Source: Nitrospinales bacterium (GTDB lineage: Bacteria; Nitrospinota_A; UBA7883; JACRGQ01). From it: DNA of 43,847 nucleotides. Positions 1 to 43,847 of the stretch are shown here, piece by piece. The notes beneath the pieces were generated by a model that worked only from the letters and a program-made list of their open reading frames with translations, was not told where the DNA came from and ran no database searches. The stretch lies in contig JAHFEJ010000019.1 in NCBI GenBank assembly GCA_023248535.1, positions 1 through 43,847 of the forward strand, given 5' to 3'. Position 1 is the first letter of the stretch. Every line of letters starts with the position of its first letter. Position numbers and translations under genes: made by a program.

Positions 1-1
1 A

Positions 2-736
2 CCGGGCCATCCCGCGCCATCCGGTATAGGCGTGGCCGTGGCGGGGCAGGTGGGGTACGCGGGCAAAAGCGTGGTCTTCAGCCCGAATCTGCCGTTCAAA
101 ACCGAATATCCACTGGGGCAAGAGCTGGAACGGGAATTCGGCATTCCGGTATTTGTGGAGAACGACGCCAACGCCGCCGCCATCGGCGAGCGGGTGTTCG
201 GCAAGGCGAAGGGGATGGACGATTTCATCGTAGTCACGCTTGGCACCGGCATCGGAAGCGGCATTTTCGCCAACGGGAAGCTGTTGAGCGGCCACACCGG
301 TTCCGGCGGCGAAGCGGGACACATGGTGATAGTTCCCGATGGGCCGCTGTGCGGCTGCGGCAACCGTGGATGTCTGGAAGCTCTTGCATCCGGCACGGCG
401 ATTGCCCGCGCGTTCAAGGAGAAAACCGGTATCGAAAACAGCGCCAAGGAAGTGTGCGGCCTTGCGCGCGCCGGGGACGAGACGGCCCGCGCGGTGTTGA
501 GTATCGCGGGAAATTATTTGGGGCACGGCCTCGTCAACCTCGTCAACCTCTTCGGGCCGCAGGCGATATTTTTCACCGGCTCGCTTTCCAACGCGCCCGA
601 TGCTTATTTTATTCCGGCATTCCGGCGGGTAAGGGAGCATTCGTTCGGCTCGGCGGGAGAAAACGTCGTGTTGGAGGTATCGCCGCTGGCGGCGGAAGTG
701 GGCGTTATTGGCGCCGCCGCCCTGCCGCTGCTTTGA
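2..736 (+). CDS. ROK family kinase (glucokinase-like), 5'-truncated by window edge
   Basis: Frame is open upstream of the listed GTG (PGHPAPSGIGVAVAGQVG...). ROK motifs: ENDANAAAIGE, LGTGIGSGI, and the zinc-type CGCGNRGCLEALASG. Confidence 0.9.
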   Translation, partial: PGHPAPSGIGVAVAGQVGYAGKSVVFSPNLPFKTEYPLGQELEREFGIPVFVENDANAAAIGERVFGKAKGMDDFIVVTLGTGIGSGIFANGKLLSGHTGSGGEAGHMVIVPDGPLCGCGNRGCLEALASGTAIARAFKEKTGIENSAKEVCGLARAGDETARAVLSIAGNYLGHGLVNLVNLFGPQAIFFTGSLSNAPDAYFIPAFRRVREHSFGSAGENVVLEVSPLAAEVGVIGAAALPLL

Positions 737-902
737 AATGAAAAATAACCACAGAGACACACGAGACGCAGAGAGGGAACGGCCTTGAGTTTGACACACG
801 CCCGCCCCTTTTCCTCCGCCCTCGCAAGGGGGGAATAAAAGGTGAGGTTTTTCTCTGTGCCTCCGTGCCTCAGTGGTTACGGTAAACATCGTGCGGAGGT
901 GG
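734..902. mobile_element. MITE-like dispersed repeat, copy 1, with imperfect terminal inverted repeats
   Basis: taaccacagagacacacgagacgcagag (746-) pairs with ttctctgtgcctccgtgcctcagtggtta (-879). Homologous to 41141-41275. Bounded by a perfect 21-bp direct repeat (713-733 / 903-923). Confidence 0.75.
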
Positions 903-1017
903 GCCGCCGCCCTGCCGCTGCTTCAATAACGCTGGCCGGACCATTCGCCGGATTGAATGATATAAATCACATTCCTTTTTTTGCATTTGCCCTCCGCAAT
1001 AGGTATATAAGGAGGCC

Positions 1018-1833
1018 ATGATCGACATACGCAAACCGGTTTTTCCGAAAGAGCACGGCCTCTGGGCGTGGGTTTTTCTGCCGCTGATCGTCGGAGCCGG
1101 CTGCGCCAAGGGGGATCACGCCGTCATGATCCCGTTGCTGTTGTCGGTTTTTTCCGGCTTCATGGCGTATACTCCGGCCCGCATCATGTTCAAGGCGTGG
1201 CGGAAGGGAACGGCGCAGGACGGCAACATCGTTTTCTGGTTCATTATCTATGCGGCCGCGGCGCTGGCGTTCACTTTGTTCACCGCCGCCGGTAATCCCT
1301 CTACGCTTATATTTTATGCCGCCCTGGCCTTGGCGTTCGCCTTGGCGTTGGGGGCCGCGGCGGAAGGGTTTGGGCGCAGCGCCGCGTTCGAATTCGGCGG
1401 GCTGATATTCCTTTCGGTCGTCCTTTCGTTTCTCGGCGCGTATGCCGTGTCGGGCGCGTTCGATCAGGCGCACATCGCGCCGTGGGCGCTGACGCTTCTT
1501 TTTATGTTGGAGCGTTCGATCGCCGCGCGCCGGGTTGTCCGGCTGGGCGGTTTCATCCCGGCCCTGGCGCAAAAATCGCCAAAGCACGCTCTCACGCTCA
1601 AGACGGTTTTTATGCAAAACCTCGGGCTGTCATTCCTGTCGCCATTTGTTGCGCTGGTCATCGCGCAAAAACTGGGCGCGCCGCTTTTGCCGGCGGCGGC
1701 GTTTCTCCCCGGCTTTTTCACGACGTTGCACTTTTACCTGAAACCCCCGGCGGCTCTCCGCTCCCTTGGCTTCGCCGAGCTTTACCTGTCCCTTTTTTTC
1801 GCGGCGGCGTTCATTTTTCTTTGCCGTCTATAA
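1018..1833 (+). CDS. YwiC-like family integral membrane protein
   Basis: N-terminal PKEHGLWAWVFLPL signature and multiple hydrophobic segments; aaggagg just upstream of ATG. Confidence 0.75.
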   Translation: MIDIRKPVFPKEHGLWAWVFLPLIVGAGCAKGDHAVMIPLLLSVFSGFMAYTPARIMFKAWRKGTAQDGNIVFWFIIYAAAALAFTLFTAAGNPSTLIFYAALALAFALALGAAAEGFGRSAAFEFGGLIFLSVVLSFLGAYAVSGAFDQAHIAPWALTLLFMLERSIAARRVVRLGGFIPALAQKSPKHALTLKTVFMQNLGLSFLSPFVALVIAQKLGAPLLPAAAFLPGFFTTLHFYLKPPAALRSLGFAELYLSLFFAAAFIFLCRL

Positions 1834-2075
1834 ATCAACTGGCTAAATCGGCGGGTCATTTTTTATGTGCCGAGGAACCTTTTTTTTAAAATTGGTGTAG
1901 AATATGAGCTATCCAGAGAGCGAGGCGTTTTTGACGTTTGGAGGGGTAGCCGGGCTATCGTGGGCCTTTTTGGACGTTTCCTAAAATATGGAGGGTGATT
2001 CTTCAGCGTGCAATTTCAAAAATCAAAAAGTAATTATTGGTTTCATTATGCATCACGATTTTGGAGGAAAATGAC

Positions 2076-5000
2076 ATGTCATACGGGGTAACATTCAAAT
2101 CATTGGCTCTTGCCGCGGTACTGGGCTTCGGCCTTGCCGCCTGTGGTGGCGGTGGCGGCGGCAGCAGCACACCCGCCGCCACTACCACTACAACCACCAC
2201 GGTCACCACAACCGGTGGCGCGGTTAGCGGATCGGCTGTGAATACCAGCGCCACCGCCGTTGCCGGCACCGGCACCACCGGCACCGCCACAACCACAAAC
2301 CTTTCAATGGCGGACAGAATTTCCGTGGTGAGTTCAAGCTCGGTAAAACCGACCTCGGCCCCGAAGGGGATTTCGGTCTATTCCAGTTCCCTTTTGACGC
2401 GTTTGATCCCCACTTCGTGGGCGACAACGGCTGACTGGTTTGTCGACCCGCAGTTCATTTACGTGCATGAGCGTTCAGAAGAGGCGTTCAAGCAAAGCAA
2501 CGAGATACTCTGCATGATCGGCCAGTCCGAGTGGGAGGCGATGACCAATCAGGGCGCGTATTTGGCCCTCATTGACGAAAATAAATGCAAAACCAACCGC
2601 GATAGCGCAAGCTCGGCCGGGCAGAGCAGCCAGAACACCAACCAGGCCAGCAACGCCAATGCCCCCAGCTATGTAAATTGGGTGTTGATGAGCAAGCGGG
2701 CCGACGCCACCACCGCCGATCCCACTCCGCCGCAGGTCGTCTCGGCATGGATCGATGGCAACGTTGGCGGCGGACCCGGTTCAAACGGCATCCCCGGCAT
2801 CATCTTCGCCAAGATCATCATTCAGGAGAAGCCCTCTACCGCCAACCCGTATGGCTTCTTCTATCTGAGTTTCGAGGCCCATCCTTTCCAGTCGAATGGC
2901 GTTACCGTTGATACCACCAAAACAGCGATGTCGGGATACATGCGCACCGTTAAATTGGCCTCCGGCGAAGTGGTGTTGCAGTTCTATAACGGAAATACCG
3001 TAACGGTTGATCCGGCCATGATGTCGGGGGGCGGAACGGCTGGCGGCGGAACGGCCGGTGGAACGGCTGGTGGAACCGCCATATCCATGACATTTGTGGA
3101 AAAGTCCACTTTAAGCAAGTCCGCCACCGGTGGCGGCGGCGAAGTGAGCTTCCCCAATCAGAGCGCATTCCAAACGGCTGTGACGACCGCGATAACCGGC
3201 GGCGCCACCACGGTAACGGTTCCCATGAAGCAGATGCGTTTTGCCCACGACGGCACTTCCTTCCAACGCCAGGAAGTCGATCCCACCAGCCTCGCCGTTA
3301 CCGGCTCTCCCGTCTGCCTCGACACGGCGGTAAAGGAGTCAACGGCATGGAGCTACGCCGCATATAGGGCCGTCGCCGACGCAACACATGCCGCCGGCAG
3401 CCGCATAACCCTGAACACCGGCTTCCCGATCATATATACCGATACCGCCGGTAAGGACCACGAAGGGTGGATCGGCAACTGGGGCCTTTGGCTGAATGAC
3501 GGAACCACTGTCGCGAGCGGGAAGACCATCAACAAGTACGACTACCAAACCAAGGCCAAAACCCCCTACACCTACAAAACCACCGGCGGCAAGCTGACCA
3601 AGCACACCAAGGTGTCGCTGACCCTGAGCGATATCAAGAACGTTCCGCTTCAGATCAGCATGAATAGCGGTACAACTTGGGATCAGTACGAAGCGGTATG
3701 GACTGGCACCGCCATCGTGCTGAAGAAAAAACTCGATAGCGCCACCTGGATGTGGACCAATCTTACGGCCAGCACCACCCCGGCGCTCGATACCCCGGTG
3801 ACGGTCAACCAGTGGGATCGCAGCTTCAACTTCTGGTCGCAGTCGCTCAACGGCTCCGGCCGTGTCGAACTGAACCTCTGCACAAAGACGGATGTTACCG
3901 CCGCGACTAGCGTTCCGCCGGCTGCCGGTTCTTACTCCAACTGTTCGGTGGTTGGAAACGTAAAGGGGACGTTGAGCGGTTCTGCTATCACCCCGCGCAT
4001 CGTTGCCACGAACAAGGTGACCTTCAACAAAGAGCAGACGGTGTTCATGAATGAAGCCGTAGCGCCAAATGGCAATGCCCCCGCCACGGCGCTGGCCTGC
4101 ACCGATAACTGCCCCAGCGGCACCAACATTGCCGCGTACAACGCGGGCACCGCGGCCACAAGCGTTCCGGCCATCACTACGGTTGAATATGCCAATTCCG
4201 GCTGGTCCGTTTGGCCGAACCTGAGCAACATCAACCAGAACCTTACTACCACCAATTGGCAGCACTGCGGTAACATGGTTTCTGACGGAACGGCAGGCGT
4301 TTCCTGCGCCACGCCGGGTCAAACCGACTGGTCGAAGCCGATGTGTACCGGTACTGCCTCCCAAGCGACCAACTGGAATCCTCCCGCCGCCGCTGGCGAG
4401 ACCGCCGGTGTTACCTGCCACGGTTGGAATGGCACTGCGATGACCTATGTGGCCAGTGCCGGATCGAGCGGCGGGTTCTACAAGTACACCTTCGATGCCG
4501 CCACCTATAAGCTGACCGACACGAAGGCCACTTTGCCGACCGACCTTTTGGCCAGCGCGAACAAGTGGGTCAACTCCGGTCTGCTCTTTGATCCGAATAC
4601 CACTGGAACATTCTCCTGGACCGACTGGAATGGCACAGCTCACACTAATCGCCCCTTTGTTGAGGCGATCCAGTGCGACTACCCTTATAATCCGGGCAAC
4701 GGATCGTGGACGGGACCTGATGTCAATGGTAACTGGACCTTCACAGCCGGTACCACCACCCAATACGGCACCTGCACATGGCGGCTGTGGGATACGCTCA
4801 ATGTTTACTACACGTGGGAAACCGGTTCCGACTGGAACACCCTCAAGCTGCTGACCGACCCCACGACCGGCGCGGCGGTGAAATTTGACGAACCGTATAT
4901 TCTGGACTATATCCACGGTTCCGCCGGCACCAGCAACGGCGTCGCAATCGATAACACCGGCTTGGGCGTTGCCACCACCGATCCGTGGTATGGCGCGCGG

Positions 5001-5372
5001 ATGGGCCTCCAGTATGGCGGCTTCGGCGACCTCTGGGGCATACCGGGCCACTGCGTTGACATGGATACCGGCGCGGAGAAGAGCTGCGATATGAACAGCC
5101 GCTGGGTGCCGGCCTTTACCATTCCGGATCAATCCGCCGCCACCTATGTCGACGCGGCGGGAGCCGTCCAAACGGTCTACATAAAGGCGCTGGAGAAGGA
5201 AGAGCGGATGAAACCACTCGCAACCTGCACAGCGGCGTTGACGGCCTATGCACTTCCGGCTGCCGCCGACTATGTGGCTCCCAGCATCGGCGCCATGCCG
5301 ACCGCCACCACGAACCCGACCGATCCGCTCGCTTCGGGCGCTCCGTCGGTGGTTGGAGGCGTGAAGCAGTAA
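2076..5372 (+). CDS. Large secreted lipoprotein of unknown function
   Basis: ggagg at 2063-2067, ATG 2076; signal peptide with lipobox (LAAC) followed by GGGGGGSS and a poly-Thr linker; about 1098 aa with no domain I recognise. Confidence 0.75.
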   Translation: MSYGVTFKSLALAAVLGFGLAACGGGGGGSSTPAATTTTTTTVTTTGGAVSGSAVNTSATAVAGTGTTGTATTTNLSMADRISVVSSSSVKPTSAPKGISVYSSSLLTRLIPTSWATTADWFVDPQFIYVHERSEEAFKQSNEILCMIGQSEWEAMTNQGAYLALIDENKCKTNRDSASSAGQSSQNTNQASNANAPSYVNWVLMSKRADATTADPTPPQVVSAWIDGNVGGGPGSNGIPGIIFAKIIIQEKPSTANPYGFFYLSFEAHPFQSNGVTVDTTKTAMSGYMRTVKLASGEVVLQFYNGNTVTVDPAMMSGGGTAGGGTAGGTAGGTAISMTFVEKSTLSKSATGGGGEVSFPNQSAFQTAVTTAITGGATTVTVPMKQMRFAHDGTSFQRQEVDPTSLAVTGSPVCLDTAVKESTAWSYAAYRAVADATHAAGSRITLNTGFPIIYTDTAGKDHEGWIGNWGLWLNDGTTVASGKTINKYDYQTKAKTPYTYKTTGGKLTKHTKVSLTLSDIKNVPLQISMNSGTTWDQYEAVWTGTAIVLKKKLDSATWMWTNLTASTTPALDTPVTVNQWDRSFNFWSQSLNGSGRVELNLCTKTDVTAATSVPPAAGSYSNCSVVGNVKGTLSGSAITPRIVATNKVTFNKEQTVFMNEAVAPNGNAPATALACTDNCPSGTNIAAYNAGTAATSVPAITTVEYANSGWSVWPNLSNINQNLTTTNWQHCGNMVSDGTAGVSCATPGQTDWSKPMCTGTASQATNWNPPAAAGETAGVTCHGWNGTAMTYVASAGSSGGFYKYTFDAATYKLTDTKATLPTDLLASANKWVNSGLLFDPNTTGTFSWTDWNGTAHTNRPFVEAIQCDYPYNPGNGSWTGPDVNGNWTFTAGTTTQYGTCTWRLWDTLNVYYTWETGSDWNTLKLLTDPTTGAAVKFDEPYILDYIHGSAGTSNGVAIDNTGLGVATTDPWYGARMGLQYGGFGDLWGIPGHCVDMDTGAEKSCDMNSRWVPAFTIPDQSAATYVDAAGAVQTVYIKALEKEERMKPLATCTAALTAYALPAAADYVAPSIGAMPTATTNPTDPLASGAPSVVGGVKQ
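3030..3080 (+). repeat. Short in-frame tandem repeat encoding GGGTAGGGTAGGTAGGTA
   Basis: Repeated ggcggaacggctggcggcggaacggccggtggaacggctggtggaacc units inside the lipoprotein gene. Confidence 0.7.
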
Positions 5373-5394
5373 CGGTTTTTTCCTAGAGCCTCTT

Positions 5395-5429
5395 AAAGGG
5401 CGTCCCGGAAACGGGACGCCCTTTTTATT
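5395..5429 (+). terminator. Rho-independent terminator of the lipoprotein gene
   Basis: aaagggcgtcccg-gaaa-cgggacgcccttt followed by a T-rich tail. Confidence 0.9.
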
Positions 5430-5537
5430 TGTAATCAAATAAAAAGGGTTCTTGTCCCGCGCCCGGAGAAATGTCCAATAATCCCAGCTTAATCAGAATT
5501 ACGTCGTAACAGGATTGCGCGGGGCCCTTTTTATTTG
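5419..5537. repeat. Nested inverted repeats built from three copies of CCCTTTTTATTTG
   Basis: ccctttttatttg-taat-caaataaaaaggg (5419-5448), then a further + copy at 5525-5537; arms extended by cccgcgc (5456-5462) / gcgcggg (5517-5523). Confidence 0.8.
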
Positions 5538-5600
5538 TGCGCCATCTTCTTGGTAGAGGCGGCACTCCGTCCGTCATCGGCCCGCACAGGCCGATACCTT

Positions 5601-5756
5601 GTCATCCCGCACTAGATGCGGGATCCAGACATATTTTCAAAACTTTCTTTACTCTTCATCAGTGGATACATGCTTTCAGCATTTACATCGGACCGCAGGG
5701 CTGATTGGGGGAAGCGTTGATAATATATCTGGGTGCCGGGTCAAGCCCGGCATGAC
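5601..5756. repeat. MITE-like intergenic element with ~29-bp imperfect terminal inverted repeats
   Basis: Left arm gtcatcccgcactagatgcgggatccaga; reverse complement of right arm gtcatgccgggcttgacccggcacccaga. Confidence 0.65.
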
Positions 5757-5887
5757 ATAGAATAGTTTGACGCCGCCGCTTTGCCAATTCCGGCGCTCCT
5801 ACCGCCGCTACCGAGATCGACAGCATCGCCGCCGTTGCCGCTTTTTCAGCGGGTTGCAATCGCGCTAAAAATTCCTGCTATCTTTCG

Positions 5888-5916
5888 TTGCCCGCATGTT
5901 TCAAAGCTGGTAAAAT
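5888..5916 (+). promoter_or_regulatory. Candidate sigma70 promoter of the pyr operon
   Basis: TTGCCC-N17-TAAAAT with a TGG extended -10. Confidence 0.5.
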
Positions 5917-5937
5917 CAGCCTTCGAATAATACAAAA

Positions 5938-5972
5938 CCTTTTTAAACGGGTTCCGAGAGGCCCACAAAAGG
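5938..5972 (+). promoter_or_regulatory. Putative PyrR-binding RNA hairpin in the pyr leader
   Basis: GGTTCCGAGAGGCC resembles the PyrR site consensus ARUCCNGNGAGGYU; GGG/CCC upper stem and CCTTTT/AAAAGG lower stem, the latter overlapping the downstream SD. Confidence 0.7.
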
Positions 5973-5980
5973 AGCAGACG

Positions 5981-6019
5981 ATGCATACCGCCTTTAACGC
6001 CGCAGGAGCGCGGCCATGA
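5981..6019 (+). CDS. Putative 12-aa leader peptide [12 protein letters not shown], translationally coupled to pyrR
   Basis: aaaaggag SD 6-7 nt before ATG 5981; its TGA stop (6017-6019) overlaps the pyrR ATG (6016) as ATGA. Confidence 0.55.
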   Translation: MHTAFNAAGARP

Positions 6020-6555
6020 CCGCCGCCGCCAAGACCGTTCTTTCCGCCCAGGAGATGGGGCGCACGCTGGCCCGGATGGCCCACGAGATCACGGAAAAAA
6101 ATCCCGACTGTTCGCAGATCATCCTCGCCGGCATCATTACGCGCGGTGTGCCATTGGCCCGCCGCTTGGCCGACAAGTTAAAAATCATCACTGGCGTTGA
6201 CGTACCGTGCGGCAGCCTGGACATCACCTTCTACCGGGACGACATCCAGAGCAAAGGCCCCGATCTCAACGCCGGCCGTACCGACATCAGCCACGACATC
6301 AACGGCAAAACGCTCATCCTGGTGGATGACGTTCTCTTCACCGGCCGCTCCATCCGCGCCGCCATTGACGCGGTGATGGACATCGGCCGGCCGGGGCGCA
6401 TCCAGCTGGCCGTCCTTTTAGATCGCGGCCACCGCGAGCTGCCAATACGCCCCGATTACATCGGCAAAAACATCCCCACAGCCCGCGGCGAACGGGTGCG
6501 CGTGAAACTTTCCGAAACCGACGGCGAAGACCTCGTCGTGGTGGAGGGGGCGTAA
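6016..6555 (+). CDS. pyrR: Bifunctional pyr operon regulator / uracil phosphoribosyltransferase PyrR
   Basis: [31 protein letters not shown] (PRPP loop), [22 protein letters not shown]. Confidence 0.95.
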
Positions 6556-7496
6556 TGGAGACGGTGGAAAAGAAATTCAGGGGGCGGCATCTTCTCCAGA
6601 TCGCCGACCTCACCGCGGACGAGATCATGGGGCTGCTTAACACCGCCTACAAGTTCAAGGATGTTTCGGAACGCGAAATAAAAAAAGTTCCCACCCTGCG
6701 GGGCAAAACCATAGTCAACCTTTTCTACGAACCGAGCACCCGCACCCGCACCTCGTTCGAGATCGCGGGGAAGCGGCTTTCGGCGGACGTGATCAATATC
6801 TCCACCAGTTCCAGCAGCGTATCCAAAGGCGAGACCTTCAAGGACACGGTGCTGAACATCGCCGCCATGAAGCCGGACGCCATCGTGGTCCGCCACGGCA
6901 GCCCCGGCGCGCCGGCCTACGCCGCCCGTATCGCAGGCTGCTCCGTCATCAACGGCGGCGACGGCGCCAACGCCCACCCCACGCAGGCGCTGCTTGACCT
7001 GATGACCATTCACGAGAAAAAAGGGACGGTGGAAAATCTCAAGGCCGCCATCGTCGGCGATATCCTCCATAGCCGCGTGGCGCGCAGCAACATCAACGCG
7101 CTGAAAATGTTCGGGGCCGAAGTGACCGTCTGCGCCCCCCCCACGCTGCTTCCCCACGGGGTGAAGGCACTGGGCGTGAAGGTGACGCACGACATCCGCG
7201 AGGCGGTGGCGGACAAGGATGTGGTGATGATGCTGCGCATCCAGACCGAGCGGATGCAGCAGGGGCTGTTCCCCAGCCTGCGGGAGTACAGCGAACACTT
7301 CTGCCTTTCGGCGAAGGTGTTGAAAAGCGCGCGGCCCGACGTGCTGATAATGCACCCCGGCCCGATAAACCGGGGCGTGGAGATAGCCTCCGACGTGGCG
7401 GACGGCCCCTACAGCCTCATCCTTTCGCAGGTCACGCATGGCGTGGCGATGCGGATGGCGGTGCTGTATCTTTTATGCGGAGGAGCTGAATCGTGA
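6555..7496 (+). CDS. pyrB: Aspartate carbamoyltransferase catalytic subunit
   Basis: [40 protein letters not shown]. Confidence 0.97.
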
Positions 7497-8779
7497 GCGA
7501 AGCGATATTGATACAAAACGGCCGCGTGATAGACCCCTCGCGCGGCATCGACGCTGTGCAGGATGTTCTCGTGAAAGACGGCGTCATTGCCGCTGTGGGA
7601 AAAAACCTTGCGGCCAACGGCGCGAAAACTGTCGATGCCAAGGGGTTGGTGGTTTCCCCGGGGTTCATCGATCTCCACGTCCATCTGCGCGAGCCGGGCT
7701 TTGAATACAAAGAGACCATCGCAACCGGCAGCATGGCCGCCGCGGCGGGGGGGTTCACCGCCGTCTGCTGCATGGCCAACACCAAGCCGGTGAACGACAA
7801 CGCTTCCGTCACCCGCTTCATATTGGAAAAAGCCGCCGCCGTTAATGGCGCGCGGGTGCACCCCATTGGCGCCATTACCAAGGGGCTGAAAGGGGAAGAG
7901 CTGGCCGAGATCGGCGAGATGAAAAAGGCGGGGGTGGTGGCGCTTTCCGACGATGGCCGCTGCGTGATGGATGCGCGTGTTCTGCGGCACGCGATGGATT
8001 ACGCCGCGATGTTCGGCCTCACCATCGTGGAGCACTGCGAGGACGAACACCTCGTCAAAGGCGGCATCATGAACGAAGGGGAGACCAGCGCGCGCCTCGG
8101 TATCAAGGGGATGCCCGCCATCGCGGAGGATGTGATCGCCCGCCGCGATATCGATATCGCCGCGTACCTGAAGCGCCCCGTCCATATAGCCCACATCAGC
8201 ACGCTCGGCGCGGTGGAAAGCGTCCGCGCCGCCAAAGCGCTGGGAACCGCCGTCACCTGCGAGGCGGCCCCGCACCATTTCTCGCTCACGGAGAAAAGTC
8301 TCGAAACGTTTGACGCCAACTGCAAGATGAACCCCCCGTTGCGCACCGCCGACGACGTGGCCGCCGTAAAAGAGGGGTTGCGAGATGGCACCATCGATTG
8401 CATCGCCACCGATCACGCCCCGCACGCCACATGGGAAAAAGAGCTGGAGATAGACCAGGCCCCGTATGGCATCGTGGGGCTGGAAACCGCGCTGGGGCTT
8501 TCCATGCGGCTGGTGCGGGAAGGTCTGTTTGGCTTGCCGCGGCTGGTGGAACTGCTCTCCACCAACCCCGCCAGGATATTCAGCCTGCCGGGAGGAACGC
8601 TTAAAGAGGGCGCGCCGGCCGACGTCTGCATTTTCGATACGGAGAAAAAATGGACGGTGGATCCCGCCGAATTTGTCAGTTTGGGTAAAAACAGCCCCTT
8701 CGCCGGATGGGAGCTTTTTGGAAAAAATTGCCTTACCATCGTCGGGGGGCGAATCGTGTATAATCCGTCGAATTTATGA
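7493..8779 (+). CDS. pyrC: Dihydroorotase
   Basis: [40 protein letters not shown] overlap with pyrB. Confidence 0.96.
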
Positions 8780-9903
8780 AGGCGGTACTCGTTCTCGAAG
8801 ATGGCAGGGCGTTCACGGGACGCTCTTTTGGCGCGGCCGGAGAGGCTCTCGGCGAGGTGGTGTTCAACACCGGTTTGAGCGGCTATCAGGAAATCCTGAC
8901 CGACCCCTCCTACACCGGCCAGCTTGTCACCATGACCTATCCGCTCATCGGCAACTACGGCGTTACGCCGGAAGATGAGGAGTCGGCAAAAATCCAGGCG
9001 GCCGGCTTTATCGTGAAAGAACCCAGCCGCATCGTGAGCAACTTCCGGGCCGCGAAACCGCTGGATCAGTATATGAAGGAACAGAATATCGTCGGCATCC
9101 GCGATATTGATACGCGCGCGCTCACCCGCCATCTCCGCAGCCGCGGTGCGATGCGCGGCATCATCAGCACGCTTGCCGATAAAGTGGATGCGCTCGTTGC
9201 GAAGGCGCGCGCCCACGAGAGCATGGCGGGGGCCGACCTTGCCAAGCGCGTTACCTGCAAAGCCCCCTACGAATTCAGCGAGGGGCTGTGGGAGCTTGGC
9301 AAAGGTTTCAGCAAGAACATCAAGCCCCGCTTCAAAGTGGCGGCATACGATTTTGGCATCAAGCGGAATATTCTGCGCCACCTGGTTGAGCGGGGATGCG
9401 CCGTCACCGTTTTTCCCGCCGATACCACGGCGGAGAAAATTGCGGCGTTCAGGCCGGATGGCGTTTTTCTTTCAAATGGCCCAGGCGATCCGGAAGCGGT
9501 CACCTACGCCATCGACGCCGTGAAAGCCATGTTGGGCAAGTATCCCATTTTCGGCATCTGTCTGGGGCATCAGATCATGGGCCTCGCGCTGGGCGCGAAA
9601 ACCTTCAAGCTGAAATTCGGCCATCGCGGATGCAATCACCCGGTGATGGATGTTGCCGCCGGGCGGGTGGTACGGATCACCTCCCAGAACCACGGTTTCG
9701 CCGTCGATGGCGAAACACTCCCGGCCGATGTGGAGGTAACCCATTACAGCCTCAACGATAACACTGTGGAAGGGATGCGGCACAAAACGCTTCCCGCCTT
9801 CTCTGTGCAGTACCACCCTGAAGCATCCCCCGGCCCGCACGATTCAACCGTGCACTTCGGCCAATTCACCGCCATGATGGCGCAACATGGGGGCAAGGCC
9901 TGA
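8776..9903 (+). CDS. carA: Carbamoyl-phosphate synthase small subunit
   Basis: [49 protein letters not shown]. Confidence 0.97.
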
Positions 9904-10571
9904 TGTTCGATTTTATTTTCAAAAAAACCATCGGCAAACCGTCACCGGAAGGCTGCGCGGTGATCCGCGGCCTGTTGGACCGTTTGATCGAATATGCGTC
10001 GGAGCCCCGTTTCGCGGAAAGCCTCAACACGGCGCGGGAGATCTTTTATGCCAAAGCGGGTAAAACCAACGAGGATGACCCCGATTTCATTCAGCGGATG
10101 AATACGTTTCTTGAATGGTTCATCTTCGATTACCGCCCCGAAGGGGCGGGAACCCGCTCGGTTTACGACCAGTTTCTCGATGAAAAACGGAAAGAAACAA
10201 GCTCCGCCGATATGATCAACTGGATCGCGCTCTCCCGCCAGGTGCACTCGGTGTTTTTGGTTAAATCACGCGTCCGCGGAGTAATCACCGTGCGGGACCT
10301 ATCGGGGCGGCGCAACTATGTTGTTACCAGCGATGACCATCTGGAGGCGGGGGACATTCTGGAAAGCCGCGTTATTGTCGTCGGTAAAGGATGTTTTTTC
10401 ACTTATACCCATGTGTTGCACCCCAAGACGGCGCTACGGCCGATTCGCGCCGAACTGAAAAAATACAGAAACAAACCGCTGGCCGAAGGGCTGTTCTTCA
10501 AGCTGCAGGGGATGCAGTTGAAGTGGCGCCGCTTCCGGCAGATCAGCATTGAAGATATTTACAGGATGTGA
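9903..10571 (+). CDS. Uncharacterised protein encoded between carA and carB
   Basis: 222-aa ORF with TGATG overlap to carA and a 3-nt gap before carB; no family recognised. Confidence 0.8.
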   Translation: MFDFIFKKTIGKPSPEGCAVIRGLLDRLIEYASEPRFAESLNTAREIFYAKAGKTNEDDPDFIQRMNTFLEWFIFDYRPEGAGTRSVYDQFLDEKRKETSSADMINWIALSRQVHSVFLVKSRVRGVITVRDLSGRRNYVVTSDDHLEAGDILESRVIVVGKGCFFTYTHVLHPKTALRPIRAELKKYRNKPLAEGLFFKLQGMQLKWRRFRQISIEDIYRM

Positions 10572-10574
10572 CCG

Positions 10575-13500
10575 GTGCCAAAGCGAAATGATATTCGGAG
10601 CGTGTTGATAATCGGGGCGGGGCCTATCGTGATCGGCCAGGCGTGCGAATTCGATTATTCCGGAACCCAGGCCGCCAAGGCGCTGATGGAAGAGGGTGTC
10701 CGCGTGATCCTCGCCAACAGCAATCCGGCCACCATCATGACCGACCCGCAGTTCGCCCACCGCACCTATGTGGAACCATTGACGGTCGACATCTTGACGA
10801 AGATCATCAAACGCGAACGCCCGGACGCGGTGCTCCCCACCGTCGGCGGCCAAACGGCCCTCAACCTCGCCGTGGACCTGGCTAAAAGCGGCGTGCTGAA
10901 GCAGTACAACGTCGAGATGATCGGCGCGAACCTGGAAGCGATCAAGTGCGCCGAAGACCGCTCCCTTTTTAAACAGGCGATGGTGGAGATCGGCCTCAAC
11001 GTGCCGCGCTCCGGCTTTGCCAATACGTTTGAAAAGGCGATGGAGGTGGTGGATCGCGTCGGCCTGCCGTGCATCATACGGCCATCGTTCACCCTCGGCG
11101 GGCAGGGCGGCGGCGTGGCAAACACCCGCGAAGATTTTGTCGAAAAAGCGAAATGGGGGCTGGCGCAAAGCCCCATCAGCGAGATCATGATCGAGCAGTC
11201 GCTGCTCGGCTGGAAGGAATTCGAGCTGGAAGTGATGCGCGACCGCAAGGACAATGTCGTCATCATCTGCTCCATCGAAAACCTCGATCCCATGGGGGTG
11301 CATACCGGCGACAGCATAACCGTCGCTCCCGCGCAAACGCTCACCGACCGCGAATATCAGATGATGCGCGACGCGGCCCTTAAGATCATCCGCAAGATCG
11401 GGGTGGATACCGGCGGCAGCAACATCCAGTACGCCGTGAATCCCGCTAACGGCGAATTGCAGATCATCGAAATGAACCCGCGCGTATCGCGCAGTTCGGC
11501 GCTCGCCAGCAAAGCCACCGGCTTTCCGATCGCGCGCATCGCCGCGAAACTTTCCATCGGCTATACGCTGGATGAGATCACTAATGACATCACCAAAAAA
11601 ACGTGGGCCGCGTTCGAGCCGTCCATCGACTATTGCGTTACCAAAATCCCGCGCTTCGACTTTGAAAAATTTCCGCAGGCCGAGGCGCTGCTCAGCTCGC
11701 AGATGAAATCGGTGGGCGAGGCGATGGCGATCGGCCGCACCTTCAAGGAGTCGCTGCAAAAGGCCCTCCGCTCGATGGAGACCGGCATTGACGGACTGGC
11801 CGAAGTGTCCACCACCCCGGAAGAGTTGCGGGAAAAACTGAAGACCTCCTATCCCTTCCGCATCCTGGGGGCGGCGCAGGCGTTCCGTTTCGGCTGGAGC
11901 ATTGAAGAAGTGCATGCCCTTACGTTCATCGATCCCTGGTTCCTCGATAATATCAAGGAGATCGTGGAAGCCGAGGCGGCGTTGAGGGCCGGCGGCCTCC
12001 CCGCATCCGCCGATGCGATGCGGGCTTACAAGCAAATGGGGTTCGGCGACCGGCGGCTCGCCGCCCTATGCGGCGTAAAGGAATCCGCCGTGCGGGAAAA
12101 GCGGCTCGCCCTTGGCGTCCGCCCCGTCTATAAACGGATCGACACCTGCGCGGCGGAATTCGAGGCGCTTACGCCCTACATGTATTCCACCTACGAAGAG
12201 GAGTGCGAATCCGAACCGACAGCTAAAAAGAAAATCATGATCCTCGGCGGCGGCCCCAACCGCATCGGGCAGGGGATTGAATTCGACTATTGCTGCGTGC
12301 ATGGCGTTTTCGCACTCAAAGAGGCTGGATACGAGACCATCATGGTGAACTGCAACCCCGAGACCGTTTCCACCGACTTTGATACGGCCGACCGGCTCTA
12401 CTTTGAACCGCTCACGCTTGAAGATGTGATGGAGATCGTGGATAAGGAAAAGCCCGTTGGCGTCATTGTGCAGTTCGGCGGCCAAACGCCGCTGAAGCTC
12501 GCGGGGCCGCTGGAAAAAGCCGGCGTACCGGTCATCGGCACATCGCCGGACGCCATCGACCGCGCGGAGGACCGCAAACGTTTCCAGGAGGTGGTCGCCA
12601 AGCTGGGACTGAGACAACCCGAAAACGGTACCGCAACCAACAAGGCCGAAGCGGCCGCCATATGCAACCGGATCGGGTATCCGGTGGTGGTGCGCCCGTC
12701 GTATGTGCTGGGCGGCCGCGCAATGGAGATCGTATACGATGAGGAATCGCTCACGCGGTACATGGTGAACGCCGTGAAGGTGTCGCACGAGCGGCCCGTG
12801 CTCATCGACAAATTTTTAAACGACAGCACCGAAGTGGATGTGGACGCCATACGCGACGGCAGGTTGACCGTGGTGGGGGGCGTTATGCAGCATATAGAAG
12901 AGGCGGGCATTCACAGCGGCGACAGCGCGTGCTCATTGCCGCCGCGCGACCTGCCGCAGAAGATCATCGATGAGATCTGCATCCAAACCAAAAAGCTGGC
13001 CGACGAGCTGAACGTGATTGGCCTGCTGAACATCCAGTTCGCGGTGAAGGGGAATGACGTATACGTTTTGGAAGTAAACCCGCGGGCTTCGCGCACCGTG
13101 CCGTTCGTCGCCAAGGCGACGGGCGTGCCGCTGGCCAAGATCGCGGCGCGGGTGATGGCCGGCGAAACATTGGCCGACCTCGATTTCATCAGCCAAAAGA
13201 TGCCCAAACACGTCAGCGTGAAGGAAGCGGTGTTCCCGTTCATAAAGTTCTCCGGGGTCGATGTGCTTCTGGGCCCGGAGATGAAATCGACCGGCGAAGT
13301 GATGGGGGTGGATGCCAATTTCGGATCGGCCTTCGCCCGCGCCACCCTCGGCTCCGGCTCCAAGATCCCGCGCGGCGGCAGGGCGTTCCTTTCCGTCACG
13401 GAGTACGACCGGAAAGCGGTTGTCGCAGTGGGCCGCGGCCTGAGCGAACTGGGGTTCACGCTGGTGGCCACCGCGGGAACCGGCGCGGCGCTCAAGGACG

Positions 13501-13772
13501 CCGGCCTGGCGGCCGAGATCGTGAACAAGGTGAAGGACGGTTCGCCGCACATCGTGGAAATGATGGAGGCGGGCAACATCGCGCTGGTGGTGAACACCAC
13601 GTTCGGCAAACAGGCGATTAAGGACAGCCAATCGATCCGCCGCACGGCGTTGAACCTCAACATTCCCTACACCACCACCATCGCCGGGGCGCATTCGTAC
13701 ATCGCCGCCATCAGGGCCACGGGGCAGGGTGAAATGGAGGTTCGCTCGCTGCAGGAGTACCATGCGCCGTAA
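10575..13772 (+). CDS. carB: Carbamoyl-phosphate synthase large subunit
   Basis: GTG start; [53 protein letters not shown]; two ATP-grasp halves and an MGS domain. Confidence 0.97.
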
Positions 13773-15210
13773 CGCGGCGGTTCTTGCGGCTTTCTTCCTT
13801 CTGTTGTGTTTCCATCCCGCTTTCGCGGAGACCATCGCCGACGAGTGGATGGAAATCCAGATGAACGGCAAAAAAATCGGCTTCTCCCACCAGAAGGCGA
13901 CAAAAGACGCCACCGGCTACCGCATCGAGAGCAAGGCGGTGATGAAGATGGAGGTGGGCGGCGCGGAACAGGATCTCAGCACCAGTAGCGCCTATTTTCT
14001 CGACGCCGAGTTCCGGCCTCTCCGGTTTACCTATATGCAGAAGATGCTCAATCACCGCCAATTTTTTGAAGGCGTGGTCCATGGGAACGAGATGGCGGTC
14101 ACCGTTGAGTCGGCGGGGGCGGTCAGCCGCAAAACGGTGCCGCTGGATGATCAGGTCTATGTGGCCGATACGATGTCGCTCCTGTTGGGAAAAAAGAAGT
14201 TGCAGGGCGGCGAAAAGTATTCCTTCCGCGTGTTTCTGGAGCCGCTGCTTGCTTCTGAAACCATGAACGTCGAGGTTGGCAAACTTATGGACCTTGATGC
14301 CGACGGCCAAAAGGCGAAGGTGTTCCCCGTTACGATGAAGCTGAAGGGGTTTCACACGGTCACCTACATCACGCCGGAAGGGCGCGTGTTGCGCGAGATA
14401 TCGCCGATGGGTTTTGTTTCGCGGGCGGTGACTGAAAAGCAGGCGCTTGACTTTCCGCGGGAGCGGGTGAGTTTTACCGGCCTGCTTGCCTACAGCCTCA
14501 TCTCCGTGGAGAAGCCGATTGAGAGGTCGGATGCCGTTACGATGCTTCGCGCACGGGTGAGCGGCCTCGACGCGCCCGGCCTGTTGCCAAACGATGACCG
14601 GCAAAAAACCGTTTCCACGGAGAAGACGGCCGGGAAAAGCGGCATGGCGTGGACCGCAACGCTGGAGGTTCGGAAGAACCGCGCGGAGAATATCACGCGG
14701 GCGGGACGCCCCGCATCCGCCGCGCGATTCGGCGAATTCATGAAGCCCACCATCGAGGCCCAATCGGATGACCCCGCGATCATTGCCAAAGCCGCCGATA
14801 TTGTGGGCAACGAAACCGGCATTTACCTTGCCGCGGTGAAAATAAACCGCTGGGTTTTTGCCAACGTGAAGAAAAAATATATCGATACCTTTTCCGGCGT
14901 GGCGACGCTGAAATCGCTTGAAGGGGAATGCCAGTCGCACACCAACCTGTTCGCGGCGCTGGCGAAAGCGGCGGGGATACCGGTAAAAACCGTTTCGGGA
15001 ATTGTGTACTCCGCCGGCTACAAAGGTTTTCTTTACCATGCGTGGCCCGAGGTGTGGGCGGGCGAGTGGGTGGCGATGGATCCAACCTTCGGGCAGGATG
15101 TCGCCGATGCCACGCACATCAAGCTGACCGACGGCGACCTGAGCGTACAGCTTCAGCTTTTTGAATTCATCGGCAAAATCGGCGTGGAGCCGCTGGAGAT
15201 ATCACGATGA
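13762..15210 (+). CDS. Secreted transglutaminase-like domain protein
   Basis: ATG 13762 overlaps the carB end by 11 nt; signal peptide [42 protein letters not shown]...[17 protein letters not shown]. Confidence 0.85.
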
Positions 15211-15295
15211 CAAATAATTCTCCAGCGGCCAAGACCTCAATTTGTGATTTCATGGCGCAAGGTGGGATAAGATGTGGTTTGGAGCAGATAAAACC

Positions 15296-16030
15296 ATGAA
15301 ATCAAAAATCGTATCCAGCAGGGAAGTGAAGCGGGGATATTTCCGCATGGAGTTTGAATTTTCTGGCGATGCCGCGCCGGGGCAGTTTGTCATGCTGAAA
15401 GTCGCCGAACACAACGATCCGCTGCTGCGCCGGCCCATGAGCATCGCCGGGCTTGAGAATGGCGTCATGAGCGTGATTTTCAAGGTGGTGGGGCGCGGCA
15501 CCGCGTTGCTGGCGGAAAAGCGGGCCGGGGACCATATTGATGTCATCGGGCCGTTTGGCACGGTGTTCACGCCGCCGCAAACGGGCCCCGTGCTTTTGGT
15601 TGGCGGTGGAATCGGCGTTGCGCCGCTTTTGTTCTGGATGAAGCGCAATCCGCCGCGCGCGGCCGCAGCATTCATCGGTGGCGCCACCGAGAACGATATT
15701 CTTTGCGCCGATGAGTTTTCAGAAGTGCACATCGCCACGGAGAACGGTTCACATGGGCGCAAAGGGCTTGTCACCGCGCCGCTGGTGGAACACCCCGTAT
15801 ACCGTGATAAAACCGGCTATCTCCTGGCTTGCGGCCCGACCGGCATGTTAAAGGCTATCGACCAGCTTGCCGCGAAGGACGGGTTGCGTGGCGAGCTGTC
15901 GCTGGAAGAACGGATGGGCTGCGGTTTTGGCGTTTGCCTCGGCTGCGTGTGTGACACCACCGGCGGACGGAAGCGGATGTGCGTGGAAGGGCCTGTCTTC
16001 AAAACCGGGGAGGTGTTATGGCGGAACTGA
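15296..16030 (+). CDS. pyrK: Dihydroorotate dehydrogenase B electron transfer subunit
   Basis: FAD-binding RRPMSIAG, GGGIGVAPLL, C-terminal 2Fe-2S cluster CGFGVCLGCVCDT...C. Confidence 0.93.
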   Translation: MKSKIVSSREVKRGYFRMEFEFSGDAAPGQFVMLKVAEHNDPLLRRPMSIAGLENGVMSVIFKVVGRGTALLAEKRAGDHIDVIGPFGTVFTPPQTGPVLLVGGGIGVAPLLFWMKRNPPRAAAAFIGGATENDILCADEFSEVHIATENGSHGRKGLVTAPLVEHPVYRDKTGYLLACGPTGMLKAIDQLAAKDGLRGELSLEERMGCGFGVCLGCVCDTTGGRKRMCVEGPVFKTGEVLWRN

Positions 16031-16935
16031 GAGTGCGAATCGGCGCGCTTGAATTGAAGAACCCGATACTCTCCGCCAGCGGCACGTTCGGCTACGGCCT
16101 GGAATTTTCCGGCATGATGGATATCAGGAAGATCGGGGCTTTTTGCACAAAAGGGCTTTCGTTGAAGCCGCGCGCGGGGAACCAGATGCCTCGCATCTGC
16201 GAAACTCCCGGCGGGATGATCAATTCCATCGGCCTTGAAAATGTGGGCATCGACGCGTTTGAAACGGAAAAAATGCCGGCCATACGCAAAACCGGCGCGA
16301 CGGTTATCGCCAACTTTTTTGGCGATACGGAAGCCGATTATATTGAGGCGGCGCGGCGTCTGGCGGCTATGGATGGTGTGCACGCGCTTGAGATGAACGT
16401 CTCGTGCCCCAACGTGGATAAAGGCGGTATCGAGTTTGGCGGCGACCCCGCGTTTTTGGAAAAACTTACCGCCGCGGTTAAAAAAGCCGCCGCGGGTAAA
16501 ACACTTATCGTAAAGCTGTCGCCAAACGTGGCTGATATCCGCCCTTTTGCATCGGCGGTGGAAAACGGCGGCGGCGACGCCATCAGCGCGATCAACACCC
16601 TGAAGGGGATGAGCATCGACGTGAAGACGCGCCGCCCGAAGATCAAACGGGTGTTTGGCGGCCTTTCCGGTCCCGCGATCAAGCCGGTCGCGCTGAAAAT
16701 GGTTTATGAATGCGTAAAGACGGTCAAAATACCGGTGATCGGCATCGGCGGAATCGCCTCGCTTGATGATGTGCTGGAATTCCTCATCGCCGGTGCTTCC
16801 GCCGTGCAAGTGGGAACGATGAATTTCGTGGAACCATCCATCTGCCAGCGGCTTGCGGAAGAGCTGAATGTTTACTGCGACAGGGAGGGCATCGCGCGCG
16901 TATCCGCGCTTGTCGGCACGCTCAGAACCGGCTGA
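16018..16935 (+). CDS. pyrD: Dihydroorotate dehydrogenase B catalytic subunit
   Basis: NPILSASGTFGYG, NVSCPNVDKGG, GIGGIASLDDVLEFLIAGASAVQVGT. Confidence 0.95.
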   Translation: MAELRVRIGALELKNPILSASGTFGYGLEFSGMMDIRKIGAFCTKGLSLKPRAGNQMPRICETPGGMINSIGLENVGIDAFETEKMPAIRKTGATVIANFFGDTEADYIEAARRLAAMDGVHALEMNVSCPNVDKGGIEFGGDPAFLEKLTAAVKKAAAGKTLIVKLSPNVADIRPFASAVENGGGDAISAINTLKGMSIDVKTRRPKIKRVFGGLSGPAIKPVALKMVYECVKTVKIPVIGIGGIASLDDVLEFLIAGASAVQVGTMNFVEPSICQRLAEELNVYCDREGIARVSALVGTLRTG

Positions 16936-16945
16936 CCGGCGGCGC

Positions 16946-17386
16946 TCAGACCACCGGCTGGCCGCCCATGAAAATCTTGTGTTTCGTCGTGTATTCGCTG
17001 TCGTGCAGAATGATCTGTTTTGCCAGCAGCCGCGATTCGTTGATGATGAGCGGCGCCTGGAGGTTCGCGGTCATTTCGCGGGGATCGGCGGGGATCGTCA
17101 CGATGACCCGTATCTGAATGTCTTCTTTATTAACCACCTGCAGATCGAGTATATCCTGATCGCCGAGGTCGAATTGATAATCCGCCTTGAAGGCAAACGG
17201 ATTTATCACGACAAAGGCAAGATCGGGCTGATCCATCGCCTGAAAGAGTTCAAACGGCGACCCTTCCAGAAACGGCAGAAAGATATAGCGCCGAAAGTTC
17301 GGAAACCCGATGATCCCTTCGTTGACGGAGATGATCCGCGCGGGATCGATTTCGATTTCGCCATAGCGCGCGGTATTGATCTTCAT
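16946..17386 (-). CDS. fliW: Flagellar assembly factor FliW
   Basis: [14 protein letters not shown]...[15 protein letters not shown]; start overlaps the csrA stop. Confidence 0.93.
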
Positions 17387-17628
17387 GGTTTTTTCCTTCC
17401 CATGTCCCCCATGAGGGTTTTGAGGGTCTCCATGTTCACTCCCTGCCACGACGAGGCGAGGTGATTCTCCTCCTGAATTTTTGCGTATACCTCTTCGCGG
17501 TGGATTGCCATGTTCTTCGGCGCCTCGATGCCGATCCGCACCGAGCGTCCCTTCACGTCCATGATCTGAATCTTGATGTTGTCGCCTATGTTGATCGATT
17601 CGCCTATTTTGCGGGTCAATACCAGCAT
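17383..17628 (-). CDS. csrA: Carbon storage regulator / translational regulator CsrA
   Basis: [48 protein letters not shown]. Confidence 0.97.
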
Positions 17629-17720
17629 ATTCCGTCTCCTTTGCCGTCCCTGGCCTTTGTTCACGGTATTCTACCGCAAACCGGTCTTCCAATGTCCGAA
17701 GATGCCCCATTAGTTCTCCT

Positions 17721-19235
17721 TTATTTTAAGAAATTCAGCAGTGAGGGCTGAATGATTTGGGCCGTTGTCCGGGCGGTCGCCTGATATGCCGACTGCAATA
17801 GCGAGAAATCCGATATGGCCTTGGCCATGTCCGCATCCTGCGCGTTGGAGAGCATGGTGGTGACGTCCGCTTTTGACGAGTCGAGTTGCGCGGTGTTGAC
17901 ATCGAGGCGGTTAATGCGCGCGCCGATTTCACCGCGCACCGCCGAGGTCGTGTCAATCGAGCTGGAAAGGTTGTCCAAAAGGCCCGATATCGCGCGGACA
18001 TCGTTTCCCTTAAGGGCGGCCGAGAGCCGTTGAAGGTTCAAGATCAGGTTGCGCCCGCCGCCGATCCCCAGTTGATCCGCCGTTTTGCCGGCGTTGATGT
18101 CTTTCGCGTACGCCACGGTGGCGGGGTTGTTTGAGGTCAAGGTCAGGGCGGTGCCGTTGGCATTCAGCCCTGCGGTCACATTCGCCCCGGAGGCATTGAT
18201 GGAGTTGATGATATCTCCCACTGTTGACGCCCCTGCGAACGATATCGTTGCGGAGGTGGCGCCGTTTATCACGGAGATATTGGCAAGGGGAAGCCCGATG
18301 CCGCCATACAGGTCGGCAAGCGCGGTGGCGGTGGTGACCGAAGGCCGCAGGCTGTCGCTTTTCATTGTTTGAACGGGACGGCTTCCCGCTATACCCAGCG
18401 TGGAAGCCACCGTGCCGGCCGTATCGGTGATCCGGACCGGGCCGGTAACGGTTGTGGTGTTGTTATCCACGATCTGGAAAGAGTAAGTGCCCGAAGCCGG
18501 GAGCGATGCCGTGACGTTCGCCCCCGAGGCATTGATGGCGCTGATCAGGTTGCCGACGGTCATGCCGGCGGTTACGTTTACGGTGCCGGTGCCTCCCGCG
18601 CGGTCAGTAATGGTGAAGGTTCCCGTGCCGACGCCTTGTCCCAGTTTCGTTGAGGAAAGCGGCGTGTTAAGGGTCAGCCGCGGCGACATGTCGGCCATAA
18701 GGAAATCAGACGCCTTGACCGTCGTGGCGATAGAAGTGTTTTCGCTAAGTGCGGCATCCAGCGGCGTTGTGTCTCCCTGATAAAGGCCGCTTGCCGAGAC
18801 GGGGGGGACATTGGTCGTGCGCCCGCTGAACAGGAAATCCGACCCAAATTTGCCGTTACCGGTTTGGATGGTGTGCTGGATAAGGTTATCGATTTCAAGC
18901 GACGTGGTAAGCCGGGTTTGGGGGGTTGAAGTGCCGCTGGACTGCCCCATCGCCAATTCGCGGGCACGGCTTGCCACGTCGGTGGTGGAGGAGATAAGCG
19001 ATTCGCTGCTGCTCAATATGCCTTTGGCCTTTTGGGTAAAGGTGGCGTAACGGTCGTTGCGGTCAAGCCGGGACTGATAATTCATTATTTCGCCGATTGC
19101 CAGCGGGTCGTCCGAGGGGCGGTTCACCCGCTTGCCGGAAGACAGCTGTTCAGACGACTTATACAGCCCCTCGTTTTGCGTGTACATGCTGATGAGGGAG
19201 TTGTTGTACATCATCTGGTTGGTGATTCTAAACAT
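17721..19235 (-). CDS. flgL: Flagellar hook-associated protein 3 FlgL, with an enlarged central region
   Basis: MFRITNQMMYNNSL...LSSGKRVNRPSDDPLAIGEIMNYQSRL; flagellin-like C-terminus; two flagellin_IN-like repeats. Confidence 0.92.
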   Translation of the reverse strand: MFRITNQMMYNNSLISMYTQNEGLYKSSEQLSSGKRVNRPSDDPLAIGEIMNYQSRLDRNDRYATFTQKAKGILSSSESLISSTTDVASRARELAMGQSSGTSTPQTRLTTSLEIDNLIQHTIQTGNGKFGSDFLFSGRTTNVPPVSASGLYQGDTTPLDAALSENTSIATTVKASDFLMADMSPRLTLNTPLSSTKLGQGVGTGTFTITDRAGGTGTVNVTAGMTVGNLISAINASGANVTASLPASGTYSFQIVDNNTTTVTGPVRITDTAGTVASTLGIAGSRPVQTMKSDSLRPSVTTATALADLYGGIGLPLANISVINGATSATISFAGASTVGDIINSINASGANVTAGLNANGTALTLTSNNPATVAYAKDINAGKTADQLGIGGGRNLILNLQRLSAALKGNDVRAISGLLDNLSSSIDTTSAVRGEIGARINRLDVNTAQLDSSKADVTTMLSNAQDADMAKAISDFSLLQSAYQATARTTAQIIQPSLLNFLK

Positions 19236-19276
19236 AAGCTACCTCTTTTTCTCCATAACGCCGAACCGTCTATTCA

Positions 19277-20968
19277 TTACTTGATGTTCAACAGGGTTTG
19301 TATCATTTCATCGATGGTGGTGATGGTCTTGGCGGCCGCGCCATAGGCCTGTTGGTACTTCACCAGATTTATCATTTCCTCGTCCAACGCCACACCGGAT
19401 GACTGTTGGCGCAAATTGTCCAGCTGATTTGAAACGGCTTCGGCCAGTTTCCTTCCGGATGTCGCGGCCTGCGTGGTGGAGCCGACGCCCCCCACGGTGG
19501 CGCCGTAATAATCGGTGTAGGTATAGACGCCAGAGGTGGCTCCCGCCGTACTCCATGCTCCGCCAATAGTTTTGCCATATTGCAGCGAAGCGATCTGCTC
19601 AGCGGCGATGCCGTCGCCCCAGCGGGTGGTGCTGCCGGCCGCAACTTTGTTCAGGTCGTTCTGCACCGTCGGGTTGACCCCGATCATGAAAGCCGAGTTA
19701 AAAGCTCCACTGATGTCGAAGCTGTCGCCGGCGTTGGGCGCGCCTGTGAGGGCGATTGAAATGCCCCGCTGTTGGAAAAAGGTGAGCGGAGATCCGGCCG
19801 TAAAGCTGAACGTGCCGGAGGCGGTGCCTTTATCAATGTTGTTGACGGAATAAGTGCCCCCCGCGCCAAAACTGATCCGGTAATGATCGAGATTGATATT
19901 GTCGGGGTTCAAAACAGTGCCGGGCTGCAACGTGCCGGTGCCGGTGTTCAGATTGCTGGCGCGGCCGCCGGGGGCAAGCCCGTTGAAGAAGTTATTCCCG
20001 GTGCCGCCATCCAGGCCAAACGCTCCCGCATGGATGCGGTTGACATCCCGTATGACCGACGCCGTGAGGGTGTCAAGCTGGTTTTGGACCTTTATAAGGT
20101 CTTGATCGCGCAGGGTGGTCCATGCCCCCATCTGTCCCGCGGAAATGTCGTTGGTGATGTTCACTTTGTTCCCGGCGGAGTCGGCCCAAAAAACCGAGCT
20201 GGTTGCGGGATCCGATGGATTCTGCCGGGTGCTCAGCGTGAAATTGTTTTCTCCCGTCACCAGCGGGCGGCCGGTCTTCATGTAGACGGACACCTCACCG
20301 TTATTGGCCTCGGCGTACCCGATGTCCATATAGCTGGCGACCTGCTTGATAAGCCCTTCGCGCCGGTCACGGTAGTCGTTCGCCACCGCGCCGTTCGATT
20401 CGGTCTCGTGTATCGTTTTGTTGAGGGAGGCGATCTGCGAGGTAAGGTTGTTGATGATCGGAACCGCGCCGGTTATTTTAAGGTCGGTATCGCGCCGCGT
20501 CTGCTGAACCTGGCCGGCGGCGAACGAAACCTTGGCCGAAAGGGATTTGGCTTTTTCCACCACGTCGTTCCGCTCCGTGGCCCCGGACGGGTTGGTCGCC
20601 AGGTTGTAATAGCTCTGGAAGAAGTTGCTCAATGCGTTGTTTATGCCGCTGCCGGTGGTCTCGTTCATCACGGTATCCACGCGGTTCATAATGGTTTCGC
20701 GGGCCTGGTAATTGTTCAAATTGAAGTTGGCCGACAACTGCTGGTTGTAAAGGAACTGGTCGAAATTCCGTGTCACGGAGGCAACGGTCACGCCGGTGCC
20801 GATGAAATGATTTCCCTGATTAACCGGGAACTGCGCTTGCAGTATGGCGGTTTGCTTGTTGAAATCGGGATTGTTCACGTTGGCGACGTTTTGGCCGGTC
20901 ACTTCGATGGCGGTCTGCGCCGACAGCAGCGCCCACTTGGCCGTATTCATCGCTCCATAGATGTTCAT
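19277..20968 (-). CDS. flgK: Flagellar hook-associated protein 1 FlgK
   Basis: GAMNTAKWALLSAQTAIEVTGQNVANVNNPDFNKQ; C-terminal VALDEEMINLVKYQQAYGAAAKTITTIDEMIQTLLNIK. Confidence 0.96.
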   Translation of the reverse strand: MNIYGAMNTAKWALLSAQTAIEVTGQNVANVNNPDFNKQTAILQAQFPVNQGNHFIGTGVTVASVTRNFDQFLYNQQLSANFNLNNYQARETIMNRVDTVMNETTGSGINNALSNFFQSYYNLATNPSGATERNDVVEKAKSLSAKVSFAAGQVQQTRRDTDLKITGAVPIINNLTSQIASLNKTIHETESNGAVANDYRDRREGLIKQVASYMDIGYAEANNGEVSVYMKTGRPLVTGENNFTLSTRQNPSDPATSSVFWADSAGNKVNITNDISAGQMGAWTTLRDQDLIKVQNQLDTLTASVIRDVNRIHAGAFGLDGGTGNNFFNGLAPGGRASNLNTGTGTLQPGTVLNPDNINLDHYRISFGAGGTYSVNNIDKGTASGTFSFTAGSPLTFFQQRGISIALTGAPNAGDSFDISGAFNSAFMIGVNPTVQNDLNKVAAGSTTRWGDGIAAEQIASLQYGKTIGGAWSTAGATSGVYTYTDYYGATVGGVGSTTQAATSGRKLAEAVSNQLDNLRQQSSGVALDEEMINLVKYQQAYGAAAKTITTIDEMIQTLLNIK

Positions 20969-20969
20969 T

Positions 20970-21473
20970 TCAGAAGGACCTCGTCACCATCACGCCGGGG
21001 CGCATTTTGCCGCTCATCGTCTTCGTGTTTGAATAGGTGGATGTTTCACCGCCCGTCAGCGCGGTGGCGCAACGGATGGTATCCACAACCGTGTCCAGCG
21101 CCCGGCCGATCAGGCGGCGGCCGAAATCGCTTTTTTCCCGTGCGGTTTTTGCGGCGTTTTTAAGGCGGCCGCCGGCCGACAGCAGTTCCGCCTTCAATGC
21201 GCGCCCTTCCGGCGCGGCGGCGATTTCCGCCAGCGTAATAGTTATGGAGTCCCGTTTCATGGCGGCGGCTATTTCTTTCTGCAGCGCATTGCGGGCTTTG
21301 TCCGCGGCCAACAGGTTAACCGCCAGCTTTTGCTTTTCAACCATAAGCGTGGCGAGGCGGGGGAGGTCGCACGCCTGAACCGCAAGCTGTTCCATCTCGC
21401 AGTTGCGCGATAAGTCTTCGTAGAGGCGCACGGTATCCTCCAGCAATTCCAGCAGGCGGGCCGTGGCGTTCAC
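20970..21473 (-). CDS. flgN: FlgN-like flagellar export chaperone
   Basis: ~167-aa helical protein (LLELLEDTVRLYEDLSRNCEMEQLAVQACDL) directly upstream of flgK. Confidence 0.7.
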   Translation of the reverse strand: MNATARLLELLEDTVRLYEDLSRNCEMEQLAVQACDLPRLATLMVEKQKLAVNLLAADKARNALQKEIAAAMKRDSITITLAEIAAAPEGRALKAELLSAGGRLKNAAKTAREKSDFGRRLIGRALDTVVDTIRCATALTGGETSTYSNTKTMSGKMRPGVMVTRSF

Positions 21474-21826
21474 TTTATTGCTCCCATGTTCTTTTCAGCC
21501 TTTAATGAGGCGAGGTACGCTTTTGAAAAGGTGTTGTACAGGTTTTCAGCGATGCCGCTGCCACCGGTTTTCGCCATTTGTCCGGAAAGTTTGTCGTCCA
21601 TCATTCCTTTGTATATCTCTTCGGCGTTACCGCCGTTAAGATAACCGCCCTTCGGCACGGTTTTTCTCATGGCGTCCACAACCTGCTTCATGAAAAAACC
21701 CTCATATTCCTGCGAGAGGCCCTTCAGCTTGTCCAAATCCCTCTTTTGCGGCTCGGTAAGCCCTTCGGGCGCCGGCGCGAAGTGGGGCTTCTGGACCGGG
21801 CGGATGTTGCCCGTAATTCCGCTCAT
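21470..21826 (-). CDS. flgJ: Rod-binding protein, FlgJ N-terminal type (no muramidase domain)
   Basis: LKGLSQEYEGFFMKQVVDAMRKTVPKGGYLNGGNAEEIYKGMMDDKLSGQMAKTGGSGIAENLY. Confidence 0.9.
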   Translation of the reverse strand: MSGITGNIRPVQKPHFAPAPEGLTEPQKRDLDKLKGLSQEYEGFFMKQVVDAMRKTVPKGGYLNGGNAEEIYKGMMDDKLSGQMAKTGGSGIAENLYNTFSKAYLASLKAEKNMGAIK

Positions 21827-22956
21827 AAAATCTCCAACTCGGCGTTCAAGGCGCCCGAGGCATGCAATGAACGGAAGATCGCCACGAGATCCTGGGGCGA
21901 TACGCCCAAGGCGTTCAGCGCCGCGACCAGTTCGTTGATGCTGGTGTTTTTCTTCAGCATGTTTATTTTGCCCTTTTGGCCCTGTACCACAGGCGCGGCC
22001 GCCGCCGGTTCGGTTGCCGGGGCCATTTGGGATGAAACATCCACGGTGCGGCGGACTTGTAAAGTGATATCGGCGAACGAAATGGCGACATCATGTATCT
22101 CCACGTTGTCGCCGATCACCACCGTGCCGCTTTTTTCATCCAGCACCACGCGGGCCGGCATATCGCTGGTCACATTCAACACCTCTATCTCGCTCATGAA
22201 GCCGAAGGGGTTGGCCGCGAATTTCGATGGAACCTGCACTTCCACGGTGCCGGCATCCAGGCCGCGGGCGGTATCTTTGCCGTATTTTGTATTGACGGCG
22301 GCGACCACGGAAGACGCCGTGGTGAAATCCGGCTTGCTCAGCAGGATGTTAAACTGCGATTTTTGCGCGAAGTCGTTCGGCACTTCTTTTTCCACGATCG
22401 CTCCGTCCGCGATGATGCCGGTGGTCGGCACCAGTTCCACATTGCCCTTTTTACCGGGCTTGCGGGTAACGGCCAAAAGTCCTTGCGCCACGGCATATAC
22501 TTCGCCATTGGGGGCTTTCAGCGGGGTCATAAGCAGGGTGCCTCCTTCAAGGCTCTTTGCATCTCCCAGCGAGGAGACGGATACATCCAGCTTGGTTCCC
22601 GGCTTCGAGAAAGGGGGGAGCGCGGCGGTTACCATAACCGCGGCCACGTTCTCCACCTTCACGTCACGCAGGAAGCGGGTTTGCGATACCCCGATCTGCG
22701 GGCCGGTCAGTTGGCGGATGTCGACGGTGGTTCCCAGCCGCTTGAGCATTGCGATAAGCGTTTGCGCGGTGAATGGGGTCTTCGACGTGTGGTCGCCGCT
22801 GTTTTTCAGGCCGACCATCAGGCCGTAACCGATGAGCTGGTTTTGGCGCATGCCCTGTATATTGGAGATGTCCTTGATCCGCGATGCGTTGGCCGCGGCG
22901 GGGAAGGCCAGCAGGGCGGCTACCGCCGCCGCGCTTATGAGCTTTGTCATGTTCAT
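21823..22956 (-). CDS. flgI: Flagellar P-ring protein FlgI
   Basis: SRIKDISNIQGMRQNQLIGYGLMVGLKNSGD; GVSPQDLVAIFRSLHASGALNAELEIL. Confidence 0.96.
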   Translation of the reverse strand: MNMTKLISAAAVAALLAFPAAANASRIKDISNIQGMRQNQLIGYGLMVGLKNSGDHTSKTPFTAQTLIAMLKRLGTTVDIRQLTGPQIGVSQTRFLRDVKVENVAAVMVTAALPPFSKPGTKLDVSVSSLGDAKSLEGGTLLMTPLKAPNGEVYAVAQGLLAVTRKPGKKGNVELVPTTGIIADGAIVEKEVPNDFAQKSQFNILLSKPDFTTASSVVAAVNTKYGKDTARGLDAGTVEVQVPSKFAANPFGFMSEIEVLNVTSDMPARVVLDEKSGTVVIGDNVEIHDVAISFADITLQVRRTVDVSSQMAPATEPAAAAPVVQGQKGKINMLKKNTSINELVAALNALGVSPQDLVAIFRSLHASGALNAELEIL

Positions 22957-22968
22957 GTCAGCCTTCCT

Positions 22969-23625
22969 TTAAAAGGGCCAGATTTTCTTGAACAGCGATG
23001 TGGCCCATCCGCCATTGTTGGAGTTGTCAAGATCGCCCACGCCGTCATACTGGATTTCGGAGTTGGCGATCTTTGTGGACATGATCGAGTTGTCGAAATT
23101 GATGTCTTCCTGCCGCACAACGCCGGTAATGTGAATGAACTGGTCTTCGTTGTTGATCTTCATTTTCCGGCGTCCTTCGATCTTCATGTTCCCGTTGGTG
23201 AATACTTCCATCACCATGACGGAGATGGTGGCGGTGAGCGCGTCGTTCCGGCCGCTGCTTCCTGTGCCGCGGTAATCTTCGCCGCCCCCAAGGGCGATAT
23301 TGGTCGCGGGAGAGGTGCCACCGGTGGAAATACCGATGGAGTTCTGTGTTCTGCTGGTGGTGGTGTTGGTGGTGGTGTTTAACGCCTTCACGCTTTCCAC
23401 CAGATAGACGGTGACGATGTCCCCCACGCGCAACGCCTTGTTATCGGCGAAAAGCATGTTTGGGCCGTTCTGGCCGGGCCAGAGCGAGCCTTCGGTGGAG
23501 GTCGTCTTCACCGGTTCCGGATCGGGAACGATCATGGTGGGTATCTGTTTTCCCGCGCAGGCGGAAAGTCCACCGAGAAGAATGGCCGCCAGCAGCGCCG
23601 TTTTCAGGTTCCTGTTCATCGCCAA
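22969..23625 (-). CDS. flgH: Flagellar L-ring lipoprotein FlgH
   Basis: Lipobox LSACAG; SLWPGQNGPNMLFADNKALRVGDIVTV; MKIEGRRKMKINNEDQFIHITGVVR. Confidence 0.95.
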   Translation of the reverse strand: MAMNRNLKTALLAAILLGGLSACAGKQIPTMIVPDPEPVKTTSTEGSLWPGQNGPNMLFADNKALRVGDIVTVYLVESVKALNTTTNTTTSRTQNSIGISTGGTSPATNIALGGGEDYRGTGSSGRNDALTATISVMVMEVFTNGNMKIEGRRKMKINNEDQFIHITGVVRQEDINFDNSIMSTKIANSEIQYDGVGDLDNSNNGGWATSLFKKIWPF

Positions 23626-23637
23626 CTCCTTGTTACC

Positions 23638-24384
23638 TTAAAAATTCACCTGTACCGTGCCCGCGTCCACCACCTTGCCGAACAGCCTTTTGTTCGACCG
23701 GAGGTTAAGCACCGGTATCAGTTCGCCTATGCTGCCGTCTTTTTTTGCGACCCCGCGGGTGGTCAGCTTTACCTCGCTGTTTTCCGCCACCAACAGAACG
23801 AGGTCGCCGGCCTTTACATCCACCCCCTTGGCCAGGTTGGCTTTCGCCACCGGGCGGTTTGGCTGGATGTTCCGTTCAGCCACTTGACCTACTGCTTCTG
23901 CAAGGTCCGTGCAAAAATCGGTTGCCGCGCCGTGGAGATTCATTTTTTCCATCCGGAGCATCCCCTCCGTGATGGTGGTTCCTTTAGGAATCCGCTCGGT
24001 GGCCACCGCCACTTCCGCCTGTATCTCAACTCTGGCTGATACATTTATCTTCTTGATTTCATTGTCGTTGCTGTAGAAGGTCGCCTCTCCGATCACATTT
24101 TCCATCCCCTTGGAGGCGCGGAGCACGGTAAACCGGTAGTCGTCGAATTTCGCGGGGATATTTTCATTGCCGGAAACGCTAATGTTTAAAATGCGGTACT
24201 CCGATACGGTATCTGAAAGCGCCGATGCAAGGTATTCGCCGATGGATTTTTCAAAAAATGCGGCAGTTTTTGCATCCGAGGCGGCAGAAATTTCCCGCCG
24301 CTCAACCGCTTCCCCACGCCCCGCCGCCAGCAGAACCAGCAGTAGGGCCGCGCCGGTCAAACACCCTCCGAAGTTCTTAATCAT
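23638..24384 (-). CDS. flgA: Flagellar P-ring assembly chaperone FlgA
   Basis: Signal peptide, SAF-like region (VATERIPKGTTITEGMLRMEKMNL...), C-terminal LNLRSNKRLFGKVVDAGTVQV. Confidence 0.88.
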   Translation of the reverse strand: MIKNFGGCLTGAALLLVLLAAGRGEAVERREISAASDAKTAAFFEKSIGEYLASALSDTVSEYRILNISVSGNENIPAKFDDYRFTVLRASKGMENVIGEATFYSNDNEIKKINVSARVEIQAEVAVATERIPKGTTITEGMLRMEKMNLHGAATDFCTDLAEAVGQVAERNIQPNRPVAKANLAKGVDVKAGDLVLLVAENSEVKLTTRGVAKKDGSIGELIPVLNLRSNKRLFGKVVDAGTVQVNF

Positions 24385-24389
24385 GGCAA

Positions 24390-25178
24390 TTACCGTTTCG
24401 TGTTGTTGGCGGTCTGGAGCATTTCATCAGAGGTGGTTATCGCTTTTGAGTTAAGCTCGTAAGCCCGCTGGGCGAGGATCATGTTGGTAAGCTCTTCCAC
24501 CACATTGACGTTGGATGATTCGATGAAACCCTGTTGCACCTGTCCCATCTCGTTAGAGCCGGGATTGGCTATTGTCGGAGTGCCGGAGGCCGCGGTTTCT
24601 TTGTAGAGTCCGCGCCCGACCGAGACAAGCCCCGCCGGGTTGATGAAGTTGGCCACTTCTATCTGGCCCACCACGGTGGCGACGGTTTGGCCCGGCTGCA
24701 TCACCGATACCTGGCCGGTGGCGGCGATGCTCACATTTATCGCGTCCTGCGGGATGGTGATCGGCGGCTCCATCGGTTCGCCGTCGGCCGTCACCAGCTG
24801 TCCGGCGCTATCAAGACGGAACGCCCCCATGCGGCTGTAGGCCGTGGTGCCGTCCGGCTGAAGCACCTGAAAGAATCCTTTTCCCTGAATGGCCATATCC
24901 AGCTCGTTGCCGGTCTGCTGGAAATCCCCTTGCGAGAAGAGTTTCGATACGGCCGAAAGTCTCGAGCCCATGCCGACCTGAATGCCTGTCGGCACCTGGC
25001 TGCCGGTGGGCGTTTCCGTGCCGGGCATCCGCATCGTGTGGTACAGAAGGTCCTGGAATTCGGGGCGGCTGCGCTTGAAGCCCATGGTGCCCACGTTGGC
25101 CAGGTTGTTTGAAATAACGTTGATGTTTTCCTGCATCGCGCCCATGCCGGTCGCGGCGGTGTAAAGCGAGCGAATCAT
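24390..25178 (-). CDS. flgG: Flagellar distal rod protein FlgG
   Basis: MIRSLYTAATGMGAMQENINVISNNLANVGTMGFKRSRPEFQDLLY; VNVVEELTNMILAQRAYELNSKAITTSDEMLQTANN. Confidence 0.97.
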   Translation of the reverse strand: MIRSLYTAATGMGAMQENINVISNNLANVGTMGFKRSRPEFQDLLYHTMRMPGTETPTGSQVPTGIQVGMGSRLSAVSKLFSQGDFQQTGNELDMAIQGKGFFQVLQPDGTTAYSRMGAFRLDSAGQLVTADGEPMEPPITIPQDAINVSIAATGQVSVMQPGQTVATVVGQIEVANFINPAGLVSVGRGLYKETAASGTPTIANPGSNEMGQVQQGFIESSNVNVVEELTNMILAQRAYELNSKAITTSDEMLQTANNTKR

Positions 25179-25202
25179 AGCGGTTCTCCTTTAATAAATT
25201 CG

Positions 25203-25973
25203 TTATGGCCGGGCTACATCAGTGATGAGCCGGGTTGTCATGTCGTCATTCGAGTGAATCGTTTTTTGAAATGCTTCATAGGTGCGCAAGGCGGTGATCA
25301 TCCGGGTCATCTCCACCACCGGGTTGATGTTGGAAGCCTCAAGATACCCCTGCCTCACCTGAGCGGCCGGTGGCGCCGGTTCCATCCCGTCGGCAGCCAC
25401 GAAAAACCCCTGTCCCGATTTTTTCAATTGGGTCCGGTCGGCAAAATCAACAATTTTAAGTTGGTCGGTTCCCCCGCCGGAGACGGTTATCTGCCCGTCT
25501 TCCCGCACCGAGAACTCTTCGTTTCCCACGGTGATCGGGCTGCCGCGCTGGCCCAGCACCTTATAGCCGTCAGCCGTGACCAGTTGGCCCGCGGAGTCGA
25601 TCTTGAAAGCGCCGCCGCGGGTATAACGTTCCCCCATCGGCGTTTCCACCGCCATGAATCCCCCGCCGTCAAGCGCGATATCGAAGGTATTGCCGGTCTT
25701 TTGCAATGGGCCCTGTTCAAAATTGGTGTAGCTTTGCGAACTGAACATATAGGCGGTGTCATCCGTTTTGTTTCCCATGATGCCCGCCTTGATCTCATCC
25801 GAAGTCGGCGCGGCCGCGCCGGGCGCTTCCGTTTTATGGAGGTATGTTTGGAAAAGCATGCGATCCGCCTTGAAGCCCGATGTATTCATGTTCGCCATGT
25901 TGTTGGCGATGATGTCCATCGCCCGCTCTTGGGCAAGGCTGCCGCTGGTTGCCACGTATATCCCTTTATTCAA
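25203..25973 (-). CDS. flgF: Flagellar basal-body rod protein FlgF-like
   Basis: MNKGIYVATSGSLAQERAMDIIANNMANMNTSGFKADR; C-terminal VEMTRMITALRTYEAFQKTI. Confidence 0.88.
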   Translation of the reverse strand: MNKGIYVATSGSLAQERAMDIIANNMANMNTSGFKADRMLFQTYLHKTEAPGAAAPTSDEIKAGIMGNKTDDTAYMFSSQSYTNFEQGPLQKTGNTFDIALDGGGFMAVETPMGERYTRGGAFKIDSAGQLVTADGYKVLGQRGSPITVGNEEFSVREDGQITVSGGGTDQLKIVDFADRTQLKKSGQGFFVAADGMEPAPPAAQVRQGYLEASNINPVVEMTRMITALRTYEAFQKTIHSNDDMTTRLITDVARP

Positions 25974-26014
25974 AGCATCCTCCTGTCAAAATTTCCAACT
26001 CCACTGTTAGTTAA

Positions 26015-26030
26015 TTCAAGAGCTGTGCCA
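26015..26030 (-). promoter_or_regulatory. Candidate sigma54 promoter of the flg operon
   Basis: Minus strand TGGCACAGCTCTTGAA, one mismatch to TGGCACRNNNNTTGCW, about 40 nt upstream of flgF. Confidence 0.5.
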
Positions 26031-26238
26031 TAACGCCATTCCTTCGTGCAGCTTTCCCGTTTTAGCGTTACTAAAGGCATTGTTTTATAGGGTTATAAAA
26101 CTGTTGGGCGGGCATCAGAGGGGGGATGGCCTATCTTCACCCAATATCTATCGGGAAGAGGGACGGCGTCAGATAAGGCATTATTTTCCCCAAACCGTCA
26201 AAGCTCCCCACAGGGTCATATATAATTGTCGTTGCCAT

Positions 26239-27477
26239 ATGAATTACATGAGAAGGCTCTCTTTCGAGCGTAAGGCCGCCGCCCTATTTGTCCTTTTTTT
26301 TGCCGTTGCCGCGGCTTTTGTGCCCGGAGAACGCCGCAGTGTCTATCAGGTATACGATGTTGGCACCCGGTCCGTCATCATAGGGATGAATCCCTACCCC
26401 TCCACCGATTGGCAGGTTTCCCAACCAATACCGGTAGCGCGTTTCGACTGCAGCCCCACTTTTGCCTATTTCTTTTCCCCTTTTTCCACCCATCATGGGC
26501 TGGGGCCGGAGGCGGGCGGTTATGCGTGGGTGATGCTGAATTTCCTGACCTTCATGGCGGGGGTGTGGGCTTTGTTCAGTCTTGTCGACGGCGAACAGAA
26601 ACTGTTGCGGAAAAAATGGTTCCTTCTCGCGTTGCTCCTGCTGGCCGGTGAAATGCCCGGTTCGGTTATGAATGCGCACAATAATGCGTTTATAACCGGC
26701 CTGATGATGCTGGGGACGGGTATCTATATGCGGGGATACAAAGGATGGGCGGCCCTGTTATTGGCGGCGGGGACAAATTTCAAGCTGTTCCCGCTGGCGA
26801 TGGCGTTGTTCCTCGGCCTCGATTTCGGCTTGGGTTTCATTGCCGGTTTTGCCGCTATTGCCGGGGCGCTTTTTTTTCTTCCCGTTCCGATCATGGGAAG
26901 CGCCTCCTACGGAGCCATGTTGGCGGGCTGGTTTGATATTGTGGTGAACGAGCCGCTTAACGCCGCCTATCTCGGTCTGGAACCGGCCCTCCGGTATTAC
27001 GGTTTTCAAATCGCTTCCGCCGAATTCGTGTTTTTCACGCTGGCCAACGCCGGGGCGCTGGCCTTGGCCTCGTATCACCTTCTCAAAAAGGATCGCGGCG
27101 AGTTTATACGGCTTATTATGCCGGCGTTGCTTGGTTTTATCGTCCTGTTCAACCGGCGGGCCGAAAGCCAGAGTTTCATCACCATCGCGCCAGTGTTCAT
27201 TTTTATGCTGCACGCCGCGCTGCGTTCACGCGAAGAGGGGGACGATGCCGGATTCCGCGCCAATGTCCTGTTCATCGTCGCCGGATGGCTGCTCATCTGG
27301 TGGGGTTACGGCCCCTTTTCTTCCCCCATATTCCATGCGACGGCCGAGATGTGGCGGTTCAAAACGCTGGGCGCCGTTCTGATGTATCTCTGGGCATGGG
27401 CCAGGATTGTTATGCACTTCGCCGACAAGATGCAGGCCGAAGGGACGGTCATCCCGGTGGCTGGCACGGCCCAATAG
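26239..27477 (+). CDS. Polytopic membrane protein, GT87/DUF2029-like glycosyltransferase
   Basis: Many TM segments; NAHNNAFITGLMMLG and TNFKLFPLAMALF resemble GT87-type proteins. Confidence 0.65.
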   Translation: MNYMRRLSFERKAAALFVLFFAVAAAFVPGERRSVYQVYDVGTRSVIIGMNPYPSTDWQVSQPIPVARFDCSPTFAYFFSPFSTHHGLGPEAGGYAWVMLNFLTFMAGVWALFSLVDGEQKLLRKKWFLLALLLLAGEMPGSVMNAHNNAFITGLMMLGTGIYMRGYKGWAALLLAAGTNFKLFPLAMALFLGLDFGLGFIAGFAAIAGALFFLPVPIMGSASYGAMLAGWFDIVVNEPLNAAYLGLEPALRYYGFQIASAEFVFFTLANAGALALASYHLLKKDRGEFIRLIMPALLGFIVLFNRRAESQSFITIAPVFIFMLHAALRSREEGDDAGFRANVLFIVAGWLLIWWGYGPFSSPIFHATAEMWRFKTLGAVLMYLWAWARIVMHFADKMQAEGTVIPVAGTAQ

Positions 27478-27636
27478 CGGGCGGCCGTCTTAGCGGGAAG
27501 TTCCCGTTTATCTCCCGCACCCCGGCACCGCTTCCACCAAGGGCCGCTCGGAGTATAATAGCCGCATGGTTTTACTCCCCTTTGAGTGGCGTATGGCAGT
27601 TGTCCCGGTTCTATATCCCGCTCCGGTGAAGCGTTC

Positions 27637-28425
27637 ATGAAAACCCCGGATTTCGCCCGGTTTTCACAGACCCTGAAAAAAGCCAAGCTGCGCCTTTTAA
27701 AAATGCACTTTGAAAGCGGCATCGGCCATATCGGCGGGAATCTTTCGTCGCTCGACGCGATGCTTTTGCTCCACACGCAGGTAATGCAACAAGACGATCT
27801 TTTCGTTCTTTCCAAGGGGCACTCGGCCGGGGCGCTCTACGTCACGCTCTGGGCGGCCGGTCAACTTTCCGATGACGATCTTCAGCAATTTCACAAAGAC
27901 AACACAAGGCTCCCCGGCCACCCGGTGGGGGGGTGGCACCCCGGCATCCGTTTTTCCACCGGCAGCCTGGGCCACGGCCTCGGCCTCGCGGCGGGGGCGG
28001 CCATGGCCCGCCGCCTGCAAAAGAACAACGCGCCGGTCTACTGCCTCACGTCCGACGGCGAGTGGAACGAAGGTTCCAATTGGGAGTCGGCTCTCTTCAT
28101 CGCCCACCACAACCTGCATCGTGTCACCATCCTGATAGACCGCAACGATCTGCAGGGGTTTGGCCGCACGGGTGAGGTGGCGAACATGGAGCCGTTTGGC
28201 GACAAGTTCCGGGCCTTCGGTTTTGACGTGTTGAATATTGACGGCCACGACCCGCGGGAATTGCATCGCGCGCTGGAACAGCAGGATGGCTTGCCAAAAG
28301 CGGTTATCATGCGGACGGTGAAAGGGCGCGGCGTTTCCTTCATGGAAGACAAAATGGAATGGCACTACCTGCCGATGACGAAAGAGCAGTATCAGCAGGC
28401 GGTGGATGAGGTGGAGCGCGCATGA
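27637..28425 (+). CDS. Transketolase, N-terminal (thiamine-PP binding) subunit
   Basis: GGNLSSLDAMLLLH, SKGHSAGALY, STGSLGHGLGLAAGAA, SDGEWNEGSNWES. Confidence 0.94.
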   Translation: MKTPDFARFSQTLKKAKLRLLKMHFESGIGHIGGNLSSLDAMLLLHTQVMQQDDLFVLSKGHSAGALYVTLWAAGQLSDDDLQQFHKDNTRLPGHPVGGWHPGIRFSTGSLGHGLGLAAGAAMARRLQKNNAPVYCLTSDGEWNEGSNWESALFIAHHNLHRVTILIDRNDLQGFGRTGEVANMEPFGDKFRAFGFDVLNIDGHDPRELHRALEQQDGLPKAVIMRTVKGRGVSFMEDKMEWHYLPMTKEQYQQAVDEVERA

Positions 28426-29333
28426 GAAACGCCGTCTGTCAGGCCCTGGTCGCCCTCTCGCAACGCCGCCGGTTCGCTTTTCTCACCGGCGATCTCGGTT
28501 TTATGGCGCTGGAACCGCTGCGCGAGGCGATGGGGGAACTGTTCATCAACGCCGGTGTGGCGGAGCAGAACATGGTCTCGGTGGCGGCGGGGATGGCCAG
28601 CGAGGGGCTTCCCGCGTGGGTCTACAGCATCGCGCCGTTCGCCTATGCCCGCCCGTTCGAGCAGATACGGAACGATGTCTGTTCCCACCGGCTTAATGTG
28701 AAAATTGCCGGTAACGGAGGGGGCTACGCCTACGGCTCAATGGGGGCGACGCACCACGCGCTGGAGGATTATGGCGCGATGCTTTGCCTGCCGCACATGC
28801 GGGCCTATGTCCCCGCGTTCGGTCTGGATGTCGCGCCGATTGTGGACAAAATGGCCGATACGCCATCGCCCGGCTACCTCCGGCTTGGCCGCTGCGAAAA
28901 ACCGGCGGGGTTTGAACTCCCCCCGTATGCGGGATGGCGCAAAATACTTTCCGGCGCCGGGCCGGTGATCGCCGCCATCGGCCCCATCGCCGGCGGCTTT
29001 ATCGGCAAGCTTGCCGCGATGGATGAACAAAAGCGCCCCGCGCTTTGGGTGGTTTCGGAACTGCCGCTTGAGCACAATCCGCCGCCAGCCGGATTTGCGG
29101 CGGATGTGAAAAAAAGCGGCGGGCTATATGTAGTGGAAGAACATTCCGCGCATGGCGGCTTGGGCGAGGCATTGGCCAGGGTGTTGGCCCTGGCTGGCGG
29201 AATCCCCCCCCGGTTCGGCCACTTTCACGCGAAGGGATACCTGTCGGGCCGGTTCGGTTCGCAGCAGTTTCACCGCAAAGAATGCGGGATTGACGCCGAT
29301 ACCGCTCTCGGCGTCATAATGGAAGGACGATGA
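28422..29333 (+). CDS. Transketolase, C-terminal/central (pyrimidine-binding) subunit
   Basis: LTGDLGF, NAGVAEQNMVSVAAGMASEG, YAYGSMGATHHALEDYGAM; ATGA overlap with the N-subunit gene. Confidence 0.93.
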   Translation: MRNAVCQALVALSQRRRFAFLTGDLGFMALEPLREAMGELFINAGVAEQNMVSVAAGMASEGLPAWVYSIAPFAYARPFEQIRNDVCSHRLNVKIAGNGGGYAYGSMGATHHALEDYGAMLCLPHMRAYVPAFGLDVAPIVDKMADTPSPGYLRLGRCEKPAGFELPPYAGWRKILSGAGPVIAAIGPIAGGFIGKLAAMDEQKRPALWVVSELPLEHNPPPAGFAADVKKSGGLYVVEEHSAHGGLGEALARVLALAGGIPPRFGHFHAKGYLSGRFGSQQFHRKECGIDADTALGVIMEGR

Positions 29334-31303
29334 CCCCGGAATTGAAGTCCAAGATAGAGCGGTTGCAGGGACCGATTCTCGTTTTAGGGGCCAGCGGCTT
29401 CGTGGGGGCGAACCTCTTCCGTATGTTGCTGGCGGTGCGCACCGATGTGTTTGGCACCAAAACGCAGCAGTCGGCCTGGCGGCTGGAGGGGCTGCCGGAA
29501 CAGAACGTCCTCGTCACCGACCTGCTGGTGGATACCAACATCAAAACGCTCGTCGAGACGGTGCGCCCCCGCACCGTGTTCGATTGCGTGGCGTACGGCG
29601 CGTATTCGTTTGAAACCGATTTCGATCTCATCTACCGCACCAACATCAACTATACGGTGAAGCTGCTGGAAGAGTTGCGGAAGCATGGCGCGGTCCGCTA
29701 CATACATGCGGGAAGCTCTTCGGAGTACGGTGATAACGCCTCCGGCCCCGATGAAGACGCCCCCCTCGCGCCCAACAGCCACTATGCCACCAGTAAAATG
29801 GCGGTGGCGGGGATGCTGCGCTACTACGGAAAGAACCTCCGCTTCCCCTGCGCCAACCTGCGGCTTTACTCCATCTACGGCCCTTACGAAGACGCCTCAC
29901 GGCTGATTCCCACGCTGATCGCCAAAGGGATGGCGGGAAAATACCCGCCGTTCGTCAATCCCGAAATTTCACGCGATTTCATATATGTCGACGATGCCTG
30001 CGAGGCGTTCATCGACACCGCGCTTAATTTGCGGGAGGAGCACTGGGGCGAGTCGTTCAACGTCGGCAGCGGCGTGCGGACGAAAATATCCGGTATGGCG
30101 GCCGTGGCGCGCGGTGTTTTCGGCATCGCCGAAGAGCCGAAATACGAAATGCAGAACCGCGCATGGGATGTGCAGGAGTGGTATGCCAATCCGGCCAAGG
30201 CCAAGCGTCTGCTCGGCTGGGAAGCCCGTACCACGCTGCGCGACGGCCTTCTGAAAACCGTGGCGTGGTACCAAGGGCTTAAGGAGCCGGAAAAATACCA
30301 CCGCTCGTCCAAGCGGCAGGGGGTGGATACCGTGTTCAGCATCTCCGCCATCGTCGCCTGCTACAAGGACGGCCAGGCGGTTCCCATCATGTACGAACGG
30401 CTGGTGAAGGTGTTCACCGCGCTCAACATCGACTACGAGATCATATTCGTCAACGACAACAGCCCCGATGACAGCGAAGAGGTCATCCGCGGCATCAGCG
30501 CGCGCGACCGGCGCGTCATCGGCATCACGCATTCGCGCAACTTCGGTTCGCAGGCGGCCTTCCGCAGCGGTATGGAGATCGCCACGAAAAACGGCTGTGT
30601 GCTGATGGATGGCGACCTGCAGGACCCGCCGGAGATCATCACGCAGTTTGTGGAAAAGTGGAAAGAGGGATATGAGGTGATTTACGGCGTGCGGGTGAAA
30701 CGCGAGGCGCCGTTCCACATGCAGTTGGCGTACAAGCTCTTTTACCGCATGTTCGAGTGGTTCTCGTACCTGAAAATCCCGCGTGATGCCGGCGATTTCT
30801 CGCTGCTTGATAAAAAAGTGGTCAAGGCCATTATCCGCTTTCCCGAACGCGATGCCTTCATCCGCGGCATCCGCGCGTATGCCGGATTCCGTCAGACGGG
30901 CATCCCGTATGTCCGCCCCGAGCGGATGTTCGGTCAAACCACCAATAATCTGCTCAAGAATCTCGACTGGGCGAAAAAAGGGATACTCTCATTCAGCAAC
31001 ACGCCGTTGAACATGCTGAGTTTTTTCGGCTGGGCGCTCTTCGGCGTTTCGGTTCTGCTTGCCGCCGTCGAGATAGCCCTGAAGCTGATGTTCCCCGATA
31101 TCGCCCCCAAGGGGGCCACCACCATGATCCTGACGGTGATCTTCTTCGGCTCCATTAACCTCCTCGCTCTCAGCATCGTGGGCGAATACATCGCCAAAAT
31201 ATTCGAAGAGGTGAAACAGCGGCCCCGCTTCATCCGGCGGAATATCGTGATGAACGGCGAGGTTCGCCAGGCCTCGGAAACGCAGGCGCAGGGGCGGGAG
31301 TAG
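29330..31303 (+). CDS. Fusion: N-terminal NAD-dependent epimerase/dehydratase + C-terminal GtrB-like GT2 glycosyltransferase with TM hairpin
   Basis: N-terminus GASGFVGANLF...AGSSSEYGDN...YATSKMA; C-terminus VNDNSPDDSEEVIRG...SRNFGSQAAFRSGMEIA...MDGDLQDPPE then two TM segments. Confidence 0.92.
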   Translation: MTPELKSKIERLQGPILVLGASGFVGANLFRMLLAVRTDVFGTKTQQSAWRLEGLPEQNVLVTDLLVDTNIKTLVETVRPRTVFDCVAYGAYSFETDFDLIYRTNINYTVKLLEELRKHGAVRYIHAGSSSEYGDNASGPDEDAPLAPNSHYATSKMAVAGMLRYYGKNLRFPCANLRLYSIYGPYEDASRLIPTLIAKGMAGKYPPFVNPEISRDFIYVDDACEAFIDTALNLREEHWGESFNVGSGVRTKISGMAAVARGVFGIAEEPKYEMQNRAWDVQEWYANPAKAKRLLGWEARTTLRDGLLKTVAWYQGLKEPEKYHRSSKRQGVDTVFSISAIVACYKDGQAVPIMYERLVKVFTALNIDYEIIFVNDNSPDDSEEVIRGISARDRRVIGITHSRNFGSQAAFRSGMEIATKNGCVLMDGDLQDPPEIITQFVEKWKEGYEVIYGVRVKREAPFHMQLAYKLFYRMFEWFSYLKIPRDAGDFSLLDKKVVKAIIRFPERDAFIRGIRAYAGFRQTGIPYVRPERMFGQTTNNLLKNLDWAKKGILSFSNTPLNMLSFFGWALFGVSVLLAAVEIALKLMFPDIAPKGATTMILTVIFFGSINLLALSIVGEYIAKIFEEVKQRPRFIRRNIVMNGEVRQASETQAQGRE

Positions 31304-31307
31304 CCGC

Positions 31308-32204
31308 GTGCAATTGCGTGAACGGCGCTGCCCGGTCTGCGGCGCCGATTGTTCTGAAAACCTGTTCGCCGATGCCCGCTACGACGCCGCCAAACTGAAT
31401 GCCTTCGCCTACGCCTCGCGCAAAACCCCGGAGGGGATGCATCTGCGGCTTGTCCGCTGTGATGCGTGCGACCTGATCTACGCCACTCCCGTCCCCGCGA
31501 TGGATGGATTGGCCGATGCCTACGAAGCGGCCGCGTTCGACAGCGGCGAAGAGGCCGCGCGGGCGGCGAAGACCTATATCGCCCACATCATGCGCCGCGT
31601 GCACAGGCTGCCAGACCGGGCGGGCGCGCTTGATATCGGCACCGGCGATGGGGCGTTCCTGGAGCGGCTTCTCGAAAACGGTTTCACCGGCGTGGCGGGG
31701 GTGGAGCCATCGGACGCTCCCATCAGGGCGGCGAAGGAACATATCCGTCCGCTCATCCGCAAAGGGATTTTCCATGAATCGGATTTTCAGCCGGAAAGTT
31801 TTTCGCTGGTCACCTGTTTTCAAACATTGGAACACCTGCCTGATCCCGCCGCCGTCTGCGCCGCCGCTTTCCGCCTCCTCAAGCCGGGCGGAGCGTTCGC
31901 CGTCGCCTGCCACAACCACCGTGCGTTTTCCGCCAAACTGCTCGGCATGAATTCCCCCATTTTCGATATCGAGCACCTCCAGCTTTTTTCGCCGCGCGGC
32001 GTTACGCGCCTTTTTGAAACAGGGGGATTTAAGGAGATTGAGGTCTCTTCGGTGGTGAACACCTATCCGGCGCACTACTGGATAAAACTGTTGCCGCTGC
32101 CCGCCAAGGACATGTTGATCGGATTGCTGAAGGCGTCCGGTATTGGGTACATTCCCGTGCCGCTTCCGGCGGGGAACCTCTTCGCCGTTGGATTCAAAAA
32201 ATAG
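31308..32204 (+). CDS. Class I SAM-dependent methyltransferase with N-terminal zinc-ribbon-like motif
   Basis: CPVCGADC...RCDACDLIY, ALDIGTGDGAFLERL, LVTCFQTLEHLPDPAAV. Confidence 0.88.
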   Translation: MQLRERRCPVCGADCSENLFADARYDAAKLNAFAYASRKTPEGMHLRLVRCDACDLIYATPVPAMDGLADAYEAAAFDSGEEAARAAKTYIAHIMRRVHRLPDRAGALDIGTGDGAFLERLLENGFTGVAGVEPSDAPIRAAKEHIRPLIRKGIFHESDFQPESFSLVTCFQTLEHLPDPAAVCAAAFRLLKPGGAFAVACHNHRAFSAKLLGMNSPIFDIEHLQLFSPRGVTRLFETGGFKEIEVSSVVNTYPAHYWIKLLPLPAKDMLIGLLKASGIGYIPVPLPAGNLFAVGFKK

Positions 32205-32249
32205 CCCACTTTATTCGACGAATTTTACGCGTATGCCAGAGAAATTACG

Positions 32250-33056
32250 TTAGGTGATTTTAAATGCCCTTTTGCGATAATTGATCAAATCCTCATCAGT
32301 CATTTGCTCTGGTGGAACAAGCCGATAATGTTTTTCGTCGCTGATCGCGATACCGCTCTCGCCTTCTTCAAATGCGAATAGAGCGATAAGGTTGCGCTCA
32401 ATAAACTGAGCCGCAATAGGACGGCAAACCAATTGAGGAAATTTCGTTGCGCATAATCCAAAGTCCTGTTCAATTTGGACTATGCCAAGTTGATCGGTCC
32501 CGCCTTTGGCTTGTACAGGAAAAACGTACTGAGCACCACGCTGATCAACCCCAACGTAAATTTCATCTGTTTCAACTTGGCCCATCTCCGGTACCGTTGT
32601 GCGCAGATGGTTTTGGAGTGAATAACAAGTTATCCCGGTAAAAATATCGATGAGCCGATTATATCGAAGTTTTGTTAATAGCCCTTGTTCATCGTTGAAG
32701 GAATATTTTGAGATGATTCCCGGCGTGGCATCGGGAATTTTAGTTTCGGCTAATAAGGTATTCGGGAGAATGCGCGGCATGGCGGTTAAGGAAAATTTGT
32801 ATTTTGCTTGCCCTGTTGGCCGTATAACCCATTCCAATCCTTCAGGGGCACGTTTGCGGATGGCTTTCGGTAGTGCTGCGCGATACCGGAAGCTATAAAC
32901 GATGTCGCCGAGATTTTTCGGAAGTTCAACGCCCAGCTTAGCTGCAGCAGTCACCAAATCTTCACGCTTAAAGGCAACTTCCCTAAGTCCTTCTTTGTAA
33001 TATCTTAAGAAAATATTTTCGATCAGTTTGGAGTAACGGTTTGCGTTAGTTGCCAT
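32250..33056 (-). CDS. Putative type II restriction endonuclease (PD-(D/E)XK variant)
   Basis: VETDEIYVGVDQRGAQYVFPVQAKGGTDQLGIVQIEQD suggests an E...D...QxK nuclease core; next to a DNA methyltransferase gene; AT-richer DNA. Confidence 0.72.
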   Translation of the reverse strand: MATNANRYSKLIENIFLRYYKEGLREVAFKREDLVTAAAKLGVELPKNLGDIVYSFRYRAALPKAIRKRAPEGLEWVIRPTGQAKYKFSLTAMPRILPNTLLAETKIPDATPGIISKYSFNDEQGLLTKLRYNRLIDIFTGITCYSLQNHLRTTVPEMGQVETDEIYVGVDQRGAQYVFPVQAKGGTDQLGIVQIEQDFGLCATKFPQLVCRPIAAQFIERNLIALFAFEEGESGIAISDEKHYRLVPPEQMTDEDLINYRKRAFKIT

Positions 33057-33069
33057 TGAGGAGTTTTCC

Positions 33070-34368
33070 TTAATAGTTCCCGGGCCATTGCAAAACTACA
33101 ATTTCTTCCCGCATTTGTTTTCGCGTTGTGGTCGAAAGACGGGTTCTAAAGAGATCAATGCTTACTACTCGGTAACCCAAGGACTGAGCAATATCTGCAA
33201 GCAACTGTCCAGTGTGGATCATTACCTGTAGGTATGATGCTTGGTCGCCAACCACATAGCCAAGATAAGCACCCGGTTTAAGAAATGGCCTCAGCTCCGC
33301 TAAATGGCGGGCCATTCCACCAAAATACAATTTTGTCACCTTGCCATAAAGTTTTTCAAATCCCGACGTTTTGCCAAGGGCAATCCGGCGTTCTTCAATC
33401 TCCGCCGCAATTGACTGAACTGCTATGTTTTCCGCCACCCAAGCATCGTCATTATCACCCTTGTAAACATTGCGAGTGTTTGATCTGAGTAACCCTTTTT
33501 TTAAAGTCCGCAATTCTTCTTTGCTACTAATGAATCCGAGCATTACAAGTTCCAGTCGGGTAGCGCGTGAGTAGTCTTTTTCGTTTGGGTAGGGGGGGGA
33601 AGTAAAAACAGCGTCGATGCTGTTTGGACGCAGCAAGGTGGATATCTGTCTGGAGTCCGAATGATGAACGGTCGAAGGTGCAAGTGGCAACCGGACGTTG
33701 CGCAAGTCTGTTGCGATAGATTTCACCTCGTATAGCCAATTTTCAACAACTGGTGCATCAACTTTCTTGCTTCGACGCACACCTACTTCAGGCCCAAAAT
33801 GAAGGTTGCTGATAGAAGATACAAGTGCCTTGGCAAGAGCCAACTTTTCGTGGCGTTGAAAAACTAGATTTGCCTCACCGTAAAGCTGCTCAAGCAATAC
33901 TAACGACTTGTGGAGTGGCAATGGACTGATTGAATCCTTCAGAAGCAAGGAGTGCGCTTCCTCTGGCAATTTTCTAAAAACCAACCCATTTTTCGACATA
34001 AGCGCTTTTTGGGCTAGTTTTCCAACAAGGGAGGAGTGCTTAATAAGTCCATCAGGATCGACGCTCCAATCTACTTTGACAGAACTTGCAAAGTGAGCCA
34101 TAGAATTTGCCTCAATTCCGATACTTGATATGCCATGAAGCTTTGCTTCAACAAGAGTTGTGCCTGTTCCGCAAAACGGGTCAAGGACGGTTTGGCCGGG
34201 TTTCAACCCAAAGCGTTCAAAATAGTTTCGAACCAAGTGAGGAGGAAAGGACAAAACAAATCTATACCAATCATGGAATTGCTTGTCGTTGGCGTCTAGT
34301 TTATTAACCGTGCCATTTGTCTTTGGGGGGACGGTTCTTATGTCTGTTGGAAAAAGACCAAATTGCAT
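33070..34368 (-). CDS. DNA methyltransferase (N4-C or N6-A type) of an R-M system
   Basis: VLDPFCGTGTTLVEAKLHGISSIGIEAN (SAM motif) and VFTSPPYPNEKDYSRA (catalytic SPPY). ATG at 34368 has the better SD than the GTG at 34380. Confidence 0.9.
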   Translation of the reverse strand: MQFGLFPTDIRTVPPKTNGTVNKLDANDKQFHDWYRFVLSFPPHLVRNYFERFGLKPGQTVLDPFCGTGTTLVEAKLHGISSIGIEANSMAHFASSVKVDWSVDPDGLIKHSSLVGKLAQKALMSKNGLVFRKLPEEAHSLLLKDSISPLPLHKSLVLLEQLYGEANLVFQRHEKLALAKALVSSISNLHFGPEVGVRRSKKVDAPVVENWLYEVKSIATDLRNVRLPLAPSTVHHSDSRQISTLLRPNSIDAVFTSPPYPNEKDYSRATRLELVMLGFISSKEELRTLKKGLLRSNTRNVYKGDNDDAWVAENIAVQSIAAEIEERRIALGKTSGFEKLYGKVTKLYFGGMARHLAELRPFLKPGAYLGYVVGDQASYLQVMIHTGQLLADIAQSLGYRVVSIDLFRTRLSTTTRKQMREEIVVLQWPGNY

Positions 34369-34686
34369 ATTAGGCTCCACCCACCAGTTGGAAGGGAATG
34401 TAAATATTATCTTCAGCTATACCGCATGGGAAGGTTGTAGGCTAAATTTGTCCATCTCATTTTTCCCAAATGACATCATTATATCCGTTCCGCAATGAAT
34501 GATGGAAACTATATGAAATTCGGTTAATAAAACAAAGTTATTGATGATTTTTTTTACCGATTAGCCAGTTTGAGAATTACTGAGAGCTAACATCAAGTGA
34601 GAAGATAATTGAGGTGCTGGAATCGGGGCTAGGTCTATCTTAATTTCGCGCCAATCGCAGGATAGGATTCTGTAAGCGTTGGCGCG

Positions 34687-35058
34687 TCAGCCGCCGTTGA
34701 GAATGCCCAAAATATCCGCTAGCCCCTTTTTGGTTTGGCGCACCGCTTCGATGATGGCGTCCTGCTCGCTGGCGGTTTTTTTCCTTTTTTGCAGACGCTT
34801 CTTCGCGCCCGCGATGGAAAACCCCTCATCGTACAGCAGCGATTTTATCTCCAGCACCAGGTCGATGTCCTGGCGGCTGTAAAGGCGCCGCCCGCTTTGG
34901 CTTTTCCGGGGGGTCAATTCGGGGAACTCGGTTTCCCAGTAGCGCAGCACATGGGTTTCGATTCCGGCGATGGCGGCGACATCGCTGATCTTGTAAAACA
35001 TCTTGTCGGGAAGGTTGAGCGCCAGTTGCGGACTCTTCCCGTCTTCGGAATCACTCAT
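34687..35058 (-). CDS. MerR family transcriptional regulator
   Basis: MFYKISDVAAIAGIETHVLRYWETEFPELTPRKSQSGRRLYSRQDIDLVLEIKSLL. Confidence 0.92.
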   Translation of the reverse strand: MSDSEDGKSPQLALNLPDKMFYKISDVAAIAGIETHVLRYWETEFPELTPRKSQSGRRLYSRQDIDLVLEIKSLLYDEGFSIAGAKKRLQKRKKTASEQDAIIEAVRQTKKGLADILGILNGG

Positions 35059-35905
35059 CGACCACACCCTCAATGCCGTTGATTTGCATTTCCCCTATGG
35101 CCCGTTTGGCCGCCTCGGCCGATTCAAACGGGGTGGAAAGAACTTTGAACATTTCCCGTTCTTTTCGTTCTTCCACGACCTCCGTCCGGATACCGGCGGC
35201 CCTGAAAGTTTTTTCCGCCACCAAGGCGCGGTCTTTCAACCAAATGGGCCCCACAAGCAGATATTTTCCGTCAACTTCCTCTATTGGCGCAACATTTAAT
35301 TTTTCGGTTTCGGATTTCAGGTTTTTCCGGGCAACGGCGTTATCCACCGGTCCGGCCTTAAGCGTAAAAGCATTCATCGGGCGCAATGCCGTTTCGATGG
35401 CGGTGATGATCCCTTTTTTCGCCAATGATTGAGCGTGCCGCTGGGCGTTATCGCGTAATAGAAAAATGCCGAAACGGATGCGCCACACAGGCCCGGCTGG
35501 CGAAGGCTCTGGTTGTTTAATTGCGGGGACCTGCACGGTTCCCGGCGTAGTGGATGGCTCTGCCGCTTTTGCCGGTTCCGTTACGCGACCCGGAATGGCA
35601 ATGACCGGCGCGGCGTTTGCCGCCACCGTTTCTTCCCGCATGATGCGCGGCGAAGGGGCCGGAGGGGGCGGCGCCGTCTGCCGCGCCGGAGGGGGAGTAG
35701 GAAGAATGAAGTACAGCGTGGCGGCTCCACCCAGGAGGAGCGTGAGCAACAGCAGCCGTAGCGGCGGGGTAATACGCGCCGTGGGCCGCCCCCATTGTTC
35801 GGGCGGCGTGAAGCGGATGCCGGTGCCGGGCCGCAAAAGGTTGATTTTTTTTGAATATGTTTTGATGGGATGGGAATGGCGGGAAGGATTTGGTTTTTTC
35901 ACCAT
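35051..35905 (-). CDS. Membrane-anchored SPOR-domain protein
   Basis: Start MVKKPNPSRH; one TM (LLLLTLLLGGAATLYFIL); Pro/Ala-rich linker; two SPOR-like segments. The listed upstream extension reads antisense through the tRNA and is rejected. Confidence 0.75.
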   Translation of the reverse strand: MVKKPNPSRHSHPIKTYSKKINLLRPGTGIRFTPPEQWGRPTARITPPLRLLLLTLLLGGAATLYFILPTPPPARQTAPPPPAPSPRIMREETVAANAAPVIAIPGRVTEPAKAAEPSTTPGTVQVPAIKQPEPSPAGPVWRIRFGIFLLRDNAQRHAQSLAKKGIITAIETALRPMNAFTLKAGPVDNAVARKNLKSETEKLNVAPIEEVDGKYLLVGPIWLKDRALVAEKTFRAAGIRTEVVEERKEREMFKVLSTPFESAEAAKRAIGEMQINGIEGVVDE

Positions 35906-35923
35906 GTCCCCGGCTTGCTCCCT

Positions 35924-35952
35924 AAAAAATATGGTGGGCGAAACAGGGCTCG
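35924..35952 (-). repeat. Partial duplicate of the tRNA-Val 3' end plus flank
   Basis: aaaaaatatggtgggcgaaacagggctcg identical to 36116-36144. Confidence 0.9.
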
Positions 35953-36123
35953 GCCACTGTCGCGGTCGCGTCACGCTCCCGCTCCATCGGCCCCCGCCCG
36001 CCGCTTTTCGGGCATCCATGCCCGAATGTGCTGCGCACTGCTCGCGCCGCGGCGCGCGTTTCGAGCCTCGCAGCGATTTCGTCAACCACAATGTCATCAT
36101 TGGCACATCAGCGGAAAAAAATA

Positions 36124-36199
36124 TGGTGGGCGAAACAGGGCTCGAACCTGTGACATCCAGCTTGTAAGGCTGGCGCTCTACCAACTGAGCTATTCGCCC
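36124..36199 (-). tRNA. tRNA-Val (anticodon TAC), CCA encoded
   Basis: Minus strand gggcgaatagctcagttggtagagcgccagccttacaagctggatgtcacaggttcgagccctgtttcgcccacca; folds as a cloverleaf with loop CTTACAA. Confidence 0.97.
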
Positions 36200-36277
36200 G
36201 TGCGGTGTTGGATTATAGCACCGGTTTGTTCAAATCGAAGAATTATGATGAAAATGCCGGAAGCTGCGGATGTGCCC

Positions 36278-38713
36278 TTACTCGGCCGGAAAAAAGCGCT
36301 CCGGCGGATCCGCCCAGGTGGAGATGAAGAATCCCCCCGGAACGGGACGGAGCACGATCTCCCCATCGATATCGGTGCGGAACACCGTGATGTTTTGATC
36401 CGCCAATGTCTGAAGCGTGGCGCGCGCCGGAAAGTGGAAGATATTCAACACCCCGTCGCTGATCACCGCCAGCTTCGGCCCCACCGCCGCCGCGAATTCC
36501 GGCGTGGTCGAGCTGCGGCTGCCGTGGTGCGCCACGTGTAAAAGGTTTGCGCCCACCGGCGCGCGGCGCGCGAGCAGCTCATGTTCCGCCGGTTTTTCGG
36601 CGTCGCCGGGGAGGAGCAGGCGTTTTCCCTCCATCGCCGCCATCAGCACCAGGGAACGGTTGTTCCCTTTGCGCTCGGTCACCGCCGCAAAAAACTCCGG
36701 CGTGGGGGAGAGCACATCGATGCTTCCATCGCCGAATACGAGACGGTCCCCCGCAACGAGCCGCGCCACGCGCGTCCCGCGTTCCGCCGCCACGGCGCGC
36801 AAAGCCGCCAGCATCTTCTCCTCGCCGCCGTTATCGTAAAACGCCGCCACGGGAAAACGCCGCAGCAGCGCGAAGAGGCCCCCCACGTGATCCATATCGC
36901 CATGCGTGGCGATTACCGCATCCAGTGTGCGGATGCCCAGCCGCCGCAGCTCGGGGAGCACCGCCATCTCCCCCGCGTCTAAATTCCCGAATGCCGGGCC
37001 GCCATCCACCAGCACGCTCGCCCCTCCCTTAAACAGGATAAGTGTCGCGTCACCTTGCCCCACGTCTATAAAACGGAACTCGCCGCTGGTTCGCGGGCCG
37101 GGCCAATAGAACAGGATGATCGCCGCTACGCAGGCGGCCGAAAACAGATACGCCAGGCGTCCCCGGTAGAACAGCAGCAGGGCGAGAGCCGCGTAATAAA
37201 AGGCGATAAGCCACGGCGGGGGGGCGGCGCCGGAGAACGAGAGCAGGGGATGCGCGGCGAAAAAGGCGGCTGCGCCATCCAGCGCGGCATACGGCAATGA
37301 TGAAATCCACGCGGCGGCCGGGGCAAGCGCGGGAAAAAAATAACCGGTAAACGCCACTGCGAAGACCGACGGCACCGCCACCGCGCCAAGCGGTATGGCC
37401 ACCACGTTCGCTACGACTCCCGCTCCGTACAGTTCATTGAAGACCGCCATCATTACAGGGGCGAGCGACACGGTGATGGCCGCGCTGATCCGCACCGTCA
37501 GCCAAAGGTCGTCCGCCCATCCGCGCCATGCGGTTTTTTCCGGCGTAAGTTTTTCCAGCGGATCGGGTTCGTGCTCCCTGTTGCGCGCCATCATCACGGC
37601 GATCGTCAGCACCGCTCCGTATGAAAGGATGAACGATATGCTGAAAAGCGCGGCCGGGTCATACAACAGAGTCAACAACGCGGCGATTGCCAGCGCGTTG
37701 AGCATCTGGTTTTCCCGCCGGACGGCGACGGCGGTAAACAAGGCGGCTGCCATGATGCCCGCGCGCACGGCGGATACCTTTGCACCTGCGGTGAAGACGA
37801 ACAGGGCCACCGCCGCCAGCGCCGCAAGTGCGGCGGCGCGGCGGTGAAACCCCTCTTCCGCCCATGCGCGGTTGACAAGCCAGCACAAATTGAAAAATAA
37901 ATAGTTGAAGATAAAAAACGCGATGCCGCTGATAAAGCCGACATGCAATCCCGATACGGCGAAAAGGTGCGCTATCCCGGCCATGGCGTAGTTGCGCTTT
38001 TCCTGCCGCGAAAGGGAGCCGGTAACGCCAATGGCCATGGCCGCCACCGCTGGCGCGCGCTCCGCCGGATAATATCGAAAAATGAAATCATGCATCGCGC
38101 GGCGCAAACGTTCACCTGCGTTGCCGGGGCGCCAGCCCGATCCGCGTTCGACAACGGTCACTGCTTCATCCCCCCGCGCGGAAAGGCGCGCGCCGATGCC
38201 GGAGTCCCTCATGTGCGCCGTGTAATCATACCCGCCGATGTTGCGCATGCCGGTGACCGGTTTTATCCCCGCGCCGGTCAAACGGAGGTGATCCCCCGGC
38301 AACGGCGCGTTCCCGTCCATGTTCCGTAATGCCACTTTTATCCCGCCACGTACGGGTTTGCCATCCAGGCTTTCGGCATCAAGGATAAACTGACAGCCGT
38401 CGGGATAATATTCAAATCCCCCCGCCACCCGGCCCGCCAACGCCCCTTTTGCCGGCACGTTGTTGGCGATATGCTCCGGCGCATCGAAGGCCGTGGCCGC
38501 GTGCCACATCCCCCAAAACCCCGCGGCGGCGAAGAGCGGCAACACGATCCGGCCGTTCAACGGCAGCCGGGATATGAGAACAAGGAGAAGGATTGTGGCG
38601 GTGAGCGCAAGCAGGGCAAAAGCCGAAAGCCCCCACAGCCTGAAGGCAAGAATCCCGGCCATCAATCCAAAAAGGATTTCGGCGGCGGGAAAAAGACGGA
38701 TCGCTTTACCCAT
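36278..38713 (-). CDS. comEC: DNA internalization-related competence protein ComEC/Rec2
   Basis: GIAHLFAVSGLHVGF; C-terminal metallo-beta-lactamase-like FIDVGQGDATLI...THGDMDHVGG...HHGSRSSTTPEF. Confidence 0.95.
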   Translation of the reverse strand: MGKAIRLFPAAEILFGLMAGILAFRLWGLSAFALLALTATILLLVLISRLPLNGRIVLPLFAAAGFWGMWHAATAFDAPEHIANNVPAKGALAGRVAGGFEYYPDGCQFILDAESLDGKPVRGGIKVALRNMDGNAPLPGDHLRLTGAGIKPVTGMRNIGGYDYTAHMRDSGIGARLSARGDEAVTVVERGSGWRPGNAGERLRRAMHDFIFRYYPAERAPAVAAMAIGVTGSLSRQEKRNYAMAGIAHLFAVSGLHVGFISGIAFFIFNYLFFNLCWLVNRAWAEEGFHRRAAALAALAAVALFVFTAGAKVSAVRAGIMAAALFTAVAVRRENQMLNALAIAALLTLLYDPAALFSISFILSYGAVLTIAVMMARNREHEPDPLEKLTPEKTAWRGWADDLWLTVRISAAITVSLAPVMMAVFNELYGAGVVANVVAIPLGAVAVPSVFAVAFTGYFFPALAPAAAWISSLPYAALDGAAAFFAAHPLLSFSGAAPPPWLIAFYYAALALLLFYRGRLAYLFSAACVAAIILFYWPGPRTSGEFRFIDVGQGDATLILFKGGASVLVDGGPAFGNLDAGEMAVLPELRRLGIRTLDAVIATHGDMDHVGGLFALLRRFPVAAFYDNGGEEKMLAALRAVAAERGTRVARLVAGDRLVFGDGSIDVLSPTPEFFAAVTERKGNNRSLVLMAAMEGKRLLLPGDAEKPAEHELLARRAPVGANLLHVAHHGSRSSTTPEFAAAVGPKLAVISDGVLNIFHFPARATLQTLADQNITVFRTDIDGEIVLRPVPGGFFISTWADPPERFFPAE

Positions 38714-38811
38714 TGGTGGGTTTATTTTACTTCGGGTCCGCCGGGATTCCTGAATAATTAAACTTCATTCTCCGCAAACAGCCAATGCGCGGCAAAGATG
38801 GGGAAATATAA

Positions 38812-39921
<1,110 letters not shown>

Positions 39922-39925
39922 TCCG

Positions 39926-41119
39926 ATGCTGAACAAGTTGACGATGGACAAGCTGGATGTCAACGGCAGGCGTTGCTTCGTCCGGGTCGATTTCAACGTG
40001 CCGCTGGACGATTTCCAGAAAATCACCGATGACACCCGCATCCGCGGCACGCTTCAGACCATCAACGACCTTATCGACCGGGGAGCCAGGGTTATCCTTG
40101 CTTCGCATCTGGGCAGGCCGGATGGCGAGCGCAATCCGAAGTACAGTCTCAAGCCGGTTCAGGCCCGCCTGGCGCGGCTGCTGAACCGCGAGGTGCAGTT
40201 CGCGCCGGATTGCGTGGGGCCGGAAGTTGAAGCAATGGTGGCCGCCATGAAGAACGGCGATGTGCTGTTGCTTGAAAACCTCCGCTTCTACAAAGAGGAA
40301 GAGGCGAACGATCCCGGCTTTTGCAAAAGGCTGGCGGCGTTCGCCGATCTCTACATCAACGATGCGTTCGGCACCGCCCACCGCGCCCACGCCAGCACCG
40401 AGGGGATCACCAAGCTGGTATCCAAATCGGCCGCGGGCTACCTGATGAAAAAGGAGATCGAATACTTCAACCGCTCGGTGGCCGACCCGGCCCGGCCGGT
40501 GATCGCCATCGTCGGTGGCGCAAAGGCAAGCACAAAGATCAAGGTGTTCTTAAACCTGATCGACCATGTGGACAAGATCATCGTTGGCGGCGGGCTGGCT
40601 TTCACCTTCTACAAGGCGCTGGGCTACAACGTCGGCAAGTGCAAGGTGGAGGAGAACATGCTCGACGCCGTGCAGAAGATCAAGGCCAAGGCCCGCGAAA
40701 AAGGGGTGAAGTTCTACCTTCCCGTCGATTTCGTGGTGGCCGACCGCATTGATCCCCGCGCCAACACCAAAATCGTCCCCGCCAAGGAGATACCCGACGA
40801 TTGGTACGCGCCCGATATCGGGCCAGCCAGCGTGACGCTTTTCAAGGAAGTGTTGCACGACGCCAAGACCATCATCTGGAACGGGCCGATGGGGGTGTTT
40901 GAAATGGACATCTTTTCGCGCGGCACGATGGCGATGGTGCACGCCGTGGCGGACTGTTATGCGCTGACCATCGCCGGCGGCGGCGATACCGATGTGGCCA
41001 TCCATAAGGCGGGCCAAAGCGACAAGTTCAGCTTTATCAGCACCGGCGGCGGCGCGTTCCTCGAACTGCTGGAAGGAAAAACCCTGCCGGGCCTTGCGGC
41101 CCTTTCTCCCGCCGAATAG
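39926..41119 (+). CDS. pgk: Phosphoglycerate kinase
   Basis: RVDFNVPLDD, LASHLGRPDG, NDAFGTAHRAHAST, GGGDTDVAIHKAG, STGGGAFLELLEGK. Confidence 0.97.
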   Translation: MLNKLTMDKLDVNGRRCFVRVDFNVPLDDFQKITDDTRIRGTLQTINDLIDRGARVILASHLGRPDGERNPKYSLKPVQARLARLLNREVQFAPDCVGPEVEAMVAAMKNGDVLLLENLRFYKEEEANDPGFCKRLAAFADLYINDAFGTAHRAHASTEGITKLVSKSAAGYLMKKEIEYFNRSVADPARPVIAIVGGAKASTKIKVFLNLIDHVDKIIVGGGLAFTFYKALGYNVGKCKVEENMLDAVQKIKAKAREKGVKFYLPVDFVVADRIDPRANTKIVPAKEIPDDWYAPDIGPASVTLFKEVLHDAKTIIWNGPMGVFEMDIFSRGTMAMVHAVADCYALTIAGGGDTDVAIHKAGQSDKFSFISTGGGAFLELLEGKTLPGLAALSPAE

Positions 41120-41140
41120 TTTTTTGAAGTCTCAGATTGG

Positions 41141-41275
41141 AATGAAATAATAACCACGGAGACACACGAGACACAGACGGGGATGGGGCGTGTATCCGCC
41201 TCCCCATCCTTCGCAAGGAAGGGGATGAAAAGGGAGGTTTTCCTCTGTGACTCCGTGTCTCTGTGTTTATAGCAA
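41141..41275. mobile_element. MITE-like dispersed repeat, copy 2
   Basis: aatgaaataataaccacggagacacacgagacacagac ... ccttcgcaaggaagggg ... aggttttcctctgtgactccgtgtctctgtgtttat; same layout as 734-902. Confidence 0.75.
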
Positions 41276-41355
41276 ACTTTTTAATCGTTCAGAATTATTT
41301 CGAGACCTGTAGTATTTTCAACTCGCTATTCCCCGGTTATACGCCGGGGAGCTTC

Positions 41356-42804
41356 TTATTCCCCGTCCGTGGCGTGCGCGCCCTTGACGATCACGTTCAG
41401 CTCGTGAATGATGTCCGCCAGTTCCCGCGTTTGGCCGTCGAGCGACGTGCCGAGGCTGGCGGTTTCTTCCGCCTTCTTCGCGCTTTGTTGCGTGACGGAA
41501 TCCATTTCGGTCACCGCCTTGTTGATCTCATTGATGCCGATCGCCTGTTCGCTGGCGGCGTTGCTGATCTGTTCCACCAACTGCGCGGCCCGCGCGGTAA
41601 GCGCGGCGATTTTCTCGAAGGTGTGCATGGCGGCGGCGGTGATGTCGGCCCCTTCGTGCGCGCGGGCGACGGCGTTCTGGATCAGCCGGGTGGTATCCTG
41701 CGCGGCGGAACCGCTGCGCCGCGCAAGGCCGCGCACCTCTTCGGCGACCACCCCGAACCCTTTGCCGTGTTCACCGGCACGGGCCGCCTCTATCGAGGCG
41801 TTAAGCGATATGAGATTCGTCTGCATGGCGATCTCCCCGATCACTTGCATGATCTTGGCGATTTCCGTGGAGGCCGTTTCGATGTGTTTCATCGCCTCCA
41901 CCAGGCGCGTCATCGAGACGTTCCCCTCATCCACCACCGCCGTGGCTCCGTGCATTACCGTGTTGGCCTCCTTGGCGCTCTCGGCGGTGTGGCGCACCAT
42001 CGAGGATATCTCCTCAAGCGAGGCGGAGGTTTTCTCAAGCGAACTGGCCTGCTGCACCGCCCCTTCGGAAAGGCGGCTGCTGGCTTCAGCCATGGAGTGC
42101 GAGGCGCCGGTCACCGTATTGGTGGTATCCCGCAGCTTGCCGGAAATGGCCATCAGCACGGCATTCACCCGGTAGCGTATCATCCAGAGGAAAAACAGCA
42201 AGATGATGACGAATTCAAGCGCGTAAAAACCGGCCATTACCCGGTCGTTTTTTAAAATTTGGGCTTCCGCCTCCGCCAGCGGTATCACCAGGCTCAACGC
42301 GCCGTTCGCGGTTCCCTCGTTCCCCTGATGGCAATCGAAGCAGTTGATGCCGGTTTTTTCCCCCCAATCTTTCGACATGAGGAACGGAATGACCACCCGC
42401 AGCCCGTTCGCGCCCTCCTCCGTCACGAACAGGGTTTCCATTTTGCCGGTGGACAGCACCCGTTTATCCACTTCATCGCGCGGTTTTTCCTCCGCCGGAC
42501 CTTCCCCGTATTGCTCATTCACGCCCGCGCCGCGGATCACCCGCACCTCGCGCACCCCCTTGAACGTGGCGAATGATTTCAGGTATTGCCCCCGTTCGCC
42601 GATCGTTCCCTGCGCCATCATGTTGTTCAGCGTAAGGAGGATCGATTCGCTTAAATTCAGGGCGCGTTGTTCCGCCCCTTTCAGCACGGTCAGTTTGAGT
42701 TGGCGGTGGGTCCAATAGGTGTTGGCTGCGGAAGTTATGAGGAGGATAAGGGTAAGGGACGCCAGGATTTTAAATCCAAGGCCTTTCCCCTTAAACCAGT
42801 TCAT
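41356..42804 (-). CDS. Methyl-accepting chemotaxis protein with periplasmic CXXCH (candidate c-heme) sensor domain
   Basis: Two TM segments, C-terminal signalling hairpin ([41 protein letters not shown]), CFDCH at 42328-42342 before TM2. Confidence 0.93.
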
Positions 42805-42920
42805 GCGCGCCCTTTTTCCTTAGCCACGATCTATATGTTATCACAGAGGGGAATGCGTGGATTCCCCCGCCCCCGGAAAGCCATTGACCTGCCGCCCGCC
42901 GTGCTGTTTAATTTCCGGTA

Positions 42921-43847
42921 ATGATCGCAAAGCTGTTCAGCGCCGCGCACCTCGGCATCGAGGCGTTCCCCGTGGAAGTGGAGGTCGATCTGACCCCCGG
43001 CATGTTTTTTTATATCACCGTCGGATTGCCGGACGCCGCGGTGAAAGAGAGCCAAAACCGCATCCTCGCCGCGTTGAAAAATTCCGGCTTCGACATGCCG
43101 GTGAAAAGGATCACCGTCAATCTTGCTCCCGCGGATGTCCGCAAAGAGGGGAGCGCGTTCGATCTGCCGATAGCGCTGGCCATCCTTGCCGCGCAGGGGG
43201 TTATTCCCGCCGAACGGCTGCAAAACCTGTTCATCATCGGCGAGTTGGCCCTCGATGGCCGGGTGAAGCCGGTGCGTGGGATGCTCTCGGTGGCGGTGAC
43301 AGTGAAGAACCGCCACGCCGCCGGCTTGCTCTGCCCCGCCGAAAACGCGGGCGAAGCGGCGGTGGTGGACGGGGTGAACGTTTATCCGGTGGAAACGCTG
43401 GCCCAGGCTGTGGGTTGGCTGCTGGGCGAGTCCGCAATCGAAAAATCCAAGCCGATGCTGTTCGCGCCGGGGGCCGCGCCGGAAGATGAAGTGGATTTCT
43501 CCGAGGTGAAGGGGCAGCACCATGTACGCCGCGCCGTGGAAGTCGCGGCGGCGGGCGGGCACAATGTACTGATGATCGGCCCCCCCGGTTCGGGAAAATC
43601 GATGATCGCCCGGCGGCTTCCCACCGTCATGCCCGGCTGGACTCTGGAGGAGGCCATCGACTGCTCCCGTATCCACAGCGTGGCGGGCCTGCTGGGGGGG
43701 AACGTATCGGTGCTTTCGCGTCGGCCGTTCCGCGCGCCCCACCACACCGTATCGGATGCCGGACTTGTCGGCGGCGGTAACAACCCGGTGATGCCCGGCG
43801 AGGTATCGCTGGCGCATCACGGCGTGTTGTTTCTCGATGAGCTTCCG
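42921..43847 (+). CDS. ComM/YifB-type Mg-chelatase-like AAA+ ATPase, 3'-truncated by window edge (absent from the ORF track)
   Basis: Open from ATG 42921 to the window end (309 codons): [44 protein letters not shown]..., Walker [10 protein letters not shown]. Confidence 0.93.

Follow-up and report, generated by a model that had tools for sequence, protein, structure and literature searches.

This locus raises the question of how the last codons of a ROK-family gene came to stand twice, on either side of a small dispersed repeat, and whether such a long duplication is the habit of that repeat or the mark of a single unusual event. The window, that is, the whole stretch of DNA that was analysed, covers positions 1 to 43,847 of contig JAHFEJ010000019.1, the entire contig, and its relatives place the metagenome-assembled genome in Nitrospinota. 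Relatives recognised through the ROK gene include JAHFEK010000005 and JAKAGL010000001, which were matched by identity to G001 and G002 respectively, two genomes of the same genus.

The ROK gene end and the corresponding site in relatives

The gene belongs to the ROK family by its match to Pfam PF00480 (212 bits), and the following features, all on the forward strand, describe its end and its neighbour.

2 to 736, +, ROK-family gene, its 5' end lost at the contig start, presently ending ...GAAALPLL-TGA
692 to 733, +, left and coding copy of the duplicated ROK 3' segment over its probable full length, by alignment to 893-923
713 to 733, +, left copy of the exact 21-bp direct repeat, encoding the last ROK residues, followed by TGA
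734 to 736, +, new stop codon TGA, derived from the insert
893 to 902, +, GCGGAGGTGG, probable 5' remnant of the duplicated segment with 11 bp missing, matching ROK 692-701 at 9 of 10 positions
903 to 923, +, right copy of the exact 21-bp repeat, which with CAATAA forms the ancestral gene end
924 to 929, +, CAA TAA, last codon and stop of the ancestral gene, in the same register as AAATAA of G001 and CGGTGA of G002
1018 to 1833, +, YwiC-like downstream gene (PF14256), the neighbour also in the empty-site genomes

The 21-mer GCCGCCGCCCTGCCGCTGCTT is repeated with zero mismatches at 713-733 and 903-923, as the earlier note had reported, and 169 bp (734-902) lie between its copies. When flanks of the same composition were shuffled, the longest direct repeat arising by chance was 10 bp. 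The same note had read the TGA after the first copy as supplied by the insert and the second copy as continuing into CAA TAA, and both readings are confirmed.

A DNA search with positions 560-1300 matched G001 and G002, in each case as two hits whose target coordinates overlap by 20 bp. In both genomes the ROK end is contiguous with the region that follows the second copy in the window; the segment is present once and leads directly into the conserved intergenic region and ywiC. Two relatives thus have an empty site in which the segment occurs singly, the general mark of an insertion with target duplication, and the insertion scar proposed earlier, with relatives as its check, is borne out. 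It is close to certain that the insertion and the duplication at ROK arose together.

The relatives also bear on the ancestral gene end, for which ...AAALPLLQ* had been suggested. The ROK gene of G002 ends in GCCGCCGCCCTCCCGTTGCTC CGG TGA (...GAAALPLLR*) and that of G001 in GCCGCCGCCCTCCCGCTGCTC AAA TAA (...GAAALPLLK*), the LLR* and LLK* endings being in register with CTT CAA TAA (LLQ*), so that ...AAALPLL-X-stop is supported while the last residue differs. In G003 the gene ends LM* and the downstream sequence is different, and in G008 it ends LL*. As read from the sequence, the insertion with duplication, which fell in the last ROK codon, moved the stop forward by one codon and the predicted protein is shorter by one C-terminal residue, the consequence of which should be small. 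Positions 640-1040 were checked for terminator-like and promoter-like sites and none was found. The site is a resolved example of a small non-coding repeat entering the end of a gene nearly harmlessly.

The duplication may have been longer than the exact repeat. ROK-like sequence starts precisely where homology to the element ends (892/893), and the duplicated segment was probably 42 bp originally (692-733), its 3' copy having undergone an 11-bp deletion and one substitution. This reading draws on 10 bp outside the exact 21 bp, and a match as good as that of GCGGAGGTGG to ROK 692-701 has a chance probability of p about 0.005-0.01 in three controls.

The inserted element, its family and the flanks of other copies

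The element and its second copy in the window comprise the following features, again on the forward strand.

731 to 892, +, part of the insert with homology to the dispersed CACAGAG palindromes, 76% identical to the C65 copy, its best match
748 to 773, +, left palindrome arm ACCACAGAGACACACGAGACGCAGAG, DNA fold z = -3.25
852 to 878, +, right palindrome arm, ending ...CTCTGTGCCTCCGTGCCTCAGTGGTT
41133 to 41291, +, second family copy in the window, after a different gene and lacking a long flanking direct repeat

The insert had been equated with a repeat at 41141-41275. The two do belong to the same family, though the ROK insert and the 41133-41291 copy are only ~72% identical. Homology to the family, as aligned to C65, covers 731-892 and not the whole of 734-902. 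The trinucleotide CTT at 731-733 is common to ROK and the C65 copy of the element. Members have a variable middle between arms like ACCACAGAGACACACGAGACACAGAG and CTCTGTGCCTCCGTGCCTCTGTGGTT, and the DNA hairpin of the ROK insert was more stable than 200 of 200 shuffles. A covariance model (R1) built from the two window copies gave 104 matches in the own genome with both strands counted, hence roughly 55 places; matches were fewer in relatives (none in G002, one in G003, six in G001), with more in G008 and G010. One exact arm variant was also found in 20 stretches of viral contigs. A strict gapped pattern run over 145 genomes matched only one of the own copies and was too narrow to gauge the spread of the family. 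Rfam had no meaningful match on positions 600-1100, and a literature search on the arm sequences returned no paper. At one locus (L146) a pair of related palindrome copies stands in tandem, the two having an extra middle in common (GTCATACTGAGGGAGCGCTGGCGACCGAAGTATCTCTTTCCGG-like), and a similar middle is seen in L148 and L156.

On comparison of the ends, as in the terminal inverted repeat test for miniature inverted-repeat transposable elements (MITEs), the inner palindrome arms were kept in all copies and the outer ends varied by copy. The ROK copy reaches 17 bp beyond its left arm and 15 bp beyond its right arm, C46b, C65, C92, C14 and C77 reach about 20-62 bp, and C36 is a short form with only about 9 bp. 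Set against the five longer copies, the ROK insert, about 160 bp, is an internal fragment of the longer element.

If the 21 bp, which the earlier note read as a target duplication, were a general property of the repeat, other copies should carry it. Some 50 other own copies (13 in the first tier and 40 further stretches) showed no convincing insertion-derived repeat comparable to that at ROK, and nine own copies were compared with the corresponding sites in G001-G003. The resolved empty sites amount to 0-5 bp overall (about 4 bp of overlap at C65, 3 bp at C14, about 0-2 bp at C36), and no long duplication was seen when C92, C77 and C46b were set against the sites of relatives. The generalisation is thus not supported; a long flanking duplication at one copy should not be taken for a family's transposition signature until other copies have been checked, and the ROK case has the look of one unusual event and not of the way in which the repeat ordinarily inserts. 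Since several copies have empty sites in sister genomes, the way in which the CACAGAG family spreads could be worked out by such comparison.

The C36 copy (L245, 1462-1617) is a palindrome that inserted cleanly between a pair of parS-like sites, immediately upstream of a parA-like gene. Its 15-bp flanking repeat was considered as a duplication and rejected: it is the ancestral parS pair, present without the element and about 37 bp apart in G001-G003.

Amongst 13 copies in relatives, one in G001 (C86; L129, 1470-1680) is flanked on either side, no more than 10 bp from the arm, by CCTCCTCGTTT, an 11-bp repeat; a shuffled control of L129 also reached 11 bp, anywhere in the 120-bp flanks and with no requirement of closeness to the arms. 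Here the last codons of a gene that reads as cheW type occur again on the far side of the element; the frame now ends ...VNEEVG* and would end ...VNEEA* if the insertion were absent. This copy is a possible second case like ROK, and the search for its empty site found only homologues of 35-40% identity.

A separate and stranger family lies at the 3' ends of tRNA genes. At 35924-36144 of the window, a 163-bp element is flanked by a 29-bp exact repeat of the tRNA-Val(tac) 3' end plus 8 nt. G003 has this element too, in G002 it is degraded and lacks the repeat, and G001 does not have it. Its relatives (L195, L205, L206, L208, L210, L212, L213, L214, L257, L259, L260, L261 and L266) occur downstream of tRNA-Met, Arg, Ser, Gln, Ala and Glu genes and of a tmRNA gene. 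In each case the flanking repeat (13-35 bp, often from the T-loop CGA) is of the 3' end of the particular gene concerned; the inner sequence is common to the copies and the repeat is not. Rfam on these elements returned only the tRNA itself and a below-cut-off overlap with the tRNA. A comparison of L185 with L186 shows tRNA-Val repeat pairs that match exactly inside either genome and diverge from one genome to the other after CCA, a pattern which suggests either homogenisation or independent insertion. Because tRNA-linked pairs behave in this manner, which suggests that paired repeats can be homogenised, the identity of paired copies alone does not date the ROK event.

Possible routes to the duplication

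The route we favour, at roughly an even chance of being right, is template switching during repair or replication, which would have captured an internal piece of the repeat and copied the ROK end again. Synthesis would reach the ROK end, switch at the common CTT to a repeat copy elsewhere, copy an internal stretch of it, and return to an upstream ROK position, so that the ROK end was copied a second time. The empty site, the duplication, the family membership and the replaced stop are observed; the copying error is inferred. This route is preferred because it would account for a piece taken from within the element, for the CTT shared at the left junction and for long repeats being so rare. In its favour are the empty sites in two genomes of the genus, the 3-bp microhomology at that junction, and the end of homology at 731 and 892, before the points reached by the five other compared copies; moreover, ROK-like sequence begins at the exact end of the element, and the other own copies are without a convincing long repeat, their resolved empty sites being 0-5 bp. 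Against it, the right junction is without microhomology, the 42-bp reading is based on the 10 bp discussed above, and the cheW copy of G001 hints that longer duplications may recur. The search for a donor copy found none closer than 76% identity. As short forms such as C36 exist, the truncation of the ROK copy is not proof of a different route.

The main rival, ranked below template switching and tentative by comparison, is that a short form of the repeat was transposed by a transposase acting in trans, with long and perhaps variable target-site duplications (21 or 42 bp at ROK, 11 bp at G001 cheW). The clean ROK insertion with its flanking duplication is what transposition would leave, the 11-bp repeat close to both arms of the G001 copy is likewise in the last codons of a gene, and duplications of 16-28 bp are known for IS1202-group elements (PMC10132070). 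However, about 50 other own copies are without such a duplication, the C65, C14 and C36 sites give 0-5 bp, the ISNCY transposase model NF033594 has no match in the genus, and the ends of the ROK copy are unlike those of longer copies. A tandem duplication of the ROK 3' end, followed later by insertion of the repeat at or near the junction of the copies, would lead to an identical end result with a duplication of the usual short length; we consider this unlikely, as the insertion must fall exactly at that junction and neither G001 nor G002 has a tandem duplication.

Site-specific integration at a gene 3' end, leaving attL/attR-like repeats as integrative elements do, is brought to mind by the 13-35 bp repeats that flank a different small element at RNA-gene 3' ends in the same genomes. 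It is nevertheless very improbable here: the ROK insert lacks an integrase, its similarity to the tRNA-linked element is limited to 15 bp and is not convincing, and other copies of its family are without such sites. Least probable of all is an assembly artefact, to which a metagenome assembly with a repeat family at about 55 places may be prone; both flanks form one conserved locus, and after the second copy come the ancestral stop and then the downstream gene also present in the relatives. On a wider and speculative reading, to which we attach little probability, CACAGAG palindromes spread in general by copying (primed by repair, replication or reverse transcription), sometimes re-copying the 3' end of the target gene. 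The duplications would then be long and variable in length (21 or 42 bp at ROK and 11 bp at G001 cheW), the protein would be hardly altered, and a similar process would also have given rise to the tRNA-linked elements of these genomes.

Comparison with known systems

Small palindromic dispersed repeats and MITE-like elements form a general class in bacteria. The CACAGAG family resembles them in being short, non-coding, hairpin-forming and multicopy, located between genes and at gene ends; it differs in its apparently weak and variable terminal repeats and in that its duplications are not of constant length, being 0-5 bp where resolved and at least 21 bp (21 or 42 bp) at ROK. Searches with NF033594 and for Y1 proteins found no partner transposase for the family.

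Among systems with a transposase, the IS1202 group of insertion sequences makes target duplications of 16-28 bp (PMC10132070), a length comparable to that at ROK. The ROK insert contains no transposase gene, and it alone falls in that range, the other copies being without the duplication; an IS1202-type transposase was rejected as the driver, since the NF033594 (ISNCY) model had no match in the genomes. The hairpin repeats also recall REP elements and their RAYT (Y1) transposases, and the own genome has eight Y1-type matches (L294-L301, most of them RAYT-like) as against 1-3 in relatives, although one of the eight does not read like a Y1 protein. The CACAGAG palindrome was absent around all eight in the fetched stretches (mostly about 1.5 kb on each side), so in these stretches the repeat does not flank a RAYT gene, and RAYT was rejected as the driver of its spread. 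On a hairpin scan of four Y1 loci, two carried other hairpins (GTAGGGGCGGGTTT... and GTAGGTGCGACA...), of GTAG type.

The tRNA-linked elements are reminiscent of the E. coli tyrT locus, which has 178-bp repeats that include the tRNA-Tyr 3' end. For the ROK insert, short-range template switching offers a further comparison; its literature concerns mostly eukaryotes, and at ROK the process is deduced from structure alone, yet the two are alike in that a distant templated piece is inserted together with a local duplication.

Follow-up and report, generated by a model that had tools for sequence, protein, structure and literature searches.

Why does a second copy of a tRNA 3' end lie behind the tRNA-Val gene of this Nitrospinales bacterium, and what is the sequence that separates the two copies? 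The window (the whole stretch of DNA that was analysed, 43,847 nucleotides long) contains a 29-bp repeat of the tRNA-Val 3' end that is exact at 29/29 positions (35924-35952 and 36116-36144, 192 bp from start to start), as the preliminary description had stated. That description likened the arrangement to the rtT-type repeats of E. coli or to the att duplication of a minimal tRNA-targeted element, and it also raised the possibility that a transcript through it is cut into a small RNA whose ends resemble those of a tRNA. Read on the tRNA strand, the window holds a single unit with the following parts (basis of each in brackets):

36124-36199, minus strand: host gene tRNA-Val(TAC), CCA encoded (ARAGORN; Rfam RF00005, 77 bits).
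36069-36123, minus strand: S, the 55-nt spacer from the tRNA end to the antisense arm (position).
36060-36068, minus strand: A, the antisense arm AGGCTCGAA (GGCTCGAA matches the reverse complement of tRNA-Val 54-61 exactly).
35953-36059, minus strand: the core, about 107 nt with four helices (covariance model R1 and covariation).
36049-36058, minus strand: P1 5' arm CGCGCGCCGC (fold and consensus).
36033-36047, minus strand: P2 hairpin region GCGCGAGCAGTGCGC (fold).
36007-36026, minus strand: P3 hairpin TTCGGGCATGGATGCCCGAA, the palindrome TTCGGGCATCCATGCCCGAA of the preliminary description (fold, consensus and covariation).
35995-36004, minus strand: P1 3' arm GCGGCGGGCG (fold).
35952-35994, minus strand: P4 hairpin, GGGGCC..GCGGGAGCGTGACGCGACCGC..GTGGCC, its last C being the first base of T (fold, consensus and covariation).
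35932-35952, minus strand: T, an exact copy of tRNA-Val 56-76 including CCA (exact repeat and sister-species comparison).
35924-35931, minus strand: 8-nt flank TATTTTTT, present 3' of the tRNA end and 3' of T (exact repeat).

The unit is real as first described, but that description was incomplete: the antisense arm, helices P1 and P4, and the recurrence at other tRNAs were missed. Two palindromes had been singled out in the spacer. The first (36007-36026) is helix P3 of a fold common to the whole family, while the second (36043-36056) spans parts of the 5' arms of P1 and P2 and is no separate feature of the unit. The antisense arm of the window copy has a match to its tRNA that 4% of non-cognate tRNAs equal in score. 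No terminator was found on the tRNA strand of the window copy, so gene and unit could be co-transcribed.

A blast search of the window's own genome (2.87 Mb in 132 contigs, from a groundwater bacterium) returned similar stretches beside other tRNA genes, and the sequence downstream of all 44 tRNA genes was read. Units lie behind 18 of the 44, as well as behind the tmRNA gene, giving about 23 related units in the genome. Their layout on the tRNA strand is the same throughout: the tRNA, S (~55 nt), A, a core of ~105 nt with four helices, and T. The arms are defined by the host, i.e., A is the reverse complement of host tRNA positions 54 to ~66 (the 3' half of the T-arm), and T is the sense sequence of the host tRNA from about C56; the antisense copy is the less consistent of the two. 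Tandem units occur here at the tRNA-Met, tRNA-Arg(CCT) and tRNA-Ser(GGA) genes.

The covariance model R1 was trained on 17 aligned cores with tmRNA left out. At E <0.1 it makes 24 matches in this genome: the window copy (35945-36068, 88.1 bits, E 2.7e-18) and 23 others, one of which lies behind the tmRNA gene. Because tmRNA was absent from the training set and has only the T-arm and CCA end in common with tRNA, this match is an independent check of the rule. The preliminary description had proposed that absence of the spacer from other tRNAs and from relatives, together with the lack of a transcript, would indicate a chance event; the trailing unit is clearly present at both. The core had no match above the gathering score in Rfam (window region and seven loci), and literature searches, whose scope excluded most subscription papers and the earlier rtT work, gave no description of such units.

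How far do these units extend? R1 matches all 11 genomes of one Nitrospinota family and none of the 13 other genomes of the phylum. The assignment to Nitrospinota follows from the window's PGK, whose closest counterparts, at 82-96% identity, come from Nitrospinota/Nitrospinales groundwater MAGs and one further MAG. In the 11 family genomes, 113 units were read, with presence uneven among close relatives (for example, 23 matches in the window's genome and 4 in that of a sister species, G001). A strict-filter search of 385 genomes gave one match outside the family, in a genome of another phylum (G270), whose tRNA-Leu unit is laid out in the same way. About 150 bp beyond this unit is a CRISPR array with Rfam CRISPR-DR4 repeats (L322 146-1433). 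With R2, a covariance model made from 111 units, 30 units were found in 14 of 51 genomes of the second phylum, in two families. Most of these follow a tRNA or tmRNA gene; their hosts are tRNA-Ser, Leu, Phe and Arg plus tmRNA, mainly Ser/Leu and tmRNA, and the tRNAs of this phylum, as seen here, are without genomic CCA. At these loci a terminator-like hairpin lies between gene and unit, and tandem arrays have a period of 183-187 bp. Most single spacers measure 46-65 nt in both phyla. All of these genomes are metagenome-assembled; assembly may have collapsed arrays in them, and a unit forms the end of some contigs. Searches of viral contigs (two exact patterns) and of plasmids and phages (blastn) found no element.

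The core is held together by structure. RNAalifold on the 17 cores gave 33 pairs, 25 of them changed on both sides, and in an enlarged alignment 32 of the 33 have double-sided changes, with 92% of cells paired. The covariation score was 0.641, against at most 0.096 for slid controls, in an alignment that was fitted to the model and therefore favours structure. A tandem GA/GA is present in P2 in 98 of 107 distinct units. By our own tally of well-paired columns, GU outnumbers AC by ~40:17 in the core, so the tRNA-sense strand seems to matter; the ratio in tRNA stems of the same genomes is 33:0, which makes the core GU excess a weaker RNA signature than that of tRNA stems. A reading of the loops as CsrA-like GGA motifs was dropped because they vary among GGA, TGA and CGA.

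The arms behave differently from the core. For 97 of the 113 units, a tRNA or tmRNA lies on the same strand no more than 700 nt upstream. Of the other 16, several stand where a contig breaks off or follow a tRNA/tmRNA 3' end that is truncated, and a small number are genuine orphans. (In genome G002, tRNA-Ala(CGC) has a second unit 2 kb away from the first, with a core that is 98% identical, downstream of a tRNA-Ala 3' half that is truncated; L276, G002:C164.) T resembles the unit's own tRNA in 70% of units and A in 67%, where resemblance means that at most 5% of non-cognate tails score as high. Under a stricter test, in which the own tRNA must beat every other host tRNA, T succeeds in 45 of 96 units (15 ties) and A in 34 of 96 (25 ties), and in the second phylum T succeeds in 24 of 25 and A in 13 of 25; conserved T-arms limit this test, and the low counts for A arise partly because T-arms are alike.

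Core identity does not follow the host tRNA: it averages 51.6% for the same tRNA in different genomes, 50.6% for different tRNAs in different genomes, and 55.9% for different tRNAs within one genome. Since cores are unlinked to tRNA identity and arms match the local tRNA, the core appears to disperse over longer times while the arms are local. Within the genus, orthologous units at the His, Leu-CAA, Arg-TCG and Val-TAC genes are >90% alike and, judged by that likeness, clearly common by descent. In the Nitrospinota set, A and T depart from the tRNA independently, being alike in 3 changed cells, which is about chance. This is as expected for copies and not for a selected stem, and a closing stem of A with T was rejected as a selected helix, as it has no compensating changes.

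Sister species offer a view of the loci without units. The Val locus is empty in G001 (L107/L191) and has a decayed unit in L108, and the start of S in the window unit resembles the flank of the empty G001 locus. The Asp locus is empty in both G001 and genome G003. In the window's genome, the sequence after the Asp T continues the native flank of G003, so T looks like the original end of the gene and the present tRNA 3' half like the newer copy. Of 65 units, 30 have C56 as the first base of T, and the outer end of T varies widely. Remnants consisting of A and part of the core are found in G001 at His, Leu, Glu and Ser-TGA.

Our best reading, which we find slightly more convincing than doubtful, is a small DNA element of ~180 bp that encodes no protein, disperses, and enters tRNA and tmRNA genes at the T-loop, close to C56. 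The core would act as a folded single strand and be joined at a break in the T-loop, with the mobilising enzyme acting in trans. The tRNA 3' half and some flank would then be copied again, which would restore the gene and leave T behind, and a fold-back copy, we infer, would give rise to A. In the window, T would thus be the original tRNA-Val 3' end, displaced by the insertion, and the 3' part of the present gene from C56 (36124-36144) would be the rebuilt copy. Tandem arrays may come from repeated insertion or unequal exchange, and old copies would decay to A and part of the core. As the gene is restored, the effect on the host is probably near neutral. The att duplication suggested in the preliminary description holds in outline, with empty sites and a repeat boundary at C56, but the unit encodes no integrase, being too small to contain one, and we know of no att arrangement that includes an antisense arm.

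Several observations count against the element reading: no transposase or integrase is linked to the units, there are two clean empty sites only, A fits its own tRNA strictly better than all other host tRNAs in no more than 34 of 96 units, the ~55-nt spacing varies less than one would expect from random fill-in, a few orphan units lack an adjacent tRNA, the excess of GU over AC speaks for a role of the tRNA-sense strand, and the strong covariation could equally mean an RNA function. One locus on the minus strand (L280, G010:C104) has a tRNA-Ala(GGC) sequence interrupted in the T-loop (...GGGGTTCG), followed at once by A and the core, with the 3' half after the core; the gene may be broken, or the arrangement may be the immediate product of an insertion.

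Which enzyme might move the units? Judged by Phage_integrase and Y1_Tnp match counts, no transposase or integrase is linked to them. A tyrosine recombinase specific to the family was rejected because Phage_integrase matches show no excess there; five family genomes have only two each, presumably XerC and XerD. RAYT-like (Y1_Tnp) genes are present in 10 of the 11 family genomes and absent from G009, which has 12 units, and the sampled Y1_Tnp loci have hairpins unlike the core, so RAYT acting through REP hairpins was also rejected as the mobiliser. The window's genome has eight weak Y1_Tnp (RAYT-like) matches on several contigs, the most in its class of genomes, and one such match lies ~0.7 kb from tRNA-Arg(TCG) both there and in G003. 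A larger autonomous version was sought and set aside: farther T copies enclose toxin-antitoxin genes or other cargo, with no obvious transposase.

At two loci, tRNA-Arg 3'-end copies have type II toxin-antitoxin genes (HigB/HigA, HicA) between them or past them (L085 1784-2795; L202 808-1467), and a glyoxalase-family gene lies between two tRNA-Ser(TGA) units in G008 (L082 2061-2546), the second of which has a nearly full-length antisense arm (TGGCGGAGGGAGAGGGATTCGAA). At another locus (L321 82-1242, minus strand), the end of a tyrosine recombinase gene adjoins a tRNA 3' fragment with two tandem units behind it, an arrangement that looks as though the arrival of an integrative element had separated these units from their tRNA.

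An alternative to a DNA element is a structured RNA linked to tRNAs, in which read-through or a promoter of its own yields a transcript of the core, with T, and this transcript is a small RNA or has a role in maturing tRNA 3' ends, as has been suggested for the rtT RNA. The covariation far above the slid controls, the high share of paired cells, the tandem GA/GA of P2 and the excess of GU over AC all fit such a role, as do the constant use of the tRNA strand with similar spacing in two phyla and the annotation in E. coli of a small RNA, RttR, that covers the first rtT unit. However, the stem of A with T lacks compensating changes, and pairing of A with the tRNA at the RNA level was rejected because departures have no G-U preference (29 vs 34 transitions). 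A terminator-like hairpin separates gene and unit at several loci, presence is very uneven in close relatives, and cores are not tied to tRNA identity. The uneven presence and the terminator-like hairpins lead us to weight the DNA strand over RNA, and we consider the structured RNA rather unlikely. The small RNA with tRNA-like ends that the preliminary description envisaged fares poorly on the same grounds, i.e., the uncompensated A:T stem and the hairpin between gene and unit.

Template switching during replication is a quite improbable source of the units: fold-back or slippage at tRNA palindromes would produce A, T and the hairpins, and gene conversion between tRNA loci would spread the core. 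The geometry (X-loop-X'-core-X) suits it, the nearly pure Watson-Crick pairing of the core fits quasi-palindrome correction, and S is often a palindrome running from CCA to TGG, yet a core homologous in two phyla and its conserved unpaired motifs are left unexplained. (Long perfect palindromes of this kind, from the tRNA CCA to TGG, are often seen as spacers at L054, L026, L043, L074 and L199; as they start at CCA, the last bases of the gene are part of the terminator-like hairpin.) We give very little probability to the units being decoy or remnant attachment sites of integrative elements, with T offering integrases a second tRNA 3' end. Ser/Leu tRNAs and tmRNA are frequent integration targets and are also the main hosts in the second phylum, at L082, L085 and L202 toxin-antitoxin genes or other cargo are found between T copies or past them, and a tyrosine integrase stands beside the tandem units of L321, but most units are without any element, and neither A nor the covarying core has a role in that scheme. 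A chance local duplication at tRNA-Val would be tenable only for a single locus viewed in isolation; the 23 further matches in the genome and >100 in relatives refute it, and its probability is practically nil.

Returning to the dispersing DNA element, its relation to known systems can be stated for each in turn. Integron attC sites are similar in that structure is conserved more than sequence and in their possible use as a folded single-strand substrate; they differ in that no GTTRRRY-type core was seen by eye in the units, that Phage_integrase matches are so few in five of the family genomes, and that the tRNA-derived arms have no counterpart. REP/REPIN sequences, which are associated with RAYT (a Y1 transposase), are likewise short, dispersed, protein-free hairpins, whereas the units are linked to tRNAs. 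Integrative elements and genomic islands in tRNA genes also insert in the T-loop region, duplicate the tRNA 3' end at their distal end and restore the gene. The units differ from them in having no integrase inside, a size of ~180 bp, an antisense arm, and arms that match each host tRNA separately. If the element reading is true, an element that takes its ends from each target would insert in a way for which we know no precedent among described bacterial elements, and this would also bear on why tRNA and tmRNA genes attract mobile DNA.

The closest likeness is to rtT, an E. coli oddity of unclear origin, and here the comparison made in the preliminary description was well founded. Both rtT and the Nitrospinota units lie directly downstream of a tRNA gene and carry a copy of its 3' end. 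Behind tyrV of E. coli MG1655, rtT has three T copies 178 bp apart (AATCCTTCCCCCACCACCA) and, 58 nt after the gene, an antisense segment GGGGAAGGAT that is the exact reverse complement of tRNA-Tyr 58-67, the counterpart of A at a like spacing. GAGAAGC follows this segment, as in the Asp unit here, and a hairpin predicted by fold, CTC-GA-GC-GCCA-GC-GA-GAG, has the tandem GA of P2. The rtT core is shorter, and R2 matches it weakly (11.4 and 8.6 bits on two copies). Going by its sequence, rtT follows the same plan as these units, and its core is likely, though unproven, to share an ancestor with the Nitrospinota core. We know of rtT only from tyrosine tRNA loci, whereas the hosts here are 18 of 44 tRNA genes and tmRNA. 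A wider proposal, which we offer tentatively and doubt somewhat more than we believe, is a new class of mobile DNA for which the T-loop of every tRNA or tmRNA gene is a possible target and whose ends are copied, in both directions, from the target 3' half; it would occur in two phyla or more, and rtT, in a third, would be a relative that has become fixed or has decayed. If rtT does belong to a multi-phylum family, comparison can be used to test what it does and where it came from: R2 can serve at once for searches, close to half of the tRNA genes in a single genome provide copies, and sister species provide the empty sites.
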